Assembly: GCF_002179165.1 (NCBI RefSeq)
Contig: NZ_NFNY01000067.1
Coordinates: 1-63,468, forward strand
DNA from: Campylobacter jejuni
Lineage (GTDB): Bacteria; Campylobacterota; Campylobacteria; Campylobacterales; Campylobacteraceae
DNA: 63,468 nucleotides
Direction of reading: 5' to 3'
The notes below the pieces were generated by a model. It had not been told where the DNA came from. It was given only the letters and a program-made list of their open reading frames with translations, and ran no database searches. A program made the translations under genes and the position numbers. Positions 1 to 63,468 of the stretch are shown here, piece after piece; the first letter of the stretch is position 1, and the number at the start of each line of letters is the position of its first letter.

Positions 1-50
1 TATCATTAAATATTAAAAAACAAAAATAAACAAATATAAAAATTATTTAT

Positions 51-141
51 AAAAAAATTGCTGGGAAGACTTACTAACGCTAAAAAAGTTTTTTAAAAAC
101 TATTATCCCAAAAAAAATTGGTGGGAGGCTCTACTAACGCT
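51..141. repeat. Pair of 31-nt direct repeats, period 60 nt
   Basis: Two copies (51-81 and 111-141) begin with seven A then TTG, share a TGGGA core and end in ACTAACGCT. They differ at 5 of 31 positions and start exactly 60 nt apart. The second copy contains TTGGTGGGAGG, which resembles the G-rich elements TTGGGTGGGCGG (about 1038) and GGTTGGGGTGGGCGGG (about 1552) upstream of the second and third small-peptide ORFs. They could be iteron-like sites or relics of the same cassette leader; the role is unknown. Confidence 0.7.
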
Positions 142-457
142 TTTATAAGCTTGTATTTGGAGATTGTAAGAAAAATTTCTTATAAAATAGGCTTTTGAAA
201 GAAAAAAAACTAAAGCCGTTTTTAAGTATTAAAAATCTTTCAATATTCTTAAATTTATTTAAAAACTACTCCTTTAATTATGATATATATTATCAAATAA
301 AAATAACAAAAAAATATATTTTTGCTTTTATTTACATTACTTTCTTAAAGTGTTACAATTCTTGCAAGTTTTTTGAATGAAACTTATTAAAAGTAGATTT
401 TAAAAGCTTAGGAATTTCGCAAACTTTAGGTGAATAACTCTTTAAAGGATTTTTCAA
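142..457. other. Non-coding AT-rich stretch upstream of first cassette
   Basis: No convincing gene. A 61-codon TTG-initiated frame at 195-380 has no good Shine-Dalgarno and a composition expected of random A/T. A sigma70-like extended -10 (TGTTACAAT, 351-359) lies about 100 nt upstream of the first 27-codon ORF and could drive it. Confidence 0.4.
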
Positions 458-541
458 ATGTTTAGAAAGATTTTAAAAGGGTTGTTTAAAAAACTTACTT
501 TAAAAATTATTATAAAAATAAAATTTAAAGTAAGAAAATAA
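458..541 (+). CDS. 27-aa basic hydrophobic peptide (copy 1), AapA-like in character
   Basis: ATG is preceded by AAAGGA at 444-449 with 8 nt spacing. The predicted peptide starts MFRKILKGLFKK and ends IKFKVRK: 11 Lys/Arg, no acidic residue, alternating with Ile/Leu/Phe, so a cationic amphipathic or membrane-active peptide is likely. Two more ORFs of exactly the same length (84 nt) with the same composition lie at 1083 and 1592. The stop codon runs straight into a 12-bp hairpin. The 24 nt before the ATG resemble those before copy 2 (CTCTTT, A-run, GG). Size, charge and layout recall type I toxins of the AapA/IsoA family; homology is not shown. A TATAAT-like sequence on the opposite strand within the ORF (about 508-516) could start an antisense RNA. 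Confidence 0.6.
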   Translation: MFRKILKGLFKKLTLKIIIKIKFKVRK

Positions 542-542
542 A

Positions 543-575
543 TAACCTACCCGCAATTATAGCGGGTTTAGGTTA
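543..575 (+). terminator. Hairpin directly after peptide 1
   Basis: TAACCTA+CCCGC pairs with GCGGG+TAGGTTA: 12 bp, one 2-nt bulge and a 7-nt loop (AATTATA). It begins 2 nt after the peptide stop and ends 25 nt before the next start codon. It lacks a U tract on the plus strand, so it may be an mRNA 3'-end or stability structure rather than a classical terminator. Confidence 0.55.
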
Positions 576-599
576 AAAAATAAATAAAAAGGATGAAAA

Positions 600-950
600 A
601 TGGTAAATGTAAAAATCAGTGAAAATTTGTTGCTAGATATGTTTGAAGAGCGTTTGGAATATTGGGAGAGCGGAAGAGATTACAAAGACTTATTTTTAAA
701 AATGTATGAAAATTATATTAGTGATGGTCTTTTTGAAAATATGGAGCTTGATATTATGCAAGTTGTGGATAATGATGTTATTAATTATTGTCAAGTTTTG
801 AATGTTAATGATTTTGATGATGAAGATGAGTTTAAAAGAGCAATTAGGCTTTATAATGAAGGTTATAGGGATGTTAGTTGTGATGGGTTTGATTTTGCTT
901 TTATAGAAGCTATCGACGAGAATAAAGGGCTTTTATTAGTAAGATACTAA
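600..950 (+). CDS. Small acidic hypothetical protein (116 aa)
   Basis: I do not recognise a family. The start ATG has AAAAGGA about 6-9 nt upstream. The protein has 28 Asp/Glu against 11 Lys/Arg, with an acidic cluster FDDEDEF near residue 77 and no predicted membrane segment or Cys/His metal motif. Such a charge distribution is seen in DNA-mimic and anti-restriction proteins of mobile elements, but also in many unrelated small proteins, so function is open. It lies between the first peptide-hairpin unit and the second cassette, in the inferred end of an element integrated at tRNA-Arg. Codon use and length make it the most gene-like ORF in the first 2.7 kb. Confidence 0.75.
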   Translation: MVNVKISENLLLDMFEERLEYWESGRDYKDLFLKMYENYISDGLFENMELDIMQVVDNDVINYCQVLNVNDFDDEDEFKRAIRLYNEGYRDVSCDGFDFAFIEAIDENKGLLLVRY

Positions 951-1082
951 TAAAAAGCCAAATTAAAAATGAAATTAATTATATATTAAAGTTTATTAAA
1001 AAAAGATTAAAGGCTTGATTATTAAATTTAAAAATTTTTGGGTGGGCGGCAAGGGGTTAAAACTCTTTTAAAAGGTTTGAAA

Positions 1083-1166
1083 ATGATGTTTTTCAAATTT
1101 AAAAAAGGGTTTAAGATATTTGGAGTGAAATTTAAAATTAATTTAAAAATCACTTCAAAAAAATAA
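1083..1166 (+). CDS. 27-aa basic hydrophobic peptide (copy 2)
   Basis: Same length as copies 1 and 3. It starts MMFFKFKKGFKIFGVKFK and ends ITSKK: 10 Lys, no acidic residue, many Phe/Ile. AAAAGG at 1070-1075 gives a 7-nt spacing to ATG. Upstream, ACTCTTTTAAAAGG is a near-copy of the sequence before copy 1 and is self-complementary around the Shine-Dalgarno, which could hide it in the mRNA. A G-rich element (GGGTGGGCGG, about 1040-1049) lies 35-45 nt before the start. The hairpin overlaps the stop codon. Confidence 0.6.
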   Translation: MMFFKFKKGFKIFGVKFKINLKITSKK

Positions 1167-1199
1167 ACTCTTGGCGGTTATTTTACCGCCTTTGAGTTT
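1165..1199 (+). terminator. Hairpin directly after peptide 2
   Basis: AAACTC and GGCGGT pair with ACCGCC and GAGTTT around a short internal loop: two 6-bp helices with a 6-nt apical loop. It overlaps the last two bases of the peptide stop codon. The 3' arm CCGCC could alternatively pair with GGCGG in the 5' G-rich element (1045-1049). No U tract follows. Confidence 0.55.
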
Positions 1200-1266
1200 A
1201 AAACAAAATTAAGAAAGAAAGGTTAAAAAATGAAAATTAAAAATAAAAACTTAAAAAAAAATAAAT

Positions 1267-1461
1267 ATGGATTTTAAAAATATTAGTGATGAAAATCAAA
1301 AATTTAAGGATTTGAATAAAACTTATTTAAAAGAATTAAAGGTTTTTAATAACTTAAATTATATTTTTAAAAAGATTAGAGACGGCATCTCTAGTCAAAA
1401 TTATAAACTTTTTTATGATTTAAAAACCAAAGGAGATGATGTTTTAATGATTATTGTTTAA
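1267..1461 (+). CDS. Small hypothetical protein (64 aa; possibly 76 aa from 1230)
   Basis: Unrecognised small hydrophilic protein, Lys/Asp/Asn-rich, without membrane segments. The best Shine-Dalgarno (AAGAAAGAAAGG, 1211-1222) sits before an ATG at 1230, not before 1267. From 1230 the frame reads MKIKNKNLKKNKYGF and stops at 1277 because of a nine-A tract at 1253-1261. With eight A residues the frame would run through 1267 to give 76 aa. Either the true start is 1267, or the gene carries a one-base slip in a homopolymer, or the tract was misread in sequencing. It is the downstream gene of cassette 2. Confidence 0.5.
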   Translation: MDFKNISDENQKFKDLNKTYLKELKVFNNLNYIFKKIRDGISSQNYKLFYDLKTKGDDVLMIIV

Positions 1462-1591
1462 GAATAGCTTGTAAAGTTTATTTTATAGGTTTTGCAAACG
1501 ATAGGGAATTAAAAATTTTAATTAGAAAAGAATTAAAAAATTAACTTTTTTTGGTTGGGGTGGGCGGGATTTTTAAGCTAGGATTTTAAAA

Positions 1592-1675
1592 ATGAAAGTT
1601 TTTAGAATTGTGGTTTTTTTAAAATGGTTTGGTTTAAAAATTAATTTAATCTTTAAAACCAAAACCAAAAAATAA
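1592..1675 (+). CDS. 27-aa basic hydrophobic peptide (copy 3)
   Basis: Third 84-nt ORF: starts MKVFRIVVFLKWFGLK and ends IFKTKTKK, with 8 Lys/Arg, no acidic residue and a hydrophobic first half. AGGA at 1580-1583 is 8 nt from the ATG. A G-rich element (GGTTGGGGTGGGCGGG) lies about 25-40 nt upstream. A hairpin follows 8 nt after the stop. The pattern LKI-hydrophobic-Lys near the C-terminus is shared with copy 1 and is reminiscent of AapA peptides; alignment would be needed to claim it. Confidence 0.6.
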   Translation: MKVFRIVVFLKWFGLKINLIFKTKTKK

Positions 1676-1683
1676 AAAAAACA

Positions 1684-1706
1684 TAGGGGCATTATAGCCC
1701 CCTTAG
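1684..1706 (+). terminator. Hairpin directly after peptide 3
   Basis: GGGGC (1686-1690) pairs with GCCCC (1697-1701) around an ATTATA loop, with weak outer pairing. The loop matches AATTATA of hairpin 1. After it comes CTTAAAACAAAATTAA, nearly the same as TTTAAAACAAAATTAAG after hairpin 2, so the cassettes are homologous beyond the ORFs. Confidence 0.5.
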
Positions 1707-1815
1707 CTTAAAACAAAATTAAAAGATTTTAGCTTTTATACAAAGGCTAAGATGTTTTAATTTTAACCTTGTTTTAATCGGTTAAATTTTAAAATAAATA
1801 AATTATAAAGGAAAA

Positions 1816-1938
1816 ATGATGTTATTAAAATCTTTAATTATGTTTTGGTGGGTGTATGCAATAGCTTGGCTTGTTTTAGGAAATGGCTTTTTAGTTGTTA
1901 TTGGTTTAGCTATTCTTGGCGGTTTATGTGGGTTTTAA
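1816..1938 (+). CDS. Small membrane peptide (40 aa)
   Basis: ATGATG is preceded by AAAGGA at 1807-1812 with close spacing. The peptide starts MMLLKSLIMFWWVYAIAW and continues with a Gly/Leu/Ile/Val-rich stretch, so nearly the whole chain could span a membrane once or as a tight hairpin. One Lys and no acidic residue. A proper intrinsic terminator lies 12 nt downstream, supporting a real transcript. It is the downstream gene of the third cassette. Function unknown; holin-like, toxin-like or membrane-accessory roles are all possible. Confidence 0.55.
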   Translation: MMLLKSLIMFWWVYAIAWLVLGNGFLVVIGLAILGGLCGF

Positions 1939-1950
1939 CCTTGCAACTTT

Positions 1951-1970
1951 AGGGCTTTTAGCCCTTTTTT
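1951..1970 (+). terminator. Intrinsic terminator after 40-aa membrane peptide
   Basis: AGGGC-TTTTA-GCCCT followed by five further T residues: 5-bp stem, 5-nt loop and U tract. It closes the plus-strand cassette array. Confidence 0.75.
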
Positions 1971-2422
1971 CTGTCGTAAAAACTTCTTTAAAAATAATCA
2001 AATCTAAAAACTTTATAATATTTTCATTTTAAAATATTAAAAAATATTTACACTTTAAAATCTGGTATTCTTTTTTACTTGTGTTTTTTCTAAAAAATTA
2101 ATTTTTCTTATTAAAAAAAGCCTTAAGCTTGATAAAATTAAACGCATTTACAAGCTTTTTATTTTTTTAAATAAATATAAATAAGACTTTAAAGCTTTAT
2201 TTATTAGTTTTAAAAAGCTTTTTATTTTGCTTTTTTTGTGAATAAATATAAACCTTTTAAAGATTAAAAACTTTATTTGGTCAAAACTTAAATTTTCAAT
2301 CTTTTAAATAATTTGTAGTGCCTAATTTTAATGCTTTAAAATATTACAAAGAAGGTTAAAATTATGATGAAAAGATTTTGTTCTTAATTAGGATAAATTT
2401 AAAATATTTTTCTATTATTATC
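1971..2422. other. Gene-free AT-rich stretch
   Basis: No ORF with plausible start and codon use on either strand. On the minus strand, short open pieces around 2200-2310 lie in the direction expected for the rest of a decayed integrase, but I cannot align them to one. Confidence 0.35.
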
Positions 2423-2620
2423 CTATACTTTAATCTTGCTCAAAAAACTTTTTCTACCTATAGGAATGAATTTAATATACAATTCTTTGTCTTTAGCTTT
2501 AGATAAGCTTTTTATCTTTACTATATCTTTTTATGTAAATACCATTTAGTCTTTTTGGTATTTTATACTCAAAAAATAAAAAAATATGATCAGCAGATAT
2601 AGAACTGGGTAGAAGAATTA
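2423..2620 (-). pseudogene. Probable remnant of tyrosine integrase N-terminus
   Basis: On the minus strand an open stretch reads IPKRLNGIYIKRYSKDKK and then hits a stop; shifting one base lets it continue KAKDKELYIKFIPIGRKSF before another stop at 2423-2425. The pattern PKxLNGIY...(D/K)KxxYIKF...GRKSF resembles the arm-binding N-terminal domain of phage-type integrases as I know them. The piece is about 120 nt from the 3' end of tRNA-Arg, where such an integrase gene would sit in an element inserted in the tRNA. No catalytic Arg...HxxR...Tyr domain is visible, so it is a decayed fragment. The resemblance is short and by eye. Confidence 0.4.
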
Positions 2621-2741
2621 TATGTTAATTTTTTTTGTGGAAGAGATAGGGGATTTAAACAATATAAATAATTATAATTTTCTTAAAATATTAATAAAAA
2701 AGGATTTAAAAAGATATTTAGTGATTTAAGTTTTGTATTTG

Positions 2742-2818
2742 TGGTGTCCCCGACAAGATTTGAACTTGTGGCCTCAAAATTAGGAATTTTGCGCTCTATC
2801 CTGCTGAGCTACGAGGAC
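2742..2818 (-). tRNA. tRNA-Arg (anticodon CCT)
   Basis: 77 nt with GTCCTCG acceptor arm matching CGGGGAC, TTCAAAT T-loop, encoded CCA and anticodon loop TTCCTAA giving CCT (reads AGG). It lies just downstream of fusA. Its 3' end faces the accessory stretch 1-2741. Arg tRNA genes are known integration sites for Campylobacter genomic elements, which fits the integrase remnant next to it. Confidence 0.95.
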
Positions 2819-2821
2819 AGA

Positions 2822-2842
2822 AAGCGGGAAAATCTCCCGCTT
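2822..2842 (-). terminator. Hairpin between fusA and tRNA-Arg
   Basis: AAGCGGGA pairs with TCCCGCTT (8 bp, 5-nt loop), 6 nt after the fusA stop. The U tract is short, and tRNA-Arg follows at once, so it may be a terminator or a processing signal. Confidence 0.55.
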
Positions 2843-2847
2843 GCATT

Positions 2848-4923
2848 TTAGCCGTTTCTTTTCTTGATAATTTCTTCAGAAACATTTTTTGGAACTTCAT
2901 CATAGTGATCAAATTCCATAGAATAAGTTGCACGGCCTTGAGTTTGACTTCTAAGATCGGTTGAGTAACCAAACATTTCAGCCAAAGGACAAAATGCAGT
3001 GATGATTTTATTGCCACCTCTTTCATCCATTGAGTTAACCTGACCACGGCGTTTGTTAAGATCGCCGATTACATCGCCCATATATTCTTCAGGGGTTTCA
3101 ACTTCAACCTTCATCATAGGCTCTAAGATTACCGCACCTGCTTTTCTAGCACCTTCTTTAAAGCCCATAGAAGCAGCAAGTTTAAATGCCATTTCAGAAG
3201 AATCCACTTCGTGATAACTTCCATCATAAACGGTTACTTTAACATCTTCCACTGGATAACCTGCTAAAACACCATTTTGCAATGCTTCTTGCACACCTTT
3301 ATCCACCGCAGGAATATATTCTTTTGGAATCACCCCACCTTTGATATCATTGACAAATTCATATCCACTACCTGGCTCAAGTGGCTCAAGGCGTAAGAAT
3401 ACATGTCCGTATTGACCACGACCACCTGATTGCTTAGCGTATTTATATTCTTGCTCAACTGTTTTTCTAATAGTCTCACGATAAGCAACTTGAGGTTGTC
3501 CTACTTCGGCTTCTACTTTAAATTCGCGTAGCATTCTATCAACGATAATCTCAAGGTGTAATTCACCCATACCTGAAATAATGGTTTGACCACTTTCTTC
3601 ATCAGTAGAAACTCTAAAGCTTGGATCTTCTTGTGCTAATTTATTCAAAGCAATAGACATTTTTTCTTGATCCGCTTTTGTTTTTGGCTCCACAGCAACG
3701 CTGATAACCGGATCAGGGAAATCCATTCTTTCAAGGATTACTTTATCTTTTTCACTTGCTAAAGTATCCCCTGTTAATGTATCTTTAAGTCCTACAACAG
3801 CGCCAATTTCTCCTGCATAAAGAACCTTGATTTCTTCTCTTTTATTAGAATGCATTTTCAATAAACGACCGATTCTTTCTTTTTTATCTTTAGTAGAGTT
3901 ATAAGCATAAGAACCGCTTTCTAAACTACCACGATACACACGCACGAAAGTTAATTGTCCTACAAATGGGTCGGTCATAATTTTAAATGCAAGCCCTGCA
4001 AATTCGCCATCATCAGTTGATTTTACAGAAACTTCTGTTCCATCTTCATATTCGCCTTTGATATTTGCAACTTCATCAGGAGCTGGTAAATAAGCTACAA
4101 CTGCATCAAGCAAAGGTTGAATTCCTTTGTTTTTAAATGCAGTTCCACAAAGCATAGGCACCATAGAAAGGCTCAAACATCCTGCTTTAATACCTGCTTT
4201 AATTTCTTCTATACTTAATTCTTCGCCACCTAAATATTTTTCCATTAACTCATCACTTGTTTCAGAAACCGCTTCTATCATTTTAGTGCGATATTCTTCC
4301 GCTTTTTCTTTAAGTTCTGCTGGAATTTCTTTTTCTACATAATCAGTTGGCTTGTTTTCATCTTCCCAAAGCAATGCTTTCATTGTGATAAGATCAATCA
4401 CGCCTTTGAAATTATCTTCAGCACCTACTGGAATTTGAAGTGGAACTGGATTTCCTTTTAAGCGATTGCGAATTTGATCTTCTACATTAAAGAAATTCGC
4501 ACCGATTCTATCCATTTTATTTACAAAAACAATTCTTGGAACGCCGTATTTATTTGCTTGTCTCCAAACGGTTTCAGATTGAGGTTGCACCCCACCTACT
4601 GAACAAAATACAGAAACCGCACCATCAAGAACACGCATTGATCTTTCAACTTCGATAGTAAAATCCACGTGGCCTGGAGTGTCTATAAGGTTGATTTGAT
4701 GATCTTTCCAAAAACAAGTAGTCGCAGCAGAAGTAATTGTAATACCTCTTTCTTTTTCCTGCTCCATCCAGTCCATAGTCGCAGCACCATCATGCACTTC
4801 GCCTATTTTATGACTCATACCTGTAAAGAAAAGAATTCTTTCACTTGTAGTCGTTTTTCCTGCATCGATGTGTGCAGCAATACCGATATTTCTAACCTTT
4901 TTTAAAGGAGTACTTCTTGACAT
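2848..4923 (-). CDS. fusA: Elongation factor G
   Basis: Translocation GTPase of the ribosome, 691 aa, full length. GTPase motifs are intact: AHIDAGKT (17-24), RGITI (59-63), DTPGH (81-85) and NKMD (135-138). Domain IV/V sequence follows, ending in KKRNG. It is the last protein gene of an rpsL-rpsG-fusA operon on the minus strand, 12 nt after rpsG. Unlike the E. coli str operon, tuf is not next to it; the tuf gene here is at 27304. Nothing unusual. Confidence 0.98.
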
Positions 4924-4935
4924 CTATTCTCCTTC

Positions 4936-5430
<495 letters not shown>

Positions 5431-5475
5431 TTACTCAAACAAAATCAAATCTAACGGATTCGCCTGTCTAAAAAA

Positions 5476-5859
5476 TTACTTAGCACTTGCTTTAGGACGC
5501 TTTGCACCATATTTAGAACGAGAAACTGTTCTTTTTGCAACGCCCGCAGTATCAAGTGCGCCACGCACGATATGATACTTCACACCCGGTAAGTCTTTTA
5601 CCCTACCACCACGCACTAAAACAATGCTGTGTTCTTGTAGGTTGTGACCTTCACCGCCGATGTAGCTGATCACTTCAAAACCACTAGTAAGTCTTACTTT
5701 GGCAACTTTTCTTAACGCTGAGTTTGGTTTTTTAGGGGTTGTTGTATAAACCCTAGTGCAAACTCCCCTTCTTTGTGGACAATTTTTAAGCGCTGGAGAT
5801 TTAGATTTTTCTAAAACTTTTTTGCGCTCTTTTCTAACCAATTGATTTATGGTAGGCAC
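5476..5859 (-). CDS. rpsL: 30S ribosomal protein S12
   Basis: 127 aa decoding-centre protein. The residues that govern streptomycin response are wild type: Lys43 in TPKKPNS and Lys88 in VKDLPG. First gene of the rpsL-rpsG-fusA operon. In this genome the gene follows the fucose island rather than rpoC, so it must have its own promoter in the 140-nt gap, or rely on read-through from the island. Confidence 0.98.
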
Positions 5860-5960
5860 AATAATTCCTTTCTTTAAAAAATATAATAAACTTTGGATAA
5901 TAGCTAAATTTTACTTACAAAAAGATAAACTAGAGATTTTTTGGTAGTGATTAAATTTAA

Positions 5961-5995
5961 AAATCCTATCCCATCTAAAACTAGATGAGATAAGA
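5961..5995 (-). terminator. Terminator at the end of the fucose operon
   Basis: Read on the minus strand: TTATCTCATCT, a short loop, AGATGGGATAGG, then ATTTTT. A 9-11-bp stem with one G-T/mismatch and U tract, 6 nt after the aldehyde dehydrogenase stop. It separates the fucose genes from rpsL. Confidence 0.7.
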
Positions 5996-5999
5996 AAAA

Positions 6000-7439
6000 T
6001 TATTGTTTATTGGTATTATATTGCAGATAAACTACATGGGTAGCTAAATACTCTTCAAGACCATGTTTTCCATCGGCTCCACCTATACCACTTTTTCTAA
6101 AACCTGCGTGAAAACCTTGCATGGCTTCAAAATTTTCGCGGTTTATATAAGTTTCACCGAATTTAATTTCTCTACTGGCTCTCATGGCTATATCTAAATT
6201 TTGCGTATAAATAGAACTTGTAAGTCCATATTCGCAATCATTTGCCATATCGATAGCCTCATCAAGTGTATCAAATTTAGCAATAGGTAAAATTGGAGCA
6301 AAAATTTCTTTTTGCATGATCTCATCTTCGTGTTTAACATTAGTAAGAACGCTTGCAGGAAAATAATATCCGCTTGTATCGGTGATCTTTCCACCACATT
6401 CTACAACTGCTCCTTTATCCGTGGCTCTTTGAAGCATTGCTAAAGCATTATCAACACCTGCTTGATTAACAAGCGGTCCCATATCAAAATCACCCTTTAA
6501 AGTATTTCCAACGCTTACCTTACTCATGGCTTTTACAAATTTATCTACAAATTCATCATAAACACTTGTATGCACATAAGCTCTTTCAGCACAATTGCAA
6601 ACTTGTCCGTTATTGCAAATTCTACTTGCCTTAATCGCTTCTACTGCTAAATCAATATCTGCATCTTTACACACTATAGCCGGTGCTTTTCCACCAAGCT
6701 CCAAAGAAACTTTAATGATATTTTTAGCTGCAGCTTCCATTACTCTAGTCCCTGCTTCAACACTTCCAGTAAGACTTACCATACCTATATTTTCATTGCT
6801 TGATAATTCATGTCCTACTACACTGCCTTTACCTGCAACCAAATTAAACACGCCTTTTGGCAAAGAACTTTGCGAAACAAGCTTTGCAAATTCAAAAGCA
6901 TTGTTTGGAGTTTCGCTACTTGGTTTTATAACGATAGTATTTCCTGTTAGTAAAGCAGGTGCCATCTTCCTTGCGATTAAGAAAAATGGAAAATTCCAAG
7001 GTAAAATTCCACCAATTACCCCAATAGCACTTTTATATAAATATATATGTTCATTAGCCCTATCACTTTGTATGATTTCACCCTCATATCTTCTAGCCCA
7101 CTCGGCTGTATAATCCGTATAATCTGCTGTAAAATTAATCTCCACACTGGCTAAAGCTCTAGTTTTTCCTTGCTCTTGCATTAAAATTTCTGTTAAGAAA
7201 TTAGCATTTTTGCGTATTAAACTAGCTATTTCTTTTAAATGATTTGCTCTCTCAATCGCTGGCTTAGCCTCCCAAGATTTTTGTGCTTTTTTGGCTGCTT
7301 CAATCGCTCTTTTAGTATCTTCTAAAGAAGCACTCGCTACTTTTGAAATGACTTCTTTAGTAGCTGGATTTAAAACTTCGATAAAATCCCCATTATGTGG
7401 GATAAATTCCCCATCAATATAATTTAAATAAGTTGTCAT
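6000..7439 (-). CDS. NAD(P)-dependent aldehyde dehydrogenase, probable lactaldehyde dehydrogenase
   Basis: 479 aa, full-length ALDH superfamily enzyme. Catalytic residues visible: Asn149 in LPWNFPFF, Glu247 in LELGGKAP and Cys281 in GQVCNC; the cofactor loop SLTGSVEAG (222-230) is present. In the fucose route it would oxidise L-lactaldehyde, released by the DapA-like aldolase, to lactate. It is the last gene of the island operon and ends just before a terminator. In the C. jejuni reference strain NCTC 11168 this gene is, as I recall, split into two reading frames (Cj0489/Cj0490); here it is intact. Confidence 0.9.
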   Translation of the reverse strand: MTTYLNYIDGEFIPHNGDFIEVLNPATKEVISKVASASLEDTKRAIEAAKKAQKSWEAKPAIERANHLKEIASLIRKNANFLTEILMQEQGKTRALASVEINFTADYTDYTAEWARRYEGEIIQSDRANEHIYLYKSAIGVIGGILPWNFPFFLIARKMAPALLTGNTIVIKPSSETPNNAFEFAKLVSQSSLPKGVFNLVAGKGSVVGHELSSNENIGMVSLTGSVEAGTRVMEAAAKNIIKVSLELGGKAPAIVCKDADIDLAVEAIKASRICNNGQVCNCAERAYVHTSVYDEFVDKFVKAMSKVSVGNTLKGDFDMGPLVNQAGVDNALAMLQRATDKGAVVECGGKITDTSGYYFPASVLTNVKHEDEIMQKEIFAPILPIAKFDTLDEAIDMANDCEYGLTSSIYTQNLDIAMRASREIKFGETYINRENFEAMQGFHAGFRKSGIGGADGKHGLEEYLATHVVYLQYNTNKQ

Positions 7440-7452
7440 TTTTTCTCCTTTT

Positions 7453-7770
7453 TTAGTCTAAGTGAAACACTTCTTCCATATTTAGCCACTTTTGCCCTGC
7501 ATAGCCTAAAGATATTTGACAAGGATCTGTTACTTTCCACCATTTTTGTGTGTTTTCATCTCTTGCCATTTTAGCCATATCTGCTTCAAAATCAGCACCT
7601 ATATATTCAAAATATGCAAATAAATATTCTCCAAACAAATAAATGGAATAATTTTGTATATTGCATTCCTTAATCATCTCACAAACCCCTTCATAAGGCT
7701 TTGCGTGAAGACTTTTATATTCCTCTATTTTTTCCTTTTTTATCTTTATGATTTGACCATATCTTTGCAC
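7453..7770 (-). CDS. L-rhamnose/L-fucose mutarotase family protein
   Basis: 105 aa, family of RhaM/FucM-like dimeric alpha/beta-barrel mutarotases. It has the typical N-terminus with GQIIKIKKEKIEEYKSLH (His22 the likely catalytic residue), a central YSIYLFGEYLFAYFEY and a C-terminal KWWKVTDPCQ. It would interconvert anomers of fucose after uptake, feeding the dehydrogenase. It overlaps the amidohydrolase gene by 25 nt, indicating translational coupling. Corresponds to Cj0488 of C. jejuni. Confidence 0.85.
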   Translation of the reverse strand: MQRYGQIIKIKKEKIEEYKSLHAKPYEGVCEMIKECNIQNYSIYLFGEYLFAYFEYIGADFEADMAKMARDENTQKWWKVTDPCQISLGYAGQKWLNMEEVFHLD

Positions 7771-8540
7771 CTATCCTCCTTGTAAATTAATAAAGCATTT
7801 TGATAAAATATCCTATCTAAGTTTTCAAAAATTTTACTTTCCATAATAAGTTTTGCCCATTTAGCTGGAGCTATTTTTGCCACAGGATAATTGCTACCAA
7901 ATATGAATTTATCTTCACTAAAATTTTCTTTTAAAAAAGTGAAAAGCTCATAAATAAATTCCTTTGGGGTTTGTTCCGAAAAATCATCCGCAGCCGAAAG
8001 CTTAATATATAAATTTGGAAATTTTTTCAAAAGATTTAAATCTTTTTTATACTCATTTAAACGATCTATTTTTGGACTTCCTAGATGATTTAAAACCACT
8101 TTTAAATTTGGATTTTTATTTAAAAATTTTTCTAAAAAACTGAGTTCTTCATTTTTCATACAAGCTTCAAAAGGTATATTGAAAGTTTTTAAAATTTCTA
8201 TTTTTTCTTCAAAATCTACTTCAAATAGCCTTTTAGCTCCTTTTTTACTTACATGCATTACCTCTCTAAAAGAATTAAGTTCTTCTTTATGTTTTAAATT
8301 TGCTAGACAAAGCAAAAGATTATGAAGCTTTTTTTGCTCCAATGCAAATAAAGCTTCTTTCTCTAAATCATCGCTATTGGTTTCAACATACATAGCACCC
8401 AAAAATTCAAATTCCTTATATTCTTCTTTTGCTCTAAAAAAATCATAATTTTGTTCTAATTTTTCATCACCCTTTAGCCATGAAATAGAAACTTTTTCCA
8501 AATCCCAAAGATGTAAATGTGCATCAAAAATCTTTTGCAT
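7746..8540 (-). CDS. Amidohydrolase-2 family protein, probable L-fuconolactonase
   Basis: 264 aa, TIM-barrel metal-dependent hydrolase. The signature DAHLHLWDL (7-14) supplies the first two metal His (His8, His10); VVLNHLGSPK has a further His and the IFGSNYPVA segment the late Asp/Ser position of the fold (FGSDYPV in many relatives, here Asn replaces Asp). In the fucose pathway it should open the lactone made by the dehydrogenase to L-fuconate. Corresponds to Cj0487. Two nt separate it from fucP. Confidence 0.85.
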   Translation of the reverse strand: MQKIFDAHLHLWDLEKVSISWLKGDEKLEQNYDFFRAKEEYKEFEFLGAMYVETNSDDLEKEALFALEQKKLHNLLLCLANLKHKEELNSFREVMHVSKKGAKRLFEVDFEEKIEILKTFNIPFEACMKNEELSFLEKFLNKNPNLKVVLNHLGSPKIDRLNEYKKDLNLLKKFPNLYIKLSAADDFSEQTPKEFIYELFTFLKENFSEDKFIFGSNYPVAKIAPAKWAKLIMESKIFENLDRIFYQNALLIYKEDRCKDMVKS

Positions 8541-8541
8541 T

Positions 8542-9783
8542 TTAAGCCTTTATCTTTGAACCAACAAAACCATACCAAGCTACATATAAAAATAAAGGTG
8601 CCATTGCTAAATATCCCATGCTTGTGCCATAATAATCATTAATAAAGCCTATAATACTAGGCATAATCGCTCCACCTACTATACTCATTACAAGCAAAGA
8701 ACCGCCTAGTTTTACTTGATTTAAAGGCAAATTCTTTGTTGCAACCGCAAAAATAGTAGGAAAGGAAATAGACATAAAGAAAAATAAAGCTATTAAAAGC
8801 ACTATACTAAAAAATCCATTCGCAAAATAAAGTCCAAAACATATAAATACATTGATTAAAGAATAAAGCCCTAAAATCGTCTCACCTTTAATCACTTTCA
8901 TCAAAGGAGTAGAAACAATGCGTCCTAACATAAATGCAACCAAAGCTATGGAAAAATAATAAGCGCCTTGTGCGTCTTTTAAGCCTTCATTATGCTCTAC
9001 TGCATAATTGATAAAAAATGCTCCTGCTGCAACCTGATTTGCTATATATAAAAATTGTGCTAAAAGTCCTAAATTAAAATGTCTGTGCTTAAAAACATGT
9101 ATTGGTTTAGAATCATCCTTTTGCTCATAATCATCACTTACAGCCTTTCCTTCTGGAATTTTATTTAAAGCAAAAGCAATTAAAATTAAAATAACAATAG
9201 CAGCAATTCCTACATAAACAAGCTGGACATTTCCCATATTTGCTACTAGTGCAGCTTCGATTTGTTCTTTACTTGCGCCCTCTTCTTGTTTTGTAATGGA
9301 TAAAAATAAAGCTCCACCTATAATAGGTCCTACAAATTGTCCAAAACCATTAAAACTTTGCGCAGCATTGATTCTAAAACTTGCATTTTTCTCATCACCA
9401 AGCTTTGTCATATAAGGATTTGCACTAGTTTCTAAAGAACCAATACCACAAGCTAAAACAAAAAAAGCAAATAAAAACAAATGAAAAGAAGCCAAATTTG
9501 TAGCAGGTATAATAAGCAAAGCCCCTATAGCATAAAGTGCTAAACCAAAAATAATCCCCATTTTATAAGAATATTTATTAGCTATATAACCCGCTGGTAA
9601 AGCTATGATAAAATAAGCTCCAAAATAAGCAAGTTGTAAAAATCCGCTTTCATGTTGGCTAATGTGAAGGTGATTTTGAAAATTTTTATTCATCACATCA
9701 ATGAGTCCATAACTTACTCCCCATAAAAAGAAAAGAGAAGTTACCAAAACAATGGCTATTTTTACATTTTTAGAATTAGTCAT
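8542..9783 (-). CDS. fucP: L-fucose permease (MFS)
   Basis: 413 aa, 12 predicted membrane helices, fucose:H+ symporter of the FHS family. The N-terminus FFLWGVSYGLIDVMNKNFQ carries the FLWG and DVMN pattern with the Asp implicated in proton coupling of E. coli FucP; ETSANPYMTKLG is the family signature near helix 4. It imports fucose across the inner membrane. Corresponds to Cj0486. Located in the middle of the island operon, 9 nt after the SDR gene. Confidence 0.93.
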   Translation of the reverse strand: MTNSKNVKIAIVLVTSLFFLWGVSYGLIDVMNKNFQNHLHISQHESGFLQLAYFGAYFIIALPAGYIANKYSYKMGIIFGLALYAIGALLIIPATNLASFHLFLFAFFVLACGIGSLETSANPYMTKLGDEKNASFRINAAQSFNGFGQFVGPIIGGALFLSITKQEEGASKEQIEAALVANMGNVQLVYVGIAAIVILILIAFALNKIPEGKAVSDDYEQKDDSKPIHVFKHRHFNLGLLAQFLYIANQVAAGAFFINYAVEHNEGLKDAQGAYYFSIALVAFMLGRIVSTPLMKVIKGETILGLYSLINVFICFGLYFANGFFSIVLLIALFFFMSISFPTIFAVATKNLPLNQVKLGGSLLVMSIVGGAIMPSIIGFINDYYGTSMGYLAMAPLFLYVAWYGFVGSKIKA

Positions 9784-9792
9784 TTTTACTCC

Positions 9793-10581
9793 TTAAATTT
9801 CATCCCAATTTAACGCTCTATCTAAATGAACATAACCTCCATCTGGCATCAAAATTTGTCCTGTAGTATGCGAAGCCAAAGGACTAAGCGTAAAAACTGC
9901 AGTATTTGCAATCTCTTCTATAGTAGTAAAACGATGCCCTAAAGGTATAGTTTTTGCGATTTTTTCGTATTGTTCTTTAGGATTAGGAAAATTTTGCAAC
10001 CATTTTTCATAAAGAGGAGTCATAACCTCAGCCGGTGCTATGGCATTCACTCTAACGCTGTCTTTAGCAAAAGCACAAGCCCATTCCCTAGTAAAACCCA
10101 TTTGAGCAGCTTTTGCCGAAGCATAAGCTGAAGTTCTACCTTGTCCTGTGATACCTGTTTTACTCACTATATTTAAAATACTGCCTTGCTCTTTTTTAAT
10201 ATAAGGCAAACACTCTTTTGCCATAGCATAATAATGAAAAAGATTGTTTTCGTAAGATTTAATCAAATCTTTAGTACTTGTACTTTCGATATGCAAATTA
10301 TCATTTGCACCTGCATTATTTACAAGGGCATAAATTCCACCATGTTTTGTAGCAACTTTTTTTACAAGTTCTTCAATTTGTTCATAATTTTTTAGATCAA
10401 TTTCATAAAATTCATAGCTTTTGCATAAATTTTTTAATTCCTCGTCGTGATCTTTAGGCATAGATCTTGAAAAAACTACAGGAATTCCACCCTCCATAGC
10501 CCATAATTTAGCAATACCATAACCAATGCCTTTAGCACCACCTGTAATAATACAAATCTTATTTTTAATTTTTAAATCCAT
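9793..10581 (-). CDS. fucX: Short-chain dehydrogenase, L-fucose dehydrogenase
   Basis: 262 aa, SDR family. The Rossmann motif TGGAKGIG (13-20), NNAG (88-91) and the catalytic set Ser140, Tyr153, Lys157 (SAYASAK) are intact. It starts the pathway by NAD(P)-dependent oxidation of L-fucose to the lactone; the C. jejuni orthologue Cj0485 is known as FucX. It directly abuts the MFS gene upstream and fucP downstream, consistent with one transcript. Confidence 0.92.
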   Translation of the reverse strand: MDLKIKNKICIITGGAKGIGYGIAKLWAMEGGIPVVFSRSMPKDHDEELKNLCKSYEFYEIDLKNYEQIEELVKKVATKHGGIYALVNNAGANDNLHIESTSTKDLIKSYENNLFHYYAMAKECLPYIKKEQGSILNIVSKTGITGQGRTSAYASAKAAQMGFTREWACAFAKDSVRVNAIAPAEVMTPLYEKWLQNFPNPKEQYEKIAKTIPLGHRFTTIEEIANTAVFTLSPLASHTTGQILMPDGGYVHLDRALNWDEI

Positions 10582-11868
10582 TTATTCTCCTTTATCTAAA
10601 TTTAAAGTCATTTTTAAATGCACTAATACCAATACGCCTAAAATTGCTATTAATGCTAGTATTATAAGTCCAAACTCGACCCCAAAATGATTTTCTATAT
10701 ATGTTTTTAAAGTCGGTGCGACAAAACCACCTAAATTTCCTAAAGACCCTATAAGTGCAATAGCAGCTGCACTACCTTTTCCCTTTAAAACTTGAGTTGG
10801 TAAATTCCAAAATATAGGCTGAATTACGATAAAACTTATAGCAGCTAAGCTAATAAAAAATAAAAATGGTGCTAAATTTGCAACAAAAGTCGAAGCTATC
10901 ATGCTTAAACTTGCCAATAATAAAAATAAAATCGCATATAAATTCCAAGAGCGTTTTTTATCAGCCAATGAGGTAAATATTGGCAAGGCGATAAAAACAA
11001 AAATCCAAGGAATAGCGTTTAAAAGCCCGACTTCAAAACCCACATTTATTTGCAATATTTGAGCTATTTTACTTGGCAAATAAAAAAGAACACCATAAAC
11101 ACTTAATTGAATACAAAAATAAACAAATACAAATTTCCATACTAAAATACTTTTAAAAATATCCTTGATAGAATAATCTTTTGCCCTGGAATTACAAATT
11201 TCTATATTTTTTAACAAAACAGCTTTTTCTTTTACATCCAACCATTTAGCATCTTTTGGGTGAGAGTCAAGATAAAACAAACAAAAAATACCCACCAAAA
11301 CAGTAATTCCGCCCTCGATTAAAAACATCCACTGCCAATTTTTAAAATACATATTTGGTGCATAATCAAGTATAAAACCACTGATTAAAGAACCAAAAAC
11401 AAAAGCTATAGGCACACCCATTTGATAAATTCCATAAGCTTTTGATCGATATATAGCTGGAAAAAAATAACTAAGATACAAAATAATCCCTGGACTAAAA
11501 CCCGCTTCAGTTAAACCTAGCAAAAACCTTAATATATAAAAACTTGTTTCTCCTTGTATAAAAATCATAGCCATAGTTACAAGTCCCCAAGTGATCATTA
11601 TGCGACTTAACCAAATCTTAGCTCCTAATTTATGCAAAAGCAAATTTGAAGGCACTTCAAACAAAGCATAACCAACAAAAAATATCCCAGCACCCAAAGC
11701 ATACGCAGCTTCGCTAATGCCTACATCCATTTCGATGTGAGATTTCACAAAGCTAATATTTGTCCTATCAAGCATAGAAAGACAAAACATCAAAACAATT
11801 AAAGGTAGAATACGCCAAGATATTTTCTTACAAACCAGCTCTAATTTTGTTAATTTTAAATGCCCCAT
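10582..11868 (-). CDS. MFS transporter, anion:cation symporter family
   Basis: 428 aa, 12 membrane helices. The start carries RILPLIVLMFCLSMLDRTNISFV, with the LDRTNIS motif of ACS-family carriers for hexuronates, allantoate and related acids, and the loop-2 sequence LLHKLGAKIWLSR. It probably moves an acidic sugar intermediate or related compound such as fuconate rather than fucose itself. Corresponds to Cj0484. It lies 9 nt after the uxaA-like large subunit and one base upstream of fucX. Confidence 0.88.
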   Translation of the reverse strand: MGHLKLTKLELVCKKISWRILPLIVLMFCLSMLDRTNISFVKSHIEMDVGISEAAYALGAGIFFVGYALFEVPSNLLLHKLGAKIWLSRIMITWGLVTMAMIFIQGETSFYILRFLLGLTEAGFSPGIILYLSYFFPAIYRSKAYGIYQMGVPIAFVFGSLISGFILDYAPNMYFKNWQWMFLIEGGITVLVGIFCLFYLDSHPKDAKWLDVKEKAVLLKNIEICNSRAKDYSIKDIFKSILVWKFVFVYFCIQLSVYGVLFYLPSKIAQILQINVGFEVGLLNAIPWIFVFIALPIFTSLADKKRSWNLYAILFLLLASLSMIASTFVANLAPFLFFISLAAISFIVIQPIFWNLPTQVLKGKGSAAAIALIGSLGNLGGFVAPTLKTYIENHFGVEFGLIILALIAILGVLVLVHLKMTLNLDKGE

Positions 11869-11877
11869 TTTTAGTCC

Positions 11878-13044
11878 CTAACAAGTTGTAGCGAGTCTCC
11901 AAACTGAAAAATCATTTTGCTCGTTTATTTCAGCTTTTACCAATTCTCCATTTGAAATTCGCACGATTAGTTCTATAAGCTCATCACGCACTTCTTCTTT
12001 TGTTTTTACCCCATCTATAATGCTTCCTGCGTTAATATCAATAGCATCATTCATATTTTCATAACAAAAAGTATTAGAACTCATTTTAATTGTAGGCACG
12101 ATAGCAGAACCCGTTGGAGTGCCACGACCTGTAGTAAAAACACAAATATTTGCTCCACCTGCAACCATAGCACTAAGTTGTTCTATATCATTGCCTGGTG
12201 TATTCATAAAAGTAAGTCCTTTAGAAACTATAGGTTTAGCATAATCAATCACATCCATTAAGGTTCTAGTTCCTGCTTTATAAACACAACCTAAAGATTT
12301 TTCCTCTATAGTACTAAGCCCGCCTGCAATGTTTCCTGGACTAGGATTTGCTCCTCGAATATCAGCATGAAAAGACTTGACTAAATTCTCATAACCTAAA
12401 ATCTTATCATATACCTTTTTAGCTATTTCATCGTTTTTTGCTCTCTTAGCAAGTATAGCTTCACAACCTATAAGCTCTGTAGTTTCTGCTAAAATTACCG
12501 CACCGCCCTCATCAATGACAAAATCACTCAAACTTCCTAAAGCAGGATTAGCACTAAGTCCGCTATAGCTATCACTTCCACCGCATTCTGTGCCTAAAAT
12601 CAAATCGCTAAAATCCCCTTCACTTTTTTGTAACTTTGCAGCACTTTCAAGCATTTCATTGACTATTTTGACACCTTTTTCAATGGTATTTTTACTACCG
12701 CCACATTCTTGTATCACTAAATATTCAACCTTTTTATAAGGCGTTGCTTCTTTGATTTTTTCTGCTACTACTTTAGCTTGTATTACCTCACAACCAAGCC
12801 CTACAATTAAAACACCAAAAACATTGGCATTGCTCCCATGACCTATCAAAACATCTCTGGTTTGCAAAGCGTCAAATTCAAGCTGGGAGCAACCATGCTG
12901 ATGGTTAATATAAACCGCTCCATCGCATTTTTTAGCTATATTTTCACACACTTTATTAGCACAATGCACACTTGGTATGATAATGACTTTATTTCTTAAG
13001 CCAAATTTTCCATCTTCTCTTCTATAGCCCATTATCTTTTTCAT
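11878..13044 (-). CDS. uxaA: UxaA-family dehydratase, large subunit
   Basis: 388 aa, UxaA/GarD C-terminal catalytic region. It begins MGYRREDGKFGLRN and has the conserved segments INHQHGCSQ, GLGCE, IQECGGS and LGTECGGSDSYSGLSANPA that carry Cys/His metal ligands of altronate and galactarate dehydratases. With the small SAF-domain protein encoded just upstream it forms one enzyme. In this pathway it should dehydrate L-fuconate to 2-keto-3-deoxyfuconate. Corresponds to Cj0483; the two-gene arrangement is the normal state, not a broken gene, since both parts have their own start and are intact. Confidence 0.9.
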   Translation of the reverse strand: MKKIMGYRREDGKFGLRNKVIIIPSVHCANKVCENIAKKCDGAVYINHQHGCSQLEFDALQTRDVLIGHGSNANVFGVLIVGLGCEVIQAKVVAEKIKEATPYKKVEYLVIQECGGSKNTIEKGVKIVNEMLESAAKLQKSEGDFSDLILGTECGGSDSYSGLSANPALGSLSDFVIDEGGAVILAETTELIGCEAILAKRAKNDEIAKKVYDKILGYENLVKSFHADIRGANPSPGNIAGGLSTIEEKSLGCVYKAGTRTLMDVIDYAKPIVSKGLTFMNTPGNDIEQLSAMVAGGANICVFTTGRGTPTGSAIVPTIKMSSNTFCYENMNDAIDINAGSIIDGVKTKEEVRDELIELIVRISNGELVKAEINEQNDFSVWRLATTC

Positions 13045-13046
13045 AT

Positions 13047-13310
13047 TTATTCCTTATCTCCACGACCTCTAATTCCCGCGGTATTATGGATATGCACCCA
13101 TTCCCCTGCACTAATATCACAACTTGCACTAGCTATAGCTTCTGCGTATTTGATGATAATTTCATCTTTTTTTATATCCTTTAATGCAAATTTATGTCCG
13201 CTTGCAATATCATTTAAAAGCTCAATATTTGCCACCCTTTCGCCTCTTTTAAAGTCACGCAAAGCTGTGGCAACATTGTCTTTTTCATTGACTATAATAT
13301 ATCCTTTCAT
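13047..13310 (-). CDS. UxaA-family dehydratase, small SAF-domain subunit
   Basis: 87 aa SAF domain: starts MKGYIIVNEKDNVATAL and has GHKFALKDIKKDEIIIKY and WVHIHNTAG, matching the N-terminal domain of altronate dehydratase. It overlaps the aldolase gene by 4 nt and is followed after 2 nt by the large subunit, so the subunits are translationally coupled. Corresponds to Cj0482. Confidence 0.9.
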   Translation of the reverse strand: MKGYIIVNEKDNVATALRDFKRGERVANIELLNDIASGHKFALKDIKKDEIIIKYAEAIASASCDISAGEWVHIHNTAGIRGRGDKE

Positions 13311-14215
13311 AGTTTTATACCTGTTTCTTTTTCTATAGTTTTAATAAGCTCTTTTGCTTCATCAAAACGAGTAGATAATTCTTCTTTTGTAGCAGGTGAT
13401 AAAGGATGAATACTAGCATTTGCAAATTCAAATCCTCTAGCCTTTAAAAGCAAAGCAAAGCCCATAGGAAAAGCCATACTCATACCAAATCTTATAGCCT
13501 TTAACAAGCTCTTTTGAATGAGTAAAGCTCTGTCTATGTTTTTTTCATTGATTGATTTGTAAATTTCACTCATAAGTTCTGGAAAAACTCCACCTATACT
13601 AGTCATAGAACCTTTTGCACCCGCTAATAATGCTCCTGCATAAAATTCCTCTCTTCCTACAAAAACATCAAAATTGCTAGGCAATACATCTAAAATATGA
13701 TTTAAAAGCAAAGCATCCCCACTACTATCTTTTATACCAACAACATTATCAAGCTTTGAAACTCTTTCTATAAATTTTAAGCTTAGTGCTGGCGCAAAAA
13801 GGGGTATATTATAAACATACAAGGGGAGTTTCACTTTAGAAGATAGATCTTTTACATATTCAAAAAGTGCATCTTCGCTTAATTTATAATAATAAGGCAT
13901 AGCAAGCAACAAAGCATCAAGACCTAATTCATAAGCTTTTTGTGCCAAAGTAAAAGTGTTTTCATAAATTGTTGAAGCAATACCTGTAATAATAGGCACA
14001 TTATTTTTTGCAGCTTCTTTTGTGAGTCTCATTAATTTAACTTGTTCTTCAACGCTTAAAGCTTGAGAATCTCCTGCACTTCCATTACAAAATAATCCAT
14101 TTAAACCTTTAGAAATACCAAATTCACAATAATGAATAAATTCTTTTTCATTAATACTTCCATCATCTTTATATGGAGTAAGCAAAGCCGGTAAAGTTCC
14201 TTTTAAAATTCCCAT
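13307..14215 (-). CDS. DapA-family aldolase, probable 2-keto-3-deoxyfuconate aldolase
   Basis: 302 aa, dihydrodipicolinate synthase / N-acetylneuraminate lyase fold. The Schiff-base Lys162 (IKDSSG) and Tyr135 (VYNIP) are present; the carboxylate-binding loop reads GSAGDS (45-50) rather than GTTGE of true DapA, so it is a sugar-acid aldolase, not a lysine-pathway enzyme. Its expected product pair is pyruvate and L-lactaldehyde. First gene of the island operon, divergent from the IclR regulator. Corresponds to Cj0481. Confidence 0.9.
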   Translation of the reverse strand: MGILKGTLPALLTPYKDDGSINEKEFIHYCEFGISKGLNGLFCNGSAGDSQALSVEEQVKLMRLTKEAAKNNVPIITGIASTIYENTFTLAQKAYELGLDALLLAMPYYYKLSEDALFEYVKDLSSKVKLPLYVYNIPLFAPALSLKFIERVSKLDNVVGIKDSSGDALLLNHILDVLPSNFDVFVGREEFYAGALLAGAKGSMTSIGGVFPELMSEIYKSINEKNIDRALLIQKSLLKAIRFGMSMAFPMGFALLLKARGFEFANASIHPLSPATKEELSTRFDEAKELIKTIEKETGIKL

Positions 14216-14231
14216 TTTTATTTTCCTTTCG

Positions 14232-14261
14232 TATATACAAAAATATATTTATATACAAAAA
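14232..14261. promoter_or_regulatory. Candidate operator: two 12-bp direct repeats
   Basis: TATATACAAAAA occurs at 14232-14243 and 14250-14261, 18 bp apart start to start, directly upstream of the fucose operon start codon (14215). The first copy also forms GTATATAC, a palindrome. Position and spacing (under two helical turns) suggest a regulator site, most likely for the divergent IclR protein. Confidence 0.45.
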
Positions 14262-14344
14262 ATATAACAAAATATTTGTAAAAAATCAAATTAAGAATAT
14301 GGTGAAAAATTCACATTCCATCCTTAACAACTACCGATTCTTAC

Positions 14345-14380
14345 AAAAAATTATCGAAATTCATCAATAGATAATTTTTT
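14345..14380. promoter_or_regulatory. Perfect 11-bp inverted repeat in the fucose divergent region
   Basis: AAAAAATTATC (14345-14355) and GATAATTTTTT (14370-14380) are exact inverted copies separated by 14 nt. It is upstream of the regulator promoter, where no transcript needs to end, so an operator or a transcript 5' structure is more likely than a terminator. Confidence 0.45.
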
Positions 14381-14411
14381 TATTTTGTGTTACTAAAAGT
14401 AAAAATTATGC

Positions 14412-14417
14412 TAGAAT
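14412..14417 (+). promoter_or_regulatory. Probable sigma70 -10 of the IclR regulator gene
   Basis: TATGCTAGAAT gives an extended -10 (TAGAAT) about 30 nt upstream of the ATG. The same TGCTAGAAT occurs upstream of rpmB at 45313-45320. Confidence 0.6.
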
Positions 14418-14447
14418 TTATAAAAACAAAACAAGGATAAAAGCATT

Positions 14448-15209
14448 ATGCATCAGCCTACTCTTAGAGTTTTAAATATTTTAGAACTACTGGCAAAAGA
14501 AAAACTTACCTTAAGCACTATAGCCAAAAAACTAAATATTCCAGCTGGAACTCTTTGGCCTATTTTGCAAACTCTACAAGAAAAACAATATATCAGATGC
14601 GATTTAAAGAATAAAAGCTATTATTTAGATTTTAAGATTTTAGAATTAGGATACAATATAAAAAGTGAAAATAGTATTTTTGAACTTATTAAAAAACATA
14701 TGAAAAATATAAGTAATTTAACAAATCAAACTTGTCAAATGGGAATTTTAAAAGAAGAAAATGTGCTCTATTTAGAAAAAATTGATGCAAATAATCCGGT
14801 ACAATTAAAATCTTTCATAGGCACCTCTTATCCTGCTTATGCAACTTCTTTAGGCAAGGCTTTATTGTCCAATAAAAATAAAGAAGAATTAAAAAAACTT
14901 TATCCAAACAATTTTGAAAAAATCACAGAAAATACACTAAAAAATATAGATGAACTCTATCAACAAATCGAACAAATTAAAAAAGAAAAAATTGCTATTG
15001 AAAGCGGAGAAATGAATCCGCAAATTGAATGTATGGCTGTAAGTATAGAACATAAAAACAAAATAATTGCTGCTATTAGCATATCTTATCTTATTTTCTA
15101 CTCTAATGAAACTTTCAGAGAAAAAAATAAAAAAATACTTTTAGAAGAAAAAAATAAAATAGAAAAAGCCTTAAAAATTCATTTCAACGATTTAGAAGAA
15201 TTATACTAA
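14448..15209 (+). CDS. IclR-family regulator of the fucose island
   Basis: 253 aa. N-terminal winged helix (about 1-65; LRVLNILELLAKEKLTLSTI, then IPAGTLWPILQTLQEKQYI) and a C-terminal IclR effector domain with GTSYPAYATSLGKALL and the ESGEMNPQIECMAVSI segment. It is the only plus-strand gene of the island and diverges from the operon it presumably controls. AAGGA sits 10 nt before the start. Corresponds to Cj0480c, required for fucose-dependent expression in C. jejuni as I recall. Convergent with rpoC through a shared terminator. Confidence 0.92.
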   Translation: MHQPTLRVLNILELLAKEKLTLSTIAKKLNIPAGTLWPILQTLQEKQYIRCDLKNKSYYLDFKILELGYNIKSENSIFELIKKHMKNISNLTNQTCQMGILKEENVLYLEKIDANNPVQLKSFIGTSYPAYATSLGKALLSNKNKEELKKLYPNNFEKITENTLKNIDELYQQIEQIKKEKIAIESGEMNPQIECMAVSIEHKNKIIAAISISYLIFYSNETFREKNKKILLEEKNKIEKALKIHFNDLEELY

Positions 15210-15210
15210 A

Positions 15211-15230
15211 ATAGCCCAAAAAAGGGCTAT
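15211..15230. terminator. Bidirectional terminator between iclR-type gene and rpoC
   Basis: ATAGCCC-AAAAAA-GGGCTAT: 7-bp stem with 6-nt loop in the 24-nt gap between the two convergent genes. On the minus strand it is followed by TTTTAG, serving rpoC. Confidence 0.75.
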
Positions 15231-15233
15231 AAA

Positions 15234-23985
<8,752 letters not shown>

Positions 23986-24022
23986 TCAAAGGCAAATCTT
24001 CTTTAAACTCTATAAGCTTATA

Positions 24023-24400
24023 TTACTTAAGTTCTACTTTAGCACCAGCTTCTTCAAGTTGTTTTTTAGCTTCTTCAGCTTCAGCTTTAGCTACACCTTC
24101 TTTTAAAGTTGAAGGAGTTTGTTCTACTGCATCTTTTGCTTCTTTAAGTCCAAGACCAGTTAAAGCACGAACAATTTTAATTACTTCAATTTTCTTAGCA
24201 CCGCCATCAGTTAAAACGATATCAAATTCAGTTTTTTCTTCAGCAGCTGCACCAGCACCACCTGCTACTGCACCACCTGCTACCATTACAGGAGCAGCAG
24301 ATACGCCAAATTTTTCTTCAAATTCTTTTACAAGCTCAGAAAGCTCAAGAACACTTAAATTTGAAATAAATTCTAATACATCTTCTTTAGAAATTGCCAT
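24023..24400 (-). CDS. rplL: 50S ribosomal protein L7/L12
   Basis: 125 aa. N-terminal dimer domain, Ala/Gly-rich hinge ([17 protein letters not shown], about 41-57) and C-terminal factor-binding domain with [10 protein letters not shown]. It forms the stalk that recruits EF-Tu and EF-G, bound to L10. 20 nt after rplJ. The 118-nt gap to rpoB contains an A-rich stretch but no clear terminator. Confidence 0.98.
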
Positions 24401-24420
24401 TTTTTATCCTTTATTTATTT

Positions 24421-24900
24421 TTATTCAGATTCTTTTTTATTTTTAAGCGCATTTAAACCTATTGCAAAATTGGTAATTGGCGCATTCCAAACTTGCAAAA
24501 GCATAGCAAGCAACTCGTTGCGTGAAGGCATTTTAGCCAGAGCTTTAACCTTAGCAACTTCTGCAACTTCACCTTCAATATGTGCGGTTTTGATTTGAAA
24601 TTTATCATTATTTTCTTCAAATTTTGCCGCTACTTTTGAAACGCTAAGTTGATCTTCGCCCCAAAGATAAATATTAGTATCTTTAAGAACTAGACCTGTT
24701 TTACCGGAATTATTAAGAGCAATGTTAGCCAAAGTGTTTTTAATAATTTGAACTTTTACATTGTTTTCCCTTGCATTATTTCTAAGCTCTTCAAGTTTTT
24801 TAGTACTTAAGCCTTTGTAGTTACAAACCACAATCGCCTCACTAGCTTTAAAATCTTCTTCAAGTTTAGCAATAATTTCAATTTTTTCGCTTCTAGTCAC
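24421..24900 (-). CDS. rplJ: 50S ribosomal protein L10
   Basis: 159 aa, starts [17 protein letters not shown]; the track-standard start is GTG-like in context CACATTTTCTCC on the plus strand (GTG at 24898-24900). Carries VVCNYKGLS and the C-terminal helix that binds L12 dimers. Shine-Dalgarno GGAAAGGAG precedes it. The L10(L12) complex is known to repress its own operon through the leader RNA, and a matching structured leader is seen just upstream. Confidence 0.96.
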
Positions 24901-24914
24901 ATTTTCTCCTTTCC

Positions 24915-24977
24915 GATTGAGATTTCAAGTAGAGTGGTTAAATCCAATTAAGCTTTTCGCCTCGACTATCTTCAATC
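24915..24977 (-). promoter_or_regulatory. Probable L10 leader RNA (autoregulatory)
   Basis: On the minus strand GATTGA and TCAATC, 51 nt apart, close a branched element containing AGTCGAGGCGAAAAGC and CCACTCTACTTG, immediately before the rplJ Shine-Dalgarno. Place and architecture match ribosomal L10 leaders with a kink-turn. Identification is by eye. Confidence 0.5.
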
Positions 24978-24986
24978 TAAAATAAA

Positions 24987-25016
24987 CATTTGAAAAAACT
25001 AATATTTTTTCAAATG
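24987..25016. repeat. Perfect 12-bp inverted repeat before the L10 leader
   Basis: CATTTGAAAAAA, six-nt loop, TTTTTTCAAATG: a perfect stem on either strand. It lies between the rplA terminator-like hairpin and the L10 leader, and could be an attenuator or a processing site controlling rplJ-rplL-rpoBC. Confidence 0.6.
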
Positions 25017-25030
25017 TGTATTTTAAAACA

Positions 25031-25053
25031 AAAGAGTTGCAATATAGCAACCC
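25031..25053 (-). terminator. Terminator-like hairpin after rplA
   Basis: Minus strand GTTGC-TATATT-GCAAC followed by TCTTTTGTTTT, starting 3 nt after the rplA stop. It would partially separate rplK-rplA from rplJ-rplL-rpoBC. Confidence 0.65.
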
Positions 25054-25755
25054 TTATTTCATATCAAGCAATTCTTGTGTTTCAAGTTTTACAGAAGGAC
25101 TCATTGTTAAAGATAAAGCCGCACTCTTAATATACCTACCTTTAGCTGCTGCTGGCTTGTGCTTATTAATTGCCTTAACAAAAGTAGAAATATTATCCCA
25201 AAGTTGTTCTTTGGAAAAACTTACTTTTCCAAGTCCTGCATGGATATTTCCTTGTTTATCTACACGGAAATTTACCTGTCCACTTTTTGCATTATTTACA
25301 GCTTGAGCTACATCCATAGTAACTGTTCCTGTTTTTGGGTTTGGCATTAAACCTTTAGGACCTAAAATCCTACCTACTTTACCTACAAGACCCATTAAAT
25401 TTGGGGTTGCAATTAAAACATCAAAATTCATATTTCCTTTTTGAATTTCTTCTACTAAATCATCGCTTCCAACAATATCTGCACCTGCATTTTTAGCTTC
25501 ATCAGCTTTAGCATCTTTTGCAATAACAGCAACACGCACTTTTTTACCTGTTCCCGCAGGAAGCACAACAGATCCTCTAACCATCTGATCGGCATGTCTT
25601 GGATCAACATTAAGTTTTAATGCAATTTCAACCGTTTCATCAAATTTCGCTGATTTTAAAGTTTTAACCGTTTCAATTGCTTCATTTAAAGCATATTCTT
25701 TATTTGCATCAATTTTTTGTGATAATTCTTTTAATCTTTTTGCTATTTTAGCCAT
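25054..25755 (-). CDS. rplA: 50S ribosomal protein L1
   Basis: 233 aa, L1 stalk protein; conserved segments [21 protein letters not shown] and [27 protein letters not shown] (about 120-146) are intact. It binds 23S rRNA and typically represses the rplK-rplA mRNA. 54 nt after rplK. Confidence 0.98.
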
Positions 25756-25809
25756 TCATTTTCTCCGCATTTTAAAGTGCTACCGCCTTTTACCTTGGCG
25801 GTGAAAGGA

Positions 25810-26235
25810 TTAATCTACAATTTCAACACCCATAGAACGAGCAGATCCTGCGATGATTTTAGCCGCTTGATCTCTATCTTTTGTGTTTAAATCTGCAATT
25901 TTTTTATCTACTATTTCTAAAACTTGAGCACGAGTTAATTTACCCACCTTATTTTTAAGTGGATTATCCGTACCTTTAGAAATTCCAGCCGCTTTTTTGA
26001 TTAAATCTGTAGCTGGTGGCTGTTTTGTAATAAAAGTAAAACTTTTATCTGCATAAACAGTAATAACAACAGGAATATTAAATCCAGCCATATCTTTTGT
26101 TCTTTCATTAAAAGCTTTACAAAATTCCATAATATTAACACCTTGCTGACCTAAAGCAGGACCAACTGGTGGTGATGGGTTTGCTTTTGTGGCAGCAATT
26201 TGCAATTTAATTTCGCCTACGACTTTTTTAGCCAT
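25810..26235 (-). CDS. rplK: 50S ribosomal protein L11
   Basis: 141 aa, standard length. N-terminal Pro-rich loop [17 protein letters not shown] and C-terminal rRNA-binding domain ending [13 protein letters not shown]11 with L10/L12 forms the factor-binding region and is the thiostrepton site. 25 nt after nusG. Confidence 0.98.
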
Positions 26236-26260
26236 AACAAATCTCCTTACTTGATATAAA

Positions 26261-26794
26261 TTAAATTATTTTCTCAACTTGAGAATACAAGATCTCCACT
26301 GGAGTTGAACGCCCAAAAATTGAAACATTGAGTTTCAATAAACCACGAACCATATCATATTCTTCCACTATAGCAGTAAAATTTGCAAATGGACCTTCAG
26401 TGATTCTTACATTCTCCCCTTCTTCAAAAGAAATTTTTGGTTTTGGAGCCGCACGATTATGCACTTTTTCTAAAATCAAATTAATATCTTTTTCCGTTAA
26501 AGGAGTAGGCTTTTTCGATTCCCCAATAAAGCGACCAACCTTTGGAAGCGATTGAATACGATGCCAAAGTTCTGTATTTAAATCAAGATGTGCAAAGACA
26601 TATCCAGAATACAAACTTCTTTCGCTAATCTTCTCTTTTCCATTTTTAAATTCAATAACATCTTCTGTTGGAACAACAATTTCTTTTAGTTGCTCTTCGA
26701 TTCCGTTATCTTTTACTAAATTTTCAATGGCTCTTTTAACTGCCATTTCGCTACCAGCATAAGTTTGAATTGCATACCATTTATGAGTACTCAA
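26261..26794 (-). CDS. nusG: Transcription termination/antitermination factor NusG
   Basis: 177 aa from a TTG start at 26794 ([15 protein letters not shown]), chosen because GGAGG lies 5 nt before it; a longer frame from 26824 would start inside secE. NGN domain with [12 protein letters not shown] and [10 protein letters not shown], then a KOW domain ([17 protein letters not shown]). Couples RNA polymerase to ribosomes or Rho. Starts 10 nt after the secE stop. Confidence 0.97.
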
Positions 26795-26804
26795 TCTGTC
26801 CTCC

Positions 26805-26984
26805 TTATACAATCGCAGAAACAATAGAGGACATAATCCAATCCACTAATGCCAAAAACAATGAAATGACTGCAACTACAACAAAAACTGTAATATAAGC
26901 ATTTCTTACCTGTTCTTTCAAAGGAAAAATTACTTTCCTTAATTCGGCTTTTGATAATTTAAAATAAGTTATTAATTTTTCCAT
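26805..26984 (-). CDS. secE: Preprotein translocase subunit SecE
   Basis: 59 aa, the short single-helix form. Starts MEKLITYFKLSKAELRKV, has the cytoplasmic amphipathic piece PLKEQVRNA and one membrane helix (about 30-55, rich in Val/Ile/Leu). Clamps SecY in the inner membrane. Located between tRNA-Trp and nusG, the conserved secE-nusG-rplK order. Confidence 0.95.
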   Translation of the reverse strand: MEKLITYFKLSKAELRKVIFPLKEQVRNAYITVFVVVAVISLFLALVDWIMSSIVSAIV

Positions 26985-27002
26985 TTATTTAAACCTTATT
27001 TA

Positions 27003-27078
27003 TGGCAGGGCAAGAGGGATTCGAACCCCCAACCATCGGATTTGGAATCCGGCGCTCTACCGTTGGAGCTATTGCCCT
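27003..27078 (-). tRNA. tRNA-Trp (anticodon CCA)
   Basis: 76 nt, AGGGCAA acceptor arm pairing with TTGCCCT, encoded CCA, anticodon loop TTCCAAA. It lies between rpmG (11 nt upstream) and secE, so it is probably processed from the tuf-rpmG-secE transcript. Confidence 0.96.
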
Positions 27079-27088
27079 AAGGGCAAGC

Positions 27089-27247
27089 TTAACTTTTTAG
27101 CTTAACTTCTTTATGAAGTGTATGTTTTTTTAATCTTGGGCAATATTTTTTTAACTCTAATTTTTCTGTAGTGTTTTTACTATTTTTATAGGTGCTATAA
27201 TTAATGTCCCCACACTCTTCACATTTTAAACCAACTTTAATTCTCAT
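27089..27247 (-). CDS. rpmG: 50S ribosomal protein L33
   Basis: 52 aa, starts [17 protein letters not shown] and ends HKEVKLKS. It keeps a CEEC pair and one later Cys in [10 protein letters not shown], the zinc-ribbon form with four ligands of the C+ type (Cys9, Cys12, Cys36 visible; the fourth position is not Cys here, it is followed by PR). Read directly from the sequence, too short for standard gene calls. Lies 56 nt after tuf. Confidence 0.93.
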
Positions 27248-27303
27248 CTATATTTTCCTTAGAAAAATTTAAAGCCAAGCTTAAAAACTTGGCTTTTGTA
27301 ATA

Positions 27304-28503
27304 TTACTTAATAATTTTAGAAACAACACCTGAACCAACAGTTTTACCACCCTCACGAATAGCAAAACGAGTACCTTCTTCAAGTGCTACTGGAGCGATT
27401 AAGCTTACAGCGATTCTTACATTTTCACCTGGCATAACCATTTCAACGCCATCAGCTAATTTAATTGAACCAGTAACATCTGTTGTTCTTACATAAAACT
27501 GCGGTCTATAATTATTAAAGAATGGAGTATGTCTACCACCTTCATCTTTATTTAAAATATAAACTTCCGCTTCAAAATCAGTGTGTGGAGTAATTGATTT
27601 TGGTTTAGCAAGAACCATACCACGGATAACTTCTTCTTTTTTAGTACCACGAAGAAGAACACCAACATTATCTCCGGCTTCACCCTGATCCATTTCTTTT
27701 CTAAACATTTCAACACCAGTGACAGTTGTTGTTTGAGTATCTTTGATACCAACAATCTCAATAGTATCACCTACTTTTACAACACCTTTTTCAATTCTAC
27801 CTGTAACAACAGTACCACGACCTGAAATTGAAAATACATCTTCAATAGGCATTAAGAAATCTTTTTCAGTGTCGCGAGCTGGAGTTGGGATATAGCTATC
27901 TACTGCAGCCATAAGATCCATAATTTTTGCTGACCACTCACCATCTTGTCCAGCTTTAGCTTCTTCAAGAGCTTTTAAAGCAGAACCGGAAATAATAGGA
28001 GTATCATCTCCAGGGAAATCATAAGAACTTAACAATTCTCTAATTTCCATTTCAACTAGTTCTAAAAGTTCAGCATCATCAACCATATCTGCTTTATTCA
28101 TAAAAACAACGATATAAGGAACACCCACTTGACGAGAAAGCAAGATATGCTCTCTAGTTTGTGGCATTGGGCCATCTGCGGCAGAAACAACAAGAATAGC
28201 ACCATCCATTTGAGCAGCACCTGTAATCATATTTTTAACATAGTCAGCGTGTCCTGGACAATCCACATGTGCATAATGGCGATTATCTGTTTCATACTCA
28301 ATATGAGAAGTAGCAATAGTGATACCTCTTTCTTTTTCTTCAGGAGCATTATCGATATTATCATAATCTTTAAGCTCTGCCAAACCTCTTCTTGAAAGAA
28401 CAGCAGAAATAGCAGCTGTCAAAGTAGTTTTACCATGGTCAACGTGACCGATAGTTCCAATATTTACGTGTGGCTTATTACGTGAAAATTTTTCTTTAGC
28501 CAT
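27304..28503 (-). CDS. tuf: Elongation factor Tu
   Basis: 399 aa. GTPase motifs GHVDHGKTT (19-27), DCPGH (81-85 region) and NKAD are intact. Delivers aminoacyl-tRNA to the ribosome. It is flanked upstream by tRNA-Thr, Tyr, Gly and Thr, and downstream by rpmG, tRNA-Trp, secE and nusG. This is the same arrangement as the E. coli thrU-tyrU-glyT-thrT-tufB locus. It appears to be the only tuf in the window. Confidence 0.98.
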
Positions 28504-28569
28504 TTTTTCCTCCGTATAAAAAAATAATTTAACAAAGCAAGTCTATATTTATTAATTTTTTCAATTTTA

Positions 28570-28644
<75 letters not shown>

Positions 28645-28733
28645 GCTCAGAAAAATTATATAAAAACATAGACAACTAAATAATATTAGGGAATTTACTG
28701 TAAGTTAGAAAAATACAGCTCCCAGTCAAACTT

Positions 28734-28810
28734 TGGAGCGGGAAACGGGACTCGAACCCGCGACCCTCAGCTTGGAAGGCTGATGCTCTAGCCAACTGAG
28801 CTACTCCCGC
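28734..28810 (-). tRNA. tRNA-Gly (anticodon TCC)
   Basis: 77 nt, GCGGGAG acceptor, CCA encoded, anticodon loop TTCCAAG. Member of the tRNA-tuf cluster (position of glyT). Confidence 0.95.
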
Positions 28811-28816
28811 AAAGCA

Positions 28817-28902
<86 letters not shown>

Positions 28903-28952
28903 TTAATAAAATATTGCCAAAGCAATATTCTGGTCAAACACTGCTAAAATAA

Positions 28953-29028
28953 TGGAGCTGGTTAAGGGACTTGAACCCCCGACCTGCTGCTTACAAGGCA
29001 GCTGCTCTACCAACTGAGCTAAACCAGC
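28953..29028 (-). tRNA. tRNA-Thr (anticodon TGT)
   Basis: 76 nt, GCTGGTT acceptor, CCA encoded, anticodon loop TTGTAAG. First of the four tRNAs before tuf (position of thrU). Confidence 0.95.
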
Positions 29029-29291
29029 AATCTAAAAATTAAAGAAGTGATTATATCTTAAAAAAAATCTTTTGTCAAGAAATTATCACTCTTTTTCCCA
29101 TTTTTTTAATTCTTTTTTGGGATTATAAAAAAACAAGAATATAAATTTATAAATATGTGAAAAAAATTTTACCAAGGGTTGTATAATATTTTTTAATATT
29201 TTTTCCCATAATTTTACTTCAATATGATGAATGGTTGTTTTTGTATTTAAAAATTTAACTATTCTTAATATTATACATTAAATGCCATACT
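29029..29291. other. Gap holding the tRNA-tuf promoter region and decayed coding sequence
   Basis: No intact gene. The part next to 29291 continues the glycosyltransferase frame past its stop as SMAFNV and then stops again, so it is degenerate coding sequence. The part next to 29029 should contain the promoter of the tRNA-tuf transcript. Confidence 0.4.
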
Positions 29292-29852
29292 TTAATGAAA
29301 ATAAAACATATCCAGATAATAATCCACTGGACAAAACCAAATATTAGCTTTTATAAGAAGTTTTTTCGCACCGCAAGGACTTAAAAAATAAGCAAAAGCA
29401 CCAAAAGAATTATTTTTTAAAACCACACCTATATTTTCTTCAATCCTATAAGCAATTTTATTTTCTTTATAATTAAATCTAACACATTCATAAGGTAAAT
29501 TTATAATTTCATCTATATGTTTTATTCCTTCTTCATTTAATATTACATCATCTTCTAAGATAAGAATATTTTCATCAAGATCGATGCATTTTTGCCATAA
29601 TAGATAATGACTTGCAAAACAAGCTTTTTCAGGCTCACTCATACTTTCACCGCCTGCATAAACTTTTCCTAGCCATGTAAAATGATTTTTAAACTCTAAA
29701 TGCTCTTTGTTTTTAGCATCTACTGCTTTAAAAAAATGGAATTCTAGCTTATTTTTAAGATTAGGGTAATGTAAAAATATTTTTTCAATTTCTTGTTCTA
29801 TGATTTTACGCCTATCTTTACTGCGTTCTAGATTAATAATAAAAACCTTCAC
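29292..29852 (-). CDS. Family 25 glycosyltransferase, C-terminally truncated
   Basis: 186 aa; begins with GTG, KVFIINLERSKDRR, typical of GT25 enzymes that add galactose or glucose to lipooligosaccharide. The SEPEKACFASHYLLWQKC segment and the LEDDV donor/metal motif are present. Family members are usually about 240-270 aa; this one stops at DMFYFH, and after the stop the frame reads on for six codons. It probably is a remnant lacking the last quarter. It starts 6 nt after the ABC ATPase gene and ends against the tRNA cluster, a site where the reference C. jejuni order has no such gene as far as I recall. Confidence 0.75.
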   Translation of the reverse strand: MKVFIINLERSKDRRKIIEQEIEKIFLHYPNLKNKLEFHFFKAVDAKNKEHLEFKNHFTWLGKVYAGGESMSEPEKACFASHYLLWQKCIDLDENILILEDDVILNEEGIKHIDEIINLPYECVRFNYKENKIAYRIEENIGVVLKNNSFGAFAYFLSPCGAKKLLIKANIWFCPVDYYLDMFYFH

Positions 29853-29858
29853 AAAAAC

Positions 29859-30596
29859 TCACTTATGATAATCAAACAAATTAAGAAATTTCTTAGCTCT
29901 TTCACTTTTAGGATTTTCAAAAAAAGCTTTAGGAATATTTTCTTCAACAATCTCTCCATTATCCATAAAAACTATCCTGTCTGCTACAGCTTTTGCAAAA
30001 CCCATTTCGTGGGTAACTATAAGCATAGTCATTCCATCTTTTGCCAAATTTAGGATTACCTCCAAAACTTCACGCACAATTTCAGGATCGAGTGCTGCTG
30101 TAACCTCATCAAAAAGCATAAGCTCTGGATTCATACAAAGACTACGAACTATAGCAATCCTTTGTTTTTGTCCACCACTTAGCTCTCTTGGATAAGCATC
30201 AATTTTATGTGCCAAACCTACTTTTTCAAGCCAAATTTTAGCTTCTTTTAAAACTTCTTCTTTGTCTCTTTTTTGCACTTTTAAAGGGCCTAGAAGTATA
30301 TTATCTTTCACACTTAAATGTTCAAATAATTCATAAGATTGAAATACCATACCTACCTTTTGACGCACTCTTGTCCAATCTTTGAAATTTTTATCTATTT
30401 TATCTTGCCCTATTTCTATACTCCCATCGGCAATTTCTTCAAGTCCATTAATGCAACGCAAAAGAGTAGATTTGCTACAACCACTTGGACCTAAAATCAC
30501 TACCACCTCTTTTTGTTTTACTTCTAAATTTATATTTTTTAAAGCGTGGTGTAAACCATAATATTTTTGTAAATTTTTTATTTTTAAAATACTCAT
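29859..30596 (-). CDS. Polar amino acid ABC transporter, ATP-binding protein
   Basis: 245 aa, GlnQ/HisP type. Walker A reads GPSGCSKST, with Ser (AGC codon) where almost all family members have Gly (GGC); one base change explains it. Q-loop VFQSYELF, signature LSGGQKQR, Walker [13 protein letters not shown] and switch His in VTHEMGF are intact. It should energise the two permeases encoded upstream, which it follows by 1 nt. Corresponds to Cj0469. Whether the Gly-to-Ser change harms ATP binding cannot be judged from sequence. Confidence 0.92.
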
Positions 30597-30597
30597 T

Positions 30598-31254
30598 TCA
30601 GCTCCATTTTTTTTCTAATTTTCTAGAATATAAAGTAATAGGATAACAAATTAAGAAAAAAATAAAAAAAATAAAACCATAAATCACAAAAGGTGCCAAA
30701 TCATTTTTATTGTTAAATTCTATAATCTGTTGTCCCACTTTTATAAGTTCTACTGCACCGATTAAATATGCAAAAGTCGTGCTTTTAACCATACGAGTAA
30801 GCAAATTCATACTCATAGGAGTTAAACGACGCACCGCCTGAGGAATGATAATATAAAAATAACTTTGAAATTTATTCAAACCAAGACTTGCTGCACTTTC
30901 ATACTGGTGCTTAGGAATACTTTGCAAAGAAGAACGCACTAAATCCATCATTTCAAAACTTCCCCAAATGCTAAAAACAATAATAGCTGAACTTACACTA
31001 CTTAAATTCACTCCAAGCCATCTTGAAAATCCAAAATACACTATAAAAAGCCATACTATAAGTGGCATAACACGCACAAATTCCAAAGTAAAGCGACATA
31101 AAAGATAAATATAAGAGTTTTTAAGACTCATTAAAATTCCCAAAATAAGTCCGCCAAAAGAAGTAAAAACAATGCTTATAATGGAAATTTCAAGTGTAAT
31201 ATATAAACCTTGCCATAGACGATTTAAAGTATCAAAATTTAATAAATCAAGCAT
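30598..31254 (-). CDS. Polar amino acid ABC transporter, permease
   Basis: 218 aa, HisMQ family with about five membrane helices. The EAA loop lies in [25 protein letters not shown]. It overlaps the first permease gene by 8 nt and abuts the ATPase gene. Corresponds to Cj0468. Substrate not predictable. Confidence 0.92.
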
Positions 31255-31948
31255 TGCAAAACCTTTTTTCTATAAAAAACAATAATATTGAAAGAGGCAA
31301 AATAATACACAAATATCCTAAAAACAAAAGCAATAAAAGCTCATCGGTTTTATAAGTAAGAGAATTTAAACCCTTCATTATAGTCACTAAATCAGGTAGT
31401 GCAATAATACTTACCACGGAAGTTTCTTTGATAAGAAAAATAATATTTGCACTAACACTTGGCAAACAAATTCCCAAAGCTTGAGGCAAAATCACATAAC
31501 GCAAATTTCCTAATTTACTAAAACCTAAAGAAAGTCCTGCTTCAAATTGTTGCTTTCTAATAGCCTCAAATCCAGCTCTAAAACTTTCAGCCATATAAGA
31601 ACCACCTAAAAAACTAAGTCCCACAATAGCACAAGCAAATGCTGGACGTAAAGCTTCATCCACGCTAAGACAGATTAAATTTAAAGGCGGAATTTGTTCC
31701 AAATGAATATTAAATTTAGGCAAAGCATAATATAAGAAAAAAAGCTGTATTAATAAAGGTGTATTGCGAGAAAATTCGATGTAAATTTTACAAAAATTTT
31801 CCATAAATTTTATTTTAAAATAGCTCATTAAAATGCAAAATAAACCTATAATAATAGAAAAAATAATACCAAAAAAACTAAGCTTTAGAGTAAGCCAAGC
31901 CGCTGCAATAAAAGCATTTACATTAGCCAATATAAAATTAAAGTCCAT
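31247..31948 (-). CDS. Polar amino acid ABC transporter, permease
   Basis: 233 aa, HisMQ family; EAA loop FEAGLSLGFSKLGNLRYV. Five or so membrane helices, starting with LTLKLSFFGIIFSIIIGLFC. No periplasmic binding-protein gene accompanies the set in this window, so the importer must use a binding protein encoded elsewhere. It starts 10 nt after nssR. Corresponds to Cj0467. Confidence 0.92.
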   Translation of the reverse strand: MDFNFILANVNAFIAAAWLTLKLSFFGIIFSIIIGLFCILMSYFKIKFMENFCKIYIEFSRNTPLLIQLFFLYYALPKFNIHLEQIPPLNLICLSVDEALRPAFACAIVGLSFLGGSYMAESFRAGFEAIRKQQFEAGLSLGFSKLGNLRYVILPQALGICLPSVSANIIFLIKETSVVSIIALPDLVTIMKGLNSLTYKTDELLLLLFLGYLCIILPLSILLFFIEKRFCNA

Positions 31949-31958
31949 TTTTATCCTA

Positions 31959-32555
31959 TCACCAAAGTCTTTCTTTAAGACTTTGTTTATCTAAAATTTC
32001 AATTTTACCCTTTTTTGTCTCAATAAGCTCTGAATTTTTAAGCTCTTTTAAAATTCTTGACAAAGATTCTGCACGCACGCTAAGATCTATCGCTATTTGT
32101 CTTTGTGAAATTTGAGACAATCTTGCTTCATTTTCTAAAAGATAATGTATAAGTTTACTTTTTAAATCTAAAGAATGCTCTAATAATTTTTTTTCCAAGA
32201 TTTTAATTTTTTCAAATAAAGACGAAATAAGTAAAAAATTAAATTCTTTGTTTTGACTACAAAGACTTTGAAAATCTTTAAAATCAATCTCTAGAATTTC
32301 ACAACATTCTTCACAAATAGCATTTGCTGGATATTTTAAACCCTTAAAAGCCGGCATTTCGGCAATAAAATTTGGTGGAATAAAATAATGTAAAGTGATT
32401 TCCTTTTCACTTGCTGTGCTTTTATAAACACGCACTTTACCTTTTAAAAGCACAAAAAATTTACACGCTTTTTCGCCCTCGTAAAATAAAATATTATTTT
32501 TTTCGAATTTACTCAATTTACCTATATTTTTAAGAAGTTCTAAATAATCTTGCAT
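31959..32555 (-). CDS. nssR: Nitrosative-stress regulator NssR (Crp/Fnr family)
   Basis: 198 aa. N-terminal cyclic-nucleotide-like barrel (NILFYEGEKACKFFVLLKGKVRVYK) without the Fnr cysteine cluster, and a C-terminal winged helix (ISQRQIAIDLSVRAESLSRILKEL). It activates ctb and cgb on nitrosative stress. Its own start codon is 6 nt from a perfect TTAAC-N4-GTTAA site, so self-control is plausible. Divergent from ctb. Corresponds to Cj0466. Confidence 0.93.
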   Translation of the reverse strand: MQDYLELLKNIGKLSKFEKNNILFYEGEKACKFFVLLKGKVRVYKSTASEKEITLHYFIPPNFIAEMPAFKGLKYPANAICEECCEILEIDFKDFQSLCSQNKEFNFLLISSLFEKIKILEKKLLEHSLDLKSKLIHYLLENEARLSQISQRQIAIDLSVRAESLSRILKELKNSELIETKKGKIEILDKQSLKERLW

Positions 32556-32560
32556 TAATT

Positions 32561-32574
32561 TTAACCTATGTTAA
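32561..32574. promoter_or_regulatory. NssR binding site
   Basis: TTAAC-CTAT-GTTAA, a perfect match to the known NssR consensus. It lies between nssR and ctb, centred at 32567.5, which is 41.5 bp before the inferred ctb transcription start, the usual place for activation by Crp-family proteins. Confidence 0.88.
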
Positions 32575-32596
32575 TCTTCTTCAATTTTAATTTTGC

Positions 32597-32602
32597 TATA
32601 TT
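32597..32602 (+). promoter_or_regulatory. Probable ctb -10 element
   Basis: TGCTATATT gives an extended -10 (TATATT). Transcription would start near 32609, 26 nt before the ctb start codon. Confidence 0.65.
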
Positions 32603-32634
32603 AACTTTTAAATTTTACTAAAAGGCAAATATAA

Positions 32635-33018
32635 ATGAAATACGAAAGTATAAACCAAAAAAATATAGCAAAACTTATGGAACTTTTTTATGAAAAAATA
32701 AGAAAAGATAAAGACTTAGGGCCGATTTTTAATAGCGCCATCGGAACAAGTGATGAAGAATGGAAAGCACATAAAGCAAAGATAGGAAATTTTTGGACTG
32801 GAATGCTTTTGGGCGAAGGCGATTATAACGGACAACCTTTGAAAAAACACCTTGATTTACCACCTTTTCCACAAGAATTTTTTGAAATTTGGCTGAGTCT
32901 TTTTGAGGAAAGCTTGGATCAAATTTACAATGAAGAAATAAAAGCAGTTATTTTAGGGCGTGCACAAATGATAGCTTCGCATTTTAAGAACATGCTTTAC
33001 AAATATGGCGGACATTAA
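32635..33018 (+). CDS. ctb: Group III truncated haemoglobin Ctb
   Basis: 127 aa. Haem pocket residues Tyr19 (B10), His72 (F8, proximal) and Trp86 (G8) are all in place. Cytoplasmic oxygen-binding protein linked to microaerobic and nitrosative-stress physiology. Transcribed alone under NssR; convergent with recG, with overlapping 3' ends (recG stop at 33015). Corresponds to Cj0465c. Confidence 0.95.
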   Translation: MKYESINQKNIAKLMELFYEKIRKDKDLGPIFNSAIGTSDEEWKAHKAKIGNFWTGMLLGEGDYNGQPLKKHLDLPPFPQEFFEIWLSLFEESLDQIYNEEIKAVILGRAQMIASHFKNMLYKYGGH

Positions 33019-34832
33019 GATTTCGCTAAATCTTTTTTTACCTTTTCTAAAATTTTTTCATCTTTAGAAAAATCAAAATATTTAAATTCATTTCCGTGTT
33101 GCATAAAACCATCAATCAAATCGCCACTCAAACGATTTTTAAGATCAAGTTCTGCAATTTCAAAACCATCTAAAGTAGCCGCAAATTCTTTCAAGCGATT
33201 TGGAATTTCTTTAAGCTTTGTATAAAGATAACAAGTGCTTTTAAGCCCTACCCTTCCAACACGACCACGAAGCTGGTGCAAAGTCGCAAGTCCCAACCTT
33301 TCAGCTCCCACAATAACAATAGTACTAAGCCTTGGAAGTGAAATTCCAACTTCCACAACCGTAGTGCTTAACAAAATATTTCCTTCATCGCGAAATTGCT
33401 CTAAAATTTCATCTTTTTGTTTATCTTTGCCATGAGTAACAAAAACTTTTTCATAATTATCTTCCCAATATTTTCTTGCTTGTTCCAAAGAAAGATAAGG
33501 AATTTTATCACTAGCATTTACCAAAGGATAAATAATGATAATTTGGTGATTTTGTGCGATTTCTTCTTTAATTTTTTTGCTAAGTTTTGCAAAACCTTCA
33601 TTTTGTATGCAAAGCGTTGTAATATCTTTTTTAAAAGGCATTTGTTTGATGAAGCTAAAATTCAAAAGTTCTGATTGTATCATACTCAAGGTTCTTGGGA
33701 TAGGCGTTGCAGAAAATTGTATAAAATGCGGACTAAAATCATCATTTTTGGCTAAATCATTGATTTTTTGTCTTTGATTAGAGCCGAAACGATGTTGCTC
33801 ATCTATCATCACAAGCACAGCATTATGGCTTTCTAAATGGATTAAAGCGTGAGTTCCTATGATTAAATTAGCTTTTTTAATTTTTTCTTCTAAATCTTTT
33901 TCTTTTTTACCACCTTTAATAAATAAAATATCCATAAATTTAGGTAAAAGTTTTTTTGCTTCTTCAAAAAGTTGATTAGCAAGTATGCTAGTGGGTGCCA
34001 TTAAAATAGCTTGTTTTGGATACACCATTAAAGCAGCACCTAACAAAACCAAAGTTTTTCCACAGCCTACATCTCCCATAATCACGCGTCTTTTAGCTTC
34101 TTTAGAATTTAAATCTTGTTCTATATCTTTTAAAGCATTTAATTGATCTTTTGTAGGCGAAAAAGGCAAATTTTTTAGCCAATTGGCTATATTAAAAACT
34201 TCGATTTTATAAGATTTAGAATGTGTTTTTTTAACTTTTAAGCGTTTTAAAAAATTGTAAATTTCAATGTATTTTAAATCCTTACTAAAACGCTCCAAAT
34301 TTTCAAACATCAAAAAACTTTTTTCATTATAAGCATGCAAATTTAAAAGAAAATGTATATATTTATCTTCAATACCACTTTCTTTTAAATTTTCATAAGT
34401 CAAATATTTATGCATAAATTCAGCGATTTTCTTATCTTGCAAACCTTGAATTTGATATTTTGGAGTAAAACCTGCAAAAGAGCTTAAAATTTTAGGATTA
34501 TTAAACTGCCACGCATTATTAAAACGCACAAGTTTAGCAGACAAAATTACTTCTTTACCTATTTTAAAAAGCCCAAAATGCCAAGATTTAGGATGGAAAA
34601 AAACAAAAGAAACATTTTCATTCCAATCCTTGCAAAAACTCAAACCAAAAAGTTGATTTTTTCTTGAATTTACACTTTTAATGAGAACTTTTTGCGTGCA
34701 ATTTTCATTTTCTTTTGGAACTTTACTTGCACTTAAATTCTCAATTTTCTTAGGCAAAATTAAGCCTAAATCAATCGCGCTTTTAATTTTTAATTTTTTT
34801 AAAAAATCAAAATCACTTTCTTTAATTTTCAT
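33015..34832 (-). CDS. recG: ATP-dependent DNA helicase RecG
   Basis: 605 aa from ATG at 34832 (MKIKESDFDFLKKLKIK); a frame from 34847 adds five residues. Walker A GDVGCGKT, motif II DEQHR, motif III SATPIPRT and the C-terminal LGLATLHQLRGRVGR are intact. Shorter than the ~690 aa of E. coli RecG because the N-terminal wedge region is reduced, usual in Campylobacter. It remodels stalled forks. Its start overlaps the M16-like gene. Confidence 0.93.
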   Translation of the reverse strand: MKIKESDFDFLKKLKIKSAIDLGLILPKKIENLSASKVPKENENCTQKVLIKSVNSRKNQLFGLSFCKDWNENVSFVFFHPKSWHFGLFKIGKEVILSAKLVRFNNAWQFNNPKILSSFAGFTPKYQIQGLQDKKIAEFMHKYLTYENLKESGIEDKYIHFLLNLHAYNEKSFLMFENLERFSKDLKYIEIYNFLKRLKVKKTHSKSYKIEVFNIANWLKNLPFSPTKDQLNALKDIEQDLNSKEAKRRVIMGDVGCGKTLVLLGAALMVYPKQAILMAPTSILANQLFEEAKKLLPKFMDILFIKGGKKEKDLEEKIKKANLIIGTHALIHLESHNAVLVMIDEQHRFGSNQRQKINDLAKNDDFSPHFIQFSATPIPRTLSMIQSELLNFSFIKQMPFKKDITTLCIQNEGFAKLSKKIKEEIAQNHQIIIIYPLVNASDKIPYLSLEQARKYWEDNYEKVFVTHGKDKQKDEILEQFRDEGNILLSTTVVEVGISLPRLSTIVIVGAERLGLATLHQLRGRVGRVGLKSTCYLYTKLKEIPNRLKEFAATLDGFEIAELDLKNRLSGDLIDGFMQHGNEFKYFDFSKDEKILEKVKKDLAKS

Positions 34833-36042
34833 TTTGTATGCTTGCAAAACTCAAATTTAAAAGCTCCTTGTGCTTTTTGATATAAGAATTTAATTCTTTG
34901 ATTGTAGTTTTTTCTATGAGTTTTAATTCCTTTTTCAAAAAACCAAATTCCAAGTCTTGATAATACTCACTATATGCCATAGATAAACGCTTGTTTAAGC
35001 TTTCATAACGCAAAGGTGTTGAACCGATGAGAAAATTTTTAGCTTGAATTAATTCCTCATCACTTACACCTTTGTTTAAGAAATTTTCAAACACTTCTTT
35101 AACTATTTTTTTAGCTTCTTTAGCACTTTCATTTTTAGTTTGTAAATAACCAAAAATCCTAGAAAAAGATGTATTCATATCAAGCATAGCGTAAGCAGAA
35201 TAAGCAAGTCCTCTTTTAACACGAATTTCTTCCATTATCCTTGAACCAAAACCGCCTTGACCCAAAATAAATATAGCGATTTTTGCCAGATAAAAATCTC
35301 TATCGTTAAATTTTGCAAAAAATGGCGTAGCAAAGTATATATAAGCTTGCTCACTTTCTTTTCTTATTTGAATTTTATCCTTATTTTTTTGAGTGATTTC
35401 GTAAGTTTTTTGTGCATTTTTACTCCCTTTTGAAAGTTTATTTAATAAAAAAGTCATTAAATTTATAGCTTTTTCTTGGTTTAAATTTCCGCCTAAAATC
35501 ACAACAAGATTGTTTAAATTGATATTTTTCTTATAAAAATTTTCTAAGTTTTTTAAAGAAAGTCCTTTAATGCTTTTTTCATCGCCATCATTTGGACTTT
35601 GAAATTCTTTACACTCAAAAATTTCACTATTAAGTAAATTTTTTGCCAAATAATCAAAATCACTATTTTTACTCGCAAGCTCTCCTAAAGCATTGATTTT
35701 TAATTTTTCTAAAATTTTTTCTTCAAATCTAGGTTTTAAAAGTAAATTTTGTAAATGTTTTAAAGCAAATTCTAAATTTTCTTTCAAACAAGAAAGATTA
35801 ATTTCCAAGCTTTCAAAACCACTACTTGCTTCTAAATTTATAGCTTTAAATTCTAATTCTTTAAAAAATTTATCATCAACACCTTCATTTAAAATTCTTG
35901 CAAACATTTTTGCAAGTCCGGCAATTTCATCATAACTTCTTCCACAATTTCTAAAAATAAGTTTTAAAATAACAATAGGAAAATCATTATTTTCTTCGAA
36001 GATAAAAGGAATTTTTACTCCATTAATTTCTAAATTATGCAT
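34822..36042 (-). CDS. M16-family peptidase-like protein lacking the zinc motif
   Basis: 406 aa. The C-terminal half has the M16 signature MEEIRVKRGLAYSAYAML (Arg-Tyr pair) and the fold is typical of the pitrilysin/processing-peptidase family. Where active members have HxxEH after the first strands, this reads AGLAKMFARILNEG, with no His pair, so it should be proteolytically inactive or act as the partner of an active subunit elsewhere. Overlaps mqnC by one base and recG by 11 nt. Corresponds to Cj0463. Confidence 0.85.
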   Translation of the reverse strand: MHNLEINGVKIPFIFEENNDFPIVILKLIFRNCGRSYDEIAGLAKMFARILNEGVDDKFFKELEFKAINLEASSGFESLEINLSCLKENLEFALKHLQNLLLKPRFEEKILEKLKINALGELASKNSDFDYLAKNLLNSEIFECKEFQSPNDGDEKSIKGLSLKNLENFYKKNINLNNLVVILGGNLNQEKAINLMTFLLNKLSKGSKNAQKTYEITQKNKDKIQIRKESEQAYIYFATPFFAKFNDRDFYLAKIAIFILGQGGFGSRIMEEIRVKRGLAYSAYAMLDMNTSFSRIFGYLQTKNESAKEAKKIVKEVFENFLNKGVSDEELIQAKNFLIGSTPLRYESLNKRLSMAYSEYYQDLEFGFLKKELKLIEKTTIKELNSYIKKHKELLNLSFASIQNEN

Positions 36043-37088
36043 TAAAACCTTTCTAAAATTTCATAAGCTGTATTGCGTTTAGCAGGATTTTCACCCAAAT
36101 TTCTAATCAGCCTTATCATTTCATCTTGATTCATTCTATAGCTTGCCCCTGCGGCACTTACGACATTTTCTTCCATCATCGTTGAGCCTAAATCATTAGC
36201 CCCAAATTTTAAAGCAAGTTGTCCAATAAGTGAACCTTGCGTTACCCATGAGCTTTGCAAATTTTTAAAATTATCCAAATAAAGCCTTGCTAATGCCAAA
36301 AGTCTTAAATACTTATTTGAACTTTGCTTCATAATTTCAGGATGTTTCTTAATTAAAGCCGTATTATCACTTTGAAAACTCCATAAAATAAAAGCTCTAA
36401 ATCCACCTGTTTCATCTTGCAATTTTCTTAAATGTTCAAAATGATCAATAATTTCCTCATCATTTTCAACCGTGCCAAACATCATAGTGGCCGTGCTTTT
36501 CATACCGATTTTATGTGCTTGTCTATGCACTTCAAGCCAAGTAGTGGTGTCACATTTATTAGGCGCTATAATATCACGAACGCGATCGCTTAGCACTTCA
36601 GCACCCGCCCCAGGTATAGAAAATAGGCCTTTTGCCTGAAGTCTTTGTAAAACCTCAGTGATTGAAATTTTAGAAGCTTTTGCAATATAAGCAATTTCAA
36701 CTGCAGAAAATCCATGCACGGTGATATTTGGATAATGCTCTTTTATCCACGCTACAAGCTCTTCATACCATTCTATTTTTAATTTTGGATGCACCCCACC
36801 TTGAAAAAGAATTTGTGTCCCACCGATAGCTTCAAGTTCTTCTATTTTTTTGCCAATTTCTTCAAAGCTTAAAATATAGGCATCATTTTCTTTATGATGA
36901 CGATAAAAAGCACAAAAAGAACAATCGATACAACAAACATTGGTATAATTTATATTTCTATCCACTACAAAAGTAGTGATTTTTTCAGGATGAAGTTCTA
37001 TTTTTTTTTGATAAGCCATTTCTCCAAGCTCAACCAAACTTGTATTATGAAGTAAATTTAAGGCTTCTTTTTTGTCCAATCTTTTCAA
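36042..37088 (-). CDS. mqnC: Cyclic dehypoxanthinyl futalosine synthase (radical SAM)
   Basis: 348 aa. Radical SAM cluster motif Cys52-x3-Cys56-x2-Cys59 in VCCIDCSFCAFYR, then GGTQILFQGGVHP and SIPGAGAEVLSDRVR typical of MqnC. It catalyses a step of the futalosine route to menaquinone, which Campylobacter uses in place of the Men pathway. Corresponds to Cj0462. Head of a tightly overlapping mqnC / M16-like / recG set. Confidence 0.93.
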   Translation of the reverse strand: MKRLDKKEALNLLHNTSLVELGEMAYQKKIELHPEKITTFVVDRNINYTNVCCIDCSFCAFYRHHKENDAYILSFEEIGKKIEELEAIGGTQILFQGGVHPKLKIEWYEELVAWIKEHYPNITVHGFSAVEIAYIAKASKISITEVLQRLQAKGLFSIPGAGAEVLSDRVRDIIAPNKCDTTTWLEVHRQAHKIGMKSTATMMFGTVENDEEIIDHFEHLRKLQDETGGFRAFILWSFQSDNTALIKKHPEIMKQSSNKYLRLLALARLYLDNFKNLQSSWVTQGSLIGQLALKFGANDLGSTMMEENVVSAAGASYRMNQDEMIRLIRNLGENPAKRNTAYEILERF

Positions 37089-37150
37089 TTTTTTTCCTTA
37101 CATTTTTGTATTCTAAAAACAATTATAGCATTTAAAAATATAAATTATGC

Positions 37151-37156
37151 TATACT
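37151..37156 (+). promoter_or_regulatory. -10-like element 8 nt before MFS start codon
   Basis: TATGCTATACT contains TATACT with the extended TGC. Transcription would start at or within a base of the ATG at 37164, and no Shine-Dalgarno is present, suggesting a leaderless mRNA. Confidence 0.45.
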
Positions 37157-37163
37157 TTTGCTT

Positions 37164-38351
37164 ATGAACTATATTGATTTATTAAAAAATAATAAAAATA
37201 TCAGAATTTTAGCTTCGGTGCAATTTATTGTTTATTTTGGTGCGTGGTTTTCGCAAACAGGAGTTTTCACTCTCTTAGTTCATCTCAACGCTCCCACTTG
37301 GGCAACTTCAACAAGTGCAATGCTTGCTTTTTTGCCTGCGATTTTACTTGCCCCTATTAATGGAATTATAGTGGAAAAAAACAAGCCTAAAAAACTGCTA
37401 CTAAGTATGATTAGCGTAGAACTTATTTCCATTTTTTGCCTTACTTTTGTAACAAATCTGAGTATGCTTTGGCTTTTATTTATACTTATTTTTATAAGAC
37501 TTAGTGTCGCTTCTATTTATTTTCAAGCAGAAATGAGTCTACTTGCTAAAATTTTAAAAACTCAAGAATTAAAACTTGCCAATGAAATGCATAGCGTAAT
37601 TTGGGGAATTTCCTATACTGCTGGTATGGCAAGTGCTGGAATTTTCATTGATTTTTTTGGCACAAAAATGGCATTTTTATTTGATTGCTTTCTTATTGGC
37701 ATTGGAATTTTATTTTTGCTTAGACTTAGTATTCCCAAATTTGAACAAAAAATTCAAAATAATTTTTTTGGTATGATTAAAGAAGGTTTTTTTTATGTTT
37801 TAAAAAATAAAACAATTTTTCATCTTATTTTACTTCATGGCTTCATAGGACTTACAGCTTATGAAACCTTAGTAACGCTTTTAGCACAACACAAATATAA
37901 AGAAGTTTTATCCGCTGCTTTAGCGATTGGTTTTTTAAATGCGGTACGCGCTTGTTCTATAGCTTTAGGACCTGTCATTTTGAGTAAATTTGTAAACCAA
38001 AAAACCTTATTTTATTTATATCTAGGGCAAGGTTTTGGGATCATACTTTGGGCATTGACTCAATTTAATTTTTATATCTCTTTCATAGGACTTATTGCTG
38101 CAGGATTTTGTGTTTCATCGCTTTGGGCTTATACTTACACCGCTATACAAAATAAATGCGATAAAGCTTATTATGGAAGGGTAATTGCTTACACAGATAT
38201 GGTGTATTATAGCTTTAGTGCTATTATTTCTATAGTAATGGGCTTATTGTTTGATTTAGGCTTAAGCCTTAGCACAATTACTGCTTTACTTGGTTCTGTA
38301 TTTATTTTTGTAGCATTTTATTGGCAATGGTTTGATAAAAAATATTTATGA
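37164..38351 (+). CDS. MFS transporter, possibly lipid or drug exporter
   Basis: 395 aa from ATG 37164 (MNYIDLLKNNKNIRIL); a TTG two codons earlier is less likely. Twelve membrane helices, MFS_3 type, with the N-terminal SVQFIVYFGAWFSQTGVFTLL and loop NGIIVEKNKPKKLLLSM. No substrate clue. Divergent from mqnC, convergent with nusA. Corresponds to Cj0461c. Confidence 0.85.
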   Translation: MNYIDLLKNNKNIRILASVQFIVYFGAWFSQTGVFTLLVHLNAPTWATSTSAMLAFLPAILLAPINGIIVEKNKPKKLLLSMISVELISIFCLTFVTNLSMLWLLFILIFIRLSVASIYFQAEMSLLAKILKTQELKLANEMHSVIWGISYTAGMASAGIFIDFFGTKMAFLFDCFLIGIGILFLLRLSIPKFEQKIQNNFFGMIKEGFFYVLKNKTIFHLILLHGFIGLTAYETLVTLLAQHKYKEVLSAALAIGFLNAVRACSIALGPVILSKFVNQKTLFYLYLGQGFGIILWALTQFNFYISFIGLIAAGFCVSSLWAYTYTAIQNKCDKAYYGRVIAYTDMVYYSFSAIISIVMGLLFDLGLSLSTITALLGSVFIFVAFYWQWFDKKYL

Positions 38352-38363
38352 TTTTTTATCAAA
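38331..38363. terminator. Bidirectional terminator, 13-bp perfect stem
   Basis: TTTGATAAAAAAT (38331-38343) and ATTTTTTATCAAA (38351-38363) with a 7-nt loop. It covers the last codons and stop of the MFS gene and serves the convergent nusA as well. Confidence 0.75.
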
Positions 38364-38376
38364 CGCAAAAATTAAG

Positions 38377-39462
38377 TTAAATTTTAAATAGATCTTGTAG
38401 GTTTTTCAAAGCTTCTTCATTGCTTAAGGTATTTACACTTCCACTTCCTAACTCGTTAAGCTCTATTTCATAGCCACTTAACATACTTGCAAGGCGTATA
38501 TTGATGCCACTTTTCCCGATGGCTTTGCTTTTTTGTTCGCTATTTATACTCACTATTGCTTTTTTATCTTCAATTTTTACAGAACTTACAATGGCTGGCG
38601 CTAAAGCTCTTGCTATTAAAATTTCGCTCTCGTTGCTAAATTCAAGACAGTCAATATTTTCATTATGCAACTCTTTACTTACCGCATTAATCCTTACCCC
38701 TTTTACACCCACAGTAGCTCCTATGGGATCAATATTAGCACCATTAGCCTGAAGTATGATTTTAGCCCTTTCTCCAGGAATTCTCGCACACCCTACAACA
38801 TTCACATAGCCATCTTTAATTTCAGGCACTTCAGACTCCAGCAAACACTCTAAAAATTTAGGACTTGTGCGACTCAGTTCTATTTTAATCCCTTTATCCA
38901 TATACACACGGCGTATTACAGCTTTTACCACATCACCAACTTTAAATTTCTCCCCCTTAATACGATTTTTTCTTGGTAAAAAAGCTCTTAACTCATCAAT
39001 TTCTATAAAGGTATTTTCTTCGCTATCCACACGCACAACATTCCCAAAAACCATTTGACCAACTTTATTTTTATATTTTTCAAAAATGGTTTGTTCGAGT
39101 AATTTTTGGATATGATATTCTAATTCTTTATGCAAAGTATTTACAGCAGTTCTCCCCAAATTTTCCAAGGAACACTCATAGGTAAGTTCATCCCCTATTT
39201 CAGTATCTACTGCTTCTTTTTTTGCAACACTAAGCGCAATATAACTCTCTTTGTTTTGTTCCAATCTCTCATCATTATCTGCTACAATAGTTATCTTTTG
39301 ATAAAGATTTAAATTTTTCCTATCCACAAAAAATTCATATTCTTGCCCATAAATTTTTTTGGCCGTATTAATAATAGCTACTATAACTTTTTCCTTGACG
39401 CTTTCAAGCTCTAAATTTTTCTCATTCGCAATGCTTTCAATAATATCTGCGATCTTTTCCAT
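38377..39462 (-). CDS. nusA: Transcription factor NusA
   Basis: 361 aa: N-terminal polymerase-binding domain, S1 domain (GQMVFGNVVRVDSEENTFIEIDEL, about 135-200) and two KH domains (including GVRGVRINAV-like GVKGVRINAVSKELHNE and KSKAIGKSGINIRLASML). Lacks the C-terminal acidic repeats of E. coli NusA, as usual in epsilonproteobacteria. Transcribed alone. Confidence 0.95.
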   Translation of the reverse strand: MEKIADIIESIANEKNLELESVKEKVIVAIINTAKKIYGQEYEFFVDRKNLNLYQKITIVADNDERLEQNKESYIALSVAKKEAVDTEIGDELTYECSLENLGRTAVNTLHKELEYHIQKLLEQTIFEKYKNKVGQMVFGNVVRVDSEENTFIEIDELRAFLPRKNRIKGEKFKVGDVVKAVIRRVYMDKGIKIELSRTSPKFLECLLESEVPEIKDGYVNVVGCARIPGERAKIILQANGANIDPIGATVGVKGVRINAVSKELHNENIDCLEFSNESEILIARALAPAIVSSVKIEDKKAIVSINSEQKSKAIGKSGINIRLASMLSGYEIELNELGSGSVNTLSNEEALKNLQDLFKI

Positions 39463-39585
39463 GTTGATTAATACCTTAATTTTGGGATTTTTTTATAAAG
39501 TAGGTTAAAATTATACCTTTAATAAGCTTTATTAAAAGTAAATTTTGATAAGATTATAAATTTAAAAGATGCTAAGGATTATAAT

Positions 39586-39828
39586 ATGGATTTAAAATTG
39601 GCTAGAAGTTTGATTAATGAAAAACCTAAAATCATCAGCCTAAACAAGATCGAAGAAGCTGTAGAAAAAGAAGGACAAAAGTTTTTTTATTTCGATAAAG
39701 AAAACTCACACAAAGATCTTATCGCTTTTGTTGAGCATTTTGAAAAAAAAGGATTAAGTGTTTATCATAGAGTTGTTAAATATGGCTTAGATGACAATGA
39801 TTATATGTATGAGGTACATATTCTTTGA
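39586..39828 (+). CDS. Small conserved HP0268-type protein
   Basis: 80 aa, [19 protein letters not shown]. Orthologues occur in Campylobacter and Helicobacter next to miaB; a Helicobacter member (HP0268) has been reported as a small nuclease. No signal or membrane segment. It overlaps the miaB TTG start by 4 nt, so the two are coupled. Corresponds to Cj0459c. Confidence 0.8.
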
Positions 39829-41126
39829 GCGCTAAAAAACTTTTCATTCAAACCTTGGGTTGCGCAATGAATGTGAGAGATTCTGAACATATGATTGCAG
39901 AATTGACACAAAAAGAAAATTACGCCTTAACCGAAGACATTAAAGAAGCAGATTTAATACTAATTAATACTTGCTCTGTGCGTGAAAAACCTGTACATAA
40001 ACTTTTTTCCGAAGTAGGAAGTTTTGAAAAACAAAAAAAAGCAGGAGCTAAGATCGGGGTTTGTGGTTGCACAGCCTCACATCTTGGTGATGAAATTTTT
40101 CGTCGTGCTCCTTATGTGGATTTTGTTTTAGGCGCTAGAAATATTTCAAAAATAACAAAAGCGGTTAATACTCCTAAATTTATGAGTGTTGATATAGATT
40201 ATGATGAAAGCGAATTTGCTTTTGCTGAATTTAGAAATAGCATTTATAAATCATACATAAATATTTCTATTGGTTGTGATAAACACTGCACTTATTGTAT
40301 TGTTCCGCACACGCGTGGGGATGAAATTTCCATTCCTTTTAATATTATTTTTAAAGAAGCTAAAAAAGCAGTTGAAAAAGGTGCTAAAGAAATTTTTTTA
40401 TTAGGTCAAAATGTTAATAACTATGGTAAAAGATTTAGAAACGAACATAAAAAAATGGATTTTTCAGATCTTTTAGAAGAATTGAGCACTATAGATGGTC
40501 TAGAACGCATTCGTTTTACAAGTCCCCATCCCCTACATATGGATGATAAATTTTTAGAAATTTTTTCCAAAAATCCTAAAGTTTGTAAATCTATGCATAT
40601 GCCTTTGCAAAGTGGATCAAGTGAAATTTTAAAAAGCATGAAAAGAGGCTATACAAAAGAATGGTATTTAAACAGAGCTTTAAAACTTAGAGAGTTATGC
40701 CCTAATGTGAGTATATCAACCGATATCATTGTCGCTTTTCCAGGAGAAAGTGAAAAAGACTTTGAAGAAACCATGGATGTTTTGGAAAAAGTGCGTTTTG
40801 AACAAATGTTTTCTTTTAAATACTCCAAAAGACCTTTAACAAAAGCGGCCACTATGCCAAACCAAATTGACGAAGAAACGGCTTCAAGAAGACTCAATAT
40901 TTTACAAAATCGTCATAGTGAAATTTTAGACGAAATTGTCAAAAAACAAGAAAATAAAGAATTTAAAGTTTTATTTGAAGAACTAAGAGCTGGAAATGCT
41001 ATAGCAGGACGAACGGATAATAATTTTTTAGTCCAAGTTGAAGGTAGCGAAGAACTCTTAGGGCAAATAAAAAATGTAAAAATTACAAATGCTAAGCGTA
41101 TGGTTTTATATGGGGAACTCATTTAA
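39825..41126 (+). CDS. miaB: tRNA-2-methylthio-N6-dimethylallyladenosine synthase
   Basis: 433 aa from TTG at 39825 with GAGG upstream. N-terminal UPF0004 domain with Cys13, Cys50 and the GVCGC Cys, radical SAM motif Cys151-x3-Cys155-x2-Cys158 (GCDKHCTYC), and a C-terminal TRAM domain. Adds the methylthio group to A37 of UNN-reading tRNAs. Confidence 0.95.
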
Positions 41127-41739
41127 AATTCTTTTTATAGCACGACTAGTTTTTATTTTACAATGGTTGATTTTTCTCACTTGTAGAAAAATATACAAAG
41201 GTGATCAAGTCGATAAAACTCCTTATGTGGTGCTTTTTTGGCATGGCCGTCTTGCCTTAATGCCTTTTGCATTTAAACATTACGGACAAAAAGGAAAAAA
41301 AGCTTATGTGATGATTTCGCATCATAGAGATGGGGAGCAAATTGCTAAAATCATTCAATTATTTGGACTCAATGCGGTTAGGGGGAGTACTTCAAGAGGC
41401 GCTAGCACAGCACTTAAAGGGGCGTTAAAAGTTTTAGATGAAAATAATGATATAATAATCACACCTGATGGACCTCGTGGTCCTTATCATAGTATTTCAG
41501 ATGGAGCGGTATTGCTTGCACAGAAAAAAAATGTTAAAATAAGAATTTTAAATTATGAAGCAAAACACTTTTGGGAATTTAAAAGTTGGGATAGAATGAT
41601 TTTACCTAAACCTTTTACAAAATTAATTTATAGACTTAGTGATCCTTTGGATGTGTCAAATTTAAGCAAAGAAGAAGCCAAAGAATTTTTACTAAAGCAT
41701 TTTGAAAATATTGAAAAAATGGATAATTTTAAGGAATAA
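41110..41739 (+). CDS. DUF374 / lysophospholipid acyltransferase-like membrane protein
   Basis: 209 aa from the ATG at 41110 ([15 protein letters not shown]); an in-frame ATG at 41089 lies deeper in miaB. N-terminal membrane helix, then [23 protein letters not shown] and [10 protein letters not shown], the pattern of DUF374 proteins related to acyltransferases of lipid A. Overlaps miaB by 17 nt. Corresponds to Cj0457c. Substrate unknown. Confidence 0.8.
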
Positions 41740-41740
41740 A

Positions 41741-42706
41741 ATGTTTTTTCTACTTAAAAAAATATTACCACAACTTTTTATAAGTATTATTTTAAATGAT
41801 AAAAAAAGTATTCTTAAAGCTTCCATATATAAAAATGACAAACTAATAAGCAGTAATGAAAAAAGTTTTAGTACAAATGAAAAATTATTAGATTATGTAA
41901 AAAATTTATGTAAAAAATTTCTATTTTATAATACTTCTTTACTTTTGGATGCAAAAGAACAAGGGCTTATTCCAAGCAAAAATGAACAAGATTTTAAACA
42001 CTTTAACATAGGGAATATGAGCGTAAAATATATTCATTTTAATAACGCATCAGTTTATACCGCTACAGAACATGTAGAATATTTTAATGAGCTTTTTGAA
42101 GATTATAAAGGTTTAGATTTTTTATATTCTCCTTTTGCTTTATTGTATTATTGCGTCCTAAGACAAAAGATAGACCAAGAAAAAATCATTCTTTATGCTT
42201 ATAGATACAAGCAAATTGTAGCGATTATAATTTGCCAAAATAATAGAATTCTTTATGGAGATTTAAAATTTTTTGAGGAAGAATTAGAGCTAGAATTTGA
42301 AAGTCAAGAAAGCACTCCAACCCAATCTGATGAAATTACAAACAATGATACTGAAGTAACACTCGAAAATTTCAATGAAACCTTAGATGATAAAATTGAT
42401 TTGCTTGATGAAGATAATGAAGTATTATTGAATGAAGATAACAATACCAATACAAGTCTTGAAGAATTAAATCAGTTTAGCAATGATATGGAGCTTTCAC
42501 GCTATATCATAACAAGTATTGAAAAATTCTACAATGATGATAAATATTCTGGAACTTTCATTAATAATATTTATGTTTTTAATGAAAACGAACTCAGCCC
42601 AAGTGCTATAGAATTTTTAGAAAATGAAACTTTTTTAGAAGTAAAATCGGAACAAATTAACACTTTAGAACTAATGATAGAACTTATGCAAAAGGAAGTT
42701 AAATGA
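41741..42706 (+). CDS. PilM/GspL-like cytoplasmic protein (inference)
   Basis: 321 aa from ATG 41741 with AAGGA before it. Starts MFFLLKKILPQLFISIIL, then strand-rich segments ILKASIYKNDKLI, a long middle with FLYSPFALLYYCVLRQK and KQIVAIIICQNNRILYGDLKFF, and a very acidic linker (about 190-250, DEDNEVLLNEDNNT). Repeated strand patterns around a self-contained fold recall actin-like PilM/GspL domains, but no phosphate motif is clear. It is coupled to two single-span coiled-coil proteins downstream, as in pilMNO. Corresponds to Cj0456c; I know no assigned function. Confidence 0.7.
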   Translation: MFFLLKKILPQLFISIILNDKKSILKASIYKNDKLISSNEKSFSTNEKLLDYVKNLCKKFLFYNTSLLLDAKEQGLIPSKNEQDFKHFNIGNMSVKYIHFNNASVYTATEHVEYFNELFEDYKGLDFLYSPFALLYYCVLRQKIDQEKIILYAYRYKQIVAIIICQNNRILYGDLKFFEEELELEFESQESTPTQSDEITNNDTEVTLENFNETLDDKIDLLDEDNEVLLNEDNNTNTSLEELNQFSNDMELSRYIITSIEKFYNDDKYSGTFINNIYVFNENELSPSAIEFLENETFLEVKSEQINTLELMIELMQKEVK

Positions 42707-43224
42707 CCTATAGCTTCATACAACCTAGAAAAAAACCTATTTTTACCTTATTTGATAAAATTTGGCTAGGACTTTTTTGTTTTGGCATAATTTTTATCGT
42801 TGCTATGTATTTTTTATATCTTACCAAAACGGCTTTAGTAAATAGCTCCATAGAAGATCAAAAACAACAAACCATTCAACTACAAAACCAAACCAAGCAA
42901 AATGAAATACTATATGAAATTTTACTAGAACAAAGCCAAATAGCTAATTCTTTTAATTCACAAAATCAAATTTTAAAAAATAGCATAAAAAATCTTTTTG
43001 ATATGGTTATTAAAACTGATAATATTACTCTTGAAAGCGTTGAGCAAGATAAAAATTCCTTAAAACTCATAGGTGTAAGTCCGACAAAAGAAATGTTTGC
43101 CTTGCTTTTAGAAACACCTTTAAAAAGCATTTTTGATCAAAGTTCTACAACTTATTATCGTTTAAACAATGGCTGGTATCGCTTTGTAAGTATTAGCAAA
43201 AATAATCCAGAGGTTTTACAATGA
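42703..43224 (+). CDS. Single-span membrane protein, PilN-like
   Basis: 173 aa. Short cytoplasmic tail (SFIQPRKKPIFTLFDK), one helix at about 22-42 (WLGLFCFGIIFIVAMYFLYL), a Gln-rich coiled coil (about 48-95) and a C-terminal alpha/beta domain. This layout is that of PilN in type IV pilus and type II secretion platforms. ATGA overlap with the preceding gene and with the next. Corresponds to Cj0455c. Confidence 0.7.
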   Translation: MTYSFIQPRKKPIFTLFDKIWLGLFCFGIIFIVAMYFLYLTKTALVNSSIEDQKQQTIQLQNQTKQNEILYEILLEQSQIANSFNSQNQILKNSIKNLFDMVIKTDNITLESVEQDKNSLKLIGVSPTKEMFALLLETPLKSIFDQSSTTYYRLNNGWYRFVSISKNNPEVLQ

Positions 43225-43739
43225 AAGATAAAAGTCTTGAGGAATTAGATATTTTAAAAATTCTTATTTATGCTCTAAGTTTTATAAGCGTATGCACTGC
43301 TTTAATTTTATTTTTACTATTGCCAATACTTAGAGACTATAAACATGCAAATTCTAAAGCAAATTCACAAACTGCGGTATTTAATGTAGCTAAAAATAAA
43401 TTTAATTTAAGTGAAGAAAAAATTTCAGTCTTAAGGACTGATAACAACAAGAGCTTAGAACAGTTTGAACAAAATTTCAAACTTTCTGATTTTAATGCTT
43501 TTTTAAAAAAATATTTTCAAAATATAAAAATCCAACAACTTAGCATCAGCACAAAAGAAAAATATCTTAAAAATTATTTAAATATTCAAGCAACCATCAA
43601 TAATCCTAAATATTTTTATAACTTTATTGATGCCTTAAAAAGCTATGATAATCTAATCAAAATTGATTATCCGCTTAACCTTAAAGCTGGTCAAGAAGGA
43701 ATTATAATTAGTTTTAATGTAAAAATTTATTCAAGCTAA
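43221..43739 (+). CDS. Single-span membrane protein, PilO-like
   Basis: 172 aa. Helix at about 14-35 (YALSFISVCTALILFLLLPI), a coiled stretch, then a ferredoxin-like C-terminal domain (LNIQATINNPKYFYNFIDAL, ending ISFNVKIYSS), the layout of PilO/GspM. Last gene of the miaB-containing run; ATGA overlap with the PilN-like gene. Corresponds to Cj0454c. Confidence 0.7.
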   Translation: MKDKSLEELDILKILIYALSFISVCTALILFLLLPILRDYKHANSKANSQTAVFNVAKNKFNLSEEKISVLRTDNNKSLEQFEQNFKLSDFNAFLKKYFQNIKIQQLSISTKEKYLKNYLNIQATINNPKYFYNFIDALKSYDNLIKIDYPLNLKAGQEGIIISFNVKIYSS

Positions 43740-43792
43740 TTTGTTTTTTGTTTTTTCAATTTTTATATATTATTTTAAAATCCAAAAATAAG

Positions 43793-44569
43793 TTATTTAT
43801 TGCAAACTTTGTTATATTTTATGCGAGATGTTTTTACGAAATTAATCAGTTCTTCTGTGGTTTTGATATGATAAGGAAGTTTCCCAAGACAATATTTAAA
43901 AATTTCAGCTGCAGCTAAAGCATCATCTAAAGCCCTGTGATGAGTATTTTCTATACCTAAAAATTCCTTTAAAACATCCAGCTTATATCTTGGACTTTCT
44001 ATGCAACATTGTGCAAATTCAATAGTGCAAATTCGACGATTAAGCAAAATTCCAAAACCGCATTCATTCAAAGATTTAGAAATAAAACTATAATCAAAAC
44101 GCACATTATGTGCTACAAAAATACTATCTTTTAAAAAAAGCCTGAAATCATTTAAAACTTTAGCTAAACTTGGTGCATTTTTAACCATATCTATACTAAT
44201 CCCTGTAAGCTCTGTAATATTTTCAGGAATTTCACCTACTTTAACAAAAGTATTAAAACGATCTATCTCTTGCGAATTTCTTATTTTTACTGCACCAATT
44301 TCTAAAATCTGTCCATTATTGATTCCACCAGTGCTTTCTATATCTACAATGCAAAAATTTTCTTCTTTAATTTTAGTAGTACGAGTTTTAAGAGTAAAAA
44401 TATTGTCTTTATTTAAATTTAAACCTAAGCCTAAAAGCTCAAAAGTTTCTAAATCAAGCTCATAATCTCCAAGTTCTTCAACTTTTCCAAATTCTTTCAC
44501 TACCCATTCATAAGATTTACTTTGCCGACTCAAAACAGAAATAATTTGATCGATTTGCTGCAAACTCAA
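43793..44569 (-). CDS. dnaQ: DNA polymerase III epsilon-like 3'-5' exonuclease
   Basis: 258 aa. DEDDh exonuclease motifs: DIESTGG (Exo I with Asp and Glu), AHNVRFDYSF (Exo II), HRALDDALAA (Exo III). An extra N-terminal region of about 75 aa precedes the nuclease. TTG start overlapping the rpe stop by 4 nt. Proofreading subunit or a related repair nuclease. Corresponds to Cj0452. Confidence 0.88.
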   Translation of the reverse strand: MSLQQIDQIISVLSRQSKSYEWVVKEFGKVEELGDYELDLETFELLGLGLNLNKDNIFTLKTRTTKIKEENFCIVDIESTGGINNGQILEIGAVKIRNSQEIDRFNTFVKVGEIPENITELTGISIDMVKNAPSLAKVLNDFRLFLKDSIFVAHNVRFDYSFISKSLNECGFGILLNRRICTIEFAQCCIESPRYKLDVLKEFLGIENTHHRALDDALAAAEIFKYCLGKLPYHIKTTEELINFVKTSRIKYNKVCNK

Positions 44570-45216
44570 AATTCAAGCTTTAAAGATGAAATTGAAGTTT
44601 TATAATCATTTGAAGAAAAAATATAACTTCCAGCTACCAAAATATCAGCTCCAGCACTTTCTAAATCACTTGCATTTAAGCCATTTACTCCGCCATCAAC
44701 TTCTATGAAAACCTTTGCATTTTTTTTATCAATTAATGCTCTTAACTCTTTAATTTTCTCATAAACCAATGGCAAAAATTTTTGACCTCCAAAACCAGGA
44801 TTGACACTCATTAAAAGCACCATATCAACAAATTCTATCATATGTTTTATTGAGTCAATAGGGGTATGTGGATTTAAAACAATAGCTGGATGAATTCCAT
44901 GTTCTCTAATATATTCACAAAGTCTTATAGGATGAGATTCGCTTTCTATATGAAAAGAAATAAATTTAGGCTTTATCGGGATAAACAAATCAACAAATTT
45001 CCTAACATCTTTTACCATTAAATGCACATCTAAAGGCGTTTTACTGATACTTGAAATTTTATCTATTACACAAGGTCCGAAAGTTAAATTCGGAACAAAA
45101 TGTCCATCCATTACATCTATATGTAAAAGATCAGCTCCTGCTTCATCCACTGCTTTAATTTCTTCTTCTAATTTTAAAAAATTTGCCGATAATAAACTCG
45201 GAGCCACATACATCAT
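44566..45216 (-). CDS. rpe: Ribulose-phosphate 3-epimerase
   Basis: 216 aa TIM barrel. Conserved APSLLSANF, HIDVMDGHFVPNLTFG, MSVNPGFGGQKF and EVDGGVN with metal and catalytic Asp/His are intact. Interconverts ribulose-5-P and xylulose-5-P in the non-oxidative pentose pathway. Coupled to dnaQ by overlap; divergent from rpmB. Confidence 0.96.
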   Translation of the reverse strand: MMYVAPSLLSANFLKLEEEIKAVDEAGADLLHIDVMDGHFVPNLTFGPCVIDKISSISKTPLDVHLMVKDVRKFVDLFIPIKPKFISFHIESESHPIRLCEYIREHGIHPAIVLNPHTPIDSIKHMIEFVDMVLLMSVNPGFGGQKFLPLVYEKIKELRALIDKKNAKVFIEVDGGVNGLNASDLESAGADILVAGSYIFSSNDYKTSISSLKLEF

Positions 45217-45314
45217 TATATCCTATTTCAAAGTAAAATTTTAAAGAAAAAATATTTTATCTATTTAAAATTAAAAATAATATAAATATTTGTATATTTT
45301 AAGCTTAAATTTGC

Positions 45315-45320
45315 TAGAAT
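45315..45320 (+). promoter_or_regulatory. rpmB -10 element
   Basis: TTGCTAGAAT: TAGAAT with extended TGC, 31 nt before the start codon. Confidence 0.65.
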
Positions 45321-45350
45321 CTTTATTTAAAATTTTCATAAGGATGCAAA

Positions 45351-45545
45351 ATGGCAAGAATATGTCAAATCACAGGTAAGGGACCAATGGTGGGTAATAA
45401 TGTAAGCCATGCTAACAATAAAACAAAAAGACGCTTTTTACCTAATCTTAGAACAGTTCGTGTGACTCTAGAAGATGGCACTACAAGAAAAATGAGAATT
45501 GCTGCTTCTACTTTAAGAACCCTAAAAAAACAAAATTCTAAATAA
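45351..45545 (+). CDS. rpmB: 50S ribosomal protein L28
   Basis: 64 aa. Starts [25 protein letters not shown], then [13 protein letters not shown]. No CxxC zinc pairs apart from Cys5. AAGGA precedes the start. Monocistronic, with its own promoter and terminator. Confidence 0.97.
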
Positions 45546-45549
45546 ATTT

Positions 45550-45567
45550 TTGAGGATTCGTCCTCAA
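45550..45567 (+). terminator. rpmB terminator with TTCG tetraloop
   Basis: TTGAGGA-TTCG-TCCTCAA, 7-bp stem closed by a stable TTCG loop, 4 nt after the stop. T tract is weak (ATACTTT). Confidence 0.65.
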
Positions 45568-45779
45568 TACTTTAACTATAATTGTTAAATTTAAAACCTA
45601 AATGCTTATTTACTCTAGTTAATCTAAATAAATAACAAATTTGTAACACATTAAAAATTATTAGATATTTTATAATTTTTTAAGCTAAAAATACTACTTA
45701 ATACGATACAATAATATAAATCTAGAATTTTCAAATTTTACATAAAATTGATTTCAAATCTACAAAATAAGGAGAATAT

Positions 45780-45995
45780 ATGCTACATGAACACAGAGAA
45801 TTAATCTCAGAGCTAAAAGGCAAAGATGCTCATTTTGACAAGCTTTTCGAACGACACAATGATCTTGATGATCAAATCAAAAATGCTGAAGAAGGCAGAA
45901 TTTTACTTAGTGATACTGAAATTTCAAATCTTAAAAAAGAAAAACTCCATGTAAAAGATAAACTGAATCAATATTTATCAAACTATAAAAAATAA
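45780..45995 (+). CDS. DUF465 / YdcH-family small protein
   Basis: 71 aa, MLHEHRELISELKGKDAHF, mostly charged coiled-coil helices (FERHNDLDDQIKNAEEG, ISNLKKEKLHVKDKL). The family is widespread and of unknown role. GGAG stands before the start. It is 9 nt upstream of the chemoreceptor gene and so probably co-transcribed. Corresponds to Cj0449c. Confidence 0.88.
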   Translation: MLHEHRELISELKGKDAHFDKLFERHNDLDDQIKNAEEGRILLSDTEISNLKKEKLHVKDKLNQYLSNYKK

Positions 45996-46004
45996 GGTAA
46001 AACT

Positions 46005-47108
46005 ATGTTTGGTTCAAAAATAAATCACGCAGATCTTCAAAGACTTGAAGAAGAAAATAAAAATATCAGACAACAATATGAAAAAATAAAAGCTGAAAAT
46101 TTAGAGCTTAAAAATAAAATTCAAACCTTAGAACAAGAGGCTCTCGAATCAAAACTTAAAACCGATCTATTGAATGTATTATTGGGTGGGGTTTTAAAAA
46201 ATATCACTATAGTTCAAGGTGATATGCTTGAAAATGTTAATAAGGCTGAAATTATCTCCAGTTATTCTAAAACATCCCTTAATGAAATGGATGAATTAAA
46301 CCATATAGCCAACTCTATCAATGCGTCTTTAAGCGACATTACAGAATCAGCCAACAAAACACGAGATGTTGCAGGAACCCTACACCGAAGTGTTGATGAA
46401 ATCACTAATGTGATCAATTTAATTAAAGATGTATCCGATCAAACCAATCTTTTGGCATTAAATGCTGCTATTGAAGCTGCTCGTGCAGGTGAGCATGGAA
46501 GGGGATTTGCTGTTGTGGCTGATGAAGTTAGAAAACTAGCTGAAAAAACGCAAAAAGCTACAACAGAAGTTGAAATGAATATCAATCTTCTTAAGCAAAA
46601 TGCAAATGAAATGTATACTCAAAGCGAACAAGTAGAAAAAATTTCTATAAATTCTAATACACATATTATGAGTTTTTCAGAAAAATTTACTCACTTAGTA
46701 AGCGAAGCACGCTCTACAAATTCTAATGCTGTAGGCATTGCTTCAGAAGCTTTTGTATCTTTAGCAAAACTTGATCATATTGCTTTTAAATTAAATGGAT
46801 ATAAAGAAATTTTTGCAAAATCTGGAAAGCAACTAGCTGATCACACAAGTTGTCGTCTAGGTAAATGGGTAGCAAGCACAGGAAAAGAAAGATTTGGACA
46901 TAGAAAAAGTTTCTTAAAAATAGATAATCCACATCAGCAAGTTCATGAAAATATGAATTCAGCTATCAATATAGCAAATGTAGAAAATGTTGGATCTAGT
47001 GCTACCCAACATAAGATTATTGAAAAATGCCAAACAGCAGAAAATGCTTCTTTACATCTATTTGATGTATTTAAAGAGATGTTAAATGAATCAAACGGAA
47101 GTATTTAA
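46005..47108 (+). CDS. Cytosolic methyl-accepting chemotaxis protein with CZB domain
   Basis: 367 aa, no membrane segment. N-terminal coiled coil (about 5-50), signalling domain with the hairpin tip [19 protein letters not shown] followed by [17 protein letters not shown] (about 147-180), and a C-terminal zinc-binding CZB domain: [10 protein letters not shown] plus His residues in FGHRKSF and [10 protein letters not shown]. It resembles TlpD of Helicobacter, which senses oxidants and energy state. Corresponds to Cj0448c. Confidence 0.92.
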
Positions 47109-47115
47109 TTTTTTT

Positions 47116-47146
47116 AAGAATTTTATCTTTCAAAGATAAAATTCTT
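47116..47146. terminator. Bidirectional terminator, 15-bp arms
   Basis: AAGAATTTTATCTTT and AAAGATAAAATTCTT are exact inverses around one C. Followed by TTTTTT for the plus strand. It overlaps the 3' end of the convergent NUDIX gene. Confidence 0.75.
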
Positions 47147-47720
47147 TTTTCTCTTTCAAAAACCACAAATAAGCAAAATCAAGTAAAGGTGTATGGATAA
47201 TTGTTTTAGAAAATTGCTCGTATTCTTCAATTTTTACAAAAATAGCTTCTATTTGCTCATCTTCGATTCCACCACCATTGCTAATTTTATCTTCCTCGCT
47301 TACGATAGCAAAATAAAAACTTTGTTTGCTTACTCCAGATCCAAAACCTGTATAAAAATCACCTATTTTTTCGAGACTTTTAGGTGCATAACCTAATTCC
47401 TCTATGCATTCTTCTTTAGCAATTTGTTCCAAAGGTAAATTTTTATCAACAAGACCAGAACAAAGTTCTATAGTGTAACCCATATTTTCATTTTTTTGAT
47501 AAGTCTTATCGTTTTTTTGATGATGCCAAAGCGGTATACGGAATTGACGCACAAAAATAAAGCTCTTAAATTCCTTATGATATAAAAGAATCGAAACACT
47601 ATCTTTAGATTCTATAAAATCCCAAGTGCAAAACTTTCCATTGCTTTCATAAGCAAACCTCTTAGGCTTAATATAAGCAGAATCGCAAAAAGGAAGTTCT
47701 TTTAAATTTTTAAACGCCAC
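47130..47720 (-). CDS. NUDIX hydrolase, NUDT14-like
   Basis: 196 aa. Nudix helix GLVDKNLPLEQIAKEECIEE with LGY after it matches the UDP-sugar / ADP-ribose diphosphatase branch, where the canonical Arg is replaced. Upstream FIFVRQFRIPLW is typical of the same group. Likely cleaves nucleoside-diphosphate sugars. Monocistronic. Corresponds to Cj0447. Confidence 0.85.
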   Translation of the reverse strand: MAFKNLKELPFCDSAYIKPKRFAYESNGKFCTWDFIESKDSVSILLYHKEFKSFIFVRQFRIPLWHHQKNDKTYQKNENMGYTIELCSGLVDKNLPLEQIAKEECIEELGYAPKSLEKIGDFYTGFGSGVSKQSFYFAIVSEEDKISNGGGIEDEQIEAIFVKIEEYEQFSKTIIHTPLLDFAYLWFLKEKKEFYL

Positions 47721-47852
47721 AATAAAGCCTTTTTTTATTATTTTTTATATTTTACTTTATTCTTACTTGTTTTAAAATATATTTTAATTCAATATTTATA
47801 ATCTCAGATATTTTTAAGTCAAAATCAAATAGTATCACCAAAAATTCTACCA

Positions 47853-49925
47853 TTAATTAAAATCATATTTATAGCTAATCCAAAATGATCTTCCCTCGGT
47901 ATAATCTTGATAACGATTAGCATACCCTGCTGGATTATTTCCTGTCCACTTTGTAACTTGTGGATCAAAGAAATTCTTATCAAAAAGATTCTGTATCGCA
48001 AAATTTAAACCGGATTGTTTATTTATTTTATAATTTAATCCCAAATCCACTATATAAAAAGGTTTATACTTTTCCCAAGGCAAACGCAACGCTTTCCCGC
48101 CTTTTGCTTTTGCTATAGTGTCTAATCTTGCACGCGTTTTAATATAAGAATTAAATTTGCCTTTTTCATAATTAAGTTTTAACATGGCAATATGTCTTGG
48201 TAAATTTTCTATTCTATCTCCCCCAAGAACATTTACTTTTCCATCTTTATAACGATTATCCATAAAAGTGTAACTTGAACTCACGCTAAAGCCATTATAA
48301 GATTTGGTATTAAAAGCAAATTCCACACCTTTAGTTTGAGTTTTTCCAAGATTAATCGCACGAGTGCAAGTATCAGTATCACAATTAATACCATTTTGCA
48401 TTCCTGCTAACTCTTCTGTGCTAATTTGATTTTTAAAATCAGTAATAAATCCTGTGATAGAATAATGGGCAAAATCAAATACTTTAAAATCAATTCCTAA
48501 TTCATAATTTATACTTTCTTCGGGCTTTAATTCAGGATTTCCGAAAGAAACATTTCCATTACTATAATTATAATATCCATTTGTCAGTTGCTTAGCAGCT
48601 GGAGTCTTGTAACCTTTTGCAATACCTCCCTTAAAAACAACAGCGTCGTTTAAATGATAAACAAGATAAATTCTAGGTGTTATTTTAGAATCAAATAAAT
48701 CACTATAAATATATCTGAGTCCAGTGGTAAAAATCAAATCATCAGTGATAAAATACTCATTTTCTCCATAAAGTGCTGCTGTTGTTTGATTAAGCTTTTT
48801 ACCTTTGATTTCACTCCCAGCACTTTCACCATCGTTCTTAAGGGTTTCATAATCCACCCTTGCACCCAAAGTCGTAATCAAATTCCTATAATTGTTTAAA
48901 CTCCAAGGTAAAACAACCTTGCCCTCACTAACCCAAATTTGACTATGTAATTCTTTATCCTTAGTGCTTCCATATTGTAAATACGAATTTGTTGTTCCAA
49001 AATCATAATTTCCATCATGATTTATAACAAAATTATCTTTAAATAATTTTCTTTCACTTTTTACAGCCTTACTGCTAGTAGAATTTACAGAAATTTCATT
49101 AATATAACGCTCCGCATCAAAATAAAGATTATTTTTATTATCTATTGTCCAGTTAAGTCTTGCTCCAAAACCCACACTAGTAAAAGCACCTGGACTATGG
49201 CTTGCAATTTGATAATTTTCTGGCCTTTGCCCTTTATTATCATAAACTGGAGTCGGCCATTTCAAATCCGAACTTGCTTTGTCATAATACTTAATTCTAG
49301 CAGAAATTGAAAGCTTATCTTCTATTAAAGGTGTAGCCACATAAGCATTAAAACCTCCTGCATTTCCATATTTATTAGAATGCTGTTGCAAAAGAGTGTT
49401 AAATTCTATACTTGCTTGGGTTTTGTCGGGATTTTTCTTTGTGATAATATTTATTACTCCACCAACCGCATCACTGCCATAAAGTGTAGAAGCAGGACCG
49501 CGTATTATCTCAATGCGTTCTATCATTGATAAAGGCGGCAAATAACCTGATTCGCTGCCACCAAAGCCATTATCATAAAAACCATTTGCAACACTTTGTC
49601 TTTTGCCATCGATTAAAATCAAAGTATATTCGCTACCAAAACCTCGTATGCTAAAATCATAAGTGCCTGTTTTATTCATAGCAACATCTACACCTGCAAT
49701 ATCTGAAATAGCTTCTCCTATATCCTTAATAGGCTTTTTATCCAATTCTTCTTTTGTAATAATAGAAATACTAGCAGGAGCATCGATTGCATCTTGTTCA
49801 AAACCACTAGCACTTACAACAACCTGATCGAGCTGATATTGTTCCTCAGCCCTTAATACAGAAAATCCAAAAATACAAAAGCATAAAAAACTCGATTGTA
49901 ATTTTTTGATATTTTGTTTTAACAT
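47853..49925 (-). CDS. cfrB: TonB-dependent ferric enterobactin receptor, CfrB-like
   Basis: 690 aa outer-membrane receptor. Signal peptide about 1-26, TonB box DQVVVSAS (about 33-40), plug domain (to about 150, with IRGFGSEYTLILIDGKR and GPASTLYGSDAVGGVINI), 22-strand barrel, ending in an aromatic-rich strand SFWISYKYDFN. A Fur-box-like site lies 80-100 nt upstream. In C. jejuni NCTC 11168 the corresponding Cj0444 is a pseudogene as I recall; this copy is intact and should be functional. Confidence 0.88.
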   Translation of the reverse strand: MLKQNIKKLQSSFLCFCIFGFSVLRAEEQYQLDQVVVSASGFEQDAIDAPASISIITKEELDKKPIKDIGEAISDIAGVDVAMNKTGTYDFSIRGFGSEYTLILIDGKRQSVANGFYDNGFGGSESGYLPPLSMIERIEIIRGPASTLYGSDAVGGVINIITKKNPDKTQASIEFNTLLQQHSNKYGNAGGFNAYVATPLIEDKLSISARIKYYDKASSDLKWPTPVYDNKGQRPENYQIASHSPGAFTSVGFGARLNWTIDNKNNLYFDAERYINEISVNSTSSKAVKSERKLFKDNFVINHDGNYDFGTTNSYLQYGSTKDKELHSQIWVSEGKVVLPWSLNNYRNLITTLGARVDYETLKNDGESAGSEIKGKKLNQTTAALYGENEYFITDDLIFTTGLRYIYSDLFDSKITPRIYLVYHLNDAVVFKGGIAKGYKTPAAKQLTNGYYNYSNGNVSFGNPELKPEESINYELGIDFKVFDFAHYSITGFITDFKNQISTEELAGMQNGINCDTDTCTRAINLGKTQTKGVEFAFNTKSYNGFSVSSSYTFMDNRYKDGKVNVLGGDRIENLPRHIAMLKLNYEKGKFNSYIKTRARLDTIAKAKGGKALRLPWEKYKPFYIVDLGLNYKINKQSGLNFAIQNLFDKNFFDPQVTKWTGNNPAGYANRYQDYTEGRSFWISYKYDFN

Positions 49926-50228
49926 TATTACCCTTTGATGCGATTTATTTTGATAGTTAAAATCAATTTTGAAGTATAAAAAAAACTTACTTTGAAACCA
50001 CTTAATGATGATAATAATTATAAAAATAAATTTATAATTATTAAATTTGTCTATAAAAAATAATTTTCAAAAATCTTGTTTTAAATTTATAAACTTAAAA
50101 AATATTAAAAGGTTTTTATCAAAAAATAAAAATTTTATCAAGTAAAATATAAAATTAGAAATGTTTATTTAGCTTGCAGAAAAAAGTTTTTATAATTTCT
50201 TTAGATTAATTTATCGAGTAAAGAGTTT
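49926..50228. other. Intergenic region between accA and cfrB
   Basis: No gene. Holds the cfrB promoter region with the Fur-box-like site; the part close to 50228 contains A/T-rich sequence after the accA stop with no clear terminator. Confidence 0.5.
50004..50022 (-). promoter_or_regulatory. Fur-box-like site upstream of cfrB
   Basis: AATGATGATAATAATTAT matches most of the GATAATGATAATCATTATC consensus. Placed about 80-100 nt before the receptor start codon, consistent with iron repression. Confidence 0.6.
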
Positions 50229-51167
50229 TTAGCTCTCGCTAAAAGCTCCAAGTTTAAGAATTTTTTGCATACGATTTGAAACAAGCTCACGCGGATCTAT
50301 TTTTTCTAATTCATCCAAAGCTTTTTTAACATAATCAGCAATCATAACAGCAGCAGCTTCTTTATTACGATGCGCACCATTGATAGGTTCTTCAATCACA
50401 TCATCAATTAAGCCTTGATTTTTTAAATCATCTGCAGTCACTTTCATCGCTTTTGTTGCAGCTTCGCTTTTGGCAGGATCATTCCAAAGTATAGCCGCAC
50501 AACCCTCTGGAGAAATCACGGAAAAAACAGAATTTTTCATCATAGCAAGCTTATCAGCTACGCCTATAGCCAAAGCCCCGCCACTTCCACCTTCACCAAT
50601 TACGACTGCAATAGTAGGTGTTTTAAGATCACTAAGTTCATATAAATTTGTAGCAATAGCCTCGCTTTGTCCGCGTTCTTCAGCACCAATTCCTGGATAA
50701 GCGCCCGGAGTATCAATTAAAAACAAAATAGGAATTTGAAATTTTTCAGCAAGTCTTGCTACTCTTAAAGCCTTTCTGTAGCCTTCAGGATGCGGCATAC
50801 CAAAATTTCTTGCAATTTTTTCTTTGGTGCCGCGTCCTTTTTGTTCGCCTATAACCATAAGTTTTTTTTCACCCAAATATCCCATAAAACAAACAATAGC
50901 AGGATCATCCCTAAAAGCACGATCGCCATGAATTTCATATGCATCATTTAAAATTAAATTGATATAATCAAGTGCATAAGGGCGATCGGGATGACGTGCA
51001 AGTTGCAAACGCCCAAAATCACTTAAATTTTTATAGGTTTTAATAATCTCTTTTTCAAGATTTTTCTTAAGAATTGCAACCGCTTCAGTGTCACCTTTAA
51101 TCTGTGCATTTATAATATCTTCATCAATCTGCTGAATATTTTTTTCAAAATCTAAATAAGAAGCCAT
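50229..51167 (-). CDS. accA: Acetyl-CoA carboxylase carboxyltransferase subunit alpha
   Basis: 312 aa. Conserved [33 protein letters not shown] and [15 protein letters not shown] are intact. Forms malonyl-CoA with AccD (encoded elsewhere). Starts 1 nt after the fabF stop, so part of an acpP-fabF-accA operon. Confidence 0.97.
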
Positions 51168-51168
51168 A

Positions 51169-52389
51169 TCAATCTACTTTTTTAAATACCACACAACCAT
51201 TTGTGCCACCAAAACCAAAAGAATTACTCATCACCACTTTTAAATCCGCTTTTCTAGAAGAATTTGACACATAATCTAAATCACATTCTTCATCTTTAAC
51301 AAGCTGATTAATAGTGGGTGGAATAACTCCATTTTTTAAAGCCATAATGCTAATCACTGCTTCAATCGCCCCTGCAGCACCTAAACAATGTCCTGTTTGT
51401 CCTTTAGTCGAACTCACTGCTGGAATTTCATTTCCAAAAAGTTCTTTAATAGCCGCTGTTTCATTTTTATCATTTACCGGCGTTGAAGTTCCATGTGCAT
51501 TAATATAATCTACTTTTGGATTTCCAGCCATTTTTAAAGCTTTTTTCATTGCTCTTAAAGGGCCATCCAAAGTAGGTGAAGTGATATGATGTGCATCCGC
51601 ACTCTCACCAAAACCAACTAGCTCTGCATATATGGTTGCACCGCGTTTTTTAGCTTCTTCATATTCTTCAAAAACTAGAGCACCAGCACCCTCACCCATA
51701 ACAAAACCATCTCTTTCTTTATCAAAAGGTCTTGATGCACGCATAGGATCATCATTTCTAGTTGAAAGTGCTTTCATGGACGCAAAACCTCCAATGCCTA
51801 CGGGACAAATAGCTGCCTCTGCACCAATCACTAACATTTTACTAGCATTACCTAAAGCAATGCTTTTATAAGCTTCGCCTATAGCGTGAGTTCCTGCTGC
51901 ACAAGCTGTTACACAAGAAATGTTCGGTCCTTTAAGCCCATGTTCTATCGAAATTAAACCGCCTAGCATATTGACTAAAGCTGAAGGTATAAAAAAAGGA
52001 GAAATTTTACGAGGACCTCGTTCCGCACAAATCACTGAATTTTTTTCTATATTTGGCAAACCACCAATCCCTGCAGCAGAAACAACACCAAATTCTTCTT
52101 TATCTAAATTTTCATCAAATTTAGCATCTTGCATTGCTTCACGAGCGGCTTTAATGCCAAGCTGAATAAAACGATCTATTTTTTTAACCTCTTTGCCGTC
52201 AACGACTTCAAGAGGATCAAAATTTTCAATCTCTGCAGCAATTTGAACCGGAAAATCACTTGTGTCAAAAAGAGTGATTTTTTTCACACCACTCTTACCT
52301 TCACAAATCGCCTTAAAAGAACTTTCTTTATCTAAACCTAAGGCATTAATCATTCCAATGCCTGTAACTACAACTCTTTTCAAGAACAA
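51169..52389 (-). CDS. fabF: 3-oxoacyl-ACP synthase II
   Basis: 406 aa condensing enzyme. Catalytic Cys in [12 protein letters not shown], His in [11 protein letters not shown] and His in [15 protein letters not shown]. Elongates acyl-ACP chains. 27 nt after acpP. Confidence 0.97.
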
Positions 52390-52416
52390 GCTCCTTGCAA
52401 AGTGGATTTTGTAAAA

Positions 52417-52650
52417 TTATTTTTTAAGATTATCAATATAATTTACAACATCCTCAATTTTAATTAATTTTTCAGCATCACTATCTGGAATTTCTACTTC
52501 AAATTTTTCTTCTAAAGCCATAATAAGTTCCACAACATCTAAAGAATCTGCACCTAAATCTTCAATAATTTTTGACTCCATTTTAACTGCATCTGCATCA
52601 ATACTTAATTGTTCTACTACTACCGCTTTTACATCATCAAATGTTGCCAT
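52417..52650 (-). CDS. acpP: Acyl carrier protein
   Basis: 77 aa acidic protein; phosphopantetheine attachment Ser in [11 protein letters not shown]. First gene of acpP-fabF-accA. Good Shine-Dalgarno (AAGGAG) before the ATG. Confidence 0.98.
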
Positions 52651-52762
52651 TTATATCTCCTTGATAAAAATAAAATAAAGCGTATTTTACTATAAAAAGC
52701 TTAAAATATTTATAGTTTTTCACTATACTTTTTAAAAAACCATTGAATTTTAGGAGTAAAAA

Positions 52763-53428
52763 ATGCTTTTTTCACAGCTTATTGAAGAAAATTCTCAAAT
52801 TTGGGATGGATATTTGCATCATGAATTTGTTAAAAAACTAGAAAATGGGAGTTTAAAAAAAGAAAATTTTCTTTTTTATCTTAAACAAGATTATATCTAT
52901 TTAATTCATTATGCAAAATGCTATGCGAGACTTGCATTAAACGCAGATACAGCAAAAGAGTTGCGTTTTGCTATGAAATTTCAAAACTATATCATAGAAG
53001 GCGAAATTGAACTTCATAAAAGTATTTTAAATTTAGGTATTAATGCTGATAATTTAAGCGTTAAAGATGAAAGTATTGTAAATATTGCTTATACGCGTTA
53101 TATGTTAAGCGTGGGTGAAAGCGGAGATTTTTTAGATATGCTAGTAGCTCTTAGTGCTTGTGCTATAGGTTATGGTTATATAGGAGCTGAAATTTATCAA
53201 AGACTTGGAGAAAAAAATTTAGCAAATCATCCTTATAAAGAATGGATTTTAACTTATGCAGGCAAAGAATTTCAAGATGAAATTCAGGAATTTGAGGAAT
53301 TTTTAAATTCTTATACTCAAAAAATATCACAAGAAAAATTTAAAAAGTTAAGTGAAATTTTTTACAATGTAGTGCGTTTAGAAAGTGCTTTTTGGGAACA
53401 TGCTTTAAAAATGCAAATTGAAATTTAA
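52763..53428 (+). CDS. tenA: TenA/Thi-4 family thiaminase-like protein
   Basis: 221 aa all-helical. Conserved HHEFVKKLENGSL, FLFYLKQDYIYLIHYAK, the catalytic Cys in ALSACAIGYGYIG (about 135) and Glu in RLESAFWEHAL. Salvages thiamine pyrimidine (aminopyrimidine aminohydrolase). AGGAG before the start. Divergent from acpP. Corresponds to Cj0440c. Confidence 0.93.
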   Translation: MLFSQLIEENSQIWDGYLHHEFVKKLENGSLKKENFLFYLKQDYIYLIHYAKCYARLALNADTAKELRFAMKFQNYIIEGEIELHKSILNLGINADNLSVKDESIVNIAYTRYMLSVGESGDFLDMLVALSACAIGYGYIGAEIYQRLGEKNLANHPYKEWILTYAGKEFQDEIQEFEEFLNSYTQKISQEKFKKLSEIFYNVVRLESAFWEHALKMQIEI

Positions 53429-53450
53429 AGCAAGGAATTCCTTGCTTTAA
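53425..53450. terminator. Perfect 26-nt palindrome overlapping two stop codons
   Basis: TTAAAGCAAGGAA mirrored by TTCCTTGCTTTAA. It contains the tenA stop codon (53426-53428) on one arm and the stop of the convergent gene (53447-53449) on the other, so it should end both transcripts. Confidence 0.75.
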
Positions 53451-53857
53451 GCTTTAAAAAGTTTAAATTCTCCATTGCTAAATTGCATTCTAGCACTTAA
53501 ATTATCAAGATAAAAAACTTCAAATTTAGCATTTTGTGGGTTTTCATATAAATTCACCAAATAAGGATACTTTTCAAACATCATCTTTTTTACTTCTAAT
53601 TTTGATTCAAAAACCGCATTGGCTCTAAGTCTTAAAAAAGTACCATCCTTCGCACAAGAACAAAACTCAATCCCATTATAGTTTTTTATATGTTTAAAAA
53701 GTCCTTTAGAATTTGAAGTGCAAAAATAAATCCTATCTCCTACAAGTAAAGGACTTTGCATAGGACGCACTCTAGGATTTCCACAAGTGCCTAAAGTTGC
53801 CAAAAATGCTGGTGCATTGTCATCTAAAAATTGTGCGATTTCTTTTAAATCCATCAT
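53447..53857 (-). CDS. Pyridoxamine 5'-phosphate oxidase-like FMN-binding protein
   Basis: 136 aa split-barrel protein. FLATLGTCGNPRVRPMQSPL and RIYFCTSNSKGLFKHIK are typical of small PNPOx-like flavin reductases or haem/F420-type proteins. No substrate can be assigned. It follows fabG by 6 nt on the same strand. Corresponds to Cj0436. Confidence 0.8.
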   Translation of the reverse strand: MMDLKEIAQFLDDNAPAFLATLGTCGNPRVRPMQSPLLVGDRIYFCTSNSKGLFKHIKNYNGIEFCSCAKDGTFLRLRANAVFESKLEVKKMMFEKYPYLVNLYENPQNAKFEVFYLDNLSARMQFSNGEFKLFKA

Positions 53858-53863
53858 TTTTCC

Positions 53864-54610
53864 TTACATATACAAACCACCATTAATTTTAAGCACATCA
53901 CCTGTTACATAAGAAGCATAATCACTAAGTAAAAACGCCACACAATTTGCTACTTCTTCAGGTTCTGCAAAGCGTTTTAAAGGGATATTATCTTGATAAG
54001 CTTGTTTGATTTCATCACTTAAAACTTCAGTCATATCGCTTTTAATAAAACCTGGAGTTACGCAATTAAAACGCAAATTTCTACTTGCACCTTCTTTAGC
54101 AAAAGATTTAGTCATCGCAATCATTCCACCTTTACTCGCAGAATAATTAACTTGTCCTGCATTTCCCATTTCTCCAACGATTGAAGCAATATTTACCACC
54201 GCACCAAAGCGTTTTTTGCTCATAATTTTTAAAGCTTCTCTGCAGCCTAAAAATGCTGAACTTAAATTTGTATCCACCACACCACTAAAATCTTCTAATT
54301 TCATTCTTAAAGCAAGTTTATCATTAGTCACACCTGCATTATTCACAAGATAACTAAGCTCTCCATCGCTTTCTACTATAGTTTTTACTCCATTTTCAAA
54401 TTCATCTTCTTTGCTTGCATCAAATTTAATCACTGCAGCCGTGCCACCATTTGCGATAATTTCATCTTTTAAAGCATCGGCTAATTCTGGTTTTGAACGA
54501 TAATTAATCCAAACTTTAAGCCCAAAACCTGCTAAAGTTTTTGCTATGGAAGCCCCAATTCCTTTACTCGCACCTGTAATTAAAACATTTTTTCCACTAA
54601 ATTTCATCAC
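53864..54610 (-). CDS. fabG: 3-oxoacyl-ACP reductase
   Basis: 248 aa SDR. TGASKGIGA (about 12-20), NNAG, catalytic Ser, Tyr and Lys in NYSASKGG, and ending VLKINGGLYM. Reduces beta-ketoacyl-ACP in fatty acid elongation. Together with acpP-fabF-accA nearby it forms a fatty-acid gene neighbourhood. Confidence 0.95.
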   Translation of the reverse strand: MMKFSGKNVLITGASKGIGASIAKTLAGFGLKVWINYRSKPELADALKDEIIANGGTAAVIKFDASKEDEFENGVKTIVESDGELSYLVNNAGVTNDKLALRMKLEDFSGVVDTNLSSAFLGCREALKIMSKKRFGAVVNIASIVGEMGNAGQVNYSASKGGMIAMTKSFAKEGASRNLRFNCVTPGFIKSDMTEVLSDEIKQAYQDNIPLKRFAEPEEVANCVAFLLSDYASYVTGDVLKINGGLYM

Positions 54611-54675
54611 TAATCCTTAAAAATTAAATTAAAACTTGAATTTTATCTTATTTTATCTCACAAAAAGCAAATAGA

Positions 54676-56154
54676 TTAAAACAAAGCTTCATTCATTTCT
54701 TGTGGAATTTCTAAGTCTAAAATTTTAAGCACACTTGCAGCTATATTGCTAAGTCCCATATTTTCTTTGATTTTAGAAACTCCTTTTGCTTCAACAAAAA
54801 CAAAAACATCAAAAGTGGTGTGGTTTGTCAGCAAATTCCCTTTTTCATCTTGCATAGCTTCGCAATTTCCATGATCGCTTGTGATGATAAAAGCATAATC
54901 ATGCTCTCTCGCACAATCAATCACTTCACCCAAGCAAATATCCACTGCTTCCACTGCTTTAACCGCTGCATTAAAATCGCCTGTATGCCCTACCATATCG
55001 CCATTTGCGAAATTTACAACTATGAAATCTTCGCCTTTTTCTATCCCTTTTTTAACCACTTCACAAACTTCAAAAGCACTCATAGCAGGCTTTTCATCAT
55101 AGGTTTTTACCTTTGGACTTGGAATTAAAACCCTTGTTTCATTTTCTAAAAGCTCTTCTTTTCCGCCATTAAAAAAGAAAGTTACATGGGCGTATTTTTC
55201 AGTTTCTGCAGTGTGAAGTTGGCTAAGTCCTGCTTTAGAAATCGTCTCAGAAAGCGTGTTTTTAATCTCTTCTTTTTCGAAAAGCACATCAAGTTTAAAT
55301 TTATCATCATAAACACTCATAGTAAGCAAATTTTTAAACACTTTTTCTCGTTCAAATTCTTTAAATTCTTTGGAATTTAAAACTTCTATGAGTTGTTTCA
55401 TTCTATCATTTCTAAAATTAATAAAAATCAAACCATCTTCTTCTCTCATACCCTTATAGCTCTCATTTTGAGCTGCTCTAATAAATTCATCGGTGATATT
55501 TTCCTTGTAGCATTTTTCTAAATACTGGACTAAATTTGGCACACTTTTACTTTTACCCAATAAACAATCATAATACTCCTTAACCCTTTCCCAACGCTTA
55601 TCTCTATCCATAGCATAAAATCGTCCGCAAAGTGTTGCAAAATGCACACCCAAATTCTCACAGTGTTTTTCTAATTTTTTAATAAAATCCAAACCACTAG
55701 TAGGACTTACATCACGCCCATCTGTAACAGCGTGTGCAAAAACTTCATTGCCGTTTTTAGCACAAATTTCAAGCAAAGCATTAAAATGCGTATCCATAGA
55801 ATGCACTCCACCATCACTATAAAGCCCGATAATATGCACTCTTTTGCAATTTTGCAAAAGTTTTTTTAAATTGTCATTTTTTTCAAGCTCTTTATTTTCT
55901 ATAGCTTTATTGATACGCACCAAATTTTGATAAATAATTTGTCCGCTACCTATACACATATGCCCTACTTCACTATTTCCCATTTGATTTTGGGGTAAAC
56001 CTACCGCTAAACCACTGGTTTTAAGCAAAGAATTTGGCACTTCTTTAAAAAGTCTTTCGTAATTTGGCTTACAAGCAGCCTCAAAGGCGTTAAATTCTTT
56101 ATTTTTATTAAAACCAATTCCATCTGTAATCACTAAAATACATTTTTGTCTCAT
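54676..56154 (-). CDS. gpmI: 2,3-bisphosphoglycerate-independent phosphoglycerate mutase
   Basis: 492 aa, alkaline-phosphatase fold. Metal-binding VITDGIGFN, the catalytic Ser in GNSEVGHM, HAVTDGRDVSPTSG, and ITSDHGNCE are intact. Gluconeogenic/glycolytic interconversion of 3- and 2-phosphoglycerate. Divergent from mraY. Confidence 0.96.
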   Translation of the reverse strand: MRQKCILVITDGIGFNKNKEFNAFEAACKPNYERLFKEVPNSLLKTSGLAVGLPQNQMGNSEVGHMCIGSGQIIYQNLVRINKAIENKELEKNDNLKKLLQNCKRVHIIGLYSDGGVHSMDTHFNALLEICAKNGNEVFAHAVTDGRDVSPTSGLDFIKKLEKHCENLGVHFATLCGRFYAMDRDKRWERVKEYYDCLLGKSKSVPNLVQYLEKCYKENITDEFIRAAQNESYKGMREEDGLIFINFRNDRMKQLIEVLNSKEFKEFEREKVFKNLLTMSVYDDKFKLDVLFEKEEIKNTLSETISKAGLSQLHTAETEKYAHVTFFFNGGKEELLENETRVLIPSPKVKTYDEKPAMSAFEVCEVVKKGIEKGEDFIVVNFANGDMVGHTGDFNAAVKAVEAVDICLGEVIDCAREHDYAFIITSDHGNCEAMQDEKGNLLTNHTTFDVFVFVEAKGVSKIKENMGLSNIAASVLKILDLEIPQEMNEALF

Positions 56155-56232
56155 TTTTTACTCTTTTATAAGAAAATTTTTGGCTAGATTTTACTAAAAT
56201 TAAGCTTTTAAAAACCAAAAAAAGGTTAACTT

Positions 56233-57294
56233 TTGTATTATCTTTCCGAATTCAGCAATTATGCTTTTTTTACCTATATTAGTGTGCGTGCAGGCTTTGC
56301 GTTTTTCATTGCCTTATGCTTGTCTTTATTTTTAATGCCTAAATTCATTGCTTGGGCTAAAAATAAAAATGCGAATCAACCTATTTATGAACTCGCACCG
56401 CAAACCCATAAAGCCAAATCTCACACGCCGACTATGGGTGGATTGATTTTTATCAGTTGTGCTGTTTTGGCAAGTTTGATTTGCGTTAAATTGGATAATA
56501 TATTTGCAATCACTGCTTTACATTGCCTTGTACTTTTTTGTCTTATCGGACTCGTGGATGATTTGGGTAAAATTTTAAAAAAGGACAATCACTCAGGACT
56601 TAGCCCAAAAATGAAGCTTTTAGCCCAAATCATTGTGGGACTAATCTGTGTTTTGCCTTTGTATTTTAGCCCTGAATTTAATACCGAATTTTACATACCT
56701 TTTTATAAGTATCCACTTTTTAATATGGAAATTTTTGCTCTTGTTTTTTGGATTTTGGTTTTAATTTCAAGCTCCAATGCTGTGAATTTAACTGACGGAC
56801 TTGATGGGCTTGCGACTGTTCCTAGTATTTTTTCTTTATCTACTTTAGGGATATTTTTATATTTAAGTGGAAATTTAAATTATAGCGAATATTTACTTTT
56901 ACCAAAAATTCAAGGCTTGGGCGAAGTCGTGATTATCTGTGCTGCATTAATCGGTGCTTTAATGGGATTTTTATGGTACAATTGCTATCCTGCACAGGTT
57001 TTTATGGGAGATAGCGGAAGTCTGGCTTTAGGCGGATTTATCGGCTTTCTAGCTATCATTAGCAAAAATGAGGTTTTACTTTTACTTGTGGGTTTTGTTT
57101 TTGTACTTGAAACCATTTCTGTGATTTTACAAGTAGGAAGTTTTAAAATTTTTAATAAAAGAGTATTTAAAATGGCACCCATTCATCATCATTTTGAAAA
57201 AATAGGCTGGGTAGAAAATAAAATCATAGTGCGTTTTTGGATGATAGCTTTATTATCCAACCTACTCGCCCTTACATCAATAAAGCTAAGATAA
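56233..57294 (+). CDS. mraY: Phospho-N-acetylmuramoyl-pentapeptide-transferase
   Basis: 353 aa from a TTG start with AAAGG 7 nt before it. About ten membrane helices, with the catalytic [21 protein letters not shown] and PIHHHFEK motifs. Makes lipid I at the inner membrane. Its stop overlaps the murD start by one base (TAATG). Confidence 0.96.
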
Positions 57295-58502
57295 TGAGAA
57301 ATTCGCTTTTTGGATACGGAAAAACCACGCGTGCTATCGCTGAAATTTTAGGAAAAAAATTTGGTGGTTTTGATATTTACGATGATAAATTCCAAGAAAA
57401 AAGCCAAGATAAATGGGGTAATCATCTTTTAAATCCTAAGGATTTTAACGAAAATTTAAGCGAACTTGAAATCCCAAGTCCTGGTTTTCCGCCAAATCAC
57501 ATTTTGGTGAAAAAAGCAAAAAATTTACAAAGCGAGTATGACTTTTTTTATGATGCTATGCCAAAATCCATTTGGATAAGCGGAACAAATGGCAAAACCA
57601 CAACCACGCAAATGGCGACACATTTACTTTCACGCATAGGAGCTGTGATGGGTGCAAATGTGGGAATTCCTTTAGCCCAGCTTGATACAAACGCTAAAAT
57701 TTGGATACTTGAAACTTCATCTTTTACCTTGCATTACACCAAAATAGCAAAGCCTGAAATTTACGCACTTTTGCCCATAAGTGCGGATCATCTTTCATGG
57801 CATGGGAATTTCGAAAACTATATGAAAGATAAACTAAGCGTTTTGAAAAGAATGAATGAATGCGATGTTGCAATTTTACCTGAAATTTATGCAAAAACAC
57901 CGACAAAAGCTTATATAATTTCTTATAAAGATGAAGTTGATTTGGCAAAAAAATTAAATATTGATATAGAAAAAATTAGCTTCAAAAGCCCTTTTTTACT
58001 TGATGCTGTGATGGCACTAGCGATAGAAAAAATTTTGCTTGATACTTTAAGCTATGAACTTTTAAATCATTTTGTAATGGAAAAAAATAAACTTGAAGAA
58101 TTAAAAGATAGTCAAAACAGACTTTGGGTAAATGACACTAAAGCCACCAACGAAAGCGCTGTAATGGCAGCTCTTAATCGCTACAAAGATAAAAAAATTC
58201 ACTTGATCATAGGCGGAGATGATAAAGGGGTGGATTTAAGTGCTTTATTTGATTTTATGAAAGCTTTTAATATAGAACTTTACGCTATAGGAACGAGTAC
58301 TGAAAAAATGCTTGATTATGCTTTAAAAGCGAATTTAAAAGCTCATAGATGTGAAATTTTAGAAAAAGCAGTAGAAGAAATTTCTAAAACACTAAAAACA
58401 AATGAAGTGGCTTTGCTAAGCCCTGCTTGTGCGAGTTTGGACCAATTTAGCTCTTATGCCGAGCGTGGCGAAGTCTTTAAAAAATGTATCAGCACACTTT
58501 AA
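57294..58502 (+). CDS. murD: UDP-N-acetylmuramoylalanine-D-glutamate ligase
   Basis: 402 aa from ATG 57294 ([15 protein letters not shown]), chosen because of the TAATG coupling with mraY; a frame from 57237 would begin within mraY. ATP loop SGTNGKTTT (96-104), central Mur ligase segments [12 protein letters not shown] and [11 protein letters not shown]. Adds D-Glu to the peptidoglycan stem. Confidence 0.95.
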
Positions 58503-58527
58503 CTTATAAACAATTTGGAATTAAAAC

Positions 58528-59196
58528 CTATTCTTTCTTGCAGGAAATAATCAACATCATAGGTCTTAGCATTTCCTTTTTAGCTTCTTTTTTAAATTCA
58601 GGAAAATTTTGTAAAAAATTATCCGAAGGTTTTGGCTCAATAATATTTGTAATCTTAAAATTATTTTGCAATAGTGGCTCAATATAGCTTGTTAAAGTTC
58701 TATGACACTTAATAATATTTTCTCCTAGAAATTGATACACATTCTCTTTTTCATAAAAATAATCACTAATGGGAAAATATTTAGCTTTCCTATCTTCACC
58801 ATAAATAAAATCTTGAGTGATATTTGCAGTAAATATGGGGTGCTCTACACTAAAAATTAGTTCCTTATCTTTATCTAAAATACTACTTATATCCTCAATT
58901 AACTTTTTATAATTTCTAATATAATGAAAAACCAAAGAACTTATGGCAATATCAAATTTTAGCGTTTTAATCTCATCTATTTTATTTATATCTTCGCAAG
59001 CACCTTGATAAAATATTATATTATTATACATTTTTGCTTTTTCTTTTGCAACTGCTAACATTTTTGATGAAATATCTATAGCAAACACTTTTTAAAATCT
59101 TCCCATTCTCCAGCTCCATTTAATCCATAGCAAGATCTTAACATTAAAGCATACTTATTAAAAAAAAATATCATCATTATATCGATTTTCTTTCAC
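58528..59196 (-). pseudogene. Class I SAM-dependent methyltransferase, disrupted
   Basis: The intact part (58528-59088) reads FAIDISSKMLAVAKEK and continues to the end of a UbiE-like methyltransferase. Upstream, from a GTG at 59196, pieces KENRYNDDIFF, then FNKYALMLRSCYGLNGAGE, lie in different frames; a nine-T tract (59160-59168) causes the first shift. The SAM-binding GxGxG region that should sit between GEWEDFKK and FAIDIS is missing altogether, with a second frame change at the junction. So the gene has lost its cofactor loop and cannot work. It is convergent with murD. Confidence 0.8.
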
Positions 59197-59238
59197 TTTA
59201 GTGTCCTATAATAAAATTTTTCTTATTATAACCTAAAT

Positions 59239-59440
59239 TTATTTTTCTCTAATAATATTTATAATCCTAACTCCGTTATCTTCTTTATTTTCCAAGCTAA
59301 AACTTAATATTAAATTAAAATCTTTTTTAAATTCTTTTTTATTATATTCTAAGAAATGATTAAATTTGCTCACTTTTTTCATCTAATGCTAAATTTTCTT
59401 ATTCTTCATGCGTTAATACACTTATATTTTGTAACAAATT
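59239..59440 (-). pseudogene. Remnant of an unrecognised small gene
   Basis: A 47-codon ORF (59239-59382) reads MKKVSKFNHFLEYNKK and ends INIIREK. Immediately before it, in another frame, is LLQNISVLTHEE, stop, ENLALDEKSEQI, which looks like one protein broken by a stop and a shift. Family not recognised. Confidence 0.4.
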
Positions 59441-59467
59441 AGATGATTTTTTAGCTAAACACAAAGC

Positions 59468-61294
59468 TTAGCTTGGCACTATGGAATTTTTTCGTGCGGT
59501 TTTTTGGAGCGAGAAAAGGACTAAGGCTAAAAGTATAGTATATAGTATATTTAACACTATTAAGCTTGGATAGGCAAAATCTTTATCGGTTTCATTTGCG
59601 ATTTTTCCTATTAAAGGGTGGATTATACTAGGTTGTTTTATCAATACTATAAAAAATCCTATATATGATAATACAAGCACCACATATCTACCAAAAAACA
59701 AAGATTTAGTATAAACCAAACAAATATACAAACTAACAAACAAAGTATTTATAAATAACGAATATCCGAAATCTTTCCCCAAATTTAATAAAAATCCAAA
59801 TAATGAAAATAATCCATAAAAAATACAAGAAATAAAGAGTGCGGAATATAAACTTTTAATCCAATTCCAAAAATCATTAATAATATATATAAAATTTATT
59901 TTTTGTTTTTTTGAGATATTCTTTTTTGCTTCATACGATTTTAATTTGCAAACAAACAAACCACATCCAAAAACCACACAAATAGTACTTCCTATTTCAA
60001 AATAAAATTTATAACTATCAAAAAATCCAAATAAAGTTAAAATTGTTTTCGTCTCCTTAAACTTATCATTATAAAGCCAAGCAAAACCTGAAAAAAACAA
60101 AGCATATAGAATAATTAACAATATAAGATTATTAAAAACTTTTAAAAAGTCTGTATGATGGTCGCATAATTTTCTATCAAATCCCAAAAGTAAAAAATCT
60201 ACCAAATCTCGAATTCTCCAAATATTTTTTTCTACATCTGCCATACTTTTGACATTTTTACCTCTTTGGTTCCAATTTTGCTTTAATTCTATCTCTTTAC
60301 AATAAAGCTCATATTTATGAAAATTTGAAGCGTCTATAAGATTGTTATCTTTGATCAAAGCACTTTTAAAAGTTCTGAAAGAATCTCTAAAATCATTTGC
60401 AAATTTATCTAAAGGTTTTTTATCTTGTTCTTCTTTGTCTTTATTGCAATCTTCATATTCTTGTTTGATTTTTTCTTGCAAATCATCAAAAGTAAAATTT
60501 AAATTTGTATTAACCACATTTAAATTTCCTTTGAAAATTGCTTGAGAAAAATTTGGAGTTTTATCAAATACTACCCCATAAAAGCAAGCAGTTTTTTCAA
60601 ATTCACACTCATGAAAATCGGTGTAATCTTTAAAATGAGAATTATTAAAATAGACATTATCCTCAAAATGAGCATTTGAAAAATTAAATTTTCCAAATTT
60701 ATCTATTTTTAAAAATATAGAATCCACAAAATAGCATCGATTTTTAAATTTATTTTTCCATAAATCAATACTACCGATGAGACATTTTTGTATAGAAAAA
60801 TATTGTTCAAATTCATTTTCGTATAGATGCATTTTCTTTATTTTGGTTTTTTGTCCAAAATAAATATTATTTTTAAATTTATTTTTTTCTAAAATAAAAT
60901 CATTAAATATACAATTATTAAATTTTATATCTTTTACTATTTGTTCCGCTTCAATATTATTAAATTGACTTATTTTAAACTGTCTCAAGAAATAAACATT
61001 ACTTATCTCAATTTCTTCAAAAAAACAAGATTCAAAGAATAAATTTGAATTTATTTTAATTTTTTTATTGCTTAAACATAAAAGTTTTATTCTACATTTT
61101 TCAAAACAAATATTAAAATTTCGCTCTGACAATTCTTCTAAATTAATATTTAAAATACTGTCTGAGTAAATTTTAAAAAACGAATTACCGCTACTATCTT
61201 TTTCGTTTTGCACTAAAAATTCAGATGAATTACAACACTTAGAAATAACTGCCCTTATATCGCTTAATAATTTATCACCATTTTCCAAATTCAT
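59468..61294 (-). CDS. Pentapeptide-repeat membrane protein
   Basis: 608 aa. The first ~290 residues carry degenerate pentapeptide repeats with Phe/Leu/Ile at the central position (FNFSNAHFEDNVYFNNSHFK, FHECEFEKTACFYG), a right-handed beta-helix. A charged linker (YEDCNKDKEEQDKK) and a helical part follow, then about six membrane helices (from LVDFLLLGF/FNNLILLIILYALFFSGFAW to the C-terminus). Function unknown; the family occurs in variable regions of Campylobacter genomes. It overlaps the small membrane protein gene by 20 nt, implying coupled expression. Confidence 0.8.
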   Translation of the reverse strand: MNLENGDKLLSDIRAVISKCCNSSEFLVQNEKDSSGNSFFKIYSDSILNINLEELSERNFNICFEKCRIKLLCLSNKKIKINSNLFFESCFFEEIEISNVYFLRQFKISQFNNIEAEQIVKDIKFNNCIFNDFILEKNKFKNNIYFGQKTKIKKMHLYENEFEQYFSIQKCLIGSIDLWKNKFKNRCYFVDSIFLKIDKFGKFNFSNAHFEDNVYFNNSHFKDYTDFHECEFEKTACFYGVVFDKTPNFSQAIFKGNLNVVNTNLNFTFDDLQEKIKQEYEDCNKDKEEQDKKPLDKFANDFRDSFRTFKSALIKDNNLIDASNFHKYELYCKEIELKQNWNQRGKNVKSMADVEKNIWRIRDLVDFLLLGFDRKLCDHHTDFLKVFNNLILLIILYALFFSGFAWLYNDKFKETKTILTLFGFFDSYKFYFEIGSTICVVFGCGLFVCKLKSYEAKKNISKKQKINFIYIINDFWNWIKSLYSALFISCIFYGLFSLFGFLLNLGKDFGYSLFINTLFVSLYICLVYTKSLFFGRYVVLVLSYIGFFIVLIKQPSIIHPLIGKIANETDKDFAYPSLIVLNILYTILLALVLFSLQKTARKNSIVPS

Positions 61295-61718
61295 CTACGC
61301 ATTCCTCTTTATTTTCTGCAGCTTTAAACACCATTTCTAATAACTTATTTTGTAAATTTTCATTGTCACTTTCTTTTACCACTCTTACATAGCTAATATA
61401 AGTTCTATTTACGGCTTCTTTATAAGAATATTCATTGTATAATTTTTTGTATCCAGTTATCTGTTTGATACTATAAAAAATAAAAAATCCGATCAATATC
61501 CAAAATGGAAAACATCCGAAAATACTCATATAATCAAATTTTTCATTAAAACGATACCAAAAACACGCTGTTCCAACTATAAAAATTCCAGTAAAAATCC
61601 ACAACACCCAATTCCATGTTTTTAATAATTTATCAATTTTTTCCTTTTGCTTTTCATAAAACTTCACTAATTCTTTAGGAGTTCCAATATCTTGATTTTC
61701 ATTTAATCTATCATTCAT
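61275..61718 (-). CDS. Small two-helix membrane protein, partner of the pentapeptide protein
   Basis: 147 aa. Charged N-terminus with coiled-coil potential (ELVKFYEKQKEKIDKLLKT), two membrane helices (about 38-58, WVLWIFTGIFIVGTACFWY, and 68-86, FPFWILIGFFIFYSIKQI), then a cytoplasmic tail of charged helices. Not recognised. The 20-nt overlap with the next gene suggests that both products act together. Confidence 0.75.
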   Translation of the reverse strand: MNDRLNENQDIGTPKELVKFYEKQKEKIDKLLKTWNWVLWIFTGIFIVGTACFWYRFNEKFDYMSIFGCFPFWILIGFFIFYSIKQITGYKKLYNEYSYKEAVNRTYISYVRVVKESDNENLQNKLLEMVFKAAENKEECVDEFGKW

Positions 61719-61967
61719 CTTATTTCCTTGTTGATTATTTTTATTTTATTTCCAATAGAATTATAATTTAAAAAATTATTTTTTATCATATCTTTATATT
61801 CTTAAAAATTTATATATGAATACAAATGACTAAATACTATTTTTAGATACATAGAAAATTCATTACCATTTTGCTTATATATAATCTTTTTAGTTCTACT
61901 AAATGACTTAAGTCTTGGTAAAAAATGGCGCAAATTTTTCTATTTTCTAAGCTAATTCTATAAAAAA
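61719..61967. other. AT-rich gap with no recognised gene
   Basis: No ORF of note. It should hold the promoter of the two-gene membrane set; I cannot place it. Confidence 0.3.
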
Positions 61968-63149
61968 CTAAGCCCAAATTTGAATTAAATCTGCTATTTT
62001 TCCATAACTTGTAGAATTCGTATCAAAATAAGTTTGCTTCATTTCTCCAACAATTTGACTAAGATTTTCATAATTTAATTTACTCGCTTCTTCAGGCTTT
62101 AAGCCTAGCATTTTAGCACTTCTTTCTTTAAATAAATTCACAAAACCTTCATAAAAAATCTTAAATTTATCAGGATTATAAACCAGTTTAGTGCTTCTTG
62201 TTTTCTCATCTTGGGCTTCATCAAAAATTTTATTAGCCAAATGCATTTTGAGTAAAGACTGCTCATCATCGCTTAATTCTTCATACTTTGCACCTTTTCC
62301 TAATTTATCTAATATATCTTTAATTTCTATGATATTATTTTGATTAAATTTAGAAAAAGCTAGAAAGGCCGTGCTTTCACTCTGCCCTTGGATAATTGGC
62401 TTACTTTTTGTCGTTTGCATTTGCGTCTCACTAAAAGTGACTTCTCCATTAAAATCTCCATCTTCTAGCACCATTTTATCAAGTTCTAAACCTATAGTCC
62501 GTCCTGCATAATCTGTATCTTTTGTATCATTTAATCTTATTTTTCTAAAATCTTGCTCAAAACCAAACAAAGTATCCGCACTACCATTTAACTGGATATA
62601 AGACTGCACAAAAAGCCCTAAACTTGTATCTTGTGCCACAAAACCACTTTTTGTATCTTCAAGCTCGTGATCTTCTAAAAAGCCATCATTATTTCTATCG
62701 CTTGCCAAATAAGCTCTTGTATATGCGATATCAGCATACCAACCGGCAATAAACTTTTCAGCCTTTCCACTTAAAATATACGAACCATCAAGTCTTTTCG
62801 TCATTTCTTCTTCTTTAAATTCTAAACCCATTTTATCGATCGCTTTTGGGCTTAAGGCACTTTGAACGAGTTTGTTTGTGATAGGATCTCTAAAATATAT
62901 GGTTTTCATACCTTTTTGGGCTTTTTTTACTTTATCATCAATCTTTTGGTTAAAAACCTTTTCATCTTCTAATCTTTGAAGCATACTTTGTGCTACATCT
63001 GGCTTTTGATCTTTGAGAGAATCGGTATTTTGCCCTTTTTCGCCAAGAATTTTTGGCTTTAAATTTAACTTAAAAGATTTATATACACTAGCTTGTTGCG
63101 GAGATTTTGAGATAGGATGAAAATTATTGAGAAATTTGCCAAATTCCAT
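61968..63149 (-). CDS. EF-hand-containing hypothetical protein (393 aa)
   Basis: Not recognised as a named family. Two canonical EF-hand loops are visible: residues 151-162 (DRNNDGFLEDHE) and 230-241 (DGDFNGEVTFSE), each with Asp/Asn at 1, 3, 5, Gly at 6 and Glu at 12. No signal peptide or membrane segment; starts MEFGKFLNNFHPISKS. A Lys-rich region (about 60-80) and a C-terminal helix-rich half follow. AAAGG precedes the ATG by 8 nt. Calcium binding is a prediction; similar large proteins exist in other Campylobacter but with no role known to me. Confidence 0.75.
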   Translation of the reverse strand: MEFGKFLNNFHPISKSPQQASVYKSFKLNLKPKILGEKGQNTDSLKDQKPDVAQSMLQRLEDEKVFNQKIDDKVKKAQKGMKTIYFRDPITNKLVQSALSPKAIDKMGLEFKEEEMTKRLDGSYILSGKAEKFIAGWYADIAYTRAYLASDRNNDGFLEDHELEDTKSGFVAQDTSLGLFVQSYIQLNGSADTLFGFEQDFRKIRLNDTKDTDYAGRTIGLELDKMVLEDGDFNGEVTFSETQMQTTKSKPIIQGQSESTAFLAFSKFNQNNIIEIKDILDKLGKGAKYEELSDDEQSLLKMHLANKIFDEAQDEKTRSTKLVYNPDKFKIFYEGFVNLFKERSAKMLGLKPEEASKLNYENLSQIVGEMKQTYFDTNSTSYGKIADLIQIWA

Positions 63150-63468
63150 TTTGATGCCTTTAAATTTTTATGACATCTTTTCGTTGATATTGCTTTTAGA
63201 TTTTAAACGATTTAAAATTAAATTTCACTTAAAAATAAATTCGCATAACTTAAAATGCAAATATAAAGCAAATGTATTATAAAATTCTTGTTCATTATTT
63301 TCATCAACTAAATAAAATTACATCACCAAACAATTAACTCATAAAAATATTAATTCAACATTCTAAAATAATAATCCCAGTAAATCATTCCATAAACAAA
63401 TAATACAAAAATATAAAATTCTAATCATTCTCCCTACCTACACACCCAAACAAACACCCAACTCAAAT
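63150..63468. other. Terminal non-coding stretch
   Basis: No gene. A TATAAT on the minus strand (63276-63281) could be the -10 of the EF-hand gene, 125 nt from its start codon. The last 60 nt are C- and A-rich on the plus strand and without structure that I can see. Confidence 0.35.

Follow-up and report, generated by a model that had tools for sequence, protein, structure and literature searches.

Are the three short open reading frames (ORFs) near the left end of this Campylobacter jejuni contig genuine genes, and if so, are they members of the AapA/IsoA family of type I toxin-antitoxin systems? The first-pass annotation of the window, by which we mean the whole stretch of 63,468 nucleotides analysed here, had described them as tandem 27-codon ORFs for basic hydrophobic peptides, each followed by a hairpin, and had read them as type I toxin-like peptides, or another small-peptide family, on a mobile element. 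The ORFs and the one clear sense promoter candidate lie as follows:

351–359, plus strand: candidate sense promoter of cassette 1, extended −10 TGTTACAAT, one base off the C. jejuni TGxTATAAT, with a predicted start at about 366
458–541, plus strand: cassette 1 ORF, 27 codons and a stop, peptide MFRKILKGLFKKLTLKIIIKIKFKVRK
1083–1166, plus strand: cassette 2 ORF, 27 codons and a stop, peptide MMFFKFKKGFKIFGVKFKINLKITSKK
1592–1675, plus strand: cassette 3 ORF, 27 codons and a stop, peptide MKVFRIVVFLKWFGLKINLIFKTKTKK

All three ORFs are present as claimed, with 84 nt each, and their products are indeed basic and free of acidic residues (11, 9 and 8 Lys/Arg in copies 1, 2 and 3; no Asp or Glu). 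The net charge of these 27-residue peptides is +8 to +11, that of known AapA members +7 to +12. A Shine-Dalgarno (SD) sequence precedes every ATG at the described distance of 7–8 nt; it is of the described AAGG type in copies 1 (AAAGGA, 444–449) and 2 (AAAAGG, 1070–1075), whereas copy 3 has TAGGA (1579–1583), that is, AGGA. With this well-placed SD, the basic hydrophobic peptides fall into the class of about 26–32 residues. The leaders of copies 1 and 2 are alike, as had been stated (shuffle p 0.0008), and a GC-rich hairpin stands behind all three stop codons, yet the third begins 10 nt after the stop and thus outside the 0–8 nt originally given. Overlooked in that first reading were the hairpins at the start codons and within the coding sequences, the antisense −10 boxes in the 3′ loops and the genes between the cassettes.

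Comparison of copies 2 and 3 gives 18 and 19 identities at the first and second codon positions versus 12 at the third. The C-terminus of the window peptides alternates basic and hydrophobic residues, as in Campylobacter AapA, and none of the three ORFs contains a run of codons for a single amino acid. A clear sense promoter candidate was seen for copy 1 alone; those of copies 2 and 3 are weak or absent. The leaders of copies 2 and 3 (1037–1049 and 1555–1567) share a G-rich TTGGGTGGGCGG motif, absent from the known AapA leaders examined, for which G-quadruplex formation or pairing to the C-rich 3′ arm is conceivable. As a lead to relatives, the GGGTGGGCGG leader motif of the same two copies was discarded: it revealed no related cassette elsewhere, and L030, the only locus read through completely, falls within a transporter gene.

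At about 77% A+T across the cassette region, Lys-rich ORFs free of acidic residues are to be expected, and pairwise scores of the peptides stay near shuffle level, both of which would suit short Lys/Phe/Ile ORFs and hairpins arising from AT-rich composition by chance. A blind scan of both strands, set to detect basic ORFs of 18–40 codons that are preceded by a Shine-Dalgarno and followed, no more than 25 nt past the stop, by a GC-rich hairpin, returned exactly three ORFs from the 63 kb window, namely the cassettes, all of them in 1–2740. The remaining 60.7 kb (2741–63468) yielded none, nor did any of 500 dinucleotide shuffles of 1–2740 give a complete cassette. Applied to loci fetched from other Campylobacter-type genomes, the scan returned recognisable AapA genes only, as did a looser version on four further loci. 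Folding of the whole cassettes gave z-scores of −6.7, −7.5 and −4.8 for copies 1, 2 and 3, while elsewhere in 1–2740 nearly all values lie between about +2.5 and −3, with one exception (1251–1400, z −4.3). The joint arrangement of ORF, SD, charge and hairpin is confirmed as far above chance. A pure-chance origin, which we regard as barely credible, is already contradicted by the folding z-scores, the shuffle scan and the compensatory changes in the ORF hairpin described below, and the leader match to an independent AapA locus, also described below, argues against it too.

None of the 48 other genomes of the genus yielded an orthologue of any cassette; the profile built from the three peptides recovered these peptides alone in 49 genomes and nothing in viral contigs. 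Peptide 3 had no match in plasmids and peptide 1 none in the PDB; Pfam, PHROGs and NCBIfam gave no significant match for the three peptides or the neighbouring ORFs, and a raw DNA search within the genus returned AT-rich noise only. A search of the genus for the hairpin/loop pattern was unspecific, and the blind scan, applied to stretches fetched from it, gave no further cassette.

Minimum free energy (MFE) folds place three hairpins in each cassette, one over the start codon and SD, one within the coding sequence and one GC-rich hairpin within about 10 nt of the stop:

438–481, plus strand: cassette 1 start-codon/SD hairpin, containing the SD (MFE fold; z alone only −1.2)
494–534, plus strand: cassette 1 coding-sequence hairpin (z −5.6), register as in cassette 2
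544–574, plus strand: cassette 1 3′ hairpin, stem CCCGC/GCGGG, loop AATTATA (fold and blind scan)
1060–1075, plus strand: cassette 2 leader AAACTC...AAAGG, complementary to the 3′ tail CCTTTGAGTTT at 1189–1199 (duplex p 0.036)
1063–1109, plus strand: cassette 2 start-codon/SD hairpin (z −3.6)
1119–1159, plus strand: cassette 2 coding-sequence hairpin (z −5.6)
1165–1199, plus strand: cassette 2 3′ hairpin, stem GGCGGT/ACCGCC, loop TATTTT, then the anti-SD tail CCTTTGAGTTT (fold and blind scan)
1571–1582, plus strand: cassette 3 leader TTTTAAGCTAGG, complementary to the 3′ tail CCTTAGCTTAAAA at 1701–1713 and sequestering the SD (in the MFE structure; duplex p 0.034)
1575–1616, plus strand: cassette 3 start-codon/SD hairpin (z −4.2)
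1625–1667, plus strand: cassette 3 coding-sequence hairpin, weaker (z −2.3), register slightly shifted
1686–1701, plus strand: cassette 3 3′ hairpin, GGGGC ATTATA GCCCC (blind scan)

In cassette 2, the core of the 3′ hairpin spans 1173–1190 and the stop codon is part of the outer stem. When the coding-sequence hairpins of copies 1 and 2 are set in a common register, 16 and 17 of 20 positions pair, and eight pairs differ on both sides between the two copies in a compensatory manner, as compared to 0–3 in registers shifted by 1 or 2. The duplex between leader and tail, predicted for copies 2 and 3 as for six known cassettes, does not stand out in copy 1 (p 0.69). A GC-rich leader hairpin, the putative antitoxin terminator, is lacking in the leaders of copies 1–3 but present in the loci L148, L151 and L234.

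For comparison, relatives of the published AapA1 query were collected from 399 genomes of the order, 40 loci were extracted and a peptide profile was derived from them. This profile finds true AapA cassettes in the window's own genus, many of them on small plasmid-like contigs, and a tblastn search of AapA against plasmids gave 79 records, 78 from Campylobacter, with the match region unannotated in nearly all of those listed. Common to the known cassettes are the SD, hairpins at the start codon, within the ORF and, GC-rich, behind the stop, and a 3′ tail whose pairing with the leader covers the SD. Within their ORFs, ATTATA is invariant (16/16 known AapA cassettes) and coincides with Leu-Tyr codons; we read it as the antitoxin −10 box, and according to published work the −10 box of IsoA3 lies within the AapA3 ORF. 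AapA/IsoA-type cassettes occur on small cryptic or mobilizable Campylobacter plasmids, e.g. NZ_CP140377.1 and NC_008052.1, and at the loci L148, L153, L217, L218 and L223, with two on the single 5.1-kb contig of L148. Helicobacter genomes also hold tandem arrays of three to five AapA cassettes about 300–650 bp apart (G417:C1:892350-894102; G316:C1:1357813-1358527).

At the level of the peptides, the window copies do not join this family. Alignment to AapA families, which the first-pass annotation had proposed as a check, turned out negative: in the window's own genome the AapA profile (A3) has no match at the three ORFs, and pairwise similarity to individual AapA peptides is near shuffle level (p 0.05–0.87). 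The conserved core (M..H.K ... LYxKxxF) is absent from the window peptides, including its M..H(S)K start. As an exception, copy 1 and AapA1 share 9/27 gap-free identities (p 0.002, for one of six pairs tested). The AapA RNA model R1 was not significant at the three ORFs either; it contains only five base pairs, since the 3′ hairpins misalign, and so tests sequence more than structure. Copies 2 and 3 lack the in-ORF antisense −10 at Leu-Tyr codons, and copy 1 has it in a displaced position.

On a Helicobacter-labelled contig, L234, which has a parA-like ORF, some 900 bp separate an AapA cassette from a relative of the 116-aa gene found between cassettes 1 and 2 (L234:3954-5363). The leader of this AapA cassette, AGGGGAATAACTCTATATAAAGGACTT, is nearly identical to the copy 1 leader AGGTGAATAACTCTTTAAAGGATTT, at a score reached by 0/5000 shuffles, and also resembles the leader of copy 2 (p 0.006). 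At the 3′ end, the L234 tail CCTTTTGAATAGAGTTAAA is similar to that of copy 2, CCTTTGAGTTTAAAA, and it is a better pairing partner for the leaders of copies 1 and 2 than the tails of these copies themselves. This likeness of leader and tail is the strongest evidence for a probable descent of the window cassettes from AapA rather than convergence on it; peptide similarity alone does not show such descent. Altogether, the earlier interpretation is partly supported, being right in kind, too strong as a claim of membership, and incomplete: RNA architecture, antisense −10 boxes and leader homology speak for an AapA-like type I toxin, whereas the profile search, the pairwise peptide scores and the absence or displacement of the invariant in-ORF −10 speak against strict AapA membership.

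If the in-ORF box is missing or displaced, from where might an antitoxin RNA start? Candidates lie on the opposite strand, in the loops of the 3′ hairpins:

556–561, minus strand: cassette 1 candidate antisense −10 TATAAT in the 3′ loop; antisense RNA predicted from about 549 leftwards across the whole ORF
1180–1185, minus strand: cassette 2 candidate antisense −10 TAAAAT in the 3′ loop
1691–1696, minus strand: cassette 3 candidate antisense −10 TATAAT in the 3′ loop

The 3′ stems are wholly different among the copies, but the loops are kept (ATTATA, ATTTTA, ATTATA). On the opposite strand they read GCTATAAT, GGTAAAAT and GCTATAAT in copies 1–3, containing the −10 boxes TATAAT or TAAAAT; in C. 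jejuni, sigma70 promoters consist of an extended −10 (TGxTATAAT) with no −35 box (PMC3656092). A −10 hexamer occurs in the loop of 3/3 cassette hairpins versus 0/17 other GC hairpins of the window. From start codon to 3′ hairpin, the loop box is the sole antisense hexamer with at least a 5/6 match in copies 2 and 3; copy 1 has a second antisense TATAAT inside the ORF (509–514, codons 18–19). An RNA starting about 7 nt past the loop −10 would be antisense to the entire ORF and the SD. Conservation of the 3′ loop between paralogues is not independent evidence, and an antisense promoter in the loop instead of the ORF is both the main departure from AapA/IsoA and the least certain step. We only tentatively suggest, as a possibility with the odds somewhat against it, that the cassettes form an AapA-type branch in which the antitoxin promoter has moved from the coding sequence into the 3′ hairpin loop of the toxin mRNA itself. 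If so, a single palindrome would serve as mRNA 3′ structure and as antisense promoter, and the peptide would no longer be bound by the requirement (Leu-Tyr = TATAAT) to which every known AapA toxin owes its fixed core; the window copies would then be a natural test of escaping this constraint through a promoter move.

The setting of the cassettes bears on where they came from. The AT-rich stretch that holds them reaches from the left contig end, where base 1 of the contig is base 1 of the window, to a tRNA gene, with two further genes among them:

600–950, plus strand: 116-aa acidic ORF between cassettes 1 and 2 (relatives by sequence search)
1230–1540, plus strand: pseudogene with frameshifts, related to a conjugative-plasmid protein and lying between copies 2 and 3 (tblastn, blastn)
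2745–2818, minus strand: tRNA gene (Rfam search)

We take the tRNA to be tRNA-Arg from its position adjoining fusA; further along the window the gene order is fusA-rpsG-rpsL-fucose genes-rpoC-rpoB, and the Rfam search matched tRNAs but no other family. C. jejuni has this gene order too, which suggests a Campylobacter host, as does the match of AapA relatives from the genus to plasmids of C. jejuni and C. coli. By tblastn the pseudogene matches WP_002815847.1 of pRM1875_35kb, a conjugative plasmid of C. coli, at 55% over 29 aa (E 5e-8), and by blastn at 72% over 133 nt. Its apparent frameshifts lie near 1445 and near a run of nine A (about 1252–1260), where slippage, phase variation or an error in sequencing are all conceivable. 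Relatives of the 116-aa protein were found only in one other genome of the genus (G010), with two copies in an integrated element, on L234 with 43% identity, and on a 7.4-kb phage-like viral contig (L235) carrying ORFs that, read by eye, look like terminase, amidase and integrase. Past the third cassette, ORF 1816–1938 encodes a very hydrophobic protein of 40 aa, with an SD and followed by a U-tailed hairpin (AGGGCTTTTAGCCCTTTTTT), without relatives in the plasmid collection. Near the contig end, at 42–141, two direct repeats of 40 nt, 78% identical and 60 nt apart, contain AAAAATTGnTGGGAnGnCTnTACTAACGCT and are possibly element-end or protein-binding repeats. That the cassettes lie on a mobile element is plausible, given the adjacent tRNA-Arg, the frameshifted conjugative-plasmid gene and the relatives of the 116-aa gene on plasmid- and phage-like contigs; the search of the own genome found no tRNA attachment repeat, and the window begins at a contig end. 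Because a frameshifted plasmid-gene relative lies between copies 2 and 3, the region looks like the worn end of a plasmid-type element integrated at tRNA-Arg, the remainder of which would lie past the contig end.

We consider it probable that the three ORFs belong to paralogous type I toxin-antitoxin cassettes that resemble AapA/IsoA but have diverged from it. The toxin mRNA would be made poorly translatable by the local hairpin that holds SD and start codon, and in copies 2 and 3 the 3′-terminal anti-SD may additionally pair back onto the leader. An antisense RNA is predicted to start just downstream of the −10 in the 3′ hairpin loop and to run back across stop, ORF, start codon and SD, and the full-length duplex with the sense transcript would silence and destabilise the mRNA. 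If the antisense RNA were lost, or the mRNA trimmed at its 3′ end, translation would yield the basic amphipathic peptide of 27 residues, which could act at the inner membrane as a toxin.

The main rival is partial decay, by which plasmid-borne AapA/IsoA modules have lost their in-ORF antitoxin promoter and terminator and now are either silent or the source of inactive peptides that their hairpins keep from being made, with −10 boxes that occur in the 3′ loops only incidentally. The surroundings are indeed a graveyard of genes, the plasmid gene between copies 2 and 3 being frameshifted twice, and the missing profile matches, the poor or undetected sense promoters of copies 2 and 3 and the lack of a 5′-3′ interaction in copy 1 also fit this reading. 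Yet all three ORFs have stayed open at equal length with their SD and start-codon hairpins, and the ORF hairpin of copies 1 and 2 has been kept through compensatory changes, which is not expected of decay; we therefore hold this explanation to be unlikely. Less likely still, to the point of being improbable, is that the cassettes are primarily structured regulatory RNAs, i.e. antisense RNAs or attenuators of downstream genes, or leader peptides, in which the short ORF is secondary. Such a role would fit the very strong folds on both strands and the presence of an ORF downstream of each cassette (600–950, the pseudogene and 1816–1938), but these downstream genes are unrelated and one of them is dead. 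Moreover, the ORFs lack the single-amino-acid codon run, codon positions 1 and 2 are better conserved than position 3 in copies 2–3, and it is specifically the SD and start codon that are enclosed, in an architecture that matches AapA and not attenuators.

If the three cassettes are indeed AapA/IsoA-like, RNA architecture has here found three toxin-like genes that peptide profiles miss, and similar relatives have thus probably been overlooked across the mobile DNA of Campylobacterota. Type I toxins escape annotation through their shortness and variability, and for the unannotated AapA on 78 Campylobacter plasmid records plasmid maintenance is a conceivable role.

How, then, do the window cassettes compare with known systems? 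Fst/Ldr, Hok and TisB are likewise short membrane-active peptides under antisense RNA control (general knowledge; PMC8309996), a likeness of a general kind only. With AapA1 and AapA3 of H. pylori (PMC6733600) the window cassettes have in common a basic peptide of the 30-aa class, an SD hidden by local hairpins, the ORF hairpin, the GC hairpin just after the stop and the multicopy tandem layout, as well as, in copies 2 and 3, the anti-SD 3′ tail. They differ by having 27 instead of 30 residues, neither the LYxKxSF core nor a profile match, and an antisense −10 that is placed in the 3′ hairpin loop, whereas that of H. pylori lies at the in-ORF Leu-Tyr codons. Campylobacter plasmid AapA (e.g. L148, L153) share with the window the genus-level host range, the cassette layout, the net charge and the alternating C-terminus, but retain M..HSK...LYLNF, a TATAAT within the ORF and a GC-rich hairpin in the leader, unlike the window copies. 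In the AapA cassette of L234 (uncultured Helicobacter sp., contig CASFZH010000020.1), the peptide MRKHSKKRPFRLYLKFNLLRLKFKIIFKK differs from the window copies by the classical core and the in-ORF antisense −10, yet its leader reads AGGNGAATAACTCT..TAAAGGA as in copy 1 and its CCTTT..GAGTT tail is like that of copy 2.
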